A DNA stretch of 64,000 nucleotides from Rhodobiaceae bacterium. GTDB taxonomy: Bacteria; Pseudomonadota; Alphaproteobacteria; RS24. Location: positions 1 to 64,000 of the forward strand of contig JABJKE010000030.1 of the NCBI GenBank assembly GCA_018660505.1, written 5' to 3'. Positions 1 to 64,000 of the stretch are shown here, in pieces (the stretch's first letter is position 1; the number at the start of each line of letters is the position of its first letter). The notes under the pieces are model-generated. The model was not told the DNA's origin and did no database searches. It worked only from the letters and a program-made list of their open reading frames with translations. The position numbers and the translations under genes were made by a program.

Positions 1-1137
1 ACAAATGACGCCCTCACGGCTCTCTGTGCCAAACTTTCCACCCAACGATATATCACTGTCGATACGGAATTTTTGCGCGAAACCACCTTCTGGCCAAAAC
101 TTTGCCTCATCCAAGCAGCCGGCGACGGCGTGGAGGCAATGATTGACCCCCTGGCCGAAGGTATTGATTTACAACCTTTTTACGACCTTTTGGTTAACCC
201 AGACGTGATTAAAGTCATGCATGGGTGCCGCCAAGACGTCGAGATTTTTCACAAGGCTGCCAATATTATTCCCACCCCGCTTTTCGATACGCAAATCGCG
301 GCCATGGTATGTGGCTTCGGCGATGCGGTGGGCTATGAGACGCTGATTAAAAAAACCTCTGGCGGCAAAATTGACAAAGGCAGTCGGTTTACCGATTGGA
401 GCCAGCGTCCATTGAGCGAGGCGCAGCTCACTTATGCGCAAGCCGATGTGACGCATTTGCGCGACGCCTATGAAATTCTGGAAACGCAATTGGCCGAAAA
501 TGGACGCCGTTCTTGGTTGGAAGAAGAAAGCAATTTGCTTTCCGACCCAGAAATTTATATCCAACGCCCCGAAAACGCTTGGAAGCGATTGAAGATGCAA
601 GACCGCCGCCCCCATGTTTTGGGCGTCTTGGTCGAAGTAGCCGCTTGGCGCGAGACCGAGGCTCAGGCCCGCGACGTGCCGCGCAATCGTATTTTAAAAG
701 ATGACGCCATTCGGGAGCTGGCTCTGCAGGGCCCGAAAGACAAAAAGGCGCTGAGCCGATTGCGCGCCATCCAACGCGGTTATGAAAATTCGCGCCATGC
801 CGAGCCGCTGCTCGAAGCCGTGGCTCGCGGGAAAAAGAAAACCAAAGAAGATTTGCCAGATGTGCCCGCCCCCAGCGTCAACCGACAAGGCATTGGCCCG
901 CTCGTCGATTTGCTGAAAGTGTTGTTAAAACAACGCAGCGAAGAAACCGGCGTGGCGCCCAAACTCATCGCCAATGTCGCCGACCTCGAGCGCATTGCCA
1001 GCGATAGCGCCCCCGATGTGGCCGCTTTGCATGGCTGGCGGCACGATATTTTTGGCCAATATGCCCTCGACTTGAAAGCGGGAAAACTAGCGCTCGCCTC
1101 GCAAGACGACGCGGTTATTTTGGTATCGCGCGATTAA
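1..1137 (+). CDS. rnd: Ribonuclease D (5'-truncated by window edge)
   Basis: Frame 1 is open from base 1: ...RYITVDTEFLRETTFWPKLCLIQ (Exo I motif of RNase D), HRD-type C-terminus; start codon lies outside the window. Confidence 0.9.
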   Translation, partial: TNDALTALCAKLSTQRYITVDTEFLRETTFWPKLCLIQAAGDGVEAMIDPLAEGIDLQPFYDLLVNPDVIKVMHGCRQDVEIFHKAANIIPTPLFDTQIAAMVCGFGDAVGYETLIKKTSGGKIDKGSRFTDWSQRPLSEAQLTYAQADVTHLRDAYEILETQLAENGRRSWLEEESNLLSDPEIYIQRPENAWKRLKMQDRRPHVLGVLVEVAAWRETEAQARDVPRNRILKDDAIRELALQGPKDKKALSRLRAIQRGYENSRHAEPLLEAVARGKKKTKEDLPDVPAPSVNRQGIGPLVDLLKVLLKQRSEETGVAPKLIANVADLERIASDSAPDVAALHGWRHDIFGQYALDLKAGKLALASQDDAVILVSRD

Positions 1138-2687
1138 TCTGTCTCGACGTCGCCAAATTCCAGCACGGGCGCCAACCCCAAAGCTTTGGCAACGGCGGCC
1201 AGACGTTTTTCGATAATCGGTGCGTTCAGGTTTTGCAGCGCGGGCGATAACGTCAGGGTCAATTTATGACGGCCAGCTTTTAATTTCGTCTGCGGCAAAG
1301 CCCCCGGCAAAGACGCCGATAGCGAATGCGCCAAGCGCAAGCTGAGCCCCAAAGCCCGCGCCAGAGCATCGTCTTTTGCACTAAGTTTTAAATCACCCAA
1401 GTCCAGCTCTGTCTCGCGCACTTCATGGCGAAACGACAGCGCATCGGCCATGAACACGCGCGCTTTATGCGAAATGCCCGCGAAAGGCGCGGTCAAGACG
1501 GTTTGCCGAACGGTGGCAGCGCGAAACGACGAATGGCTCGACCAAGCTAAATCCGATATCAAACAAGCCGCCTCGCGCAGTCGATTGATCTCTTCTAAGG
1601 GCAAAGCCTCTGGCGCCGCATGGCGATAGAGGCCGTCAGTCCAGATGGCCAACTCATGGCCATAGGCTTCGGCTTTACACAGGCGGCTGGCCATTTCTTC
1701 GCAGGCCATCAACAGCGGGTCGAGACTGCGATATTTGGCCTTGAGCTCAGCATATAAAATGCCCTCGCGCACGGCATTGGCCGAGACCACTAATTTATTG
1801 GGCTGTCCCTGCGCCATAAGGGTTTTCAAAACCAGAGCGGCGGCGGGAAAATCTTTTCGCCGATTGCCTGGCGCCTGCGCCAATAGCGGCTCCGCGGCTG
1901 CCCCTTGCGCGGTCAAACGCGTGCAAAAACCCTCGATATCGGCTGGGTTCATTTCATATTGATGTAAAACTTCCAGCGGATAGGCGATGATTTTCATGTG
2001 TAATTTGGCCATCGCCCGCCAGGTGCCGCCGACGATATAAATCGGCAAATCGCGCCCATCTTGCAACCAATCCAAACGGGCCAGCTCGGTTTCGATAAGC
2101 CCTGCCATAACCGATAAATCATTGCCGCTCGCCCGCTCCAGCGCCAAGACGCCCAAGGGCAAGCTGGCCCATTGTTGCACTTGCCCCTCGCGCACGCGGG
2201 CCAGCTCCAAACTACCGCCGCCCAAATCAGCGACAATCCCATCGGCTCCGGGAACGCCAAGCATCACGCCATCGGCGGAAAACAAGGCTTCTTCTTCGCC
2301 GCTCAACACCCGAATTTTGGCGCCAAGGCATTGCTCTGCCTCGGCCACAAAGGCGGCGCTGTTTTTGGCTTCGCGCACGGCGGCCGTGGCAAATACGGCG
2401 AGGTTTTCAATGCCCAATTGTTCGGCGATGGCGCGGAAGCGGCGAAAGGTTTCCAGCGCTTTGTCGCGCGGCGCGCCATCAATGGCGCCACTGGCGGCCA
2501 CCGCATCGCCAAGGCGGCAAAAGGCGCGTTCATTATAAATCGGAAGCGGGGTCCGCGCCGATCCGCTATAGCCCACCAAACGAACCGAGTTGGAGCCAAT
2601 ATCCAAAACCCCTTGCGGCGCATCGGGCGGCAAGGTTCCCAATTTGGAGAGCGCTCGGGCGTATTTATCGGTGTAGCTGCCGGTCAT
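1134..2687 (-). CDS. ppx: Exopolyphosphatase (Ppx/GppA family), downstream of ppk
   Basis: VLDIGSNSVRLV, FATAAVREAKN, ADLGGGSLEL motifs; adjacent to ppk. Confidence 0.9.
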   Translation of the reverse strand: MTGSYTDKYARALSKLGTLPPDAPQGVLDIGSNSVRLVGYSGSARTPLPIYNERAFCRLGDAVAASGAIDGAPRDKALETFRRFRAIAEQLGIENLAVFATAAVREAKNSAAFVAEAEQCLGAKIRVLSGEEEALFSADGVMLGVPGADGIVADLGGGSLELARVREGQVQQWASLPLGVLALERASGNDLSVMAGLIETELARLDWLQDGRDLPIYIVGGTWRAMAKLHMKIIAYPLEVLHQYEMNPADIEGFCTRLTAQGAAAEPLLAQAPGNRRKDFPAAALVLKTLMAQGQPNKLVVSANAVREGILYAELKAKYRSLDPLLMACEEMASRLCKAEAYGHELAIWTDGLYRHAAPEALPLEEINRLREAACLISDLAWSSHSSFRAATVRQTVLTAPFAGISHKARVFMADALSFRHEVRETELDLGDLKLSAKDDALARALGLSLRLAHSLSASLPGALPQTKLKAGRHKLTLTLSPALQNLNAPIIEKRLAAVAKALGLAPVLEFGDVETD

Positions 2688-2718
2688 CGGGTGAGCTTGC
2701 CTGTTTGTTCAACATTCT

Positions 2719-4905
2719 TCAAGTCTCGGCATCCTCACTGGCCTTCTCAAACGATTTCCCTCGGCCCGACAGGCTTGGGTTGGTCATGAAATAGGCTTGC
2801 GCGTTCACCGCCGCCTCGCCCACGCCCGGCTCGGCCCGCTGATAGCTGCCATCGGCTTGCATTTTCCAACTTTGCTGATTGTCAGCCAAATTGGTGACCA
2901 TAATTTGCTCCAGCACTTGGGCATGCACGGTGGTGTTTAAAATCGGCGTTAAAATTTCCACCCGACGATTGAGATTTCGCGGCATCCAGTCAGCCGAAGA
3001 AAAGAACACTTTCGCCTTGGCAGACGGCAAAACCTCGCCGCCACCAAAACAGACTATGCGCGCATGTTCCAAAAACCGCCCGATGATGCTTTTCACCCGA
3101 ATGTTTTCCGACAATCCCTCGACGCCCGCCCGCAGGCAGCAAATGCCGCGCACCACTAAGTCTATTTGCACGCCCGCTTGCGACGCCTCATAAAGCGCAT
3201 CAATCACGAAAGGGTCGACCAGAGAATTCATTTTTGCCCAAATGCCCGCCGGGCGTCCGGCGGCGGCATGGTCCATCTCTTCTCGAATATGCGCCATCAG
3301 CGTGCTGCGCAAAGTCAGCGGCGACATGGCGAGTTTTTTCAAATCGCTCGGCTCGGCATAGCCAGTGAAAAAATTAAACACTTGCGACGCATCCGACGCA
3401 ATCTCGCGGTCGCAGGTGAATAAAGATAAATCGGTATAGGTCTTGGCATTTTGGGGGTGATAATTGCCCGTGCCCAAATGCACATAAGTGCGAATGACCT
3501 CGGCCTCTCGGCGCATCACAAGGCTTACTTTGGCGTGGGTTTTGAGCTGTAAAAACCCATAGACCACCTGCACGCCCGCCCGCTCCATATCGCGCGCCAA
3601 CCGAATGTTGGCCGCCTCATCAAAGCGCGCTTTTAGCTCCACCAGAGCGGTCACGGATTTGCCCGCCTCCGCCGCCTCGATCAAGGCTTTGACAATCGGG
3701 CTGTCTTCCGTTGTGCGATATAAGGTCTGTTTGATGGCCACCACATCCGGGTCGAGCGCCGCTTGGCGCAAGAATTGCACCACCACGTCAAAACTTTCAT
3801 AGGGGTGATGCACCAGAATATCTTTCTGCCCAATGGCCGAAAAACAATCGCCGCCATGTTCGCGAATGCGCTCGGGAAAGCGGGCCGCGAAAGGGGCATA
3901 TTTTTGCTGCCGCGCGCCATGAGCATAAAGCTCCGCCGTTTGCGCCAATCCCACCAAACCATCGACCACCACTTTGCCGCGACTGGCGACGCGCAATTCT
4001 TTTTGCACCAGCTTTTGCAAAGCGTCGGGCATTTCGCTATCCAATTTCAGCCGAATAACCGACCCGCGCCGCCGCCGTTTCAGCGCACTTTCAAACAATT
4101 GCACCAAATCTTCGGCCTCTTCTTCCACCTCAATATCGCTATCGCGAATGACGCGGAACATGCCCTGCCCCAAAACCTCATAGCCCGGAAAAGTGCGGTC
4201 AATGAAAGCCGAAATCAGGGTCTCTAAGCGCACGAAATTAGTCTCGCCCGCCGCACCGGAAGGAAGCCGAATAAATCGGTCAAGCTGCTGCGGGATGAGC
4301 AAGAGAGCGTTCATCTGATGGCCATCGCTGCGCCGCGCCAATTGCAAAGCCAAAGCCATGCCAAGGTTCGGCACAAAGGGAAACGGATGGGCGGGGTCAA
4401 TGGCAAGCGGCGTTAGCACGGGCAAAACATGGTCGAGAAAATAATCTTGCAACCAAGTTAATTGCTCGGGCGATAATTCATCTGTGTCGCGGACAAAAAA
4501 TTTCAGCTCGCGCAATTCGCTGACCAGCCGACGCCAGACTTCTTGTTGGCGCGCCATCAGCGCGTTCGACTGTTCGGCCACTTGCTCTAATTGCTGGGCG
4601 GGCGTCAGGCCATCTTGGCTGGTGACATCGACCCCCGCCTTGGTTTGGCCCACCAATCCGGCGACGCGCACCATAAAAAATTCGTCCAAATTGCTTGCCG
4701 AAATCGACAAAAACCGCAATCGCTCCATCACCGGATGATGGGCATTGCTGGCCTCATCGAGCACTCTTTGGTTGAACGCCAACCACGATAGCTCGCGGTT
4801 GATAAACCGCTCGCCGCGCGCAAACCCCATCCATTGCTCGGCAAGCTCATCTGCCTTGGCGGCTAATTCTGTTAATGTTTTCAGTTTATTGGGCGTGTCG
4901 GACAT
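2719..4905 (-). CDS. ppk1: Polyphosphate kinase 1
   Basis: 728 aa; [42 protein letters not shown] motifs. Confidence 0.95.
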
Positions 4906-4913
4906 AAGCCAGC

Positions 4914-5612
4914 CTAGCCGAAATTTCTGTCTAGCGCTATGGCGTCCAAAACTTGGGCCACCAGCGGCACGGTAATCGATCTTTTTTCGGCCAAAGCCGC
5001 TTGGTCAATCTGCGCCACAATCTCGCCCATGGCGGTATATTCTCGCTCGATGCGCGGCAGGAGATAATCGACCACGCGCGGGTCGATGCGCACTTGCCGG
5101 TCGGCGAATAATTTAGCCAAGAGACCGCGCATCAAATCGTCATCTGGCGCCTGCATGGCGATGGCCGGAATGGCTTTCAAACGCGAGATTAAATCCGGCA
5201 GATGCAACGCCATTTGCGCGGCCGGGATTTGCGACAGCAGCAATAATTTCGCGCCGCCGTTTTTGGCGTGGTTGAGCAGATGAAACAAAACCTCTTCCGC
5301 CTCGCTGGGCAGCGCTTCCAGCCCGTCGAGCAAAACCGCTTCTGGCGGAGCCTCGGCGTGCAGCAAATCAGCCAACACCGCCTCGTTTAAGGCCGCGGCC
5401 TGCAAGGCCCGCGCGCCGACTTGATGGGCCAGAACCGACGCCAAATGGCTTTTGCCGCAGCCGCTCGGGCCATATAGCCATTGCACGGGCGCCTCCCAAG
5501 TCGCAAAGCCATCGACCAAAGCCACCGCCTCGGCATTGCTGGGCGTGAGCAAAAATGCCTCGCGCCCCAAGGCCGCGCGCTGTGGCAAATCAAAAACTAA
5601 TTGTTCACTCAT
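4914..5612 (-). CDS. DnaA-homologous regulatory ATPase (Hda/HdaA-like)
   Basis: [29 protein letters not shown]..., Walker A-like [12 protein letters not shown]; internal ATG at 5612 preferred over the longer ORF. Confidence 0.85.
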
Positions 5613-6642
5613 CGCCATCCGAACCAGAGACATAATCACGCTGATACAGGGTGATGCCATAGCGCACCAATACGCCGCAGACGGCCGCAATCGGCACCGC
5701 CAACAGCAAGCCTAAAAAGCCGAATAAAGTGCCCATGGCCAGCAAAGCGAAAATAATCCAAACCGGATGCAATTGCACGCGGTCGCCAACCCACCGCGGC
5801 GTCAAAACATTGCCTTCGATAAATTGCCCGACCAAGAATACCAGTCCTATTTGACCCAAGCTGGCCCATTCGAAACCAAATTGTCCAAGCCCCAAAGCGC
5901 CCGCCAGAAGCAGCCCAAAAGCCGCCCCCACATAAGGCACAAAACTTACCAAGCCCGCCAGCAAGCCAACAAAAATGCCGCCCTGCAAACCAACATAAGA
6001 CAGCCCCAGCGCATAGATAATGCCAAGCGCCATACAGACCATAATTTGACCCCGCGCAAAGCCGCCCAAAGTGGTATCCATTTGCCGGGCCAGCGCGCGA
6101 ATGGTCTCGCCTTGCTCGTCGGGCAATAGCGCGTCAATGCGGGCGGTCATGCGGTCCCAATCGTTCAACATATAAACCGCCACAATGGGGGTAATGATGA
6201 GCAGGCTTAAAATATTAAGCAAAGACAGCCCGGTGAACAAAAGACTCGATGCGGTATTTTGCAAGCCGCTGCGCAGGCTTTCGCCAAGCGAGCTGAGGAC
6301 TTGCGATTGCCCATCGGTTAAGTTTTCCGCCATCATCCAATTTTGCACATCGGCGATATAAGACGGCAAAGCGGTAATCAACAGGCTGATTTGCGCGGTC
6401 ACCAGCGGCAATCCGAAAGCCAAGGCCAGCAAAACAACCAGTCCGAACCCAAAGGTGATAATCGCCGTTGCGAAACTGCGACGCATCCCCAAAGCCTCTA
6501 AGCGGTCGGCCACGGGGTCGAGAAAATACGCCAAGGCAAAGCCCAAAACAAACGGCAGTAAAATCGATGCCAAAGCGGCCAAAAGATAAAACGACATGGC
6601 CAGAGCCGTCATCAAAATGAGGTGAGATAGGCGAAGGGGCAT
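5605..6642 (-). CDS. AI-2E family transporter / PerM-like permease
   Basis: 345 aa polytopic; ALAYFLDPVADRLE, VPYVGAAFGLLLAG, PRWVGDRVQLHPVWIIFALLAMG. Confidence 0.85.
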   Translation of the reverse strand: MPLRLSHLILMTALAMSFYLLAALASILLPFVLGFALAYFLDPVADRLEALGMRRSFATAIITFGFGLVVLLALAFGLPLVTAQISLLITALPSYIADVQNWMMAENLTDGQSQVLSSLGESLRSGLQNTASSLLFTGLSLLNILSLLIITPIVAVYMLNDWDRMTARIDALLPDEQGETIRALARQMDTTLGGFARGQIMVCMALGIIYALGLSYVGLQGGIFVGLLAGLVSFVPYVGAAFGLLLAGALGLGQFGFEWASLGQIGLVFLVGQFIEGNVLTPRWVGDRVQLHPVWIIFALLAMGTLFGFLGLLLAVPIAAVCGVLVRYGITLYQRDYVSGSDGDE

Positions 6643-6644
6643 GA

Positions 6645-7841
6645 TTAAGGCGCCTCTGTTAAAGTGGGGGTCAAGGGGTCCAGTATCTCGGTCGTCTCAG
6701 TTGCCTCAGTTGCCTCGGTCGTCTCGAGGAGGCCAATCGTGGGGGCAATATAGGCGGTCACGCCCAGCGCCTCGGCGGTCTCGACATTGGCCACTTGGCG
6801 CGCGCTTGGCGTGCCACCGAGCACTAATTCATTCTGGTTCAGGTTGGAGATAAACTGCGGCACGGAGCCGATATAAACCAAGTCGACATAGGCATAATCT
6901 TTGCTCAGCTCTACAATCGTCACCTCACGAACCAAATCGACGGCGTTCAAACGGTCGAGCAGACGGGTCCAATCCGATAGGCTGGTGTAACTGGCGCGCA
7001 CTTGCAGCACTTGTTTTTCATCCGACACCACCGCGGCCACAGATTTCCACCGCGCCGCCAATATGCCCATCACATCATCAATGGCGCGTTGGCCCATCTG
7101 CGGATGCGGCGTGCCCGTGCGATAGGTTTTCACAATCACATCGCTTTCCTCGGCGCCAAAAATATAGGCCGTGACGCCCAATTGCCCGTCCACATCGGCC
7201 AGCGCATGCGCCACCACCACGGTGTCAGTGCCATAGCGTTCGTTGAGCCGTTGTAATTTGGCCGGGTCGCCGATGAGGATATCTTCTGCATTAGCGATTT
7301 CCGTATCTTCCAAATCACCCAGCGGCAGCAGCATGGGCGCCAGACTATTGTCTATGTCATAGGCGGCCCATTCTTGGCGCCACCAATGTTCGCCCCAGCT
7401 TTGCAGGCCCTCTAAATCTTCCAAAACCGGCAGTAAAAGAGCGGGCGGGCTTTGCACCTCGGTGATGGCCACGCCGGCGCCGCGCAATAATTCGCGCATG
7501 GGCGCTGGCTTAAACTGTACCGATAAAGTGGCCAAATAGCGCCCTGGCCCGGTTTTCTCGTCAGATATGCGCAAGCCCTCCACGAGGTTTTCAAAGTCTA
7601 GGCTTTGCACCTCTGGCAGTTTTTCCCATTCTTCTTGTTTGGTGAGACGTTGCAGAACCATAGACAGGGCTTTGGTTTGGCCGTCGCGCAAGGCGGCGGC
7701 ACGCGCCAAACTGGTAGAGGCGGCGCTGGCATCGACTTTAATTTTCTGCACTTCAAAAACATTGCCCGCCTGCGCCGACGCCACCCCCCAAAAGAGGGCG
7801 AGAAGCACAAATAGGCATTTGGAAAACAGAGGTTTTTTCAT
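6645..7841 (-). CDS. DUF2066 family protein with signal peptide
   Basis: MKKPLFSKCLFVLLALFWGVASAQA signal peptide; VFEVQKIKVDASAASTSLARAAALRDGQTKAL typical of DUF2066 next to purM. Confidence 0.75.
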   Translation of the reverse strand: MKKPLFSKCLFVLLALFWGVASAQAGNVFEVQKIKVDASAASTSLARAAALRDGQTKALSMVLQRLTKQEEWEKLPEVQSLDFENLVEGLRISDEKTGPGRYLATLSVQFKPAPMRELLRGAGVAITEVQSPPALLLPVLEDLEGLQSWGEHWWRQEWAAYDIDNSLAPMLLPLGDLEDTEIANAEDILIGDPAKLQRLNERYGTDTVVVAHALADVDGQLGVTAYIFGAEESDVIVKTYRTGTPHPQMGQRAIDDVMGILAARWKSVAAVVSDEKQVLQVRASYTSLSDWTRLLDRLNAVDLVREVTIVELSKDYAYVDLVYIGSVPQFISNLNQNELVLGGTPSARQVANVETAEALGVTAYIAPTIGLLETTEATEATETTEILDPLTPTLTEAP

Positions 7842-7978
7842 AGCGGCCAAGTTACCGCGCAGTTTCCTCCACGGCAATCACTTAAAGTTGCATTTACGGG
7901 GTTACATTACCCCCGATGCAGGCTATTTTGTGGCAGGTTTTCGATTCCGTTGCCTATTCTGCGTGCCTTGAGGTGATT

Positions 7979-9046
7979 ATGTCCGGTAATAGCAAAACAC
8001 CCCTTACTTACGCCCAAGCTGGCGTGGATATTGAGGCGGGCAATGATTTGGTCAAACGCATCGGCCCGCTGGCCAAATCGACCACCCGCCCGGGCGCCGA
8101 TGTCGACCTTGGTGGCTTCGGTGGCTTGTTTGATCTGGCGGCCTGCAAATTTGACGATCCGGTTTTGGTGGCGGCCAATGATGGCGTCGGCACCAAACTA
8201 AAGATTGCCATTGAAGCCAATAAACACGACACCGTGGGCATTGATTTGGTCGCCATGTGCGTCAATGACCTCATTGTGCAAGGCGCAGAGCCCCTGTTTT
8301 TCTTAGATTATTTCGCTTCTGGCAAATTAGACGTCGAGGCCGCCACAAATGTCATTGCGGGCATTGCCGAAGGCTGTCGCCAAGCCAATTGCGCGCTTAT
8401 CGGCGGCGAGACGGCCGAAATGCCCGGCATGTATGCAGCGGGTGATTATGATTTAGCGGGTTTCTCGGTCGGGGCGGTGGAGCGCAATCACATTTTGCCG
8501 ACCAAAGATATGGCCGAAGGCGATGTGATTTTAGGTCTGGCGTCCAACGGCTTGCACTCGAACGGATTTTCTTTGGTGCGCCGTCTGGTGGAGGCTGAAA
8601 GCTTGGCGTGGGATGCGCCCTCGCCTGCCGCACCTAGCCAAAGCCTCGCCGAAGATTTACTGACCCCGACGCGGATTTACGTGCGCGCCGTTTTGGCCGC
8701 CCTGAAAGCCAAGGCGCCGATAAAAGGCCTGGTGCATATCACGGGCGGTGGGTTTCAAGAAAACCTGCCCCGGGTTTTAACAGATGATTTGGCCGCCCAT
8801 ATTGATTTATCGGCTTGGAAATTACCGCCCATCTTCCAATGGGTGCAAAAAGCGGGCGCCGTGGAACAGGCGGAACTTTTACGCACGTTCAATTGCGGCA
8901 TTGGCATGGCCCTCGTGGTGCCAGCCAAGGCGGCCGCCGATGTGATGGCCGTGCTGGCCAAACAAGGCGAGACGGTTCTGCCCATCGGCAGCCTCACCCG
9001 ACGCCAAGGGGATGGCGTAACTTTTTCCGGAACGCTATCTGCATGA
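7979..9046 (+). CDS. purM: Phosphoribosylformylglycinamidine cyclo-ligase
   Basis: [20 protein letters not shown]..., [22 protein letters not shown]. Confidence 0.95.
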
Positions 9047-9636
9047 AGCAACAACCGACAAAAGTCGCCGTACTTTTCTCGGGTCGGGGCAGCAATCTCA
9101 AAACCCTCGCCGAATATATGGCACAGCCCCATGTGCCAGCAGAGCTGGTTTTGGCGCTCAGCAACCGCCCCAAGGCTGGCGGGCTGGATTATTGCGCCAG
9201 CCAAGCCATCCCCCATCAGGCCATTGACCACAAGCTTTATGAGACGCGCGAAAGTTTCGACGCGGATTTAGACGTTGCCCTGCGCGCCGCCAAAGTCGAG
9301 CTGATTTGCTGCGCTGGTTTCATGCGCTTGTTAAGCGCTGGTTTTGTCGAGGCATGGCGCGACCGCCTGATCAATATTCACCCGTCGCTTTTACCCAAAT
9401 ACAAAGGGCTGCACACCCATGCCCGCGCCATCGAAGCAGGCGACAAAATACATGGCTGTAGCGTCCATTACATGCGACCCGAAATGGACGCGGGGCCGGT
9501 GATTGTGCAAAAACAAGTGCCGATTTTACCCGACGACACGCCCGACACGCTGGCCGAGCGGGTTTTGCAGCAAGAACATATTGCCTATCCAGAGGCTTTG
9601 GATGCGGTGCTCAAAAAAATGGCGAGCCCAGCTTAA
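9043..9636 (+). CDS. purN: Phosphoribosylglycinamide formyltransferase
   Basis: [54 protein letters not shown] overlap with purM. Confidence 0.95.
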
Positions 9637-9652
9637 GCCGTCTCGCCATTTT
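9613..9652 (-). terminator. Intrinsic terminator of ndk, overlapping the 3' end of purN
   Basis: 11-bp perfect stem AAAATGGCGAG/CTCGCCATTTT (9616-9626/9642-9652); on the minus strand followed by a 7-T tract. Confidence 0.7.
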
Positions 9653-9674
9653 CTAACTTCCTTGGGTTGGCTAA

Positions 9675-10097
9675 TTAGCCAACCAATTCGTCATCCGCGA
9701 AGAAGAATTTAATCTCTTCGGCAGCGGTTTCTGGCGCGTCCGAGCCATGCACGGAATTGGCATCAATGCTCTCTGCGAAATCTTTGCGAATGGTGCCGGC
9801 ATCGGCTTCGGCTGGGTTGGTGGCGCCCATAATTTCGCGGTTTTTCGCGATGGCGTTTTCGCCTTCCAGCACTTGCACAACCACCGGGCCGGAAATCATG
9901 AAATCGACCAAATCATTGTAGAAGGGGCGCTCTTTGTGGACGCCGTAAAATTCGCCCGCTTGCTCGCGCGTCATATGAATACGTTTAGAAGCAACAATGC
10001 GCAGGCCATTGCTTTCGAACCGGTCAATAATTTTACCTGTCAGATTGCGTTTGGTGGCATCGGGTTTGATAATCGAAAAAGTGCGCTCAAGAGCCAT
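9675..10097 (-). CDS. ndk: Nucleoside diphosphate kinase
   Basis: [43 protein letters not shown]. Confidence 0.97.
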
Positions 10098-10223
10098 GAG
10101 TAAATCCCCAAATAGGTTAAGTCAGAATTAAAATTGCGTTCAATTGCCCGCTTTATAGGCGAGCTTTTAGTCCAGCGCAAGCAATGGAAAAAGAGCGCAA
10201 GCAATGGGGAAGGACACGCCGCC

Positions 10224-10685
10224 TTAGGCTTTTTTCTGCCAAGTGTCGTCATCGCCCTGCTGCCAATAGGTCAGCTCATGCGGCCCCGTCTTCAAGCTCG
10301 ACCATTGCGCGCGGGCGCGCGCCAAGCTTTCTTCATCGCGGCCATCGAATAAAAACACGCAGCGCTCGAAACCATCCAACTCGGGTCGCGACGCGCCATC
10401 GACCAAAAACAACACATTGGCGGCATTGGGCGTCTCCGCCTCATCGGTTAGCCATATCGGTTGCTCGGCCGCAATATGGGCAAAGCGCGCGTCGCCTTTG
10501 GCCGCATGGGGCAAAAACGCCGTATCGCGATAGGTCCATAAATGGCTATCGAGGCTGGCCAAACGGTCTGGGGACGCCACTTGAACGATGGCTTTCCAGC
10601 CGCGCTCCAGCGTTTTCTCCAAAAGCGCGGGCAAGACCTGTTCTAGGGTATGGCGCTCCAAATGATAGAACAGCACCTCGCTCAT
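10224..10685 (-). CDS. holC: DNA polymerase III chi subunit
   Basis: MSEVLFYHLERHTLEQVLPALLEKTLERGWKAIVQ...; adjacent to pepA as in many Alphaproteobacteria. Confidence 0.85.
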   Translation of the reverse strand: MSEVLFYHLERHTLEQVLPALLEKTLERGWKAIVQVASPDRLASLDSHLWTYRDTAFLPHAAKGDARFAHIAAEQPIWLTDEAETPNAANVLFLVDGASRPELDGFERCVFLFDGRDEESLARARAQWSSLKTGPHELTYWQQGDDDTWQKKA

Positions 10686-12169
10686 TATTCGTAATGCGCT
10701 TTTACCAAACGGTCGAGCAAGCGCACGCCGTAACCCGAAGCCCAAGTGCGGCTGATGGAAGACTTCGGCGAGCCCATGGCGGTGCCCGCAATATCCAAAT
10801 GCACCCAAGGCACTTTATTGGTGAAGCGCAGCAAGAATTGCGCCGCCGTCGAGGAGCCCGCATAGCGCCCGCCGATGTTTTTCATATCGGCGTTCGGCGT
10901 GTTGATCATTTTGTCGAAATTATCATTCATCGGCATGCGCCAGACTTTCTCGCCTTCTTGATTGCCAATCGCTGTCAATTGCTCCGCCAATCTATCATCG
11001 TTGGAAAACAGCCCCGCATAATCTTGCCCCAAAGCCACCATAATGGCGCCCGTCAGGGTCGCTAAATCAATCATGAATTTCGGCTTGAAGCGTTTTTGCG
11101 TATACCAAAGCGCATCGGCCAAAACCAAACGGCCTTCGGCATCGGTGTTCAACACTTCAATCGTTTGGCCCGACATAGAGGTCACAATATCGCCGGGGCG
11201 CTGCGCGTCACCATCGGGCATATTTTCCACCAGCCCCAAAACGCCCACCGCATTGACTTTGGCTTTGCGCGACGCCAAAGCGTGCATAAGCCCCGTCACC
11301 GCGGCGGCGCCGCCCATATCGCCTTTCATTTCTTCCATGCCGCCAGCTGGCTTGATGGAAATACCGCCCGTATCAAAACACACGCCCTTGCCGACAAAGG
11401 CGACGGGTTGTTTGGATTTGGCGGCGCCTTGCCATTGCATCACCACCAATTGGCTGGGTTGGCGGCTGCCCTGCCCGACGCCCAAAAGCGAACCCATGCC
11501 CAGCTTTTTCATTTTCGCTTCGCTCAATACTTCCACTTTCACGCCCAGCTTGCTGAGCCTTTTGGCGCGTTTGGCAAATTCGGGTGGGGTCAAAATATTG
11601 GCTGGTTCATTGACCAAATCGCGCGCCACAATCGTGCCTTCCGCGATGGCTTTCAGCTCGGAGAAATTTTTGCGCGCGGCTGCCATGGCTTTGGTCGCCA
11701 CCACAAATTTAGACGGGCCGCCTTTGGTTTTGCCTTTGGTCTTATAGGTCTCGAATTTATAATCGCGCAACAAGGCGCCAGTTGCGGCACGCGCGGCAAT
11801 ATCGGCATCGCTGAGCGCTTTATTGCCCGCGGGCTCCAGCAGCAGCGTGACGACGCCATCGGCTTTCTCGACAGTGCCCAATGCCGTGCCACCCATTTTT
11901 TCGGCGTCGGCGGCAGTTAATTTTTTGCCATCGCCAAGCCCCAGAACCACAATCCGGTCGAGCGTGGTTTTGGCTGGTGCCAGAAGCGCGAACATGGCGC
12001 CGGCTTTGCCAGAGAATTTTTTAATCTTTATGGCGCGTGAAATCGCGCCGCCAGTTTGCTTGTCCACCTGCTTGCCCAAGGGAGAGAGCTTGCCGCCATC
12101 CGTGGCCGTGAGGATGAGAGAGCCTTTTGTCGGCAGCGTGTCTTTGGTGAAGGAAATAGATAGGGACAT
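10685..12169 (-). CDS. pepA: Leucyl aminopeptidase (M17)
   Basis: VGKGVCFDTGGISIKPAGGMEEMKGDMGGAAAV and NTDAEGRLVLADAL. Confidence 0.95.
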   Translation of the reverse strand: MSLSISFTKDTLPTKGSLILTATDGGKLSPLGKQVDKQTGGAISRAIKIKKFSGKAGAMFALLAPAKTTLDRIVVLGLGDGKKLTAADAEKMGGTALGTVEKADGVVTLLLEPAGNKALSDADIAARAATGALLRDYKFETYKTKGKTKGGPSKFVVATKAMAAARKNFSELKAIAEGTIVARDLVNEPANILTPPEFAKRAKRLSKLGVKVEVLSEAKMKKLGMGSLLGVGQGSRQPSQLVVMQWQGAAKSKQPVAFVGKGVCFDTGGISIKPAGGMEEMKGDMGGAAAVTGLMHALASRKAKVNAVGVLGLVENMPDGDAQRPGDIVTSMSGQTIEVLNTDAEGRLVLADALWYTQKRFKPKFMIDLATLTGAIMVALGQDYAGLFSNDDRLAEQLTAIGNQEGEKVWRMPMNDNFDKMINTPNADMKNIGGRYAGSSTAAQFLLRFTNKVPWVHLDIAGTAMGSPKSSISRTWASGYGVRLLDRLVKAHYE

Positions 12170-12356
12170 GGTTTTCTCCGATAGGGAGCGAGAGGGAAGA
12201 ATAAACAATTGCCTCTATGCCTCGCTCAAACAGTAGGCTTGAAATCGTTTCAGAATGCCAACATTATGGCGTAAATGACTAGTCGTCCAGCGCCATTTAG
12301 GGTAACACTGACAGCTGATTGATATGGCGCTACATCGTCTCAAAACGAGTCTAAAA

Positions 12357-13628
12357 ATGAAATCTTTTGTAAGCCTTTTGCCGAAGCAACAATTCATCGG
12401 CCTGACCCTAGCTTTATCGCTAAGCCTTTTGCTTGGCCCTTTTGCCACCAGCGCCCAAGCGGCGCAGCAACGCGACGTCGAAGGCATTGCCGCCATCGTC
12501 AATGACCAAGTCATCTCGCTGTTCGATGTCGACCAACGCGTCGATTTGTTTTTCGCCACTTCCGGTATTGAAAAATCTCCCGAAATGACCGAGCGCATGC
12601 GGGCGCAAGTTTTGCGGTCGCTGGTTGATGAGAAATTACAATTGCAAGAAGCCGAGCGGGTGGAAATATCCATCGCCGCCAAAGAGGTCGAAGACCGGAT
12701 GAAAGTTTTGGCGACCGAAGGCAAAATGACGCTCGAGGGCATTAAGAAATTCTTGTCTGAGAAAAATATTGAAACCACCTCGCTGGAACAACAATTGCGC
12801 GCCGAACTGGCGTGGAGCCAATTTGTCCGTCGCAGTTTTGGCGGACGGGTGAAAGTGGGCGATCAAGAAATTGAAGAGCAATATAATAAAGCTGTGCGCG
12901 CGGTAAATCAGACGCGCTATTTGGTCAGTGAAATTCTGCTCAATCTGGATAATTTTTCCAATGAGGCGCAAGTCGCCCAATTGTCTGGCGAGATTGTCAA
13001 ACAGCTTCAATCGGGCGTGGCTTTTGGTGCCGTGGCGCGCCAATTCTCTATCGCCCCCACGGCGGCACGCGGCGGCCAATTGGGCTGGGTCACGGCCGAC
13101 CAATTAGACAGGCGCTTGGCCAGTGTCGTGCAAAACATGCAAGCCGGCCAAGTCTCGTCGCCCATCCCCACCAATGCGGGGCTTTATATCATCGCCCTCG
13201 CCGATAAGCGGGCCGGCGGCAATGACCCCAGCAAAAACCAATTTGACGTGCTGAGCCTCACCTTCCCGAAAGAGACCAAGGCCAGCAAAATAGATCGGTT
13301 CATCGCTGATTTTAAAACCTGCCGACGGGCGCAGCAAAGCGCCAAGAAAAGCAAAATTTCAGCCAAGCGAACGGGGCTGCGCGAATTGGGCCAGCTGACC
13401 CGCCAAATGGCTGGGGCTGTGGGCAATCTGGAGGCGGGTCAATTGGCCAATCCCCTCAGCACGGCGCAAGGCATTGAGCTTTATGCCGTTTGCGACCGCA
13501 AGGATGACCTCGGCATTGAGATTTCGCGCGACCAAATATCGGATAATATTTTTTCCCAACGCGTGGCGATGATGGCTCGGCGGCATTTGCGCGATTTGCG
13601 CCGCGATGCCGTTGTCGAATATCGTTAG
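12357..13628 (+). CDS. SurA-like periplasmic peptidyl-prolyl isomerase
   Basis: Signal peptide, VEGIAAIVNDQVISLFDVDQRVDLF, parvulin-like ARQFSIAPTAARGGQLGWV; directly upstream of rsmA. Confidence 0.8.
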   Translation: MKSFVSLLPKQQFIGLTLALSLSLLLGPFATSAQAAQQRDVEGIAAIVNDQVISLFDVDQRVDLFFATSGIEKSPEMTERMRAQVLRSLVDEKLQLQEAERVEISIAAKEVEDRMKVLATEGKMTLEGIKKFLSEKNIETTSLEQQLRAELAWSQFVRRSFGGRVKVGDQEIEEQYNKAVRAVNQTRYLVSEILLNLDNFSNEAQVAQLSGEIVKQLQSGVAFGAVARQFSIAPTAARGGQLGWVTADQLDRRLASVVQNMQAGQVSSPIPTNAGLYIIALADKRAGGNDPSKNQFDVLSLTFPKETKASKIDRFIADFKTCRRAQQSAKKSKISAKRTGLRELGQLTRQMAGAVGNLEAGQLANPLSTAQGIELYAVCDRKDDLGIEISRDQISDNIFSQRVAMMARRHLRDLRRDAVVEYR

Positions 13629-13630
13629 GC

Positions 13631-14479
13631 ATGACCCCGCTCCCGCCCTTGCGCGACGTTATTCAAGCGCATGGGCTTCGCGCGGATAAAAAATTTGGCC
13701 AGAACTTTATTCTCGACCTCAACCTGACACGGCGCATTGCGCGCGAGGCAGGCGATTTAACCCAATGCCATGTCATCGAAGTCGGCCCCGGGCCCGGCGG
13801 GCTCACCCGCGGCCTGCTGATGGAAGGCGCCGCCCATGTGCATGTCATTGAAGCCGACGAAAGATTTTTACCCGCATTAAAAGAAATTCAAGCCGCCTAT
13901 CCCGACCGCCTATCCATCCATTTGGGAGACGCGCTGGAAATAGCGCCCGAAAGCTTAACCCAAAGCCCCTATCGCATCGTCTCCAACCTGCCCTATAACG
14001 TCGCCACACCCTTGCTCACGGGCTGGCTAGATGGCGGCTGGCAAGACGGCGTTTGGGCGCCAAAATTTTTATCGATGACGCTGATGTTTCAAAAAGAAGT
14101 GGCGCAGCGCATCACTGCTTTGGCGGGCGAGAAACATTATGGCCGCCTCGGTGTCTTGGCCGGATGGCTCAGCGAGGCCCGCATTGCTTTTGAGGTGGAC
14201 CGACAAGTCTTTGTGCCGCCGCCCAAAGTGACCTCGGCGATTGTCGATTTGCGCCCGCGCGCCAAGCCTCTGGCACCCGCTCATCCGCACAGCTTGAGCC
14301 AGCTGACCGCGGCGGCCTTTGGCCAGCGTCGGAAAATGTTGCGCGCCAGTTTGAAACAGATAAGCTCAGACCCACAAAGGCTTTTGGCCGCAGCGGGCAT
14401 TGCCGAAACCACACGGGCCGAGCAGCTAACCATTGACCAATTCTGCGCGCTGGCTAATCTATGGAAACCACGCGCCTAG
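13631..14479 (+). CDS. rsmA: 16S rRNA dimethyladenosine transferase
   Basis: KKFGQNFILDLNLTRRIAREAG, VIEVGPGPGGLTRGLL, RIVSNLPYNVATPLL. Confidence 0.95.
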   Translation: MTPLPPLRDVIQAHGLRADKKFGQNFILDLNLTRRIAREAGDLTQCHVIEVGPGPGGLTRGLLMEGAAHVHVIEADERFLPALKEIQAAYPDRLSIHLGDALEIAPESLTQSPYRIVSNLPYNVATPLLTGWLDGGWQDGVWAPKFLSMTLMFQKEVAQRITALAGEKHYGRLGVLAGWLSEARIAFEVDRQVFVPPPKVTSAIVDLRPRAKPLAPAHPHSLSQLTAAAFGQRRKMLRASLKQISSDPQRLLAAAGIAETTRAEQLTIDQFCALANLWKPRA

Positions 14480-14510
14480 CGATATTTAAACCAACCTCGG
14501 GAGAGACCTC

Positions 14511-15560
14511 ATGAAAAGCCAAGCCATTACCGAATACGGAGCCGCCCTATCGCCGGTGGAAGCCGACACCCCAACGCCCAGCGGCCAAGAGGTTCTGATC
14601 GAAATCACCCATTGCGGCGTGTGCCATTCCGATGTGCATTTTCACGACGGCCATTTTGATTTGGGCGACGGCGAAAAACTAGATGTGCGCGGCGCCCGCC
14701 AAACCCCCTTTACCCTCGGCCATGAAATCGAAGGCGTCGTCAGCGCCATTGGCCCAGATGTGAAAGACGTGAAAGTCGGCACCCGCAAAGTGATTTACCC
14801 GTGGATTGGCTGTGGCGAATGCCATGAATGCGACCATGGCCGGGAGCATTTGTGCAATGGCCGCGCGCTTGGCGTCAACTTGCCGGGCGGTTTTTCCACC
14901 CATTGCTTGGTGCCGCACGAGCGCTATTGCCTTGATGCAGAAGGCATCGCCGAAGGCCTTGCCAGCACCTATATGTGCTCTGGCATCACCGCCTATGCGG
15001 CGTTGAAATATCTCGACACGGGCGATAAAGGCGAGCCCGCGCTCATTGTTGGCCTTGGCGGCGTGGGCATGATGGCGCTGCAATTTGCCCTCGAGATGTA
15101 TGACGAAACCCCGCTGGTGGCAGACTTGGACGAGAATAAATTGCAAGCCGCCATGGGCGCAGGCGCGCGCGCGGCCTATAACCCAAAAGACCCAGAAGCA
15201 CTGAAACAATTGCTGGCCGACACCAATGGCGGCGTGGCCGGCGCGGCGGATTTCGTGGGCGCAGAGGGCTCGTTGAAATTTGCCACCGGAGCCATTCGGC
15301 GCGGCGGCGGCGTGAAAATCGTCGGTCTTTTTGGCGGCGGTTTCTCGCAACCCATCCCCTATTTCCCATTTCGCGCCATGTCCATTGGCGGCTCCATGAC
15401 CGGCTCTTTGGCCGATACCATAGAGATGTTGGAAATTGTGAAAGCGGGGAAAATCAATCCAATTCCGGTGGAAACGCGCGACATGAGCGCGGCCAGCGAA
15501 ACGCTAGATGATTTGCGCGAAGGCAATATCATCGGCCGTGTGGTGCTGGAAAACCGCTAA
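14511..15560 (+). CDS. Zn-dependent alcohol dehydrogenase (MDR superfamily)
   Basis: THCGVCHSDVHFHDG, LGHEIEGVVSAIG, CGECHECDHGREHLC. Confidence 0.85.
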   Translation: MKSQAITEYGAALSPVEADTPTPSGQEVLIEITHCGVCHSDVHFHDGHFDLGDGEKLDVRGARQTPFTLGHEIEGVVSAIGPDVKDVKVGTRKVIYPWIGCGECHECDHGREHLCNGRALGVNLPGGFSTHCLVPHERYCLDAEGIAEGLASTYMCSGITAYAALKYLDTGDKGEPALIVGLGGVGMMALQFALEMYDETPLVADLDENKLQAAMGAGARAAYNPKDPEALKQLLADTNGGVAGAADFVGAEGSLKFATGAIRRGGGVKIVGLFGGGFSQPIPYFPFRAMSIGGSMTGSLADTIEMLEIVKAGKINPIPVETRDMSAASETLDDLREGNIIGRVVLENR

Positions 15561-15576
15561 GGACATAAAGCAAATA

Positions 15577-15608
15577 GCTGCGAGCTCTCTTACAAAGAGT
15601 CTCGCAGC
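15577..15608. terminator. Hairpin between convergent adh and gmk (possible bidirectional terminator)
   Basis: GCTGCGAG (15577-15584) / CTCGCAGC (15601-15608) with nested CTCT/AGAG pairing; only weak flanking T-tracts. Confidence 0.45.
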
Positions 15609-16225
15609 CGTTTCACAAAATCAGATAAGTCCGTTTGGCGGCCGCGTTTTAACCGCTCCGCCGTCAAAATAGCTTGCAATTTCACACGCGCTTGCTCGGC
15701 GTCATGGTTGACGATGACGTAATCATATTCCGGATAATGGCTAATCTCGTCCGAGGCTTTCGACATGCGCCCAGCCACCACTTCGGCGCTATCTTGGGCG
15801 CGCGTGTTCAGCCGCTTTTCCAGCTCGGCCGCCGAGGGCGGCAGAATAAACACTTTGACCAAATCATCGGCCGCCGCTTCTTGCAATTGCTGGGTGCCCT
15901 GCCAATCGATATCAAATAAAACATCATGGCCTTGCGCTAAGGAGGCCTCGACGGGCGCGCGCGGGGTGCCGTAATAATTATCAAAAACTTTCGCGTGTTC
16001 TAACAGCGCGCCCCGATTGCGCATTTCACCAAAAGCTTGGGTGTCGACAAAATGGTAATCTTGGCCATCTATCTCGCCCGGCCGCGCTTGGCGGGTGGTC
16101 ACTGAAACCGACATGGAAATATGGCTATCTGCCGACAAAAGAGCGCGCGCCAATGTGGTTTTTCCAGCCCCCGATGGCGACGATAAAACCAACATAAGAC
16201 CGCGGCGATGAATGGCATTCGACAT
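15590..16225 (-). CDS. gmk: Guanylate kinase
   Basis: RRGLMLVLSSPSGAGKTTLARALL. Confidence 0.97.
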   Translation of the reverse strand: MSNAIHRRGLMLVLSSPSGAGKTTLARALLSADSHISMSVSVTTRQARPGEIDGQDYHFVDTQAFGEMRNRGALLEHAKVFDNYYGTPRAPVEASLAQGHDVLFDIDWQGTQQLQEAAADDLVKVFILPPSAAELEKRLNTRAQDSAEVVAGRMSKASDEISHYPEYDYVIVNHDAEQARVKLQAILTAERLKRGRQTDLSDFVKRLRDSL

Positions 16226-16268
16226 GTAGCAGCTCCTCGAATCAACTTGTGCAGCCCACTATAGAGGA

Positions 16269-17309
16269 TTATCGCTTTTGCTGGTTTTCGATTTTGCGCC
16301 AGCGCTGCACATGGCGATTATGCTCGGCTAAACTATGACTAAACACATGGCCGCCCGTGCCATCGGCGACAAAATACAGCGCTTGGCTATCGGCAGGGTT
16401 TAACACGGCGGCAATGGCCGCGCGCCCCGGATTGGCAATCGGCGTCGGCGGCAGGCCGTTAATGCGATAGGTATTATAGGCCGTTCGACGACGAATTTCG
16501 CTGCGCCGAATGGGCCGGCCTAATTTGCCCTGGCCACCGACCAGACCATAAATAATCGTCGGGTCCGACTGCAAGCGCATTCGTTTTTTCAACCGATTGA
16601 TAAACACAGCCGCCACCAAAGGGCGCTCTTCGGCCACCGCGGTTTCGCGCTCGACAATCGAGGCCAGAATAATCGCTTCTTGTTTGGTTTTAATCGGCAG
16701 GCCGGCTTGGCGGTTTGGCCATAGCTCGTCAATCGCGCGCTTTTGGGCGCGTGTCATTTGCGCCAGCAGCGCCGCACGCGACATGCCGCGCGGCACTTTA
16801 TAAGTCTCGGGCAAAAGCGAGCCTTCGGCCGGAATGGCAACCTCGCCTTGCAGCAAAGTCTCGCCGCGCAATTGCTCGACGATGATTTGACTGGTCAGCC
16901 CTTCGGCAAAAGTGATGGCGTGCAGCACGCTATCGCCGCGTATTAAAATTTGCAGCAGAGCTTCCATATCCGTGCCTGCGGGAATGTTAAATTCTCCGGC
17001 TTTCAAAGCCGAAGCTTGGCCGCGCAGCCGCACATAGGCTTGAAACAAAAGCGCATTTCGTAACACGCCCTGCTGGTCTAACTGGGCCGTCACGCCGCGC
17101 AAATTGGCGCCGCGTTGCAGCTCCACTTGCACGGCCTGTGGGTGCGGGCCGGGCATGAAAATCAGTCCCAGAATGGCAATGAAACTTATGGCCCCCAAAA
17201 GGGCTACGGGCAGAAACCAGGCACGAAGCCAATGGAAAAAGAAGCGCACGGCTTGCAAAACCGGCTTACTCGACGGCTTTGAAAACAAGCGAAGCATTGG
17301 TGCCGCCAA
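16269..17309 (-). CDS. mltG: Endolytic transglycosylase MltG (YceG-like); true start may lie further 3'
   Basis: ILASIVERETAVAEERPLVAAVFINRLKKRMRLQSDPTIIYGL, YNTYRINGLPPTPIANPGRAAIAAVLNP. Confidence 0.92.
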   Translation of the reverse strand: MAAPMLRLFSKPSSKPVLQAVRFFFHWLRAWFLPVALLGAISFIAILGLIFMPGPHPQAVQVELQRGANLRGVTAQLDQQGVLRNALLFQAYVRLRGQASALKAGEFNIPAGTDMEALLQILIRGDSVLHAITFAEGLTSQIIVEQLRGETLLQGEVAIPAEGSLLPETYKVPRGMSRAALLAQMTRAQKRAIDELWPNRQAGLPIKTKQEAIILASIVERETAVAEERPLVAAVFINRLKKRMRLQSDPTIIYGLVGGQGKLGRPIRRSEIRRRTAYNTYRINGLPPTPIANPGRAAIAAVLNPADSQALYFVADGTGGHVFSHSLAEHNRHVQRWRKIENQQKR

Positions 17310-18519
17310 AGCCGAAACTATTCGACAAAACGGCGTTCACTTTTTTCTCTTGCGCTTTCAGCGGCACTAAATTCAGTTTGGTATCAATCGATGGATTTTC
17401 GAGGTTTAACGTCGGCGGCACAATGCCATCGCGCATCGCCAAGACCGCAAAAATCGCCTCCACCGAACCCGCCGCGCCCAGCAAATGACCGATGGAGGAT
17501 TTGGTAGACGACATCGTCAGATGATCCGTAGCGCTTGTGAACAAGCGTTCCACCGCGCGCAATTCAATCTCATCGCCCATGGGCGTCGAAGTGCCATGCG
17601 CATTGATATAGCCAATGTCTTCGGGCGCCAGTCCCGAGCGTTTCAACGCCGCTTGCATGGCGCGAAATCCGCCCGAGCCATCTTCGGCGGGCGAGGTAAT
17701 GTGATAGGCGTCGCCCGATAAGCCATAGCCGACCACTTCCGCATACATGGTGGCGCCGCGCGCTTTGGCGTGTTCATATTCTTCCAACACCACAATGCCC
17801 GCGCCTTCGCCCATCACAAAGCCATCGCGGTCTTTGTCATAGGGCCGCGAGCCTTTTTCGGGCGTGTCGTTAAAATTGGTGGAAAGCGCGCGACAAGCCA
17901 CAAAACCAGCAATGCCCAGCGGCGTAATGGCGCCCTCTGTGCCGCCCGCAACCATGACATCGGCATCATCGAACATGATGAGGCGCGCCGCATCGCCAAT
18001 CGCATGGGCGCCCGTCGAGCATGCCGTCACGACCGCGTGATTGGGGCCTTTGAGGCCATGTTTAATGGAAACTTGTCCGCCCGCTAAATTAATCAGGGAG
18101 CCGGGAATAAAGAAAGGGCTGAGTTTGCGCGGCCCCTTATCGCGCACCGTATAGGCGCCGGTTTCAATGCCTTGCAAGCCACCGATACCCGCGCCGATAA
18201 GGACGCCCGTGCGAAATTGTTGTTCTTCGGTTTCTGCCTTGTAGCCGCTGTCTGCCAAAGCCATATCCGAGGCGGCCATCGCATAGACAATAAAATCATC
18301 GACGCGGCGTTGGTCTTTGGGGGCCATATAGAGGTCGGGGTTAAAGCCGCCCTCGCCCTTGTCGATTTGGCAGGCAATCTGACAAGGCAAATCCGACGCG
18401 TCGAAATACTCGATGGGCCCCGCGCCAGACTGACCCTCAAGGAGCCGTTGCCAGCTCTTTTCGATGGTTTCGCCCAGCGGATTAACAGACCCAATGCCCG
18501 TAATGACGACGCGTCGCAT
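17266..18519 (-). CDS. fabF: Beta-ketoacyl-ACP synthase II
   Basis: MRRVVITGIGSVNPLG, ACSTGAHAIGDAARLI, NAHGTSTPMGD, NSFGFGGTNASLVF. Confidence 0.97.
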   Translation of the reverse strand: MRRVVITGIGSVNPLGETIEKSWQRLLEGQSGAGPIEYFDASDLPCQIACQIDKGEGGFNPDLYMAPKDQRRVDDFIVYAMAASDMALADSGYKAETEEQQFRTGVLIGAGIGGLQGIETGAYTVRDKGPRKLSPFFIPGSLINLAGGQVSIKHGLKGPNHAVVTACSTGAHAIGDAARLIMFDDADVMVAGGTEGAITPLGIAGFVACRALSTNFNDTPEKGSRPYDKDRDGFVMGEGAGIVVLEEYEHAKARGATMYAEVVGYGLSGDAYHITSPAEDGSGGFRAMQAALKRSGLAPEDIGYINAHGTSTPMGDEIELRAVERLFTSATDHLTMSSTKSSIGHLLGAAGSVEAIFAVLAMRDGIVPPTLNLENPSIDTKLNLVPLKAQEKKVNAVLSNSFGFGGTNASLVFKAVE

Positions 18520-18534
18520 TTTAAAAGTCTTTTT

Positions 18535-18768
18535 CTACGAAGCCTGGTCGATGAATTTCACTGCATCGGCAACTGTCAAAATAGTTTCAGCTGCATCGTC
18601 AGGAATTTCGATACCAAACTCTTCTTCAAAAGCCATCACCAGCTCAACCGTGTCGAGGCTATCGGCGCCCAGATCATCGATGAAGCTGGCCGCTTCGGTA
18701 ACTTTATCGGCTTCTACACCGAGGTTTTCAACTACGATGTTTTTTACGCGTTCCACAGTATCGCTCAT
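18535..18768 (-). CDS. acpP: Acyl carrier protein
   Basis: [29 protein letters not shown]. Confidence 0.98.
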
Positions 18769-18908
18769 CTTAAGCTCCTTAAAAATGGCTGCTGATTTGT
18801 AACAAAACCAACAAATATCCCAAAAAATAGTATGGTTCCCATACCAGAAGTTTTCCCTAACACCCTTTGCACACCATGTCTATAGCGCGGCGACTTGCCT
18901 CGCTTGGC

Positions 18909-19646
18909 TTATATCATGGCCATGCCGCCGTTCACATGCAGCGTCTGGCCGGTAACATAAGCCGCCTCATCGCTGGCCAAATAAAGACACGCCGCCGCAA
19001 TGTCGCCGCCCTCGCCCAAACGCCCCGCTGGGATGGCTTGGGTCAGCGCTTGCTTTTGCGCCTCTGGCAATTCGTCGGTCATCGGCGTGGCAATAAACCC
19101 AGGCGCCACGCAGTTCACCGTAATGCCGCGACTGGCGACTTCTTGCGCCAAAGATTTCGACATGCCAATCATGCCCGCTTTGGTGGCGGCATAATTGGCC
19201 TGCCCCGGATTGCCCGTCACCCCCACCACAGAGGTAATGCCGATAATGCGCCCATGACGGCGTTTCATCATGCCGCGCAAAGCCGCGCGAATAAGGCGAA
19301 AGCCCGACGTCAAATTGACTTCTAAAACGGCGTCCCAATCTTCGTCTTTCATCCGCATCGCCAAACCATCGCGCGTGATGCCCGCATTATTGACCAGAAT
19401 ATCCAAACCGCCCATCGCCGTTTCGGCTTTGGCGGCAAGCTCTGTCGCCCCCTCGGCGGTTGATAAATCGGCGACCAAAACATGGGCGCCGTCGCCCAGC
19501 TCATCGGCCAAGGCTTGCAGCACGCTTTCGCGCGTGCCCGCCAAGCCCACGTTGGCGCCCGCCGCGTGCAGCGTGCGGGCAATCTGATTGCCAATGCCGC
19601 CCGAAGCCCCGGTTACCAAGGCGGTTTTTCCGCTTAAATCAAACAT
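18909..19646 (-). CDS. fabG: 3-oxoacyl-ACP reductase
   Basis: LVTGASGGIGNQIARTL, YAATKAGMIGMSKSLAQEVASRGITVNCVAPGFIATPMTDEL. Confidence 0.95.
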   Translation of the reverse strand: MFDLSGKTALVTGASGGIGNQIARTLHAAGANVGLAGTRESVLQALADELGDGAHVLVADLSTAEGATELAAKAETAMGGLDILVNNAGITRDGLAMRMKDEDWDAVLEVNLTSGFRLIRAALRGMMKRRHGRIIGITSVVGVTGNPGQANYAATKAGMIGMSKSLAQEVASRGITVNCVAPGFIATPMTDELPEAQKQALTQAIPAGRLGEGGDIAAACLYLASDEAAYVTGQTLHVNGGMAMI

Positions 19647-19657
19647 TCATCTCTCCC

Positions 19658-20593
19658 TTAAGTATTAAAATCTTGGATATCATCTGGCCCGTTCAAGGCG
19701 CGTGCCGACAAGCGCTCATCAATGCGACGCGCCATGCCGGTCAATACTTTACCGGTGCCGATTTCCACCAGTTCCCTCACCCCCTGCTCGGCCGCCCAAA
19801 TCATACTCTCGCGCCAGCGCACGGAACCCGTCACCTGTTCGATGAGCAATTTGCGAATAAGCTCTGGGTCTTGCGTTGCCTCGGCCGTCACATTGGCAAT
19901 CAGGGGCACGCATGGCGCCGCGATAGGTGTCTCGGCCAGCGCAGCCGCCATCTCATCGGCGGCGGGTTGCATGAGCGCGCAATGAAACGGCGCGCTAACG
20001 GGCAAAGTCATGGCCCGTTTGGCGCCGCCCTGTTTGGCCAAATCGATTGCCCGCGCCACCGCTTCGGCATGGCCAGAGATGACCACTTGGCCATTGGCGT
20101 TATCATTGGCGGCGGCACAAATTTCGGTCTCCGAAGCCGCCGCTTCGGCAATCTCGACAACGGCGGAAAAATCTAATCCCAAAAGCGCCGCCATGGCGCC
20201 CACCCCAACGGGCACGGCGCGCTGCATGGCTTGGCCGCGCAATTTTAACAATCGGCTGGCGTCGTCTAATTGCAAAGCTCCGGCTGCGGTTAACGCCGCA
20301 TATTCGCCAAGGCTATGGCCCGCCACATAAGATGCCGCTTGCTCGAGCTGCAAGCCGCGCGCTTCCAACACGCGCATGACGGCCATGGATACGGCCATTA
20401 AGGCGGGTTGCGCATTTTCAGTCAGGGTCAGGGTTTCTTGCGGACCGTTCCACATAATGTCGGATAGGTTTTGCCCGAGTGCCGCGTCCACTTGGTCAAA
20501 TACCGCTTTGGCTTCTGGATAGGTCTCGGCCAAATTTTGGCCCATACCGACGCTCTGGCTGCCTTGGCCTGGAAATACAAATGCTTTTGTCAT
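19658..20593 (-). CDS. fabD: Malonyl CoA-ACP transacylase
   Basis: AFVFPGQGSQSVGMG, VAGHSLGEYAAL. Confidence 0.97.
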   Translation of the reverse strand: MTKAFVFPGQGSQSVGMGQNLAETYPEAKAVFDQVDAALGQNLSDIMWNGPQETLTLTENAQPALMAVSMAVMRVLEARGLQLEQAASYVAGHSLGEYAALTAAGALQLDDASRLLKLRGQAMQRAVPVGVGAMAALLGLDFSAVVEIAEAAASETEICAAANDNANGQVVISGHAEAVARAIDLAKQGGAKRAMTLPVSAPFHCALMQPAADEMAAALAETPIAAPCVPLIANVTAEATQDPELIRKLLIEQVTGSVRWRESMIWAAEQGVRELVEIGTGKVLTGMARRIDERLSARALNGPDDIQDFNT

Positions 20594-20788
20594 GCCCTTT
20601 CCCTCCCCTATGGGTCTTGCTTTATCTTGCGCCTTATACGGGACGCATATCCCCTTCTTATACTAGGTGTTTGCGCCCTGTGGAGCAGATTTTATCGTTG
20701 AAATCGCGCTTGCCAAGCTCGGCCCGACATAGTATCACGCGTGGGTAAGTTTCGGTCGAAGGCTGAAAGGATGAAAACCTCTGGTGGT

Positions 20789-20819
20789 CAGGGGTTTAGG
20801 AATGGTCCGACATCCCCTG
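20789..20819 (+). promoter_or_regulatory. Candidate structured rpsF leader element
   Basis: 6-bp perfect stem CAGGGG (20789-20794)/CCCCTG (20814-20819) enclosing GGTCCGACAT; located about 95 nt upstream of the rpsF start. Confidence 0.3.
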
Positions 20820-20912
20820 TCTTCGCTCTCGCGTAACTTGTGAGCTTCTCCCAGTTTTTGGTAGATAAGGGCTCGCTAGGGGCTAGGCGCCGAACACATA
20901 AGGAGAGAAGCT

Positions 20913-21353
20913 ATGGCTCTATATGAGCACGTGTTTATTGCACGCCAAGATATTTCTTCGCAGCAAGTAGAAGGTCTCATCGATATGATGCAGGCGGTGC
21001 TGGAAGAAAATGGCGGCAAAATTACCAAAATCGAATATTGGGGTTTGAAATCACTCGCCTATCGGGTGAAGAAAAACCGCAAAGGTCATTATTCTTTGCT
21101 GAACATCGACGCAAGCCATGCCGCCGTTGCCGAATTGGAACGCCGCATCAGCCTGAACGATGACATTATTCGCTCCATGACCCTGCGGGTCGATGCGCAT
21201 GAAGCCGATGACTCGGTGCAAATGCGCAATAAAAACCGTGACGAACGTCGTGGGTCGCGCCGTGAAGATGGCGGCGATCGCCGCCGCGACGACCGTCCGC
21301 CGCGTGAGGAACGCCCGCGCGAAGATAAACCAAGCGAAGGAGAGGCATCATGA
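20913..21353 (+). CDS. rpsF: 30S ribosomal protein bS6
   Basis: [47 protein letters not shown]-rich C-terminal tail. Confidence 0.97.
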
Positions 21354-21586
21354 GCCAAGGACGCCGCCCATTTGGACGCCGCAAGAAATCTTGCCCGTTT
21401 TCAGGACCCAACGCACCGGTCATCGATTATAAAGATACCCGCCTTTTGCAACGCTATGTTTCCGAACGCGGTAAAATCGTACCTCGTCGCATCACCGCTG
21501 TTTCTTCCAAGAAACAACGCGAGCTGGCGCGCGCTATCAAGCGCTCCCGCTTTCTATCTTTGATGCCGTATACGGTTGACCAGTAA
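21350..21586 (+). CDS. rpsR: 30S ribosomal protein bS18
   Basis: [50 protein letters not shown]. Confidence 0.98.
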
Positions 21587-21613
21587 GCCTTTCGGCAGGC
21601 GTGCGGCAAAGCG

Positions 21614-22558
21614 ATGACGCAATCCCTGCTATTGAGAATAAGTGTGGCGGCGATCAGCAGTTTTGTGCTGTTCGCCGCCATTTTTACTTTGCCTTTTGCC
21701 GCCCTGCCCATGGCCTACATCGGGCTGGCCTATGGCCTCGGCCCCGCCGTTATGGTGGCCGGGCTTGCCGTGGTGCTAACCAGTGTTTTATTGTCGCCGC
21801 CGCTGGCCATTGTTTTTGCCATTGTCTTTTTACTGCCCAGTTTTGCTGTGGTGCGCCAAGCTTTGCTGTCGCGCGCCGTGCCGGCCCCACAAGGCCCGAA
21901 ATTTGTTTTTTATCCGCTGCAGAGCCTGATTTTAATGACCCTGGCGATAACCGCCGTGGGCACGATTATTGGCTTTATGGCACTTGGCGGCCAGCCCGGT
22001 CTGCCGCAATCTTTGGCCAGCGCTTTGTCCAGCTCGCCGGAAATTAGCGGCGCGCTGGCGCAAGTCTACCAAGTCTCCTCGCCGGAAGATTATTTGCGCT
22101 TGGCCAATATTATGCTGGTCACTAGTTTTGCCAGCTGGCCGCTCTTGGTGCTGGGCAATGCCCAAATCGCGCAAGCGATTTTGGTTCGGCAAGGCAAAAA
22201 CCTGCGCCCCGCCACCGATTATGCCACGCTTACGCTACCGCCTTGGCTGGCCTTGGGGCTGGCGGGATTTTTGGCTTTGGCGCTCGGGCTCACCGGATGG
22301 CTGGCGACTTTGTTCGCCGCTTTGGCCGCCCTCGCCATGGGCGCGTATTTTCTATTGGGTTTAGCGATTATTCATGCTATCTCCCGCAACTGGAACGGGC
22401 GTGGGCTTTTATTGGCCACGCTTTATTTCTTACTTTTCGTGATGGCCTGGGTGAGTATCCCCGTTAGCCTAATGGGATTGTTGGATGCGCGCTTCGATTT
22501 TCGAGGCCTCAAAAAACACCCTGACAAGCCGTCTGATTTACCTGGGGACAAGGAGTAA
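21614..22558 (+). CDS. DUF2232-type polytopic membrane protein
   Basis: 314 aa, multiple TM segments, located between rpsR and rplI as typical in Alphaproteobacteria. Confidence 0.7.
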
Positions 22559-22563
22559 ACACC

Positions 22564-23259
22564 ATGCAAGTAGTCTTGCTAGAGCGCATTGCAAAGCTGG
22601 GTCAAATGGGCGACGTCGTCACCGTGAAAGACGGCTATGCGCGCAATTTCCTACTACCACAGGGCAAAGCCCTGCGCGCCAATAAATCTAATCTCGAACG
22701 TTTCGAACAAGACCGCGCGCAATTAGAAGCGCGTAATCTCGAACGCAAACAAGACGCCGAAGCGGTTCACGCCAAACTCGACGGACAATCCTTTGTGGTT
22801 ATCCGTTCGTCTGGCGACACGGGCCAGCTTTATGGCTCTGTTACCCCGCGTGACATTGCCGATTTGTTGAGCGCCGGTGGGTTCGATACCGCCCGCAATC
22901 AGGTTGTCTTGAGCCAGCCGATTAAAAATCTTGGTCTGCACACAGTGGCCGTTAACTTGCACCCTGAGGTGACCTCGAGTGTTATCGTGAACGTCGCCCG
23001 CACAGAAGACGAAGCCGAGCGCCAAGCCGCTGGCGAAGATGTGACTGGCGAGCAGCAAGACGAAGACGAGGCTATGGACTTAGACGCCGTCTTCGAAGAA
23101 GGCGTCAGCGCCGACATCAGCGAAGACGAAGCGGAAGAAACAGCCGAAGAAACTGTGGAAGCAGCAGAAGAAGCGCCTGCTGAAGAAGCACCTGTTGAAG
23201 AAGCTGCCGAAGAAGCCGCCGATAGCGAAGCAGATACAGAGGAAGCCTCGAAAGATTAA
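22564..23259 (+). CDS. rplI: 50S ribosomal protein bL9 with long acidic C-terminal extension
   Basis: [39 protein letters not shown]; Glu/Ala-rich tail. Confidence 0.97.
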
Positions 23260-23284
23260 TTTCGAGTTTTCCCCGATATTAACA

Positions 23285-23321
23285 GGCCCGCCGAAAAGTT
23301 TTTTTTCGGCGGGCCTTTTTT
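23285..23321 (+). terminator. Rho-independent terminator downstream of rplI
   Basis: GGCCCGCCGAAAA ... TTTTCGGCGGGCC followed by TTTTTT. Confidence 0.93.
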
Positions 23322-23360
23322 ATGTGGTCGGCTTTGGCCTGGCTGTCTAATGTCTCCTAT

Positions 23361-24887
23361 ATGGAAACTTTAGACTCGCTTGAAAACCCCGCCCCGATGC
23401 TGACCACGGTCTCTGAGAACGAGAATTTTAAATCCTTGCCGCATAATATTGAAGCCGAGCAAGGCCTCTTGGGCGCGCTGCTGATTAACAATGATGCGCT
23501 CGACCAAGTGGCGAATTTTCTCAAGCCCGATTATTTTTTCGACCCCGTGCATCAACGCATCTATGAAGCGATATCCAAGCTCATCGGCAATGGCAATCTG
23601 GCCTCTCCGGTGACGCTGAAAACCTATCTCGAGATGGATGAAGGTTTGGTCGCGCTTGGCGGCGTCGGCTATTTGGCGCGTTTGGCGTCTAATGCCACCA
23701 CCATCGCCAATGCCAAACAATATGGCCAAACCATTTACGACTTGGCCATCCGCCGCCAACTTATTCTGGTCGGGCAAGAAATGGTGGCCGATGCCTATGA
23801 TGGCGATATCGACCAAAACCCCAATATGCAAATCGATAAGGCCGAGCAATCGCTTTATTCCATTGCCGAAAAAGGCACGCATAATGCGGGCTTTATGAAT
23901 TTTGACCATTCCCTGACCGGCGCCATTGAGATGGCCGAGAAAGCCTATCAGCGCGAGGGCAACCTGTCGGGCGTCTCGACCGGCTTTAACGGGCTGGATG
24001 ATTTGCTGGGGGGGTTGCAAGATAGTGACTTGCTCATTCTCGCCGGGCGCCCCGCCATGGGCAAAACCGCGCTGGCCACCAATATCGCTTTCACCATTGC
24101 GCATAATTATATGAAGGCCAAACAAAGCGGCAATGTGGAAGCGCAACCGGATGGCTCTATTAAAGTTAATGATGGCGGCGTTGTCGGTTTCTTCTCACTC
24201 GAGATGGCGGCCGAACAGCTGGCCACACGGATGTTGGCCGAACAGGCTGGCGTCTCGTCTTCCAATATCCGCAAAGGCGATATCCACGAAGATGAATATA
24301 CCCGTCTGGTCAATTCGGCGCGCGATTTACAAGACGCGCCTTTGTTCATTGACCACACGGGCGCCATTCCCATTGGTACGCTGGCGGCCCGCGCGCGGCG
24401 GTTGAAGCGCCAACATGGGCTGGGGCTGATTGTCGTCGATTATTTGCAGCTGGTGCGCGCCGGCAATCAACGCGATGGCCGCGTGCAAGAGGTCAGCGAA
24501 ATTACCCAAGGCTTGAAGGCCTTGGCGAAAGAATTAAACGTGCCGGTATTGGCTTTGTCTCAGCTCTCGCGGCAAGTGGAATCGCGCGACGATAAACGTC
24601 CGCAACTTTCTGACTTGCGCGAATCTGGGGCCATCGAACAAGATGCCGATATTGTGATGTTCGTTTATCGGGAGCCGTATTATTTGATGCGCGAAAAGCC
24701 GATGGAAGGCACCGAAGAGTTCGTTTTATGGCAAGAGCGGATGAATGCTGTCGATGGAACGGCGGAAGTGATTGTCGGCAAAAACCGTCACGGCCCTGTG
24801 GGCACAGCGCGCATGGCCTTTGAAGACCGCTTCACCCGATTTACCGATTTGGCCGAAGAAGACCGCATGCCGGAGCGTTTTGACTAA
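23361..24887 (+). CDS. dnaB: Replicative DNA helicase
   Basis: LPHNIEAEQGLLGALL, LAGRPAMGKTALATNIA, LIVVDYLQLV, QLSRQVESRDDKRPQLSDLRESGAIEQDADIV. Confidence 0.97.
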   Translation: METLDSLENPAPMLTTVSENENFKSLPHNIEAEQGLLGALLINNDALDQVANFLKPDYFFDPVHQRIYEAISKLIGNGNLASPVTLKTYLEMDEGLVALGGVGYLARLASNATTIANAKQYGQTIYDLAIRRQLILVGQEMVADAYDGDIDQNPNMQIDKAEQSLYSIAEKGTHNAGFMNFDHSLTGAIEMAEKAYQREGNLSGVSTGFNGLDDLLGGLQDSDLLILAGRPAMGKTALATNIAFTIAHNYMKAKQSGNVEAQPDGSIKVNDGGVVGFFSLEMAAEQLATRMLAEQAGVSSSNIRKGDIHEDEYTRLVNSARDLQDAPLFIDHTGAIPIGTLAARARRLKRQHGLGLIVVDYLQLVRAGNQRDGRVQEVSEITQGLKALAKELNVPVLALSQLSRQVESRDDKRPQLSDLRESGAIEQDADIVMFVYREPYYLMREKPMEGTEEFVLWQERMNAVDGTAEVIVGKNRHGPVGTARMAFEDRFTRFTDLAEEDRMPERFD

Positions 24888-26009
24888 ATGACTTATTCAG
24901 ATAGTGCCGTTTTAAATATCGACCTCGCGGCGCTGACGCAGAATTATCAGACGATGAAAACCGCCGCCAAGGGCGCGCAAACCGCCGCCGTCGTGAAAGC
25001 CAATGCCTATGGCTTGGGGCTGGCGCCCGTGGTCAAAACTTTGCTGGCAGCAGGGTGCACAAATTTTTTCGTCGCTCTGGCCCAAGAAGGCGTCGATTTG
25101 CGTGCGCTGGCGCCCGAGGCGACTATCTATGTTTTAAACGGCCTGCCCATCGGCGCGGCGGCGGATTTCGCGGCGCATGAATTGCGCCCCTGCCTCACCA
25201 GTCCAGAGCAAATCGCGGAGTGGCAAGACTATTGCCAAAATCAGGCGAAGGCCGCCTTGCCCGCCTGCTTATTTGTCGACACGGGGTTTCACCGCCTCGG
25301 CCTCAGCCAATCGCAAGTGGTGGATTTGGCCGATGCGCCAGACGCTTTTGAGGGCTGGGAGCTATGCCTCATCGCCAGCCATTTGGCTTGTGCCGATGCC
25401 CCCGAGCATCCGATGAACGCCGCTCAGTTAGAAGCTTTTCGCTTTGCCCTATCGCTCTTGCCCAAAGCGCCGGCTTCTTTGGCCAACTCTGGCGGCGTGC
25501 GGCTGGGCGAGGCTTATCATTTCGATATGGTGCGGACGGGCACAATGATTTACGGCGGCTCGGCCACGGGCCGCGTCGAAGATGCGCTGGCGCCCGTGGC
25601 GTGTTTGCGCGCGCCGCTATTGCAAATCCGTCAGCTATCGGTGGGCGATAGCATTGGCTATGGCGCCACTTTCACGGCCGCGCGCGAGATGACCATTGGG
25701 CTGGTCAGTCTGGGCTATGGCGATGGGTTAAGCCGTTATTTTAGCGGCAAAGGCGGCGCGCCCAGCCCGGCCCATTTGATGCTCAACGGCCACCCGACGG
25801 CTTTGGTGGGGCGCGTATCGATGGATAGTCTGGCCATTGATATGACCGATTTACCCGCCCCTTTGCGCGCCGAAGCCAAAATCGGCGACATGGTGGAGGT
25901 TTTTGGCCCCAATAATCCGATAGATCGGCTTGCCATGCAGGGGCAAACCATCTCATATGAGCTACTCACGGCACTCGGAAACCGCTATAAAAGAAACTAC
26001 CACGACTAG
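24888..26009 (+). CDS. alr: Alanine racemase
   Basis: AVVKANAYGLGL PLP-Lys motif, VGRVSMDSLAIDMTDL. Confidence 0.93.
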   Translation: MTYSDSAVLNIDLAALTQNYQTMKTAAKGAQTAAVVKANAYGLGLAPVVKTLLAAGCTNFFVALAQEGVDLRALAPEATIYVLNGLPIGAAADFAAHELRPCLTSPEQIAEWQDYCQNQAKAALPACLFVDTGFHRLGLSQSQVVDLADAPDAFEGWELCLIASHLACADAPEHPMNAAQLEAFRFALSLLPKAPASLANSGGVRLGEAYHFDMVRTGTMIYGGSATGRVEDALAPVACLRAPLLQIRQLSVGDSIGYGATFTAAREMTIGLVSLGYGDGLSRYFSGKGGAPSPAHLMLNGHPTALVGRVSMDSLAIDMTDLPAPLRAEAKIGDMVEVFGPNNPIDRLAMQGQTISYELLTALGNRYKRNYHD

Positions 26010-26042
26010 CTTACCCCACGAGCTATCTCATAGGAGAGCGTT

Positions 26043-26816
26043 TTGACAGCACTGGCAACCATCGGGCGATTTTTCCTCGGCTTTTTTGGCCAGACGGGTC
26101 AACTCGCCATATTCATCAGCCAAACTCTGGCCGCGCTCGCCCGCCCGCCGTTTTATTTTCGGATGATTGGCCAGCAAATGCTGCGCATTGGTTATTTCTC
26201 TTTGCCCGTGGTGGCGCTGACGTCGTTTTTTACCGGCGGCGCGCTGGCCATTCAAATTTATTATGGCGGCAATCAATTTAACTCCGAGGCCATTGTTTCC
26301 AGCATTGTCGCGCTTGGCATCACCCGCGAGCTTGGCCCCGTCTTGGGCGGGCTGATGGTGGCGGGGCGCGTATCGGCGGCCATTGCGGCCGAAATTGGCA
26401 CCATGCGGGTCACCGAGCAAATTGATGCGCTGACCACGCTTTCTACCAATCCGTATAAATATCTCGTCGCGCCGCGCGTCATTGCCGCCACTTTATGCAT
26501 GCCTTTGCTGGCCTTAGTGGCCGATATTCTGGGCATCTTTGGCGGCTTCGTGGTCGGCACGCAAAGCTTTGGCTTTAACGCCGCGATTTATGTGCAGCGC
26601 ACGTTCAGCTTTTTGCAATTCGATGATGTCGCCTCTGGCCTCATCAAAGCGGCGGTGTTTGGCTTCATCATCGCCATTATGGGGTGCTATAATGGCTATC
26701 ATTCGAAAGGCGGCGCGCAAGGCGTTGGCCGTGCCACCACCAATGCCGTGGTTAGCGCCAGCATTCTTATTTTGGCCGCCAATTATCTGATGACCGCCCT
26801 GCTGTTCTCATCATGA
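26043..26816 (+). CDS. mlaE: MlaE-type ABC transporter permease
   Basis: GITRELGPVLGGLMVAGRVSAAIAAEIGTMRVTEQIDAL. Confidence 0.92.
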   Translation: MTALATIGRFFLGFFGQTGQLAIFISQTLAALARPPFYFRMIGQQMLRIGYFSLPVVALTSFFTGGALAIQIYYGGNQFNSEAIVSSIVALGITRELGPVLGGLMVAGRVSAAIAAEIGTMRVTEQIDALTTLSTNPYKYLVAPRVIAATLCMPLLALVADILGIFGGFVVGTQSFGFNAAIYVQRTFSFLQFDDVASGLIKAAVFGFIIAIMGCYNGYHSKGGAQGVGRATTNAVVSASILILAANYLMTALLFSS

Positions 26817-27610
26817 CCGATAAAATATCGCTTGCTCAGGTTCACAAAAGCTTCGCCAGCAAACAAGTGCTGCGCGGGCTGACCCTGAATATTGAAAAAG
26901 GCCAATCGATGGTCGTCATCGGCGGCTCGGGCAGCGGCAAATCGGTGATGCTGAAATCTATCCTCGGCCTGCTGACGCCCGATAGCGGCTCGATTACCAT
27001 CGATGGGCAAGAAACCGTGGGTCTGGCGCGCGACAAGCGCAGCGCCATTGACGCGCAAATTGGCATGTTGTTTCAAAATGGCGCTTTGTTTGACAGTCTT
27101 CCGGTGTGGAAAAACGTCGCCTTTCGCGGCCTGCAGAACGAAGGCATGAGCGAAGACGAAGCTCGCCAAGTCGGCACACAGGCCTTACGCCGCGTCGGGT
27201 TAGGGGCCGAGCTGCTCGATTTATTTCCCGCCGCCCTGTCCGGCGGTATGCATAAGCGCGTAGGGCTTGCGCGCGCCATTGCCGCCAGCCCCGAAATTAT
27301 TTTCTTCGACGAGCCCACCACCGGCCTCGACCCGATTATGACCGATGTCATCAATCACTTAATCGAGGACTGCGTGCAAGATTTGGGCGCCACCACGTTA
27401 ACCATCACCCATGATATGACCAGCGTGCGCGCCATCGCCGATAAAACCGCCCTGCTGTATAAAGGCGAGATTATCTGGCACGGCGACCAAGAAGCACTCG
27501 ACGCCTCCGAAGACCCGTTTTTACATCAATTCATCCATGGGTTGGCCCATGGGCCGATTGAGGTAGAAGGCCAACAACTCGAAACCGCGCTCGCCGGATT
27601 GGAGAGCTAA
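26813..27610 (+). CDS. mlaF: MlaF-type ABC transporter ATP-binding protein
   Basis: VVIGGSGSGKSVMLKSILGLL, ALSGGMHKRVGLARAI, FFDEPTTGLDPIM. Confidence 0.93.
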   Translation: MTDKISLAQVHKSFASKQVLRGLTLNIEKGQSMVVIGGSGSGKSVMLKSILGLLTPDSGSITIDGQETVGLARDKRSAIDAQIGMLFQNGALFDSLPVWKNVAFRGLQNEGMSEDEARQVGTQALRRVGLGAELLDLFPAALSGGMHKRVGLARAIAASPEIIFFDEPTTGLDPIMTDVINHLIEDCVQDLGATTLTITHDMTSVRAIADKTALLYKGEIIWHGDQEALDASEDPFLHQFIHGLAHGPIEVEGQQLETALAGLES

Positions 27611-29002
27611 ATGGCCCGTACCAGCGCCGAATATGTGTGCAATAAATGTGGCAATGTCACCAGCAAATGGTCGGGCAAATGCGAAGCCTGTAACCAATGG
27701 AATTGCATCGTCGAGGGCTCTGGCTCCAGCGCGCCGCCCATTGGGCGCGGCGCCAAAAAAACCAAAGGCCAATCCATCACCCTCAGCTCGCTGGCGGGGC
27801 AAGAAGACCAACCCGAGCGCAGCACCTCTGGCATCGCCGAATTAGACCGGGTTTTGGGCGGCGGATTGGTGCCGGGCTCGGCCACCCTTATCGGTGGTGA
27901 CCCGGGCATTGGCAAATCGACTTTATTGCTGCAAGCCGCCGCCGCAATTGGCCAACAAGCGGCCGCGAAAAACGCCAAAGTGGTTTACATCTCTGGCGAG
28001 GAAGCCTTGGCGCAATTGCGTATGCGCGCCAGCCGTTTGGGGCTCTCTGACGCCCCGGTCGAGCTGGCCTCGGAAACCAATGTCGCGGATATTTGCAAGA
28101 CTTTAGAAAAACAAGGCGACTTGGCCTTAGTGGTCATCGATTCCATTCAAACCATGTGGTCGCCCGCCATCGAAGCCGCCCCCGGCACGGTCAGCCAAGT
28201 GCGCGTGGCTGGCCAAGAGCTTATTCATTTTGCCAAACGCACCGATACGCCGGTTATTCTGGTCGGGCATGTGACCAAAGATGGGCAGATTGCGGGGCCG
28301 CGCGTGCTGGAGCATATGGTCGATACCGTGGTCTATTTTGAGGGCGATAGAGGCGATCAATATCGTATTTTGCGCTCGATTAAAAACCGCTTCGGCCCGG
28401 CCCATGAAATGGGTGTTTTCGAAATGCAGGGCGTCGGGCTCATGGAAGTGCAAAACCCATCCGCCTTATTTTTGGAAGGCCGCGATGAAGAAGTGCCCGG
28501 GGCCGCGGTGTTTGCCGGGCTCGAAGGCACGCGGCCGCTTTTGGTGGAAATTCAGGCTTTGGCCGCGCCGTCGTCTTTGGCCACGCCGCGCCGCGCCGTG
28601 GTGGGCTGGGACAGCAATCGGCTGTCGATGGTTCTGGCGGTGTTAGAGGCACGCTGTGGCATGTCTTTTGCCGGCCGCGATGTGTTTTTAAACGTCGCAG
28701 GCGGCATGCGAATTAACGAGCCCGCCGCCGATTTAGCTGTTGCGGCGGCACTTATTTCGTCGTTGAGCGGCAAACCGATTGCCAAAGATAGTGTGGTATT
28801 TGGCGAGATAAGCCTATCGGGGGCGGTGCGCCCGGTTTCGCAAAGCGGGGTGCGGCTGAAGGAAGCCGAGAAATTGGGCTTTGAAATGGCCTATGCGCCG
28901 AAGACCGGAAATGCCGAATTACCAAAAAAAGTTAAAATAAAACAAATAGATGACTTGGGCTCCCTTATCGCGGCCTTTGGCGTTACCCCGAACGAAGACT
29001 AG
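27611..29002 (+). CDS. radA: DNA repair protein RadA
   Basis: YVCNKCGNVTSKWSGKCEACNQWN zinc motif, GGDPGIGKSTLLLQ, KNRFGPAHEMGVFEM. Confidence 0.97.
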   Translation: MARTSAEYVCNKCGNVTSKWSGKCEACNQWNCIVEGSGSSAPPIGRGAKKTKGQSITLSSLAGQEDQPERSTSGIAELDRVLGGGLVPGSATLIGGDPGIGKSTLLLQAAAAIGQQAAAKNAKVVYISGEEALAQLRMRASRLGLSDAPVELASETNVADICKTLEKQGDLALVVIDSIQTMWSPAIEAAPGTVSQVRVAGQELIHFAKRTDTPVILVGHVTKDGQIAGPRVLEHMVDTVVYFEGDRGDQYRILRSIKNRFGPAHEMGVFEMQGVGLMEVQNPSALFLEGRDEEVPGAAVFAGLEGTRPLLVEIQALAAPSSLATPRRAVVGWDSNRLSMVLAVLEARCGMSFAGRDVFLNVAGGMRINEPAADLAVAAALISSLSGKPIAKDSVVFGEISLSGAVRPVSQSGVRLKEAEKLGFEMAYAPKTGNAELPKKVKIKQIDDLGSLIAAFGVTPNED

Positions 29003-29044
29003 CCAGTTTGGGGGTCAAAACCCGACTCATGATAGGAGTTTGCT

Positions 29045-29740
29045 ATGGAATTATTGGCCCTAGACTATCTCATCATCGCCGTGCTGTTAATCTCAGCCTC
29101 GCTGTCTTTGATGCGCGGGTTTACCAAAGAAGTTCTCTCGATTGTCGGTTGGGTGGCGGCTGGCTATGCAGCGATCTTTTTCGGCCCATCGCTCAAGCCT
29201 GTTTTGGCCAATTACATTAAAATCGATTGGGTGGTCAATGGCGGCGCCATGCTGATTGTCTTTCTCGTCACCTTAATCGTTTTCTCCTTCCTCAGCAGCC
29301 TGCTGGCGAAACAAATGAAAGGCAGCTCGCTAGGCCCGCTCGACCGCTCGATGGGCGTGGTGTTTGGCACCGTCCGGGGAGGCTTTATTGTGTGCACCGC
29401 CTATCTCGGCTTTAGCGCGGTTTTTCCCGAAAGCGACCATCCAGATTTCATTACCGAAGCCAAATTGCGGCCGATGTTGCAAACTGGCAGCAAAGCTTTT
29501 GTCACGCTGGTGCCGCTAGAGCGTTTGCCGCTAAACCTAGTCAACATTGGCGGCGCGTCGCCCGCTGACGGGGTGGAAGCTTTGCAAGAATTTGGCCAAG
29601 ACGTGCTCACCGATGCGGCAAAAGAACAAGTCGAAAAAATTATTGAGGAAACGCAAGACACCCTTCAAGACACGGGCTATAAACAGGGCGAGCGTTCGGG
29701 TATTGAACGGCTTATCCGGAACACGGAAGGGGTCAAGTAA
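29045..29740 (+). CDS. cvpA: CvpA family protein
   Basis: LDYLIIAVLLISASLSLMRGFTKEVLSIVGWVAAGYAA; precedes purF. Confidence 0.88.
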   Translation: MELLALDYLIIAVLLISASLSLMRGFTKEVLSIVGWVAAGYAAIFFGPSLKPVLANYIKIDWVVNGGAMLIVFLVTLIVFSFLSSLLAKQMKGSSLGPLDRSMGVVFGTVRGGFIVCTAYLGFSAVFPESDHPDFITEAKLRPMLQTGSKAFVTLVPLERLPLNLVNIGGASPADGVEALQEFGQDVLTDAAKEQVEKIIEETQDTLQDTGYKQGERSGIERLIRNTEGVK

Positions 29741-31209
29741 TGGCAGTCCCACACGTCTATCACTATGATGAGAAGACCGATAAATTGCGCGACGAATGTG
29801 GCGTCTTCGGAATTTTCGGACACCCCGATGCCGCCGCCCTCACCACATTAGGCTTACACGCCCTCCAGCATCGCGGCCAAGAAGCCGCGGGCATTGTGAG
29901 TTTCGACGGCAAAAACTTTTACGCCGAACGCCGCATGGGTCTGGTCTCTGACCATTTCACCAAGCCGCGCGTCTTGGACGGCCTGTTGGGCCCTTCGGCC
30001 GTGGGCCATGTGCGTTATTCCACCACCGGCGAGACGATTTTGCGCAATGTGCAGCCGCTCTTCGCCGACCTGACAGGCGGCGGCTTTGCGATTGCCCATA
30101 ATGGCAATCTCACCAATGCGCTGACTTTGCGCGAAGAATTGGTGAAAAACGGCTCGATTTTCCAATCGACGTCGGACACGGAAACCATTTTGCAATTGGT
30201 GGCGCGCTCCAAACGAGTGAACACACTATCGCGCTTTACCGATGCGTTATTTCAAATCGAAGGCGCCTATGCGCTGGTGGTGCTGACCAATAAAAAGCTA
30301 ATTGGCGCGCGCGACCCCTTAGGCATTCGCCCGTTGGTGATTGGCCAATTGGATGGCGCTTATATTCTGGCCTCGGAAACTTGCGCGCTCGATATTATTG
30401 GCGCCAGCTTTGTGCGCGAAGTCGAGAACGGCGAAATTGTTGTGATTACCGATGACGGCCTCGAGAGCCTCAAGCCCTTCCCGCCCATTGAGCCGCGCCC
30501 GTGCATTTTCGAATATATTTATTTCTCGCGCCCCGACAGTCTGATTAACGGCAAAAGCGTCTACGATTGTCGCAAAGCTTTCGGCCGTAAATTGGCCGAA
30601 GAAAGCGGCGTCGAAGCCGATGTGGTGATACCCGTGCCCGACAGCGGCGTGCCCTCGGCGATTGGCTATGGCGAAGCGTCTAAAATTCCGTTCGAGCTGG
30701 GCATCATCCGCAATCATTACGTGGGCCGCACCTTCATTGAGCCGACGCAATCCATTCGCGCGTTTTCGGTGAAGCTGAAACATAATGCCAATCGGGCGCA
30801 AGTAGAGGGCAAGCGGGTTATCCTCATCGACGACAGCATTGTGCGTGGCACGACCTCGGTCAAAATCGTGCAAATGATGCGCGAAGCAGGCGCCACCGAA
30901 GTGCATATGCGCATTGCCTCGCCGCCGATTACGCACCCTGATTTTTATGGCATTGATACGCCCAGCCAAGAGCATCTGCTAGCCGCCAATCATACGCTGG
31001 ATGAAATGTGCACCTATATTGGCGCCGACAGTCTGGCTTTCTTGAGCGTCGATGGCCTGTATCAAGCGATGGGCTTTCCGGCCGGGCGCGATACCGAACG
31101 GCCACAATTTACCGACCATTGCTTTACCGGCGAATACCCCACGGGGCTGGCCGACCAAAACGGCGGCGACCATTTGCACCAGCTTTCGCTTCTATCGGAA
31201 CAAGGCTAA
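29740..31209 (+). CDS. purF: Amidophosphoribosyltransferase
   Basis: ECGVFGIFGHPDAAALTTLGLHALQHRGQEAAGIVS, VILIDDSIVRGTTS. Confidence 0.97.
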   Translation: MAVPHVYHYDEKTDKLRDECGVFGIFGHPDAAALTTLGLHALQHRGQEAAGIVSFDGKNFYAERRMGLVSDHFTKPRVLDGLLGPSAVGHVRYSTTGETILRNVQPLFADLTGGGFAIAHNGNLTNALTLREELVKNGSIFQSTSDTETILQLVARSKRVNTLSRFTDALFQIEGAYALVVLTNKKLIGARDPLGIRPLVIGQLDGAYILASETCALDIIGASFVREVENGEIVVITDDGLESLKPFPPIEPRPCIFEYIYFSRPDSLINGKSVYDCRKAFGRKLAEESGVEADVVIPVPDSGVPSAIGYGEASKIPFELGIIRNHYVGRTFIEPTQSIRAFSVKLKHNANRAQVEGKRVILIDDSIVRGTTSVKIVQMMREAGATEVHMRIASPPITHPDFYGIDTPSQEHLLAANHTLDEMCTYIGADSLAFLSVDGLYQAMGFPAGRDTERPQFTDHCFTGEYPTGLADQNGGDHLHQLSLLSEQG

Positions 31210-31211
31210 CC

Positions 31212-31964
31212 ATGACCGCCCCCCTAGCGCCCGCCTCTCCACCCGCCTCTGGCCATGGGCATAATTTTACTGGCAAATTAGCCTTGGTGACGGGCGCAGG
31301 CCGCGGCATTGGCTGGGCGGTGGCGCAAAGTCTGGCGGCTGCGGGCGCTCATGTTTTGCTGCTGGCCCGCACGCAAGGCGCGCTAGAAGAGCTGTACGAC
31401 ACGATTTGTGCAGCCGGCGGCGAAGCCACGGGCGTGCCGATGGATATCACCGATGGCGACGCGCTCGACCGATTGGGCGCCAGCTTAAACGAGCGGTTTG
31501 GCAAATTAGATATGCTGGTCGGCAATGCAGGCGTATTGGGGCCGATGACGCCCAGCTCGCATATTGACCCGAAAGAATTCGACAAAGCGATGGCGGTAAA
31601 TGTGACCGCCAATGCGCGCCTCATCCGCTCGATGGAGCCGCTGTTGCTACAAGCCGAAGCGCCGCGCGCGGTGTTTACCACCTCGGGCGCGGCGCATAAA
31701 TGTCGGCCCTTTTGGGGCACTTATGCGACCACCAAAGCGGCGTTAGACGCGCTGGTCAAAACATGGGCGCATGAGCATGAAAACGACGCTTTGCGCGCGA
31801 ACTTACTCTCCCCCGGCCCCATTCGCACAGCGATGCGCGCCCAAGCCATGCCCGGCGAAGACCCCGAAACCTTGCCAACACCAGCCGATGTGGCGCCGCT
31901 GTTTCTCGAATTATTATCGCCCGAAGAAACCCGCACGGGCGAGATTGTGGCATTTCAAAAATAA
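31212..31964 (+). CDS. SDR family oxidoreductase
   Basis: LALVTGAGRGIGWAVAQSLAA, VGNAGVLGPM, YATTKAALDALVKTW. Confidence 0.9.
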   Translation: MTAPLAPASPPASGHGHNFTGKLALVTGAGRGIGWAVAQSLAAAGAHVLLLARTQGALEELYDTICAAGGEATGVPMDITDGDALDRLGASLNERFGKLDMLVGNAGVLGPMTPSSHIDPKEFDKAMAVNVTANARLIRSMEPLLLQAEAPRAVFTTSGAAHKCRPFWGTYATTKAALDALVKTWAHEHENDALRANLLSPGPIRTAMRAQAMPGEDPETLPTPADVAPLFLELLSPEETRTGEIVAFQK

Positions 31965-32022
31965 CGCACTGGCTTTTGCCAACGGCGAAAGCTTTTGCCT
32001 GCGCGCATTGTGGCGAGGGTGG

Positions 32023-32051
32023 TTGACTTTCCTGCACTAAATTTTTAGTAT
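32023..32051 (+). promoter_or_regulatory. Predicted sigma70-type promoter for the accessory gene at 32210
   Basis: TTGACT (32023-32028) - 17 bp - TAGTAT (32046-32051). Confidence 0.6.
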
Positions 32052-32209
32052 TGTGTTGTTGAGAAGGGCTCTGACGAGTTCCTGACACAAGAACTGAGAG
32101 CAGTTCTGGAATAATAAAAATAAGTTTCTGCGTTAGTTTGTTTCATACCTAATTTGTATTTGTGTGCATTATTATTGCAGCGCGCTCTCCTAATCAAAGG
32201 AGAACGAAA

Positions 32210-33553
32210 ATGAATTCAACAAAAATAGTCTTTAAATTTGAGCGCGTAGACGCTCAAGAAAATGGTTCAATTACGCGTATTGTAGGCCTAGCAAAAGCCC
32301 GTTCTATAGTAGATCTAATATCAGTAGGCGATTTAAGAGCAGACCCGCGGGAAGCTCGAGTAGGCAAGGTTACAAATGAAATCCTTGAAACACTGGAAAA
32401 ATCCCCCGAAATTTTCCCATTTAAATCCAAAGGCATACTATTAGCCTCCTCTAATTTTAAAAAATTGGAGAGAAATCGCTACGAACTTTCTTTCGAGCGT
32501 GACGAAGTAGAAGGTATTTTGGACGGAGGTCATAACACGCTGGCTATAGCATTGCATGCATTGCAGCAGTCAGAAGAATTTGGCCCGAAAGTCAAGCTAA
32601 TCAAACGATGGGGCGATGTCGAAAAAGTATGGCCTAAGGAAGAGCACAAACAAAAACGTCTAGGAAGTAATTTGGATTTTCTGGTACCGCTCGAGGTTAT
32701 TGTCCCAACCACTCAAAATGATGAGAATGAATTAATTTCATTCAGAAACTCAATTGCGGAGATTTCGCATGCCCGCAACAATAACGTTGAACTAAAAGTT
32801 TCAACGATGTCCAATCAAAAGGGTTTTTATGACCACTTAAAGTCTTCGATGGACAGTAAGATTAAAGATGAGGTCGAGTGGAAAACAAACGATGGTGGCC
32901 GAATTAAATCGGAACTGATTGTGGCATTAGCTTGGGTTCCTTTATTGCGCCTTAATTTAGAAGCGCTTCCCCGCGTGTCTCCTGTGCAACTTTATAGCTC
33001 AAAAGGAAAATGCACTGCTGTATTCGCGGATTTTATGGAACATGACAACGTCACAAGCCATTCACCAAATGATTACAAGCGTGAGCTTTCTAATCCCTTG
33101 GTCGGCAGTGCGTTTGAAATGCTTGCTCAATTGCCAGCACTATATGATCAAATATATGAATCGTTTCCTTCAGCTTATAATTCTACCGGGGGGAAATTTG
33201 GTCGGATTACCTGCGTCAAAATGTTCGATGGCATAGAAAAGTATAAAGAGAATCCGTCTACGTATTTGAAGCAACCACCCAAGACACGAATCTACCGTCG
33301 AGACGCCGTCTATCAGTACCCCGATGGATTCATCATGCCTCTCGTGGCTGGGCTTGGTGCCATAATGCATATTGAAAACGAAAAATTGGTCTGGGCTACA
33401 GAACCAACCACATTCCTAGACAATAACCTTAACGACATACTCAAGTCTTACAAACTCATGATGGATATGGCTAATTATGACCCTCAAAAGGTAGGTAAAA
33501 GCTTACCCTCGTATGAACTCACGCGGGACCTTTTTGCAAATCGATTAGGGTAA
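32210..33553 (+). CDS. AIPR/DGQHR-like accessory protein (tentative; possible phage-resistance-associated)
   Basis: RBS AAAGGAG upstream of ATG 32210; FPFKSKGILLASSNFKKLERNRYELSFERDEVEGILDGGHNTLAIALHAL followed by IAEISHARNNNVELKVSTM, layout resembling AIPR-type proteins; lower GC than neighbours. Confidence 0.5.
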   Translation: MNSTKIVFKFERVDAQENGSITRIVGLAKARSIVDLISVGDLRADPREARVGKVTNEILETLEKSPEIFPFKSKGILLASSNFKKLERNRYELSFERDEVEGILDGGHNTLAIALHALQQSEEFGPKVKLIKRWGDVEKVWPKEEHKQKRLGSNLDFLVPLEVIVPTTQNDENELISFRNSIAEISHARNNNVELKVSTMSNQKGFYDHLKSSMDSKIKDEVEWKTNDGGRIKSELIVALAWVPLLRLNLEALPRVSPVQLYSSKGKCTAVFADFMEHDNVTSHSPNDYKRELSNPLVGSAFEMLAQLPALYDQIYESFPSAYNSTGGKFGRITCVKMFDGIEKYKENPSTYLKQPPKTRIYRRDAVYQYPDGFIMPLVAGLGAIMHIENEKLVWATEPTTFLDNNLNDILKSYKLMMDMANYDPQKVGKSLPSYELTRDLFANRLG

Positions 33554-33590
33554 AAAACATTGAAGGGCAGGCTTATGCTTGCCCTTCTCT
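33551..33590. terminator. Bidirectional intrinsic terminator
   Basis: GAAGGGCAGGC (33562-33572) - TTAT - GCTTGCCCTTC (33577-33587); A-tract 5' gives a T-tract on the minus strand. Confidence 0.75.
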
Positions 33591-33593
33591 CCC

Positions 33594-33821
33594 TCACAAC
33601 TTCCCAAAATTAACCCCCACCTCTGCCTCGCAGTCTTGGCAGTAGAAGCTTTGGCCTTTTGGGCTGGGGCGCAGCGCGCCGTTGGGGGTTTGTTTTAGCT
33701 GCGGTTGCGTCACCCGCCAAGTTTGCGACAGGCCATGCCAAACGCAGACGCCATTCAACGCAATGGAAGACGACGCACAAACCGCGCACCGAGGACGTTG
33801 GCGGCTTCGAACGATTTTCAT
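33594..33821 (-). CDS. Small zinc-ribbon-like protein
   Basis: CAVC...CQDC paired CxxC motifs; ends at the shared terminator; start (33821 or 33851) uncertain. Confidence 0.5.
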   Translation of the reverse strand: MKIVRSRQRPRCAVCASSSIALNGVCVWHGLSQTWRVTQPQLKQTPNGALRPSPKGQSFYCQDCEAEVGVNFGKL

Positions 33822-33935
33822 CGGCGGTTTTTTCTGCGTTTCTAACTTCATGAAACCTAGAAAAGCGCCAACACCCCTAAAAGAGCGTTAATTTCAAATA
33901 TTTTCTTGCAGGCAATTTAACGCTCAAGCAAAACC

Positions 33936-35363
33936 CTAGCGGTCTTCATACGGGTTTTTGCCCTTGCGAACAAAAATACGCAATGGCACCCCATCCAAAG
34001 AAAACGTCTCGCGCAGACTATTGGCCAAATAACGCTGATAGCTCTCTGGCACCGCATGGCCACGGCTGGAGAAAGTGACAAACGTCGGCGGGCGCGCTTT
34101 GGCTTGCGTGATATAGCGCAGACGCACCGGACGCCCTTTATCGGCAGGCGGCGGATGGCGGTCGATGACATCGCCCAGCCATTTGTTCAATTTGGCCGTG
34201 CCAATGCGCGCGTTCCAAATTTCATATTGCTTTTGCACCGCCGGCATTAACTGCTCCACGCCTTTGCCCGTTAGCGCCGACATCATAACCACCGGCACCC
34301 CGCGCAGACGCGGCATAGTGCGCAGCAGCGCGTCGCTAATGGTTTGGCGCACTTCTTTGCGGTCCAGCTTCAAATCCCATTTGTTAATACCCACCACAAG
34401 TGCTCGGCCCTCGCGCTCGATTAAATCGGCCAGCTGAATATCTTGCTTGTCGAACGGCGTCGTCGCATCGACCAGAAGCACCACCACTTCGGCAAATTTT
34501 ACCGCCCGCAAGCCATCGGCCACCGATAGTTTTTCCAGCTTCTCGATAACCCGAGATTTGCGCCGCACACCAGCCGTATCCCACAGCGTAATCGGGCGCG
34601 CGCCATTGGGCGCATGGTCGCTTTCCCAGGTCCAATTAACCGAAATACTATCGCGCGTAATGCCAGCCTCCGGCCCCGTCAACAAACGGTCTTGGCCGAG
34701 GATATGATTAATCAGCGTCGATTTACCGGCATTGGGACGGCCCAAAATAGCCACGCGAAGCGGCTTATCCGGGTCGTCTTCAAACGGCGTATCGGGGTCG
34801 AAATCGCCGTCCTTATCGTCGTCTTCGATTTCGGCAAAATCGGCTTTATGCGCCTCTTCATGGGCGTCAATCGCGTCTCGTAGTTTTGTGTAGAGGTCAT
34901 CCGTGCCGTGACCGTGTTCGGCGGAAAGCGCAATCGGCTCGCCCAGTCCCAAGCGGAACATCTCGGTCAGCCCCGTCTCGGCCGCTTTGCTCTCGGATTT
35001 ATTGCCCGCCAAAATAACTGGCACATTGGCTTTTCGCAAAAGCCGCGCGAATAATTCATCTTCTGGCAAAAGGCCGACGCGCGCATCGGTGAGCATGAGA
35101 ACCATATCGGCCTCGGCGATGGCGGCTTCGGTTTGGCCACGCATACGCGCTTCTAGCGAGCCCGTTTTGCCTTCTTCAAAGCCCGCCGTATCGACGATTT
35201 GAAACCGCAAATCGCCCAGCCGCGCATCGCCAAACCGACGGTCGCGCGTCACCCCCGGCTGGTCATCGACCAAGGCAAGTTTGCGCCCAACCAGACGGTT
35301 GAACAGCGTAGATTTACCGACATTGGGTCGCCCCACGATGGCGAGAACAAATGGCGCGTTCAT
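33936..35363 (-). CDS. der: Ribosome biogenesis GTPase Der (EngA)
   Basis: Two G domains: [19 protein letters not shown] and [19 protein letters not shown]. Confidence 0.97.
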
Positions 35364-35372
35364 AGCGCGCTC

Positions 35373-36749
35373 CTATTTAAGGGCAATGAGGGAACCCTCA
35401 TCACTCAATACATATAAAACACCATCCGCAATAATCGGCGGCATGCTGACCGGCTCTTCAATATCCACAAAGCTAGAAATCTCGCCATTGGTCGGGTCTA
35501 CCCGCACCAAACGGCCATCCGACGAGGCGAGAATAACCTCGCTGCTGCCCAACACGGGGCCAGCCCAACGAATGCGTCCGCGGCGCTTTTCTTGGTTTTT
35601 ATAAATCGGTAATTTGGCAATCCAGCGCACCCGACCTTGGTCGCGCGACAGGCTTACCAGCTCGCCATCTAGCGACATGACCAAAACATAATCGCCCATC
35701 GCCCAAGGGGTTTCAATGGAGCCGACATCGGCCGTCCACACCCGTTCGCCACTGCGCAAGTCAATCGCTGCCGTGCGCCCGCCATGGCTGGTGACATAAA
35801 CCCGGTCGCGGTCGATGACCGGACGCCCGACAATCGCGTTTAATTGCGATAGCGGGGTAATTTGCGTGGCGCGGCTGGTCAAGGTTTCGCTCCAGGCTTC
35901 TTGGCCATTGACCGGGCTGAGGCCCACCACTTCGCCGGAGTTAAAGCCGGCGACGACAATTTGTTCGTTCACCGCCACGCTGCTGGCGCCCACAATCGTC
36001 GCCGCTTCGTTAATCGCCAAATGTTCCCAAAGCCGCGTGCCGTCTCCGGCGTTAAAAGCTTGCAGGCGGCTGTCTTGCGAGGCCACATAAAGCCGGCCAT
36101 TGCTATAGGTCGGCGCATTGGAAAACGGCACGAGGTTTTGCACCCGCCAGATAATCTCGCCCGTGCTGGCATTTAACGACAGCACTTCGCCAAACCCAGT
36201 GGTTACGAAAACACGACCCGCCGCATAGGCCACGCCGCCGCCAAAACCGTCGCGTACATCGGCTGGTTTTTCTTTGCTACTGAAAAACCGCGAGAGACTA
36301 AAGTTGCGCTCGGTAAATTCTGCCAAGACAGATTGCGACCACAGAGGCTCGCCAGTTTTGGCATCCACAGCCACCACGTTTAAATCTGTGCCCAAGGCGA
36401 AGGCCTTGCCATCGGCCACCACAGGCGGGGCTTTTAACACGGTCAGGCCTTGATTGCCGCGCACCATCTCGGTTTGAAAGGCTTTGGTGAAGCCATCTAA
36501 CTCTAGGTGATAGGCGGCATTGGTGGCAAAGCCGCCAGCATTATTCCACGTCGAATTGCGGAAAGCGGGCACGATGCGAACCGCTTGGTCGCGCAGCCGT
36601 GGGTCTTCGCGCAAGGTGGTTTCAAAGTTGAGAACCGATATCCGATCGCCGTCGAATTTTTCCTTTTCGGCCTCGCCACCGCCACACGCCACCAAGGCGC
36701 TCGCAAGCACGGCAGATGTCAAGACGGAGCGGAAGTGACTTACGTTCAT
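35373..36749 (-). CDS. bamB: Outer membrane assembly lipoprotein BamB (PQQ beta-propeller)
   Basis: Lipobox-like ALVACGGG; repeated W/G-rich blades; adjacent to der. Confidence 0.85.
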   Translation of the reverse strand: MNVSHFRSVLTSAVLASALVACGGGEAEKEKFDGDRISVLNFETTLREDPRLRDQAVRIVPAFRNSTWNNAGGFATNAAYHLELDGFTKAFQTEMVRGNQGLTVLKAPPVVADGKAFALGTDLNVVAVDAKTGEPLWSQSVLAEFTERNFSLSRFFSSKEKPADVRDGFGGGVAYAAGRVFVTTGFGEVLSLNASTGEIIWRVQNLVPFSNAPTYSNGRLYVASQDSRLQAFNAGDGTRLWEHLAINEAATIVGASSVAVNEQIVVAGFNSGEVVGLSPVNGQEAWSETLTSRATQITPLSQLNAIVGRPVIDRDRVYVTSHGGRTAAIDLRSGERVWTADVGSIETPWAMGDYVLVMSLDGELVSLSRDQGRVRWIAKLPIYKNQEKRRGRIRWAGPVLGSSEVILASSDGRLVRVDPTNGEISSFVDIEEPVSMPPIIADGVLYVLSDEGSLIALK

Positions 36750-36758
36750 ATCAAAGAC

Positions 36759-37472
36759 CTATTTTTTACCCTTGGCGGCAGCTGGCGCATCCGACACAGG
36801 CGGTGTGAGAACCCCCGCTAGGCTTTCCAGCATAATGCTCGCCCGCTCGCGCGTTAAAGACGTGACGCGCGGGTCGCCAATTTGCGCTTTGAACAATTCG
36901 CGCGCCTTCAGCGGCTTATCATAGGTCATATAGGCCAAAGCCATGGTTTCGCGCGCCATCCGTTGCAAGCCATTGTCGTCGTCCAGCAAAGCGTCAAGGC
37001 GCAGCTCCATTTCTTGCAAGCTGCCTTGGCTATCGAGCAGCACAATGGCGGCCTGTAATTTGGCCAAATCGCGCAGGCTCTGTGGCAATTTGCGATTTTC
37101 GGATAAATCATCAAAAGCGGCCAAAGCGGCATCGGCGGCCACAGAATTAGTGGTGCTTTGCTCGGCATGGGCGAAAGCGGCGGTGAATTTTGCCAAGGCG
37201 CCATAGCCGTTCTCTTCGGCCGCCGCGAAAGCTTCCAGCGAGGCTATTTTGGCCGGGGTTTCCAGCTTGGCCAAAGTCTCCAGCAGCGCGTCATAGCGTT
37301 GCGAGGCAGCTTCTTCTTGGTTTCTTACATAATTGGAGCCCGTAATCACGGCCGCGACGAGAAGAACAATCGCCACCGCAGCGCCAATGATATAGCGGCC
37401 ATATTTAGTCCAGGCGGCGCTCATCGTATCGCGGCGCAATTCGGCGCTTACTTCATCAAAAATATCACTCAC
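36759..37472 (-). CDS. YfgM/TPR_21-like tetratricopeptide membrane protein
   Basis: DEVSAELRRDTMSAAWTKYGRYIIGAAVAIVLLVAAVI N-terminal TM; upstream of bamB-der. Confidence 0.8.
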   Translation of the reverse strand: MSDIFDEVSAELRRDTMSAAWTKYGRYIIGAAVAIVLLVAAVITGSNYVRNQEEAASQRYDALLETLAKLETPAKIASLEAFAAAEENGYGALAKFTAAFAHAEQSTTNSVAADAALAAFDDLSENRKLPQSLRDLAKLQAAIVLLDSQGSLQEMELRLDALLDDDNGLQRMARETMALAYMTYDKPLKARELFKAQIGDPRVTSLTRERASIMLESLAGVLTPPVSDAPAAAKGKK

Positions 37473-37514
37473 TGTGTGTCTCCGGCTGGCTTTTCGGTAA
37501 GGGGCGCGCGCGCC

Positions 37515-38345
37515 CTAATCATTCTTGGTAACTTTCATAGCATAAGTATGTTGCGCTTCGGGAAATTTCCGTGCCCGAACATCGCTGGCATAGCTTTCTG
37601 CCGCCGTGGCGATTTGCTGGCCGAGCGTGGCGAATTCTTTGACGAATTTCGGCACGCTGGGCGACAGACCCAACATATCTTCGGTGACTAAAATCTGTCC
37701 ATCGCAGCCCGCCGAAGCGCCAATGCCAATGGTGGGCGCGTCGACTTGCTCTGAAATTTTATCGGCGAGCTCGGCCGCCATGCCCTCGAGCACGATGGAA
37801 AAAGCGCCAGCCTCGGCGAGCGCTTTGGCGTCGGCTTCGAGTTGTGGCCATTGGTCTTTGGTGCGGCCTTGGGTTTTAAACCCGCCCATCACATTGACGT
37901 TTTGCGGCGTCAGGCCGATATGGCCCATCACCGGAATGCCGCGTTGGGTGAGATGCGCCACGGTTTCTGCCATGCGGGTGCCGCCTTCGAGTTTCACCGC
38001 TTGGCAGCCGGTTTCTTTCATCGTGCGGGCGGCGTTATGAAACGCTTGCGCTGGGCTTTCTTCGTAAGTGCCAAATGGCAAATCGACCACCACAAGGGCT
38101 TGCGACGAGCCGCGCACCACGGCGGCGCCATGGGCTATCATCATATCCAGCGTCACGCCCAATGTGTTTTCCATGCCATACATAACCATGCCCAGACTAT
38201 CGCCGACCAACAGCAAATCGACATGCGGGTCAATCAACGCTGCGGTATGGGCGTGATAGGAAGTCAGGCAGACGATGGGCTGCTGCTTTTTTCGCGCCAT
38301 AAGCTCGGGCACAGTGATGCGTTGGGTGCGCTTTTGAACAGACAT
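37515..38345 (-). CDS. panB: 3-methyl-2-oxobutanoate hydroxymethyltransferase
   Basis: [46 protein letters not shown]. Confidence 0.95.
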
Positions 38346-38451
38346 AAGTCTCTCTATAAATAACGGCCAAAGGGTGTTAACTGTCGCGGAAACTAGCCGA
38401 AATAGAGCCAGAGCGCAATTGCGTTTGAGCAGGCGCGCGCGGCTTTCTATT

Positions 38452-38623
38452 TCAATCCTTAATGAGCCGCTTACCGAAGGAAAGCACCTCGTCTTCACCA
38501 TACCCAGACGCCAGATAAAACGGCACGGCGGCAGCGTTGGTTTTGCAGTTGCACCAAACCACAGGCCTTCCATAGGGCGATGATGGCTTGCGTATCCGCT
38601 ATGTGAAAAATCCGTATTTCCAT
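38452..38623 (-). pseudogene. Internally deleted YpeA-like GNAT acetyltransferase remnant
   Basis: Minus-strand frame [28 protein letters not shown]; frame [31 protein letters not shown]; both ends of a GNAT fold with the acetyl-CoA-binding centre missing and a frameshift. Confidence 0.75.
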
Positions 38624-38989
38624 CTACTCATGCTCCGCACCATTGGCCAGACCGATGCTCTCGGCCGATGGGGTTTCAACGCCCTCTAAACATTCGAAAT
38701 TAACGCTGATTTGGCTGGGGTCGCGACGCCGCCGATGATGGGTATAGACACCACAAGTCTTACAAAAATAATGCGCCGCGATATTTTTATTCCATTGATA
38801 GACCGACAGGCTTTCCTGCCCCGCCACCAAGGCAAAGGCTTCCGCTGGCATTGGTTTCATCACAATGCCTTTCTTGCGGCACAGCGTACAATTGCAGCGG
38901 TAAATCCCTTCGGAAATAGACGCGCCCTCCAGCTTCACTTCAAAGCGCACAGCGCCACAATGGCAGCTACCAGAGTGCGGGTCCGTCAT
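38624..38989 (-). CDS. GFA family (glutathione-dependent formaldehyde-activating-like) protein
   Basis: [32 protein letters not shown]. Confidence 0.88.
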
Positions 38990-39432
38990 GCGATATCCTC
39001 TAAGGTTAAAGCCAGAAAATCCCGCCAGACATCATCCATCTGCGGCATCCATTTGGTCAGCAAAGGCGTCGTCGCTTGTGGCGGCGCCACGCCCTTCAAC
39101 AGGGTCAGATATTTAAACATAAAGGCCGAAACGCGCGCATTGACTTGGCAATGCACCAGAATTTTTTGCCCCTCTAGGGCTTCCATCAAACGGCAAAATT
39201 GGCTCAAATGCGCCGCCGTCGGCGCCTCGAACGGGACTGGCAGATGGATATAACTCATGCCCTGCGCGCTGACCAATTGCCCCTCATGGGCAATCGCATC
39301 GTCGCTATCGGGCATCGCTAAATTAACCACCACCGCATAGCCCTCGCCCGCCAAAGGCGCGAAATCCTCGGCCTTCGGCTGACCGCTTGTGCCGATGCGC
39401 GGCGTCAGGAGATGAAAATTTCGAAGCAGCAT
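38986..39432 (-). CDS. Protein tyrosine phosphatase-like family protein
   Basis: GTSGQPKAEDFAPLAGEGYAVVVNLA, VHCQVNARVSAFMFKY. Confidence 0.7.
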   Translation of the reverse strand: MLLRNFHLLTPRIGTSGQPKAEDFAPLAGEGYAVVVNLAMPDSDDAIAHEGQLVSAQGMSYIHLPVPFEAPTAAHLSQFCRLMEALEGQKILVHCQVNARVSAFMFKYLTLLKGVAPPQATTPLLTKWMPQMDDVWRDFLALTLEDIA

Positions 39433-39486
39433 AGTTTTCTCCTTGGTTTTATTATTGGAGACCCCGCGCGCCTATCGTCGCCCTAT

Positions 39487-39930
39487 TTAGTCTTGGGTCA
39501 GCACGTAGGTTAGCAATTCCACCACCTGCTCTGGCGTCGTGGCCCACGCCATGGCGGCGGCGTCCACTTCCTTCAGCGGGTGGATGATATCCGCCTCATG
39601 CAGCGTGATGTAAGGCGTGCCAAGCGCGGCACAATAGCCCGCATCGAAAGCGGCATTCCATTGTTTGTATTTATCGCCAAACCGCACCACCGCGACATCG
39701 CATTGCTCGATCAGCGTCTTGGTGCGAATGGCATTTACTTTGGCCGATTTATGATCGCGCCAGAAGCTGTCTTCTTCTGCGCCTAAAAAATCGCCTGCCG
39801 CATCGCTGGCTTCATGGTTGGTCACCGCCGAGGTGAAAGCGACATCGAGGTTTTGCGTCGCGCAGCCTTGTTCAATCTGGTCGCGCCAATCGGTATGAAT
39901 TTCGCCCGATAGATAAACTGTCATAGTCAT
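39487..39930 (-). CDS. YtoQ family protein
   Basis: MTVYLSGEIHTDWRDQI, VVRFGDKYKQWNAAFDAGYCAALGTPYITLHEADIIHPLKEVD. Confidence 0.85.
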   Translation of the reverse strand: MTMTVYLSGEIHTDWRDQIEQGCATQNLDVAFTSAVTNHEASDAAGDFLGAEEDSFWRDHKSAKVNAIRTKTLIEQCDVAVVRFGDKYKQWNAAFDAGYCAALGTPYITLHEADIIHPLKEVDAAAMAWATTPEQVVELLTYVLTQD

Positions 39931-40065
39931 AAAATGGTCTCCGATTGAGGTTTAGGGCTCGCGCCACATTAGAAGAAGCGCCTATCAAATGAAGGATAAA
40001 CAATAGAAAACACATAAATCAGCCCGCTGGCAAGCGCAAGCTTGGCGCGCGGAGCCGCGCGGGCT

Positions 40066-40389
40066 TTAGCGCAAATAAGTGCAGCAATAATGGGTGATAC
40101 GATGCACTTTGAGCTGAAAGCTAGCATTGGCAGGCACATGAAACACTTGTGCCTCGCGAATGTGCAACCAATCGTCGGCCTCTGGCAGCAGCACGTCTAG
40201 CTCGCCGGAAGAAATATCCATTTCTTCTGCCGCCTCTGTGCCAAATTCATATTCGCCCGGCAACATGACGCCGAGTGTTTTTTGGCTGCCATCGGCCAAG
40301 ACAATCGTGCGACTGGTGACTTTGCCATCGAAATAAACATTGGCCTCGCGGGCGACGGATACATTTTGAAATTCAAGCTCATTCGACAT
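40066..40389 (-). CDS. ppnP: Pyrimidine/purine nucleoside phosphorylase (PpnP, DUF1255)
   Basis: ANVYFDGKVTSRTIVLADGSQKTLGVMLPGEYEFGTEAAEEMDISSGELDVLLP. Confidence 0.9.
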   Translation of the reverse strand: MSNELEFQNVSVAREANVYFDGKVTSRTIVLADGSQKTLGVMLPGEYEFGTEAAEEMDISSGELDVLLPEADDWLHIREAQVFHVPANASFQLKVHRITHYCCTYLR

Positions 40390-40398
40390 GGAAAACTC

Positions 40399-40836
40399 TC
40401 ACTTTGACGGGTCGGGGGATGGCGCAGAACACGCAAACAGCGTTCGGTATACCAAACCCGCCTTGCGATGCACAATAGCTTCTTGATAGGCGGCGCTGGC
40501 GAACATATCGAGATAGGCTTGGCGCGACGGGTAGTGAATGATAATCACCTCATCCGCATCGGCCGGGCCCACAAAGCCCAGCTCAACCGCCTCGCGAAAC
40601 GCGACAGAGCCGCCCAGCGCAAAAATCATCGGCCCGACCGCGGCCGCATATTCGCCATAGGCTTCGCGCCCCGTTCGTTTCGGCGCCCTCATCTCGGCGG
40701 GATAATCGGCTTGGGGCTTATATTTGATGATATTGACCATGTGAAAGGGGCCATCTTGGCCAAGGGCAACAATTTGCGCCAGCGCCTCTAGTTGAGCTGG
40801 CGTGGGTTCGGTTGTTTGGGCGGAAGGAGAAGTCAT
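40399..40836 (-). CDS. DUF1330-like protein
   Basis: GPFHMVNIIKYKPQADYP, REAYGEYAAAVGPMIFALGGSVAF, DEVIIIHYPSRQAYLDMFASAAYQEAIVHRKAGL. Confidence 0.7.
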   Translation of the reverse strand: MTSPSAQTTEPTPAQLEALAQIVALGQDGPFHMVNIIKYKPQADYPAEMRAPKRTGREAYGEYAAAVGPMIFALGGSVAFREAVELGFVGPADADEVIIIHYPSRQAYLDMFASAAYQEAIVHRKAGLVYRTLFACSAPSPDPSK

Positions 40837-40859
40837 AAAGAAAAACGCCTTCGGATAAA

Positions 40860-41588
40860 TTAGTGCCAGGCGGCATGGAAGAGAAAATGAACCGAGACCC
40901 AGCTGATATGGGTCATCATGTGGGCCATCATCGAACATTCCAGCCCTTTTTTCCAATATAAATATCCATATACAACGCCGGCCGTGGAATTGGCGATGAG
41001 AATATAGGCCAGCACCCCCCAAGAGACAGTTTCGAGATGCGCGTAGGCTATCGGTAAATGCCCGGCCGCAAATAAAAACGAAGACAGGAGAATAGCCGCA
41101 ACAAAAACCCAATCTGCCTTGGATTTCGTGATTTTGAAAATCAGCCAAACGATAAGCGTCATGAGCCCGAAACGCATCATGATTTCTTCACTCAGGCCGC
41201 CATATAAAAGCGCCGTGATAAAACTTAGATCAAGGCTCGGCGATTGATGATGAATACGCCCCGTCATCCCTATCTCGCTGACAAGGGAAATACCCATTAA
41301 AACCACGCCAAGTCCGGCTCCAGCCATCCCGCCAAATTTCAAAACATCTTTGAGGCGCGGCTTCATCTCTTCAAAGTCAAATTTTTCGGAAAGTATCGGA
41401 GCCCCAAGCCCAACTTGGCGATGAACCAGCGTGCCCAAGACAATGGCAACGATTAAAAGGAGAAAAGGTTGGACGAGCGACATAAGCGCTTTGGAATTAG
41501 GTAAGGGAAGAAGAACAAGCGTCAACACACCTAAGACGCCGAGCAAAAACAATCTTATTGCCAAGCGAACATCCATTTGCCGTGTCAC
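40860..41588 (-). CDS. CPBP-family intramembrane metalloprotease
   Basis: GGLSEEIMMRFGLMTLIVWLI (EExxxR), multiple TM segments. Confidence 0.75.
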   Translation of the reverse strand: MTRQMDVRLAIRLFLLGVLGVLTLVLLPLPNSKALMSLVQPFLLLIVAIVLGTLVHRQVGLGAPILSEKFDFEEMKPRLKDVLKFGGMAGAGLGVVLMGISLVSEIGMTGRIHHQSPSLDLSFITALLYGGLSEEIMMRFGLMTLIVWLIFKITKSKADWVFVAAILLSSFLFAAGHLPIAYAHLETVSWGVLAYILIANSTAGVVYGYLYWKKGLECSMMAHMMTHISWVSVHFLFHAAWH

Positions 41589-41714
41589 ATCGCATTCCTC
41601 TTCTTCTCACCCAATCTTTGGCGCTGGGCTTATCCCTCTATATCGAACCATCTGCATTGTTCGAGCAAGGGCTTGTCTTTTGGCAGTAGGCTTACCTGGT
41701 TTTAGGCCTATCGA

Positions 41715-42488
41715 TTAGCCCGCCGACACGAGCTCTTTGCGTTTGCGAATGACGTTGCTGCCAAGAACAAAGACCCCGCCGACCATGCCGCCCACCAGCG
41801 CCGACAAAACAAGGGTTAGCGCAATTTTAGGCGATGTCTTCGCGGGCCGCGTTGGCCGTTCTAAGCTAAGCACCTGCGCCCCTTTGTTCGCCGCAACAAT
41901 AAACCTATCAATGGCCAAGAGGTTTCCAATAATGGTTTCACTTGAGTTTGAAATATCTTCGAAGCGCGCTTCAATAATATTGAGTTCATCCTGTGCCCGC
42001 ATAACGTAATCCGACGTGAGCAAATCATTAATATGAGCAGCATAAATATAGAAATCATTCAGCGTGTTAAGGCTGCCGGTCTTAACCAGAATATAGGTCC
42101 CCAGTTTTTTCTCTGAAATCAACATCGCCAATCGGCTGTCGTCATCTTTGGATACGATAAATCCATCTACCAATTCCGTGCGCGCTAAGTCTGTGTAGAT
42201 TATGCTTAGGTTATCGTTTTTCTTTTTCCACGTCTCGAATACTTTCTTGGAGAAAAACATCCTTTGAAAATCAGCTGAGGCTTTTTCGCCTTCGTAGAAA
42301 GGCGGCAGACTGTCGACGTTATAGATTATTTTCGATTCATAGACTGGCGTCTGAAAAACAACAAACACAAGGCTAAGCAAAACTGGAATTGTCGTAAAAA
42401 TGGCCAACAGCCATTTTCCATTCCATAAGGTTTCGACAAGCTCAAACAAATCGATTTCATCGTCGTGAAGGGACTGCATATCTGACAT
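41715..42488 (-). CDS. Wzz-type chain length determinant / polysaccharide co-polymerase
   Basis: DDEIDLFELVETLWNGKWLLAIFTTIPVLLSLVFVVFQTPVYESK; C-terminal second TM after P-rich RPTRPAKTSPK. Confidence 0.8.
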   Translation of the reverse strand: MSDMQSLHDDEIDLFELVETLWNGKWLLAIFTTIPVLLSLVFVVFQTPVYESKIIYNVDSLPPFYEGEKASADFQRMFFSKKVFETWKKKNDNLSIIYTDLARTELVDGFIVSKDDDSRLAMLISEKKLGTYILVKTGSLNTLNDFYIYAAHINDLLTSDYVMRAQDELNIIEARFEDISNSSETIIGNLLAIDRFIVAANKGAQVLSLERPTRPAKTSPKIALTLVLSALVGGMVGGVFVLGSNVIRKRKELVSAG

Positions 42489-42698
42489 TAAAGTGACTCC
42501 ATCCTCATGGGCGCCCAGGCAATATAGGGGTTAGCCTCCCGCACATAACGGACAGAGATTCGCAATTTACTGCGAGACGACAGGCAAGAGGTCATAGGGC
42601 GCTTTCTTTTAGATACTTTCGCGTCCGCTTTTATCATTGTTTTCTTCGACTGTAAAAGACTATGGCCAAAGCAAGGCATAAGCACTTGTTTTTATTCA

Positions 42699-44243
42699 TT
42701 ATTCCCACTCAATCGTTCCCGGGGGTTTCGACGTAATGTCATAGACCACGCGGTTGATGCCCCGCACTTCATTAATGATACGGGTCGATACACGGCCTAA
42801 AAACGCGTGCGTAAAGGGATAATAATCCGCTGTCATGCCATCCGTCGAGGTTACCGCGCGCAGCGCGCAGACGTAATCATAGGTTCGGCTGTCGCCCATC
42901 ACGCCCACGGTGCGGACCGGCAGCAGCACGGCGAAAGCCTGCCAAATTTCATCATACAGGCCCTGTTTGCGAATTTCATCGAGATAGACCGTGTCGGCTT
43001 TTCGCAAAATATCCAGCTTCTCACCGGTAATTTCGCCCGGAATGCGAATGGCTAAGCCGGGGCCCGGGAAAGGATGTCGACCCACAAAGGCCTCGGGCAG
43101 ACCCAATTCTTGGCCCAGCGCGCGCACTTCGTCTTTAAACAATTCGCGCACTGGCTCCACCAAACTCATGTTCATCCGCTCGGGAAGCCCGCCAACATTA
43201 TGATGACTTTTAATCGTCACACTCGGGCCGCCCGTAAACGAGACGCTTTCAATCACATCTGGATATAGCGTGCCTTGCGCCAAGAAGTCGGCACCGCCGG
43301 CCGCTTTGGCTTCTTTTTCAAACACATCGATAAAAGTGCCACCGATGATTTTGCGTTTTTGCTCGGGGTCCGAGACGCCCTCTAATTTGCCACGGAACAA
43401 ATCAGCCGCATTATTATGCACCAGCTTAATATTGAAATGATCGCGGAACAGCGTCACCACTTCTTCGCTTTCGCCAGCCCGCATCATGCCCGTATCGACA
43501 TAAACGCAGGTTAATTGCTCGCCAATCGCTTCGTGCAAGAGCACCGCCACGACCGAGCTATCGACGCCGCCCGACAGACCGCAAATCACGCGCCCCTCGC
43601 CCACTTGCGCGCGAATGTCAGCGATGGCTTTTTCGCGAAACGCCGCCATCGTCCAATCGCCTTGGCACCCGGCAATTTTATGGGTGAAATTTTCCAGCAT
43701 TTTGGCGCCATCTGGCGTATGCACCACTTCGGGGTGAAACTGCACGGCGTAAATTTTCTTCTCTAGATTGGCAATCGCCGCATAGGGGGCGTTTTCCGAA
43801 GTGCCAATACTCTCAAAACCATCGGGCAATTGGCTGACACGGTCGCCATGGCTCATCCAAACTTGCACGCTATCGCCCGCCTGCCCCACGCCGTCGAACA
43901 AGGGCGAGGCGGTTTTAATGTCCAGCATGGCGCGGCCAAATTCTTGCTCGTCGGATTTTTCCACCGAGCCGCCCAATTGCGCACAAAGCGTTTGCTGGCC
44001 ATAGCAAATGCCTAATATCGGCAGGCCCGAATTTAAAATAACCTCGGGCGCGCGCGGCGTGTCTATATCGGCCACAGAATTTGGCCCACCAGATAGAATA
44101 ACCGCCCGTGGCGCCATTTCAGCGAAAGCTTTTTCGGCCGCATTAAACGGAGCAATTTCGCAATAGACCCCGCTCTCTCGAACGCGCCGCGCAATCAGCT
44201 GCGTGACTTGCGAGCCGAAATCTACAATTAAAATACGATCCAT
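42699..44243 (-). CDS. guaA: GMP synthase (glutamine-hydrolysing)
   Basis: [47 protein letters not shown]. Confidence 0.98.
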
Positions 44244-44245
44244 AA

Positions 44246-44764
44246 TCAGTCCTTTTTGGAGCTTTCGGGCTGGCTGTTTTCAGCCCCCGCCGTTTGCGTT
44301 TGAGCAATCGCCGCCGCCAATTCATTAGCAGATTGGCACGGCGCAGCGCATAAGCGGCGCAACACAGAAAGCGATTTTTCAGCCTGCTCGATATCTTCAA
44401 TCGCCAAAGCCGCATCGCCTTGCAGACGCAAGGCGGCCAAGTCACCGGGTTCGATATCCAGCCCGACGCCGATAAGCCGCAAGGCCTCTTCTTTATTGTC
44501 CAACCTGCCCTGCGCTTGGCCTTTCACCACATAGGCCCGCGCATTGCCCGGATTGGCGGTCAAAGCCAAATTGAGCAATTCATCCGCTTTGGCCACTTTA
44601 TCGGCCGCCAATTGCGCTTCCGCTTGGCTCACCAAACGGGCCGATAAGCTGCGATAGCTATCGGAAATAGCCGCCGCGGGGCTAAGGCTCGCAAGGCCAA
44701 ACAGAGCCATGAAACCAAGCGCTGAAGATAATGTAGAAAAAGATTTGGTCATAAGCTGTCTCAT
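44246..44764 (-). CDS. Secreted TPR-containing protein
   Basis: Signal peptide; [70 protein letters not shown]. Confidence 0.75.
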
Positions 44765-44802
44765 GCAGGTTGGATTAGGGGGTCATCTTACCCCAAGTTG
44801 CT

Positions 44803-46049
44803 TCAACTGGTGGAAAGATTTTGCAGCACCGCACAATACAGACCATCCGTATCGCTGTTCAGCGGATGCAATTGGGTTTGGCCCGCGCTGCCAAACGGCA
44901 GAACCGTTTCTACCCGCTGAAACGAGGGGGTTTCTTGTAAAAAAGCTTCAATCTGCTGGTCGTTCTCCGACGCCAAAAGGGAGCAGGTGATATAGACCAA
45001 ACGCCCGCTGGGCTGCACCAGCAAAGCGGCTTCGGTTAAAATATCGGCCTGCAGTTGATGCAGCTCTGCCAAATCTTCTGGCGTCAGGCGCCATTTGGTT
45101 TCGGGCGAGCGGCGCCAGCGACCGGTGCCACTGCACGGCACATCGGCGACCACTAAATCGCAGCTTTCCGTGAAATCCAACACTTGCGCCGGCTTCACGA
45201 TTTGCAAAATATCGACGCCCGCGCGTTTGGCTCTTGGCCGTTGGCCGTTCATCCGTCCGGCAATCGCGTCATGCACCAACAACACGCCTTGGTTTTCCAT
45301 TTGCGCCGCCAGAGCCAAGGCTTTGCCACCCGCGCCCGCACAAAAATCCATTACCGTTTGGCCCGGTCGGGCGTCGCAAATTTGTGCCACACCTTGCGCG
45401 CCCGCATCTTGCACCTCGATGAGACCTTGCTTGAACGCCTCGCTATCGACCAAACGCGGCGCGCCTTCAAAGCGCAAACCTGTATCGATATGCGGATGCC
45501 GCATGGGCTCGAACCCCTCTTCTTGCAAAGCCGTCATCGCCGCTTCGCGGTCGGTTTTCAACAGGTTGACCCGCACATCGACGGGCGCCCGCTCTAGCAT
45601 GGCCAGCAACACGGCTTGGGTTTGCTCGCCCAATTGCGCCTCAATATCGCCCATCAACCATTCTGGCACGGAACACAAGCCAGCTTTGGTCTGCGTGCCA
45701 TCGCGCGCCAAGGCTTGGGTCAAAGCCTCCACCTGCGCCGCCTCTAAAGGGTCCGGTGCATGGGCGCTGCCATCGGCCAAAGCCATGGCTGCCTCTGGGC
45801 TCTCGCCTTCCAACACAATGGTTGCCAAAAGGCAGACCAGCAAAGGGTCATCCGCTTCTAGGCGCGCCGTTAGCGTGCCGTAATGGCGCAAAATGGCGAA
45901 CAATCGATTGGAGATATCGCGGCGATCTTTCGAGCCCGCATAGCGGTTTTGCCGCCCCCAATTTTGCATTATGCGATCGGCTGGCGTGGCGTCCAACAAG
46001 ACGGTGTTTAATAAATCCGTGAGGGCCTGCAGGCGTGCGGCGGGGCGCA

Positions 46050-46050
<1 letters not shown>
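44803..46050 (-). CDS. RsmB/NOP family rRNA m5C methyltransferase
   Basis: VMDFCAGAGGKALALAAQM, VADVPCSGTGRWRRSPETKWRLT, YITCSLLASEND. Confidence 0.9.
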
Positions 46051-47516
<1,466 letters not shown>

Positions 47517-47608
47517 TCAAATCCTCTTCAAAAAGGGAGGTGCATTTGACGAGTTCATGTATCACTAAATGAGGGCTTGTGGCAAAAAATATCTTCGTCC
47601 CGCAAAAA

Positions 47609-48346
47609 TCAGCCATTTTCTGGGGGATAAGCCTCCACCGGCTCGCCCTTAAAATCCATCGCGATGACATAGAGTTCTACCGATTCTTTGCGGCTGGCTT
47701 TCGGCTTCATATGATAGACCTGTTTGAAGCGGCGTTTCAGCTCGTCTAAAAGCTCACGCGAGGCGCCGCCCTGAAACACTTTGGCGCAAAACGCCCCGCC
47801 CGGCTTTAACGCTTCAAAGGCAAACCAAGCCGCCGTTTCGGCCAAGGCCATGGTGCGCAAATGGTCGGTTTGGCGATGTCCGGTCACAGCGGCCGCCATA
47901 TCCGAAATCACCACATCGGCGCGCCGTCCGGCCAGCTCACGCACTTTCGCGGGCGCGCTATCTTCTAAAAAATCGAGTTTTAAAAACTCCACCCCTTGCA
48001 GCGGCTCCATATCTTGCAAATCAATGGCTGCCACAAAGCCTTTGTTTTTGAGCGCCCCAACGCGTTGCGCCGCCACTTGCGCCCAACCACCCGGCGCGCA
48101 GCCAAGGTCGATGACACAAGCGCCCGGTTTGAAAAACTTAAACCGATCATCCATTTCGATAATTTTATAGGCGGCGCGCGAGCGATAGCCATCTGATTTG
48201 GCGGCAGCCACATAGGGGTCATTGAGTTGGCGCTCGAGCCAGCGCGTCGAGGAAAGCTTGCGCCCTCTGGCGGTTTTCACCCGCTCGCGCATGCGGTCTC
48301 CGCGTCTTTGTCCGTCGCCAACGCCCGGCCCTTTTTTATCGCTCAT
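47609..48346 (-). CDS. rlmE: 23S rRNA 2'-O-ribose U2552 methyltransferase
   Basis: GYRSRAAYKIIEMDDRFKFFKPGACVIDLGCAPGGWAQVA. Confidence 0.93.
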   Translation of the reverse strand: MSDKKGPGVGDGQRRGDRMRERVKTARGRKLSSTRWLERQLNDPYVAAAKSDGYRSRAAYKIIEMDDRFKFFKPGACVIDLGCAPGGWAQVAAQRVGALKNKGFVAAIDLQDMEPLQGVEFLKLDFLEDSAPAKVRELAGRRADVVISDMAAAVTGHRQTDHLRTMALAETAAWFAFEALKPGGAFCAKVFQGGASRELLDELKRRFKQVYHMKPKASRKESVELYVIAMDFKGEPVEAYPPENG

Positions 48347-49503
48347 GTGTTTTGTCCTTTTGGCGCCTGACTGGTTTCCGCATTCGGGGAACCGCTGGAA
48401 CGCCGACGACTCCGATTGGAGCGATTGCGGCGATTGCGACGCATATCTTTCTTTATCATACGCAGCAAAAGGCCTTCGCGTAACCCACGATCTGCCACCG
48501 AGACTTGCGCCACCGGCCAGCGCGTATGTATGGCCTCCAAAACCGCACAACCCGACAAGACCAAATCGGCGCGTTGCGCGCCAATGCATGGGTTCTCCGC
48601 CAGCTGGTCGCGGCTCATCTGACGCAGATTGCCAATGACTTTGGTAATATTTTCCGCCGTAATCGTGCAGCCATCGACGACATTGCGGTCGTAGCGCGCT
48701 AAACCCAATTGCACGGCGGCCAGCGTTGTCACGGTTCCGGAGGTGCCAATAATTTGCACGCGGCTCATATCCACCATATCGCTTTGCCGCGCCATGAAAG
48801 CCTGCAAGCGGTCATGGCTTTCTTGCAACATGCCTTCATAGCCATGCTCATAAGGCCCCGGCCCGGCATGGCGCTCCGACAGGCGCACCACACCCAGCGG
48901 CACGCTATCGCTATCGACCAGTTTGAAAAAATCACCATTTGCCGTATGCGGCGAGACTTGGCGCGATAGGCGGCTGATTTCCGTGCTGCCGCCGCCGATA
49001 TCATATAAAATAATATCGTCAACTTTATCATCGAATAAGGAGCCACAGCCAATCGCGGCCAATTCCGCTTCCGCTTTGCCATCGATAATCTCTAAGCGCA
49101 AACCGGTTTCCTTGCGCACCCGTTTGATAAACTCGGCGCCATTGCTTGCGCCCCGACAGGCCTCGGTGGCCACACAGCGCAAACGCACCACATTGGCGCG
49201 GCGAATTTTACTCGCCGCAATTCGCAAAGCCGCCACCGTGCGATCCATCGCGTCTTGCGATAGTTGACCACTGCCCTCTAGCCCTTCGCCAAGACGCACA
49301 ATGCGCGAAAAACTATCGCGCACCCGAAACCCAAGTCCACCCGCACGCTCGACAATCAGCAAACGACAATTATTCGTGCCCAAATCGACAGCGGCATAAA
49401 GACGCGTTTTTTGCGGTTTCGACGGAGAAGATGGCGCGCGCTTCGCGTCAAACTTGCTGGGGGACGCTTTCGAGCTGCCGGGAGGGTTATCTTTACTGAA
49501 CAT
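48343..49503 (-). CDS. Ppx/GppA family phosphatase (second copy in window)
   Basis: YAAVDLGTNNCRLLIVE, VATEACRGASNGAEFI, YDIGGGSTEIS; overlaps rlmE start. Confidence 0.92.
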   Translation of the reverse strand: MFSKDNPPGSSKASPSKFDAKRAPSSPSKPQKTRLYAAVDLGTNNCRLLIVERAGGLGFRVRDSFSRIVRLGEGLEGSGQLSQDAMDRTVAALRIAASKIRRANVVRLRCVATEACRGASNGAEFIKRVRKETGLRLEIIDGKAEAELAAIGCGSLFDDKVDDIILYDIGGGSTEISRLSRQVSPHTANGDFFKLVDSDSVPLGVVRLSERHAGPGPYEHGYEGMLQESHDRLQAFMARQSDMVDMSRVQIIGTSGTVTTLAAVQLGLARYDRNVVDGCTITAENITKVIGNLRQMSRDQLAENPCIGAQRADLVLSGCAVLEAIHTRWPVAQVSVADRGLREGLLLRMIKKDMRRNRRNRSNRSRRRSSGSPNAETSQAPKGQNT

Positions 49504-49758
49504 GTCTCAATTCCCTTGCTGGCACAAGCAGAGCACCAGATCAATAGGCTCACGCCGTATCGGTAGCGTCAACGATAGATTATTTGGCAAGCTGCAAGCA
49601 AGTTAAATGAACGCCGAAAATCGATTAGGCTTTTCTCTGCCACTTGAGACACATGGCTTGCCTTTTTATAAAAACGTGATAGCTTTTCACGTATAACATT
49701 TGGTAAAAATAGCTCGTGCGACATAATGTAGGGATCATCAATAGATTTGGATAAAATT

Positions 49759-51045
49759 ATGACGGATATGAAAACAGAAACTCTGGTCTTACACGCAGGC
49801 TGGCGCGCCGATCCCACAACCGGCTCGGTTGCCGTGCCTATTCACCAGACCACGAGCTATCAATTCAACAGTACTGACCATGCGGCCAGCCTGTTTTCGC
49901 TGTCTGAACTGGGCAATATTTACACCCGATTGCAAAACCCGACGACCGATGTTCTCGAGCAACGCATTGCCGCGCTTGAGGGTGGCGCCGCCGCTTTGGG
50001 CGTGGCTTCTGGCCAAACCGCCTCAACCATGTCGGTTCAAAACATCGCCCGAGCTGGCGATAATATCGTGTCCTCCACCGATCTTTACGGCGGCACGTGG
50101 AACCTATTTGCCAATACGATGAAAGACATGGGCATTGAAGTGCGCTTTGCCGACCCCACCGACCCGCAATCTTTCGCCGATGCCGTGGATGATAAAACCC
50201 GCGCCTTTTATGCCGAAACCCTGCCCAACCCAAAACTCAACGTCTTCCCGATTCAACAAGTGGCAGACATTGGCCGCGCCCATAATATTCCGTTGATTAT
50301 GGACAATACGGCCGCGCCAACCCTGTGCCGCCCGTTCGACCATGGTGCGGCTATCGTGGTTTATTCGACGACCAAATATATTGGCGGTCATGGCACGTCC
50401 ATTGGCGGCGTGATTGTCGACGGCGGTAATTTTGATTGGGAAGCGGCAGGCGATCGCCAACCTATGCTGAACTCACCAGACCCATCTTACCATGGTGCGG
50501 TGTGGAGCGAAGCTGCCAAGCCGCTGGGCCCGATTGCCTATATTTTAAAAGCCCGCACCACATTGCTGCGCGATATGGGCGCAGCCATGTCTCCGTTCAA
50601 CGCCTTTATGTTCTTACAAGGCATGGAAACCTTGGCGCTGCGGATGAGAGCCCATTGCGAAAATGCCAATCAGGTGGCCACTTGGCTGTCGGGTCAAAAA
50701 GGCGTCAGCAAAGTCATTCACCCTTCCTTGATGGAAGGCGAAATGCGCGCGCGCGCCGATGCCGTTATGAACGGTGGCTATGGCGCCCTTTTGGGCTTTG
50801 AGCTGGAAGGCGGCATGGAAGCGGGCAAGAAGTTTATCGATAATCTGGAGCTGCTGTACCATGTGGCCAATATCGGCGATGCGCGCTCTCTGGCCATTCA
50901 TCCGGCTAGCACGACGCATAGTCAGCTTTCTGCCGAAGACCAAATGGCCTCTGGCGTGACCCCCGGCTATGTGCGCCTGTCCATTGGCATCGAGCATATT
51001 GATGACATTATTGCGGATATCTCGCAGGCCCTCACAAAGGTTTAA
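49759..51045 (+). CDS. O-acetylhomoserine sulfhydrylase-like Cys/Met-metabolism PLP enzyme
   Basis: TLVLHAGWRADPTTGSVAVPIHQTTSYQF, ALGVASGQTASTMSVQNIA, VYSTTKYIGGHGTSIGGV. Confidence 0.88.
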   Translation: MTDMKTETLVLHAGWRADPTTGSVAVPIHQTTSYQFNSTDHAASLFSLSELGNIYTRLQNPTTDVLEQRIAALEGGAAALGVASGQTASTMSVQNIARAGDNIVSSTDLYGGTWNLFANTMKDMGIEVRFADPTDPQSFADAVDDKTRAFYAETLPNPKLNVFPIQQVADIGRAHNIPLIMDNTAAPTLCRPFDHGAAIVVYSTTKYIGGHGTSIGGVIVDGGNFDWEAAGDRQPMLNSPDPSYHGAVWSEAAKPLGPIAYILKARTTLLRDMGAAMSPFNAFMFLQGMETLALRMRAHCENANQVATWLSGQKGVSKVIHPSLMEGEMRARADAVMNGGYGALLGFELEGGMEAGKKFIDNLELLYHVANIGDARSLAIHPASTTHSQLSAEDQMASGVTPGYVRLSIGIEHIDDIIADISQALTKV

Positions 51046-51055
51046 AGGCAACGCC

Positions 51056-51262
51056 ATGGTAGAAAAGCTTCTAGATTTAATGCCGGTCTGGTTTGGTATC
51101 GGGTTTTTGGGCCCGGTGCTTGCCGAGATTTATTTGCGCACGGCGTTGAATAGCTATCTGCCGCCCCCGGCGGGTGTGGATGGCGCGCAAATCTATGCTG
51201 CCTGCATGATATTTGGCGGCGCCTACGGTTTAATTGCTTGGAAAATAGGACGTTGGATATGA
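51056..51262 (+). CDS. Small two-TM membrane protein, translationally coupled to the desaturase
   Basis: 68 aa MVEKLLDLMPVWFGIGFLGPVLAEIYLRTAL...AACMIFGGAYGLIAWKIGRWI; ATGA overlap with next ORF. Confidence 0.6.
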   Translation: MVEKLLDLMPVWFGIGFLGPVLAEIYLRTALNSYLPPPAGVDGAQIYAACMIFGGAYGLIAWKIGRWI

Positions 51263-52134
51263 CCTCAGTGGATATAACGAAATTAAGTGACGCCGAGCTT
51301 GTTCGGATGGAGCGCGATATTGCGCGAAAATATATGGATAAATTATCCATCCCCATGGTTGTCTGGCCGGTTTTAAACCTCAGTTGTTGGCTGGCGCTTT
51401 GGCCGCTGGTGATGACGGGCACGTTGTCGCTTTGGGTGGCTTTTCCCATTGCTCTTTTGAATATCACCCTGTCCTATCTGCCAAGCCATGACGCGCAACA
51501 TGATATTTATGCGCGCCCGGGGCAAAAACTTCGGTGGCTGAACGAAGCCATTGGTCATCTCTCTTTAATCCCCTTGGCCTATGGCTATCGGATTTTACGG
51601 CTGACCCATTTAGAGCATCATAAACACACCAATAAACCAGGGCTTGACCCCGACCATGTGTTCAACGAAGGCACAACCGCGCTCAGCATTATTTGGAATA
51701 ACATCCGGTCCTTTCAACCGAGCTCAGAAAGCTCGAAAAGCTATAGCAGCTGTTTGACCCGCCTCGGCACCGCCGAGGCCGAGCGCGCTTTCTTAGAGCA
51801 AGTGGCCATCGCGCTGGTGCATATGGGCATACTTTTCTTTTGCGCCTATCACGGCAAAGCGCTGGAAGCGTTACTTTTGTGGTGGCTGCCCCTTAAATTA
51901 GCGGTGATTTACATTCGGATTTATTTATCTTGGTTGCCGCATTTTCCGGGCGAGGAAACCGGCCGCTACAAAGACACCCGCGAGTTTAAAAGCTGGGGCG
52001 GCGTTTGGAGCTCTTTGGGCATGACGGCACATATTGTGCATCACTTGCACCCGCGCATTCCGCTGGATAAGACACCGGCCGCTTTGCGCGAGCTTTATCC
52101 CATCTTGCAAGCCCGAAAAAGCCCTTTGGTTTAA
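51259..52134 (+). CDS. Membrane fatty acid desaturase family protein
   Basis: His boxes HDAQHD, HLEHHKHTN, HIVHHLHPRIP. Confidence 0.88.
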   Translation: MTSVDITKLSDAELVRMERDIARKYMDKLSIPMVVWPVLNLSCWLALWPLVMTGTLSLWVAFPIALLNITLSYLPSHDAQHDIYARPGQKLRWLNEAIGHLSLIPLAYGYRILRLTHLEHHKHTNKPGLDPDHVFNEGTTALSIIWNNIRSFQPSSESSKSYSSCLTRLGTAEAERAFLEQVAIALVHMGILFFCAYHGKALEALLLWWLPLKLAVIYIRIYLSWLPHFPGEETGRYKDTREFKSWGGVWSSLGMTAHIVHHLHPRIPLDKTPAALRELYPILQARKSPLV

Positions 52135-52171
52135 CCTTTGGTTTAACCCGTGGCTTAACCCTTGGCTTAAC
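52124..52171 (+). repeat. Four tandem 12-bp units overlapping the desaturase stop codon
   Basis: CTTTGGTTTAAC, CTTTGGTTTAAC, CCGTGGCTTAAC, CCTTGGCTTAAC. Confidence 0.9.
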
Positions 52172-52284
52172 CGGGCTTCGGCTCCTTCCACCTCGGGGCT
52201 GTGAAAAAATTAATTTTATCACTTGAACGAGGCGGCTCGGTTAAGGCACCCTATTTGCAAGCCACGCAAATGGGAGAGACTAAC

Positions 52285-53532
52285 ATGAGCCAAGCTATCC
52301 AATTCGACGAAATGCCGATTGAACAAATCGACCTATCGCGGCCAGAGCTATACGCCAGCGAAGACGTTTTGAAGATTTTCAAACGCTTGCGTGAAGAAGA
52401 CCCCATTCATTTTTCACAAGATGCCGCCTTTGGCCCCATGTGGTCGATTACCCGCTATGAAGATTGCATCGCCATAGATACAGACCACAAACGGTTCTCT
52501 TCTTCTGACCAATTTGGCGGCATTCAAGTCGATGACAGCATCGTGCGCCCGCCCGTCGAAGGGGTGGAAATTTCCGCCTTTATCACCAAAGACCAACCGC
52601 ATCACGCGCCCATTCGCAAATCTGTCCAGCCGATTGCCTCGCCGCCCGCTTTGGATAGTTTCAAGGCTCTTATCGAGCAGCGCACCAGCGATATTCTCGA
52701 CAGCTTACCCGAAGGCGAAGCGTTTAATTGGGTCGATACTGTCTCTATCGAGCTGACGACGCAAATGCTCGCTACCCTGTTCGATTTTCCTTTCGAAGAC
52801 CGCCATTTGCTCACCTATTGGTCCGATATTACCACCGCGACCGAAGGCTCTGACCATTTTCCCGGCGCTGACAAGCGAGTGGAAATCTTGTTGGAATGTC
52901 TCGCCTATTTCACCAAATTGCGCGAGGCGCGTGCCAATGGCGCGCCCAATTTCGACCTTGTGTCGATGATGGCCCGCGACACCAATACCAAAGATATGGA
53001 TGAAATGAATTTCCTTGGCAATCTGCTGCTACTGATTGTGGGCGGCAATGACACGACCCGCAATTCCATGTCGGCGAGCATTAATGCGTGGAATCAATTC
53101 CCCGATGAATTTGCAAAATTGCGCGAAGACCCCTCGCTCATAGACAATATGGTGGCCGAAGTTATTCGCTGGCAGACGCCTTTATCGCATATGCGACGCA
53201 CCGCGCTCGAAGATGTGGAGATGCACGGCAAGACCATTAAGAAAGGCGATAAAGTCGTCATGTGGTATTACTCCGGCAATCATGATGAAAATGTGTTTGA
53301 AAATCCGCGCCAAGTGAAATTTGACCGCCCGAACGGCAAAAGCCATTTGTCCTTTGGCTTTGGCATTCATCGCTGCATGGGACTGCGAGTGGCGGAGCTG
53401 CAACTGCGGATTCTATGGCAGCAAATTCTCGAAAAATTCGAGAGCATTGAAATCATCAAAGAACCAGTCCGCGTGAAGTCAAATTTTGTTAACGGCTATT
53501 CGGAAATGATTGTAAAAGTAACCCGTCGTTAA
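52285..53532 (+). CDS. Cytochrome P450, CYP153-like
   Basis: NWVDTVSIELTTQMLATLFDFPFEDRHLL, LLIVGGNDTTRNSM, HLSFGFGIHRCMGLRVAELQLRILW. Confidence 0.88.
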   Translation: MSQAIQFDEMPIEQIDLSRPELYASEDVLKIFKRLREEDPIHFSQDAAFGPMWSITRYEDCIAIDTDHKRFSSSDQFGGIQVDDSIVRPPVEGVEISAFITKDQPHHAPIRKSVQPIASPPALDSFKALIEQRTSDILDSLPEGEAFNWVDTVSIELTTQMLATLFDFPFEDRHLLTYWSDITTATEGSDHFPGADKRVEILLECLAYFTKLREARANGAPNFDLVSMMARDTNTKDMDEMNFLGNLLLLIVGGNDTTRNSMSASINAWNQFPDEFAKLREDPSLIDNMVAEVIRWQTPLSHMRRTALEDVEMHGKTIKKGDKVVMWYYSGNHDENVFENPRQVKFDRPNGKSHLSFGFGIHRCMGLRVAELQLRILWQQILEKFESIEIIKEPVRVKSNFVNGYSEMIVKVTRR

Positions 53533-53547
53533 TCGAGGGAGTTACTT

Positions 53548-55527
53548 GTGTCATCTGTCAAAACCCGCTGGGGCATTCTGGCCACCGGCTCCATAGCCAC
53601 GCAATTTGCAACCGATTTACCCCATAGCCATACCGGCGTTTTAACGGGCGTCGCCAGCCGAGAGGCCAGCAAAGCGAAAGCTTTTTGCGAGACCCATGGC
53701 GGCACACCATCGGATTATGAAACGCTGCTGGCCAGAGACGATATTGACGCCGTCTATATCGCCACCCCGCACGACAGCCATTTGGCTTGGAGCCATAAAG
53801 CCATGGCCGCCGGCAAAGCGGTACTCTGCGAAAAACCGCTCGGCCTCAACCAAGGGCAGGTTTTAAACCTCTATGGCGAAGCCGCCAGAACCGATGTTTT
53901 GCTGGTCGAAGCGCTTATGTATCTCATGCATCCGCGCATGCATTTGGCCAAATCGCTCCTCGAGCAAGGCGCCATTGGCAAGCTCACAGGTTTCAGCGCT
54001 TCCTTCGGATTCGCTTTTCCTTTCACGCCCACACATCGCCTTTATGATATCGACCGCGCGGGCGGCGGCATTCTCGACATTGGTATTTACCCGCTCACCG
54101 CCGCTCGTTATTTCCTTGGCGAACCCATGGGGCTGACGGGGGAGGCGCGATTGGCCCCCAGTGGCGCCGACGCCGAAGCCAAAGCCACCCTCGCCTATGA
54201 CGGTTTTGAGGCGCATTTACATTGCGCCATCGACACGACGCTCGATTGGCACATCACCCTAGAGGGCGATGCGGGCGTGTTGAAAATCACGCAGCCGTGG
54301 CACCCGGGGCCGGAGAATAATCATATTTCCATCACCGATATAGCCGGCAAAGAAACCCTTCATCGCAGCGACGACCAGCGCCCGCTCTATGCCATAGAGG
54401 CCGACCATATGGGCGCCCTCTTGGCGCGCGGGGCGAAAACCTCTGATTTGGTCACTCCCGATTTCAGCATTAACACCGCCTATTGGATGGACCGTTGGCG
54501 CGAAGCTGGCGGCGTCACCTATGCCGCCGACGCGCTCGCCGAAGTTGGCTTTCAGGGTCAGGCCGTGCGCCTCGGCGCCCATGGCTACTTGGAAACGGCG
54601 CGCTTGGGCGGGCTCGAAAAACCAGTCTCCAAATTAGTGCTGGGCACTGACAATCAAATCGACGCCTCGACCATGGCCGCCATGGCCGATGCCTTTGTCG
54701 AAGCGGGCGGCAATTGTTTCGACACGGCTTTCATTTACTCCGATGGCCGCTCCGAAGCCCTGCTGGGCGAATGGATGAAAGCGCGTGGCTTGCGCGATGA
54801 ATTGGTGGTTCTATCGAAAGGCGCGCATACGCCAGATTGCACGCCAGAGGCGGTTTCGCACCAATTGGATATCTCGTTGGAGCGGCTGCAAACCGATTAT
54901 CTCGACCTCTATTGCCTGCACCGCGATGACCCTCAGGTGCCCGTATCGGAATGGATAGATGTGCTGAACCGAGAGGTCGCAGCTGGCCGCATCGGTCAAT
55001 TTGGCGGCTCGAATTGGACCGCCGAGCGCGTCGATGAAGCCAATGCCTATGCCGACGCCAAGGGGCTGCAAGGCTTCTCGCTCTTGTCGAATAATTTCTC
55101 GCTGGCCCGCATGGAAACTCCGGTTTGGCCGGGCTGCTTGGCCAGCTCCACCGATGCGTTCCGCAATTGGCACACCAAAACCAACCTCGCGTTACTGCCA
55201 TGGTCGGCACAGGCGCGCGGCTTTTTCTTGGATTGGGAGGGCGCCGGCCTCGCCGCCACTCGCCATGGCGCCGACCCGAGCGATGAAGAAATGAATCGCG
55301 TTTGGGGCTCGGCCGATAATATGGAACGCCGCCGCCGGGCTTTTGACTTGGCGGAGAAACTTGGCGTCTCCGCTCTGCAAATCGCGCTGGCCTATGTGTT
55401 GCGCCAGCCCTTCCCATGTTTCGCCATCATTGGCCCGCGCACGCCCATGCAATTGCAAGACAGTTTGCGCGCCGCCGATATTCAGCTCACGGCGGCGCAA
55501 ATTAACTGGTTGGATTTGCGCGACTAA
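53548..55527 (+). CDS. Fusion protein: N-terminal Gfo/Idh/MocA oxidoreductase + C-terminal aldo/keto reductase
   Basis: N: GILATGSIATQFATDL, AVYIATPHDSHLAW, KAVLCEKPLGLN; C (from about residue 345): FVEAGGNCFDTAFIYSDGRSEALLGEWM, SLERLQTDYLDLYCLHRDDP. Confidence 0.9.
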   Translation: MSSVKTRWGILATGSIATQFATDLPHSHTGVLTGVASREASKAKAFCETHGGTPSDYETLLARDDIDAVYIATPHDSHLAWSHKAMAAGKAVLCEKPLGLNQGQVLNLYGEAARTDVLLVEALMYLMHPRMHLAKSLLEQGAIGKLTGFSASFGFAFPFTPTHRLYDIDRAGGGILDIGIYPLTAARYFLGEPMGLTGEARLAPSGADAEAKATLAYDGFEAHLHCAIDTTLDWHITLEGDAGVLKITQPWHPGPENNHISITDIAGKETLHRSDDQRPLYAIEADHMGALLARGAKTSDLVTPDFSINTAYWMDRWREAGGVTYAADALAEVGFQGQAVRLGAHGYLETARLGGLEKPVSKLVLGTDNQIDASTMAAMADAFVEAGGNCFDTAFIYSDGRSEALLGEWMKARGLRDELVVLSKGAHTPDCTPEAVSHQLDISLERLQTDYLDLYCLHRDDPQVPVSEWIDVLNREVAAGRIGQFGGSNWTAERVDEANAYADAKGLQGFSLLSNNFSLARMETPVWPGCLASSTDAFRNWHTKTNLALLPWSAQARGFFLDWEGAGLAATRHGADPSDEEMNRVWGSADNMERRRRAFDLAEKLGVSALQIALAYVLRQPFPCFAIIGPRTPMQLQDSLRAADIQLTAAQINWLDLRD

Positions 55528-55531
55528 GGCC

Positions 55532-57937
55532 CTAAGGCCGCAAGAGGCGCCATAAAAGGCGAAGCCAGCGATTGTTTAACGCCAGCAATAACAGCTCAAA
55601 GCGTTTGCCCGCCAAGGCGCCCGCCGACATATTGCTGACCGTGGTTAAGCGCATCGACATAATCATTTCTTCGCGCATTTTCACCGCCACGGGCGTGTCT
55701 TTGCCCTGCCCGAGGGCGGCACTGGCCATTTGCATGGCGGCCGCGGCCACCCGTTTGCCCAGCCAATGATAGCGAATATCGGCCAACGTAGAATTGGCAT
55801 GATAGGGTTTTATCGGGTCGGCTTTTGGCACCTGCACGCCCAAGGCCGAGAGCTGCGCATCGTTCATCACCACATAGGGCGCCTCGGCCAAAGGCTTTGA
55901 ATTGCGCTGCGAGCCGGCTGGCAAAGTGACCTGCAAACGCTCCCGAATATCGGTGGATGAGGCGGCAAATAGAATATCAAAATCGCCAGGTTCCAAATCG
56001 AAGTCATCCAAGGCGACGTCGAAATAAGCAAACGCCCGACGCCCCAAAGTGAAATCCACTTGCTGGGTTTCGCCCGGTTGCAGGGTGATTTTTTGAAATG
56101 CTTTCAACTCGCGGTCGGGGCGATAGGGCGTGCTTTCCACATCGCGCACATAGACTTGCAACACTTCCGCACCCGCCACAGAGCCCGCATTGGTAAGGCG
56201 CACCGACACGCTTATTTGCTCGCTATCTGGCGACCACGGGGCGCTGATTTTGGCATCGCTATAGGTAAATTTCGTATAGCTAAGGCCGTGTCCGAACGGG
56301 AAAAGCACCGGCACATCATGGCTGGTGAAATGGCGATAGCCGACGTTCAAGCCTTCGCGATAAACCAATTGGCGCGGGTGGCTGGCAAAATTTTGCTGGC
56401 TCGGGCTGTCTTGCAAATGCAGCGGAAAAGTTTCGGCCAATTTACCGCTTGGGGTGACGGCGCCATAGAGCAAATCCAGCAAGGCGCCTGCTCCGGCTTG
56501 GCCCGCCAGATAGATTTCCAACACGGCGGGCGTGGCGTCTATCCAAGGCATTTCAATCGGCGCGCCATTGGACAGCACCACCACCGTGTTCGGGTTGGCG
56601 GCGGCGACGGCTTCGATGAGGGTTTCAATTTGCGCAGGCTGTCGCAAATGCTCGCGGTCAAACCCTTCGGCTTCGAACAAGGGCGGCAGTCCGGCCATGA
56701 CAATCGCCACTTTCGCGGCCTTAGCTTTGGCCACAGCTTCTTCGATGAGGCTGGCATCCTCGGTGGCCAATTCGGCGTCAAAGCCTTGCGCGTAAGCGAC
56801 ATTGGCTTCGCCCAATTTTTCGCGCCAAAGCACCAGAGGGGTATCTATTTTAGTGGCATTAACTTGCGAACTACCGGCCCCTTGATAACGCGGCGTCTCG
56901 GCAAAGGCGCCGATAAGCGCCACGCTATCGGTGCTTGCCAGCGGCAAGATATCGCCTTGGTTTTTCAGCAAAACCGCGCCCTCAGCCGCCGCCTTGCGGG
57001 CCAGCGCATGATGCGCGTCGAAATCTATTTTTGTGTCGGCCGCATTATTTTGCGCCGCCAAAATCAGCTCGGTAACGCGCGCTGCCGCGCGGTCGAGATG
57101 CGCCACCTCCAGCGTGCCATCGTCTACGGCCGCTGCCACTTTGCGATCATTGACCCCGCCCGTGCTCGGCATTTCCAGCTCCAGCCCAGCCGCCACGCCA
57201 CGAACCCTGTCGTTGACGGCACCCCAGTCTGTGACCACCAGACCTTTAAAGCCCCACCGATCGCGCAAGATATCGCTCAATAGGGTTTCGTTTTCTGAGC
57301 AATAGACTCCGTTAAAGCGATTATAGGCACACATCAGCGTCCACGGTTGCACTTGCTTGACCGTGGTTTCAAAAGCCGGCAGATAAATTTCAAACAGGGT
57401 GCGATTGTCCACCAAAGTGTCCACCACCATGCGCTGCGCTTCTTGGTTGTTGACGGCGAAATGTTTCAAACTGGTGCCCGTCCCCGTCGATTGCACACCG
57501 CCGACAAATGCACTGGCCATTTCGCCCGCCTGATAGGGGTCTTCTGAGTAATATTCAAAGTTGCGACCACATAAAGGGCTGCGCTTTATATTCACACCGG
57601 GGGCCAATAATACCGAGACATTCTCGGCCAAACACTCTCGGCCAATGGCGGCCCCGACGTCGCTTATCAACGCCCGATCCCAGCTCGAGGCCAAAGTAAC
57701 AGCGGTTGGAAAACAAGTGGCGGGCACAGCAGCGCTTAAGCCCATATGGTCTGATTTGGCACCTTGCTTGCGCAGCCCATGCGGCCCGTCAGAGACCATA
57801 ACTTTAGAGAGGCCAAATTCTTCGATGGGTTGCAAATCCCAAAAACTAGAGCCCGACATAAGCGAGGCTTTCGCCGCCACCGACATTTGCGCCACTAAGT
57901 TTTGCGCTTCGCCTTCAAACTGCCATGGTTGTTTCAT
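55532..57937 (-). CDS. Glycoside hydrolase family 3 (beta-glucosidase-like)
   Basis: 801 aa; VSDGPHGLRKQG, GRNFEYYSEDPYQAGEMASAFV, VVTDWGAVNDRVRGVAAGLELEMPS, FPFGHGLSYTKF; no obvious signal peptide. Confidence 0.92.
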   Translation of the reverse strand: MKQPWQFEGEAQNLVAQMSVAAKASLMSGSSFWDLQPIEEFGLSKVMVSDGPHGLRKQGAKSDHMGLSAAVPATCFPTAVTLASSWDRALISDVGAAIGRECLAENVSVLLAPGVNIKRSPLCGRNFEYYSEDPYQAGEMASAFVGGVQSTGTGTSLKHFAVNNQEAQRMVVDTLVDNRTLFEIYLPAFETTVKQVQPWTLMCAYNRFNGVYCSENETLLSDILRDRWGFKGLVVTDWGAVNDRVRGVAAGLELEMPSTGGVNDRKVAAAVDDGTLEVAHLDRAAARVTELILAAQNNAADTKIDFDAHHALARKAAAEGAVLLKNQGDILPLASTDSVALIGAFAETPRYQGAGSSQVNATKIDTPLVLWREKLGEANVAYAQGFDAELATEDASLIEEAVAKAKAAKVAIVMAGLPPLFEAEGFDREHLRQPAQIETLIEAVAAANPNTVVVLSNGAPIEMPWIDATPAVLEIYLAGQAGAGALLDLLYGAVTPSGKLAETFPLHLQDSPSQQNFASHPRQLVYREGLNVGYRHFTSHDVPVLFPFGHGLSYTKFTYSDAKISAPWSPDSEQISVSVRLTNAGSVAGAEVLQVYVRDVESTPYRPDRELKAFQKITLQPGETQQVDFTLGRRAFAYFDVALDDFDLEPGDFDILFAASSTDIRERLQVTLPAGSQRNSKPLAEAPYVVMNDAQLSALGVQVPKADPIKPYHANSTLADIRYHWLGKRVAAAAMQMASAALGQGKDTPVAVKMREEMIMSMRLTTVSNMSAGALAGKRFELLLLALNNRWLRLLWRLLRP

Positions 57938-58077
57938 GTCGCACCCTCTAAATAACTTGAAAACTCAATCGATTGCGGCCAGTTTAGGCGAGGCTTAGAA
58001 GAGACACAAGCAAAGCATAATCTAGGGCGATGCGGATGTGGCTTTGCCAAGTCTATGGCCTTGCGAGGAGACCTTAA

Positions 58078-58710
58078 ATGCGAGATATCGTGCGTAATTA
58101 TGTAACCCACACCAGCGTTCAAATGCTGTTTTTAGCCTCTGTTTTCAGCCTATATATGGTCGCCAGCCAAGCGCTTTGGATATATTGGCCTTGGGCGGTT
58201 TTAGTGGTTGTCTCGGCGCCGTTTTTTGAATGGGTCACGCATAAATATACGTTGCACCGCGACCTCACCGACAAGCCCGGGTTTTGGCGCGACTATCAAA
58301 TCCGTTTGCACCACGGCCATCACCTTTACCCCGAGCGGCGCGATTTGCAGTTCGCGCCCACCAGCGCCATCGTGATTATGTTCGTTCAACTTTACGCCAG
58401 CTACGCGCTGATGATTTATCTGGTGGGCCATCCCCATCCCGCCGTCTGGGTGCCTTTGCTGGCGTCGCTGGTCTATTATTTGGTCTATGAATGGACCCAT
58501 TTGGCGCATCATACCCAAAGCTATAAGCCGCTCACCCGATGGGGCGGGAGCTTGCGCGAGGCGCATATGCGGCATCATTTTCACAATGAGAATTACAATT
58601 GGGGCATCACCAATGGGCTTGGCGATGTGCTGCTCGGCACGTGGAAAACCACTCAAGATGCGCAAAAAAGCGCCACTGCCAAAAAACTCTCTGGCTTTGA
58701 CGGAGCGTAA
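58078..58710 (+). CDS. Fatty acid hydroxylase / sterol desaturase superfamily protein
   Basis: HKYTLHR, LHHGHHLYPERRD, HLAHHTQSY, HMRHHFHNENYNWGITN. Confidence 0.88.
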   Translation: MRDIVRNYVTHTSVQMLFLASVFSLYMVASQALWIYWPWAVLVVVSAPFFEWVTHKYTLHRDLTDKPGFWRDYQIRLHHGHHLYPERRDLQFAPTSAIVIMFVQLYASYALMIYLVGHPHPAVWVPLLASLVYYLVYEWTHLAHHTQSYKPLTRWGGSLREAHMRHHFHNENYNWGITNGLGDVLLGTWKTTQDAQKSATAKKLSGFDGA

Positions 58711-58716
58711 CCGAGC

Positions 58717-59781
58717 ATGAATGAAATTAACCTTGGCATCATCGGCACGGGCCTCATGGGCTTTGAGCATATTCAAAACTTCAACTTGCTGGAAGGCGCG
58801 CGCGTCGCCGCTTTGGCCGACACAGATGCGACCATGCTGGCCAAAGCCGAGGCCATGAGCGCCGACAGCCCGCGCACGAGCGATGATTATGAAACGCTGT
58901 TGAGCGACGAAAGCCTAGATGCGCTGGTCATTGCCACGCCCAATTTTCATCATATTGAGGTTTTGCGCGCCGCCCTGAGCAGCGGCAAGCCGATATTATG
59001 CGAAAAGCCGCTTTGCACCACTTTGGCCGATACCGACGCGGTGAGGCAGCAAGTGACGCGCGATAATCTGACCTTTCAAGTGGGCATGGAATATCGCTTC
59101 AAGCCTGCTTTGGCCGAGATGATTACGCGCGTCGAGCGCGGCGATGCAGGCTTTGTGCATATGCTTTCCATCCGCGAGCATCGGTTTCCCTTTCTGCCGA
59201 AAGTCAACGATTGGAACCGATTTAATGCCAATACAGGCGGCACATTGGTCGAAAAATGCTGCCATTTCTTTGACCTGATGCGGCTCATCCTCGGTAGCGA
59301 GCCGGTGAGCGTGGTGGCTTCGGCGGGGCAAAACGTCAATCATTTGAACGAGACCTATGCTGGCCAGACGCCCGATATTTGGGACAATGGCTATGCGGTT
59401 TTCGATTTCGAAAACGGCGCCCGCGCCATGCTCGACCTATGTATGTTTGCCGAAGGGTCGCGCCATTCGGAAGAATTAGCCGCCATGGGCGATAAGGCCA
59501 AAGTCGAATGCCTGTTGCCGCAAAACATCGTCACCCACGGCCATAGAGATACTTGGGTCGTCGATAAAACCGACATTCATGTGCCGGAAGAAATTTTAAA
59601 CGCGGGCTATCACTCGGGCGCCACTTACCATCAGAACCAAGCCTTTTTGGCCGCTGTGCGCGGCGAGGCAGAGGTCATTGTTACCGCCGAAGATGGCCAT
59701 CGCGCGGTGGCCATGGGTGTGGCGGCTCAAATGGCGGCGCGCGAAAAACGCCGCGTAGATATGACGGAGCTAGGACTATGA
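58717..59781 (+). CDS. Gfo/Idh/MocA-family protein (oxidoreductase, or candidate NAD+-dependent glycosidase)
   Basis: LGIIGTGLMGFEHIQNFNLL, ALVIATPNFHHIEVLRAAL, KPILCEKPLCTT, GGTLVEKCCHFFDLMRLI. Confidence 0.9.
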   Translation: MNEINLGIIGTGLMGFEHIQNFNLLEGARVAALADTDATMLAKAEAMSADSPRTSDDYETLLSDESLDALVIATPNFHHIEVLRAALSSGKPILCEKPLCTTLADTDAVRQQVTRDNLTFQVGMEYRFKPALAEMITRVERGDAGFVHMLSIREHRFPFLPKVNDWNRFNANTGGTLVEKCCHFFDLMRLILGSEPVSVVASAGQNVNHLNETYAGQTPDIWDNGYAVFDFENGARAMLDLCMFAEGSRHSEELAAMGDKAKVECLLPQNIVTHGHRDTWVVDKTDIHVPEEILNAGYHSGATYHQNQAFLAAVRGEAEVIVTAEDGHRAVAMGVAAQMAAREKRRVDMTELGL

Positions 59782-60692
59782 ACGCAATTGGAGCCGATGA
59801 AAATCTTGTCGATGGCGGGCCCCGCCAGTTAGGCGATACGCCGATTGGCGCGCTGGGTTTTGGCTGCTGGCGCCTAGTGGGCGACGATGTGGCCGATGCC
59901 ACCACGCGCATTGAAACCGCGCTCGATTGCGGCATGACCTTGATCGATAATGCCGATGTCTATGGCCTCGATTGGGGCGGCAAAGCCTTTGGCGAGAGCG
60001 AGACTCTGCTCGGCAAAGTGCTGGCCCGCACGCCCAATTTACGCCAACGCATGGTGTTGGCCAGCAAGGGCAGCATAATGCCGGGCGTGCCCTATGTCGC
60101 CAATGCCGCCTATTTGACCGGTGCCGTCGATGCCTCTCTGGCGCGCCTGCAAAGTGCGCATATCGACCTCTATCAAATTCATCGTCCCGATATGTTTACC
60201 CATCCGGCCGAAACCGCCGCCGCGCTCGATGGCTTGGTGCAGGCGGGGAAAATTGGCAAAGTGGGCGTCTCGAATTACACCAAAGCCCAGACCGACGCCC
60301 TGCGCCATTTCCTCAAAGCGCCGCTGGTCAGCGTGCAATCTGAATATTCGCTGAGCCATTTACAGCCGTTGCGCGATGGCACGTTGGATGAATGCCTGCG
60401 CCACGACACGGCTTTTCTGGCTTGGTCGCCGCTTGGCGGGGGCGCGCTTTTGGGGCCAGATGTGGCCCCGGCGCTTGGGCAATTACTCGACCAATTGGCC
60501 GCGCGCGAAAACACCGACCGCGCGGGCATTGCTTTGGCCTTTGTTCTGGCCCATCCGTCTCGCCCCGTTGCGCTGCTTGGCTCGCAATCAGTGACACGGA
60601 TGAAAGCGGCGCAAAAAGTCACCCAGCTGACATTGACACGCGGGGACATCTACGCCCTGATAGAGGCCGCCGAGGGCGTGCCCCTTCCCTAG
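59778..60692 (+). CDS. Aldo/keto reductase
   Basis: LGFGCWRLVGDD, GMTLIDNADVYG, SLARLQSAHIDLYQIHRPD, GKIGKVGVSNYT; ATGA overlap with preceding CDS. Confidence 0.92.
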   Translation: MNAIGADENLVDGGPRQLGDTPIGALGFGCWRLVGDDVADATTRIETALDCGMTLIDNADVYGLDWGGKAFGESETLLGKVLARTPNLRQRMVLASKGSIMPGVPYVANAAYLTGAVDASLARLQSAHIDLYQIHRPDMFTHPAETAAALDGLVQAGKIGKVGVSNYTKAQTDALRHFLKAPLVSVQSEYSLSHLQPLRDGTLDECLRHDTAFLAWSPLGGGALLGPDVAPALGQLLDQLAARENTDRAGIALAFVLAHPSRPVALLGSQSVTRMKAAQKVTQLTLTRGDIYALIEAAEGVPLP

Positions 60693-60713
60693 TCCATCGC
60701 CAAAGGAGCCGAT

Positions 60714-61808
60714 ATGACCGCCCTGCCTCAAGCCGAAATCAGTTGGTTTTCCGCGCTTTGCGACGATGATTACCAATTTTTAGGCGTCGAAGACCCCAAG
60801 CTGAAAGCCAGTTGGCCGCATTGTCGCGATATCGCCCAAACCGCCGATAAAAACGGTTTCGACAATATTCTACTGCCCTCCGGCTATGCGCTGGGCATGG
60901 ATAGCATCGCTTTCGCGGGCGGCATTGCGCCCCTGCTGGAGCAAATGCGTTTGCTGGTGGCCGTGCGCTGCGGCGAAATGTGGGTGCCGCAATTGGCCCG
61001 CCAATTGGCCACGCTCGACCAAATGTTAAATGGCCGCCTGACCCTCAATATTATTTCGTCTGACCTGCCCGGCCAAACGCTGGAAGGGGGGCCACGCTAT
61101 CAACGCACGCGCGAGACCATGCAGGCTTTGCGGCAATTGCTAAATGGCCAACCTGTGCATATGGATGGCGAATTTGTGAAACTCGATTTAGAGCCGCCGC
61201 GCATCGGCACTGTGTCGGGCAAAAGCCCACCGTTTTACTTTGGCGGCCTGTCGCCCCCCGCTTGCGACGTGGCGGCCGCCGAGGCGGATGTGTTTTTAAT
61301 GTGGCCAGACACAATGGACAAAGTAAAAGCCATCCTCGACGATATGAAAAAACGCGCTGCGGGCTATGAGCGGCATCTGAAATTTGGCTATCGGGCGCAT
61401 GTGATTGTGCGCGAAACCGAGGCCGAAGCGCGCGACGCAGCCGCGCTATTGGTGAGCCGCCTCGACGATAAAATTGGCGAAGACATCCGCAATCGCTCGC
61501 TCGATAGCACGTCTCTTGGGGTGCGACGTCAGGCCGAAATGCGCCAAGCCGCCAATGCCGCCGGCAGCGGCGACTATGTCGAAGACAATCTATGGACTGG
61601 CGTTGGCCGCGCCCGCTCGGGCTGTGGGGCCGCCATTGTGGGCGACCCAGACCAAGTTTTGGCCAAGCTCAATGCCTATCGCGCGCTGGGCATTGAGAGC
61701 TTTATTCTATCCGGCTATCCGCATGCCCAAGAATGCGATTTATTCGCCAAATATGTGCTGCCGCAGCTTAACCATGGCACGCTTACCTTCCAAGCTTCGG
61801 AGGGCTAA
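60714..61808 (+). CDS. LLM-class flavin-dependent monooxygenase, alkanesulfonate monooxygenase (SsuD)-like
   Basis: DNILLPSGYALGMDSIAFAGG, LNIISSDLPGQTLEGGPRYQRTRETMQAL, PFYFGGLSPPACDVAA, FILSGYPHAQECDLFAKYVLPQL. Confidence 0.88.
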   Translation: MTALPQAEISWFSALCDDDYQFLGVEDPKLKASWPHCRDIAQTADKNGFDNILLPSGYALGMDSIAFAGGIAPLLEQMRLLVAVRCGEMWVPQLARQLATLDQMLNGRLTLNIISSDLPGQTLEGGPRYQRTRETMQALRQLLNGQPVHMDGEFVKLDLEPPRIGTVSGKSPPFYFGGLSPPACDVAAAEADVFLMWPDTMDKVKAILDDMKKRAAGYERHLKFGYRAHVIVRETEAEARDAAALLVSRLDDKIGEDIRNRSLDSTSLGVRRQAEMRQAANAAGSGDYVEDNLWTGVGRARSGCGAAIVGDPDQVLAKLNAYRALGIESFILSGYPHAQECDLFAKYVLPQLNHGTLTFQASEG

Positions 61809-62702
61809 ATGCGATTTGGATTGGACCTTGGCGGAACCAAAATGGAAGCCATTGTCATGGATGGCACAGGCCAGATTATCTGGCGCCAACGCGCGCCCAC
61901 GCCAGCCGAAGATTATGCCGCCATCGTGCAAACCATCGGCCAATTGGTCGAGGCGGGCGACGCCGCAGTTGGGGCGCGCGTGAGCGTCGGCATTGGCATG
62001 CCGGGCTCGCTGTCGCCAAAAACCGGATGGGTGCGAAACTCCAACACGTTAAGTTTAAACGGCCAGCCATTGCGCCAAGACTTAGAGGCGCGTTTGGGCC
62101 GCGAGGTTCGCCTCGCCAATGATGCCAATTGCTTCGCTTTGTCCGAGGCCACCGATGGGGCGGGCCAAGACGCCCAATCGGTTTTCGGGGTTATCCTTGG
62201 CACTGGCTGTGGCGGCGGTTTGGTGTTCTCTGGCCAATTGCAAAACGGCGTCAATGGCATTGGCGGGGAATGGGGGCACAACCCTTTGGCCGCGCCGACG
62301 GCAGACGAAGTGCCGGGCCCAGCGTGTTATTGTGGCCGCCATGGCTGCAATGAAGTTTGGATATCCGGCTCTGGCTTTGCCCGCGACCATAATTTGATAA
62401 ACCAAGACAATCTGTCCAGCGAAGCCATTATCGCCAGCGACACGCCCGCCGCTCAAGCCAGTTTCGAGCGCCTCTGTGACCGGCTGGCGCGCGCTTTGGG
62501 CGCGGTTATTAATCTCGTCGACCCCGAGGTTATCGTCTTGGGCGGCGGCTTGTCGAATGTCGATGCGCTGTACCAAAGATTGCCGCAAATCTGGGATGCG
62601 TATATATTCTCAGATGTCATTGAAACGCAGCTGAAGAAAAACCAGCACGGCGATAGCAGTGGCGTTAGAGGGGCCGCTTGGCTCTGGCCAAATCAGGCTT
62701 AA
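61809..62702 (+). CDS. ROK family sugar kinase
   Basis: FGLDLGGTKMEAIVMD, GTGCGGGLVFSGQLQNGVNGIGGEWGHNPL, CYCGRHGCNEVWISG zinc motif. Confidence 0.92.
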   Translation: MRFGLDLGGTKMEAIVMDGTGQIIWRQRAPTPAEDYAAIVQTIGQLVEAGDAAVGARVSVGIGMPGSLSPKTGWVRNSNTLSLNGQPLRQDLEARLGREVRLANDANCFALSEATDGAGQDAQSVFGVILGTGCGGGLVFSGQLQNGVNGIGGEWGHNPLAAPTADEVPGPACYCGRHGCNEVWISGSGFARDHNLINQDNLSSEAIIASDTPAAQASFERLCDRLARALGAVINLVDPEVIVLGGGLSNVDALYQRLPQIWDAYIFSDVIETQLKKNQHGDSSGVRGAAWLWPNQA

Positions 62703-62748
62703 ATCAAATTGGCGAAAGCCAGATGCGAAGAGACCGTGAGGAACGACT

Positions 62749-63153
62749 ATGTTTAGTGAAATTATGCCAAGCGCTGCTTATGACGCGCTGCAAAAAGATG
62801 CCGACGCGCAACTTATCGATTGCCGCTCGATGGCCGAATGGAACCTCATCGGCACGCCAGATTTAAGCCCCATCGGCAAGCAAGTTGCCTGTCTGGAATG
62901 GCAAAGCGTCGACGGCCAGCGCAATGAGGCCTTTTGCAGCAAAGTCATCGAACATATCGACAAAGCCACTTCTATTTATGTAATTTGCCGCTCGGGCGCG
63001 CGCTCCGCCGCCGCTTGCCAAGCTTTGGCCGAAGCCGGTTTTACCAGCTTATTTAACGTGAGCGGCGGTTTTGAAGGCAATACAGACTTGCAAGGCCATC
63101 GTGGCACCCAAGAGGGCTGGAAATTCGAGGGGCTGCCCTGGCGTCAGCCATAA
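62749..63153 (+). CDS. Rhodanese-like domain protein
   Basis: LIDCRSMAEWNLIGTPDL, IYVICRSGARSAAACQALAEAGF. Confidence 0.9.
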   Translation: MFSEIMPSAAYDALQKDADAQLIDCRSMAEWNLIGTPDLSPIGKQVACLEWQSVDGQRNEAFCSKVIEHIDKATSIYVICRSGARSAAACQALAEAGFTSLFNVSGGFEGNTDLQGHRGTQEGWKFEGLPWRQP

Positions 63154-63195
63154 TAGAGAGGCGCCAGCCCTAGTCAGGAAACCAGAGATACCGAC

Positions 63196-64000
63196 CTAAA
63201 GTCGGATATCCCCTTTATCCACTTGGTTTTGCAAATCCCCCGTCATCACTTCCGGAGCCTGCGCATCGCGGCCCAGAAGATATAAATCATCTTCCACTTC
63301 CGCCACCGAATAAGCGGCGTTTTTCAACTTCGACTTTTGGAATTTAAACGTCCCCGTCACATCGACTTTCTGGCCGATGCGAATGAACCTAGGCACCGCA
63401 TAGGCTGGCAAGTTTTGGCGCATATGTTTGGCCAAACCATCGAGGTCCAGCTTGCCCTCTTGTTTTTGCGTTAAATACAACATGCCACAGCGGCCATCTC
63501 GGCCCGGCACGCTGACGCCATAAACCACGGCGTCTTCAATCTCTGGCCATTTCATAATCACGCTTTCCACTTCCGTGGTGGCCACGTTTTCGCCCTGCCA
63601 ACGGAAAGTATCGCCAATGCGATCACCGAATTGAATGTGGCCATGTTTTTGCAAAACCACTAAATCGCCCGAGTTAAACCACGCGTCGCCTTTTTCAAAA
63701 ACATCGCGCATCACTTTTTTCTCGCTGGCTTGGGCATCCGTATAACCATCGAATGGGTTTTGCTCGTCGATGCGCATAATCAAAAGCCCCGTCTGACCGG
63801 GCTTTAATTTTTGCAAAAACGAGTCTTTGCCCAGAGTGGGGGCATCGGCGTCGACGTCATAGCCAACCACTTCCCATGCTTTGCCATAGTTCGGCGACCA
63901 GCCAACGGTTTTATCGAAATTGAAAATATTGACAAAGCCGGTATTGGCCTCCGACGCGCCGTAAAACTCGTGCACGCGGGCAATGCCGAAGCGGTTTTTA
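63196..64000 (-). CDS. Acyl-CoA synthetase (AMP-binding; FATP/long-chain type), 5'-truncated by window edge
   Basis: KNRFGIARVHEFYGASEANTGFVNIFNFDKTVGW, NSGDLVVLQKHGHIQFGDRIGDTFRWQGENVATTEVE; frame remains open to base 64000. Confidence 0.9.
   Translation of the reverse strand, partial: KNRFGIARVHEFYGASEANTGFVNIFNFDKTVGWSPNYGKAWEVVGYDVDADAPTLGKDSFLQKLKPGQTGLLIMRIDEQNPFDGYTDAQASEKKVMRDVFEKGDAWFNSGDLVVLQKHGHIQFGDRIGDTFRWQGENVATTEVESVIMKWPEIEDAVVYGVSVPGRDGRCGMLYLTQKQEGKLDLDGLAKHMRQNLPAYAVPRFIRIGQKVDVTGTFKFQKSKLKNAAYSVAEVEDDLYLLGRDAQAPEVMTGDLQNQVDKGDIRL

Follow-up and report, generated by a model that had tools for sequence, protein, structure and literature searches.

Four adjacent genes of an alphaproteobacterium from the PS1/'Rhodobiaceae' clade very probably make up a sulfo-SMO (sulfo-ASMO) route, located in the cytoplasm, for the use of sulfoquinovose (SQ), a sulfo-sugar of plants and algae. 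They lie in the window, the whole 64,000-nucleotide stretch of DNA that was analysed, and their predicted products are a GH188-type sulfoquinovosidase with a Gfo/Idh fold, an aldo/keto reductase (AKR), a luciferase-like (LLM) monooxygenase and a ROK kinase. An earlier note on this DNA had proposed a sulfoquinovose-type oxygenolytic desulfonation operon, and family membership, active-site residues, conservation and co-occurrence all point the same way.

From these results and the operon structure we infer the following reactions in the organism. The GH188 protein, with bound NAD+, would transiently oxidize an SQ glycoside, for example sulfoquinovosyl glycerol, at C3, eliminating the aglycone and yielding SQ (mechanism described in PMC10755693). 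The SmoC/SquD-type monooxygenase would then oxidize SQ at C6 to give sulfite and 6-oxo-glucose, using FMNH2 that presumably comes from a shared, unlinked flavin reductase, and the AKR would use NAD(P)H to reduce the 6-oxo-glucose, giving glucose (pathway chemistry in PMC12890257). Glucose, the presumed substrate of the ROK kinase, would finally be phosphorylated at C6 for central metabolism; since SQ lacks a hydroxyl at C6, this step has to follow desulfonation. Uptake of SQ glycosides would probably take place through a TonB receptor and some inner-membrane carrier.

Other bacteria are known to carry out this chemistry. In the literature searched, however, we found no description of this lineage or of so minimal a gene set that includes a sugar kinase, and PS1, Rhodobiaceae and Parvibaculum-type bacteria go unmentioned in the main text of a survey from 2026 on SQ degraders among aquatic genomes.

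Gene layout and distribution

The earlier description of four compact genes on the + strand with a rhodanese gene behind them holds to the base, as ORF coordinates, spacings and Pfam families agree with it (Table 1).

Table 1. Features of the operon and its surroundings in the window.
Feature	Position	Strand	Details
Intergenic region between divergent GH3 gene and FA_hydroxylase gene	57938-58077		140 nt; basis: sequence position
FA_hydroxylase gene, membrane di-iron-type protein	58078-58710	+	PF04116; His-box motifs
GH188-type sulfoquinovosidase gene (predicted; Gfo/Idh/MocA fold, SqgA-like, NAD+-dependent)	58717-59781	+	354 aa; PF01408/PF02894
AKR gene	59778-60692	+	304 aa; PF00248; 4-bp ATGA overlap with GH188 gene
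LLM monooxygenase gene (SmoC/SquD-type)	60714-61808	+	364 aa; luciferase-like PF00296; 21-nt gap after AKR
ROK kinase gene	61809-62702	+	297 aa; PF00480; 0-nt gap after LLM
Rhodanese-domain gene	62749-63153	+	PF00581; CRSGAR active loop; 46-nt gap after ROK

GH188 and the LLM monooxygenase were found together in 18 of the 28 family genomes, in one of which (G023) GH188 was seen only as a fragment at a contig end, and neither was found alone in any. The gene order GH188-AKR-LLM-ROK recurs in PS1 relatives; one relative (G014) with LLM and AKR apart was left out, its LLM gene lying at a contig end, possibly as an assembly artefact. Because the order recurs in this way and each gene of the operon is under purifying selection (dN/dS 0.03-0.17), a chance arrangement is excluded. 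Among SmoC-like loci outside PS1 (n=73), an AKR gene is adjacent in 68, a GH31 gene in 43 and a GH188 gene in 15. A ROK gene is linked to SmoC-like genes in 10 of 14 PS1 loci, against none of the 73 loci elsewhere.

The FA_hydroxylase gene, overlooked in the earlier note, lies on the same strand as the GH188 gene and ends 6 nt before it, which makes it the probable start of the transcription unit. It adjoins GH188 throughout the PS1 clade and is probably co-transcribed as the first gene of the message, while not being specific to the pathway. Its role as a pathway component was considered and rejected: an orthologue occurs in three genomes of one genus (g5) without GH188 or LLM, and in the two of them examined more widely it sits in a different gene context; we therefore treat it as a mere neighbour. 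The intergenic region ahead of it is likely the promoter region of the operon, and no sigma-70-like match was reported within its 140 nt. On the other side, rhodanese follows ROK in some PS1 relatives, while elsewhere FadD comes directly after ROK and rhodanese is missing. We regard it as an optional neighbour with a possible part in sulfite handling.

Assignment of the four proteins

In a sequence search against the PDB, the Gfo/Idh protein matched 8ZN9 (E 3e-94) and the GH188 structures 8QC3 (3e-88) and 8QC2 (2e-86), whereas the next-best Gfo/Idh dehydrogenase structure came at 1.5e-24. It is 45% identical to ArSqgA, whose functional residues were taken from PMC10755693. The alignment places R156, L160 and K162 on the sulfonate triad of ArSqgA (R166, L170, K172), and the catalytic and sugar contacts K107, Y136, E189, H193 and H321 are present as K97, Y126, E179, H183 and H299; E154 aligns with ArSqgA E164. 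By sequence, then, the protein is a GH188 NAD+-dependent sulfoquinovosidase, as the earlier note had suggested, having kept the active-site residues of that family and lying far closer to GH188 structures than to dehydrogenases. Pfam and NCBIfam give Gfo/Idh domains only, and the top NCBIfam match, though below its cut-off, is inositol 2-dehydrogenase, as would suit a sugar or inositol dehydrogenase that is no glycosidase; with scores of about 300 bits for GH188 structures but 90 for the top dehydrogenase, and the catalytic and sulfonate-binding set complete, we consider that reading highly improbable.

The LLM protein is closest to structures of SmoC (7OLF, 1e-109; 7OH2, 3e-106; 359-370 bits), with SsuD well behind (9e-58; about 199 bits), and Foldseek likewise returned 7OH2 and 7OLF as its best matches. 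In the tree it groups with SmoC, apart from SsuD and MsuD and with full support, so that the placement proposed earlier stands against SsuD/MsuD and non-sulfonate oxygenases alike. All 36 SmoC-distinguishing residues, defined by a conservation of 97% or more among SmoC-like proteins together with a difference from SsuD and MsuD, are present. W197, R227, H229, R301, Y335 and H337 align with the catalytic residues known for SsuD, which served as the reference for this active-site comparison. Sequence and fold together assign the protein as a putative FMNH2-dependent sulfoquinovose monooxygenase of the SmoC/SquD type. There is next to no chance that we are instead dealing with an ordinary SsuD/MsuD-type alkanesulfonate oxygenase beside unrelated sugar genes, in a generic sulfur-starvation locus. 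SsuD (TIGR03565) is indeed the best NCBIfam match, no model of that library being nearer, but its 250.6 bits fall short of the cut-off at 518.2, and the better SmoC scores, the fully supported split from SsuD/MsuD and the adjoining GH188 gene with its complete sulfonate triad all speak against such an enzyme. BLASTP showed no significant similarity between the window LLM protein and the genome's second LLM protein (contig C2).

In the AKR all four residues of the catalytic tetrad are in place (D57, Y62, K97, H135), and its AlphaFold model (pLDDT 90) has 7TWZ, SmoB (7BBZ) and YdhF as nearest folds. It is 32% identical to SmoB, with YdhF equally close, and it departs from SmoB in grouping and indel pattern: SmoB and YdhF have no DWGGxxFG loop but a different insertion in common. 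The loop pattern of the AKR is shared with AKRs linked to SmoC-like genes elsewhere, and the protein matches the type encoded beside SquD-like genes in Novosphingobium, other sphingomonads and actinobacteria. The reductase that accompanies the monooxygenase in sulfo-SMO and sulfo-ASMO clusters is represented in the operon by this SquF-type rather than a SmoB-type AKR. Of the earlier proposal, the role as a reductase is retained on the strength of the tetrad and the place in the operon, but the likeness to SmoB is not, and we predict that the AKR reduces 6-oxo-glucose to glucose. Strict independent recruitment of SmoB- and SquF-type AKRs was considered but is not claimed, the root of the tree hanging on a very long outgroup.

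The same four-step logic could serve a different C6-sulfonated sugar, for example sulfofucose or a further stereoisomer or relative of SQ. Further sulfo-sugars do exist in nature, the AKR differs in type from SmoB, and the PS1 sequences form a branch of their own. Against this, all ArSqgA residues that contact the hydroxyls and the sulfonate of SQ are conserved across the aligned set, including E189, which contacts the C4 hydroxyl, and the LLM protein has every SmoC-distinguishing residue; we give another substrate only a slim chance.

The ROK protein (PF00480, 1e-76) retains the kinase motifs LGGTK, NDAN, EWGH and CYCGRHGCNE. Its nearest structures include N-acetylglucosamine kinase (4DB3), and we predict it to be a hexokinase acting on glucose.

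Possible unlinked partners and the proposed use of SQ

None of the PS1 loci (n=14) contains a GH31, TonB receptor, MFS, regulator or flavin reductase gene. The earlier note had taken the lack of flavin reductase, ABC transporter and GH31 genes in the window as a sign of a minimal or divergent arrangement or of a different sulfonated sugar; the lack extends to all PS1 loci, but for the flavin reductase it is not unusual, as only 3 of the 73 SmoC-like loci outside PS1 have one linked. The 1.77-Mb genome has one PF01613 flavin reductase, unlinked, on contig C19, and the enzyme occurs in each of the 15 good-quality family genomes, including relatives without the pathway. Searches of the genome for single families found neither GH31 nor a PF01547 sugar-binding protein; the draft assembly is fragmented (46 contigs, 94% complete), and genes not found may sit in its gaps. 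With no GH31 found, GH188 is the only sulfoquinovosidase type seen. Elsewhere in the genome there are 6 TonB-receptor matches, 1 TRAP binding protein and 5 TauE-type carriers.

On contig C19, about 3 kb separates the genome's sole TRAP binding protein gene from its sole flavin reductase gene. A second SQ locus at this place is not supported: the TRAP protein is only 23% identical, over partial length, to that of the Ruegeria cluster, its gene and the flavin reductase gene run in opposite directions and are separated by unrelated genes, and relatives without the pathway keep the flavin reductase.

The same chemistry might serve mainly sulfur scavenging or recycling of the cell's own sulfolipid instead of the use of external SQ as a carbon source, and the missing transporter would then be explained. 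No PS1 cluster has a transporter or regulator gene, the genome search gave no PF01547 protein, and rhodanese adjoins the operon in some genomes; the linked ROK kinase, however, argues for carbon use, the TonB, TRAP and TauE-type proteins encoded elsewhere also count against such a purpose, and we think it unlikely. More broadly, and tentatively, PS1 may hold a self-contained sulfo-SMO variant that packs glycoside cleavage, desulfonation, reduction and phosphorylation into one short operon and does without a transporter, regulator or flavin reductase of its own, its substrate coming through general carriers or from its own sulfolipid.

Aquatic SQ turnover is credited mainly to Roseobacter, rhizobia, Novosphingobium, Vibrio and like groups. 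If the pathway is active, a small-genome clade would join the complete SQ mineralizers, with the pathway in about two thirds of the sampled species. The arrangement GH188-AKR-LLM-ROK is a signature that can be searched for in metagenomes, where searches demanding a linked flavin reductase, GH31 or transporter would overlook the PS1 operon. SQ production amounts to about 10 billion tons per year (PMC10755693).

Comparison with known systems

The GH188 protein shares all substrate-contact residues with SqgA (ArSqgA, 8QC3; FlSqgA, 8QC2), which, unlike the PS1 enzyme, was discovered in the sulfo-EMP context of Arthrobacter. For the LLM protein the nearest solved sequence is A. tumefaciens SmoC (7OLF; 51% identity), from which the PS1 proteins stand on a separate branch, nearer to sphingomonad and actinobacterial proteins, despite the shared distinguishing residues.

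GH188 in marine sulfo-SMO clusters has already been described (PMC10755693). The clusters of Ruegeria sp. THAF33, Marinovum algicola and Rhizobium sp. SL42 resemble PS1 in combining a GH188-like Gfo/Idh protein with an LLM and an AKR, but in them a flavin reductase, a regulator and a transporter (TRAP or ABC) are linked and ROK is missing; their LLM is about 50% identical to that of PS1 and their AKR is of the SmoB type. The SquD/SquF (sulfo-ASMO) clusters of Novosphingobium and other sphingomonads differ in having mostly GH31, with TonB receptor, MFS and LacI genes and no ROK. They agree with PS1 in the AKR loop type and in an LLM that is 62-70% identical, and the annotated cluster of N. pentaromativorans, like those of PS1, does without a linked flavin reductase.

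Layout of the operon

The earlier note described four closely packed genes for sulfo-sugar desulfonation, followed by a rhodanese gene. Rechecking the open reading frames reproduced their positions, overlaps and gaps together with the downstream rhodanese, and a domain search agreed with the assignments made there. Missing from that description was a FA_hydroxylase-family gene on the same strand, which ends only 6 nt before the Gfo/Idh start; the transcript therefore likely begins with it and continues through Gfo/Idh, aldo/keto reductase (AKR), LLM and ROK, possibly into the rhodanese. Genes of this likely transcript are under purifying selection (dN/dS 0.03-0.17 versus close relatives). Between the FA_hydroxylase gene and the start of the divergently transcribed GH3 gene before it lie 140 nt. 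The GH3 gene and the adjacent fusion ORF are conserved upstream of the operon in two genera of the PS1 clade; the host groups with alphaproteobacteria labelled 'PS1 clade' or 'Rhodobiaceae'.

Features of the operon, its surroundings and one further ORF of the window
Feature	Coordinates	Strand	Remarks
463-aa ORF	32162-33553		third-position GC of 0.40, which is unusually low; matches an AIPR domain, of the abortive-infection phage resistance type; no match in a PADLOC search
659-aa ORF	53548-55527		Gfo/Idh/MocA oxidoreductase fused to aldo/keto reductase
GH3 glycosidase	55532-57937	-	divergent from operon; scores far under the cut-off of its top NCBIfam model, which is exo-alpha-(1->6)-L-arabinopyranosidase
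FA_hydroxylase-family protein	58078-58710	+	fixed beside GH188 in clade; occurs without GH188 in genus g5
Gfo/Idh (GH188)	58717-59781	+
AKR	59778-60692	+
LLM monooxygenase	60714-61808	+
ROK kinase	61809-62702	+
Rhodanese	62749-63153	+

Predicted functions of the four enzymes

The structures closest to the LLM protein are the sulfoquinovose (SQ) monooxygenases 7OLF (E about 1e-109) and 7OH2 (3e-106), with SsuD at 9e-58. In a maximum-likelihood tree it falls inside a fully supported SmoC-like clade, separate from SsuD and MsuD, and it carries the SmoC state at 36/36 positions that separate the two groups, so that its sequence argues for a SmoC-type assignment. W197, R227, H229, R301, Y335 and H337, mapped through alignments with a one-residue offset, correspond to Trp196, Arg226, His228, Arg297, Tyr331 and His333 of SsuD, while the site of SsuD cysteine 54 is Leu in the LLM protein and Val in SmoC. 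Its AlphaFold model (pLDDT 87) finds 7OH2 and 7OLF as best Foldseek matches by E-value. The protein shares 51% identity with Agrobacterium SmoC and about 61-72% with SmoC-like proteins that occur in sphingomonads, in some actinobacteria and elsewhere.

The Gfo/Idh protein is closest to 8ZN9 and to the NAD+-dependent sulfoquinovosidases ArSqgA (8QC3) and FlSqgA (8QC2), at E 3e-94 to 2e-86, versus 1.5e-24 for the best ordinary dehydrogenase structure. In alignments it keeps every SQ-contact residue of ArSqgA (K107, Y136, E189, H193, H321) and the whole sulfonate triad (R166, L170, K172)(PMC10755693), which points to a GH188-type enzyme, as had been suspected. A conserved Glu aligns at 164 in ArSqgA numbering versus the Glu163 named in that paper; the one-residue shift may stem from numbering and leaves the other residues unaffected.

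The AKR departs from the SmoB type with which the earlier note proposed to compare it. Its catalytic tetrad is intact and its predicted model (pLDDT 90) has 7TWZ, SmoB (7BBZ) and YdhF as closest folds, but identity is 32% to SmoB and 35% to YdhF, versus 41-57% to AKRs from sphingomonads, actinobacteria and others whose genes adjoin a SmoC-like gene. A DWGGxxFG-type loop is missing from SmoB, from its counterparts in Roseobacter and rhizobia and from YdhF, which have a different insertion in common. The AKR of the operon therefore belongs to the second type, labelled SquF-like because such AKRs are linked in Novosphingobium to genes of the SquD type. The AKRs that accompany SmoC-like genes comprise two loop types, SmoB/YdhF-like in Roseobacter and rhizobia and SquF-like elsewhere (loci L125, L128 and L129, compared with the window AKR). 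The reductase may have been replaced as the pathway evolved, and the two types were possibly recruited separately, the root of the AKR tree being unsure.

The ROK protein has intact nucleotide-, sugar- and zinc-binding motifs; its closest structures include N-acetylglucosamine kinases, and its top NCBIfam model is a fructokinase, under the cut-off. SQ lacks a hydroxyl at C6, so a kinase acting there must follow desulfonation; the enzyme would then phosphorylate glucose, its expected substrate.

Conservation and partner genes in the genome

Among 28 genomes of the family, 18 carry the LLM gene and 17 the GH188 gene; the one genome that seems to break the pairing (G023) does have a fragment of GH188 at a contig end, adjoining its AKR and LLM genes, and LLM and GH188 are both absent from the remaining 10. 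Three genera, two of them with ROK, share the GH188-AKR-LLM order; in the third (g6), apparent biotin-carrier and carboxylase genes follow LLM in its place.

In the host genome (1.77 Mb, 46 contigs, 94% complete), single-family searches found no GH31 and no PF01547 sugar-binding protein; there are one TRAP binding protein, 6 TonB-receptor matches, 5 TauE-family carriers and one flavin reductase (PF01613). As the flavin reductase occurs in 26/28 family genomes, pathway-less ones included, it appears to be a housekeeping enzyme in shared use, in line with the pathway's two-component scheme (PMC12890257). About 3 kb separate the genes for the only TRAP binding protein and the only flavin reductase (locus L144, G000:C19:48000-67000), with apparent arginyltransferase and SLC13-type permease genes between them.

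Comparison with other SmoC-like loci

The minimal arrangement suggested initially is borne out by comparison with the nearest relatives found, which are no random sample and include several truncated loci: GH31, TonB receptor, MFS and LacI regulator genes occur in 43, 51, 38 and 46 of 73 other SmoC-like loci, of which 3 have a linked flavin reductase and none a ROK kinase, versus 0/14 PS1 loci for the first five and 10 for ROK. On an Emticicia oligotrophica plasmid (Bacteroidota; L130, 6489-12417), a divergent SmoC-like LLM gene (46% identity) adjoins sodium/solute symporter and GH95-family genes, with no AKR annotated there; this locus possibly represents a different sulfo-sugar route.

The sulfo-SMO pathway has been called widespread (PMC13372026), and GH188 has been described in sulfo-SMO clusters of Roseobacter bacteria (PMC10755693). 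Since such clusters are known and a literature search (main texts of open-licence papers) found no paper tying the PS1 clade to SQ, what the sequence points to is a known pathway in a new lineage and in pared-down form, and not new chemistry.
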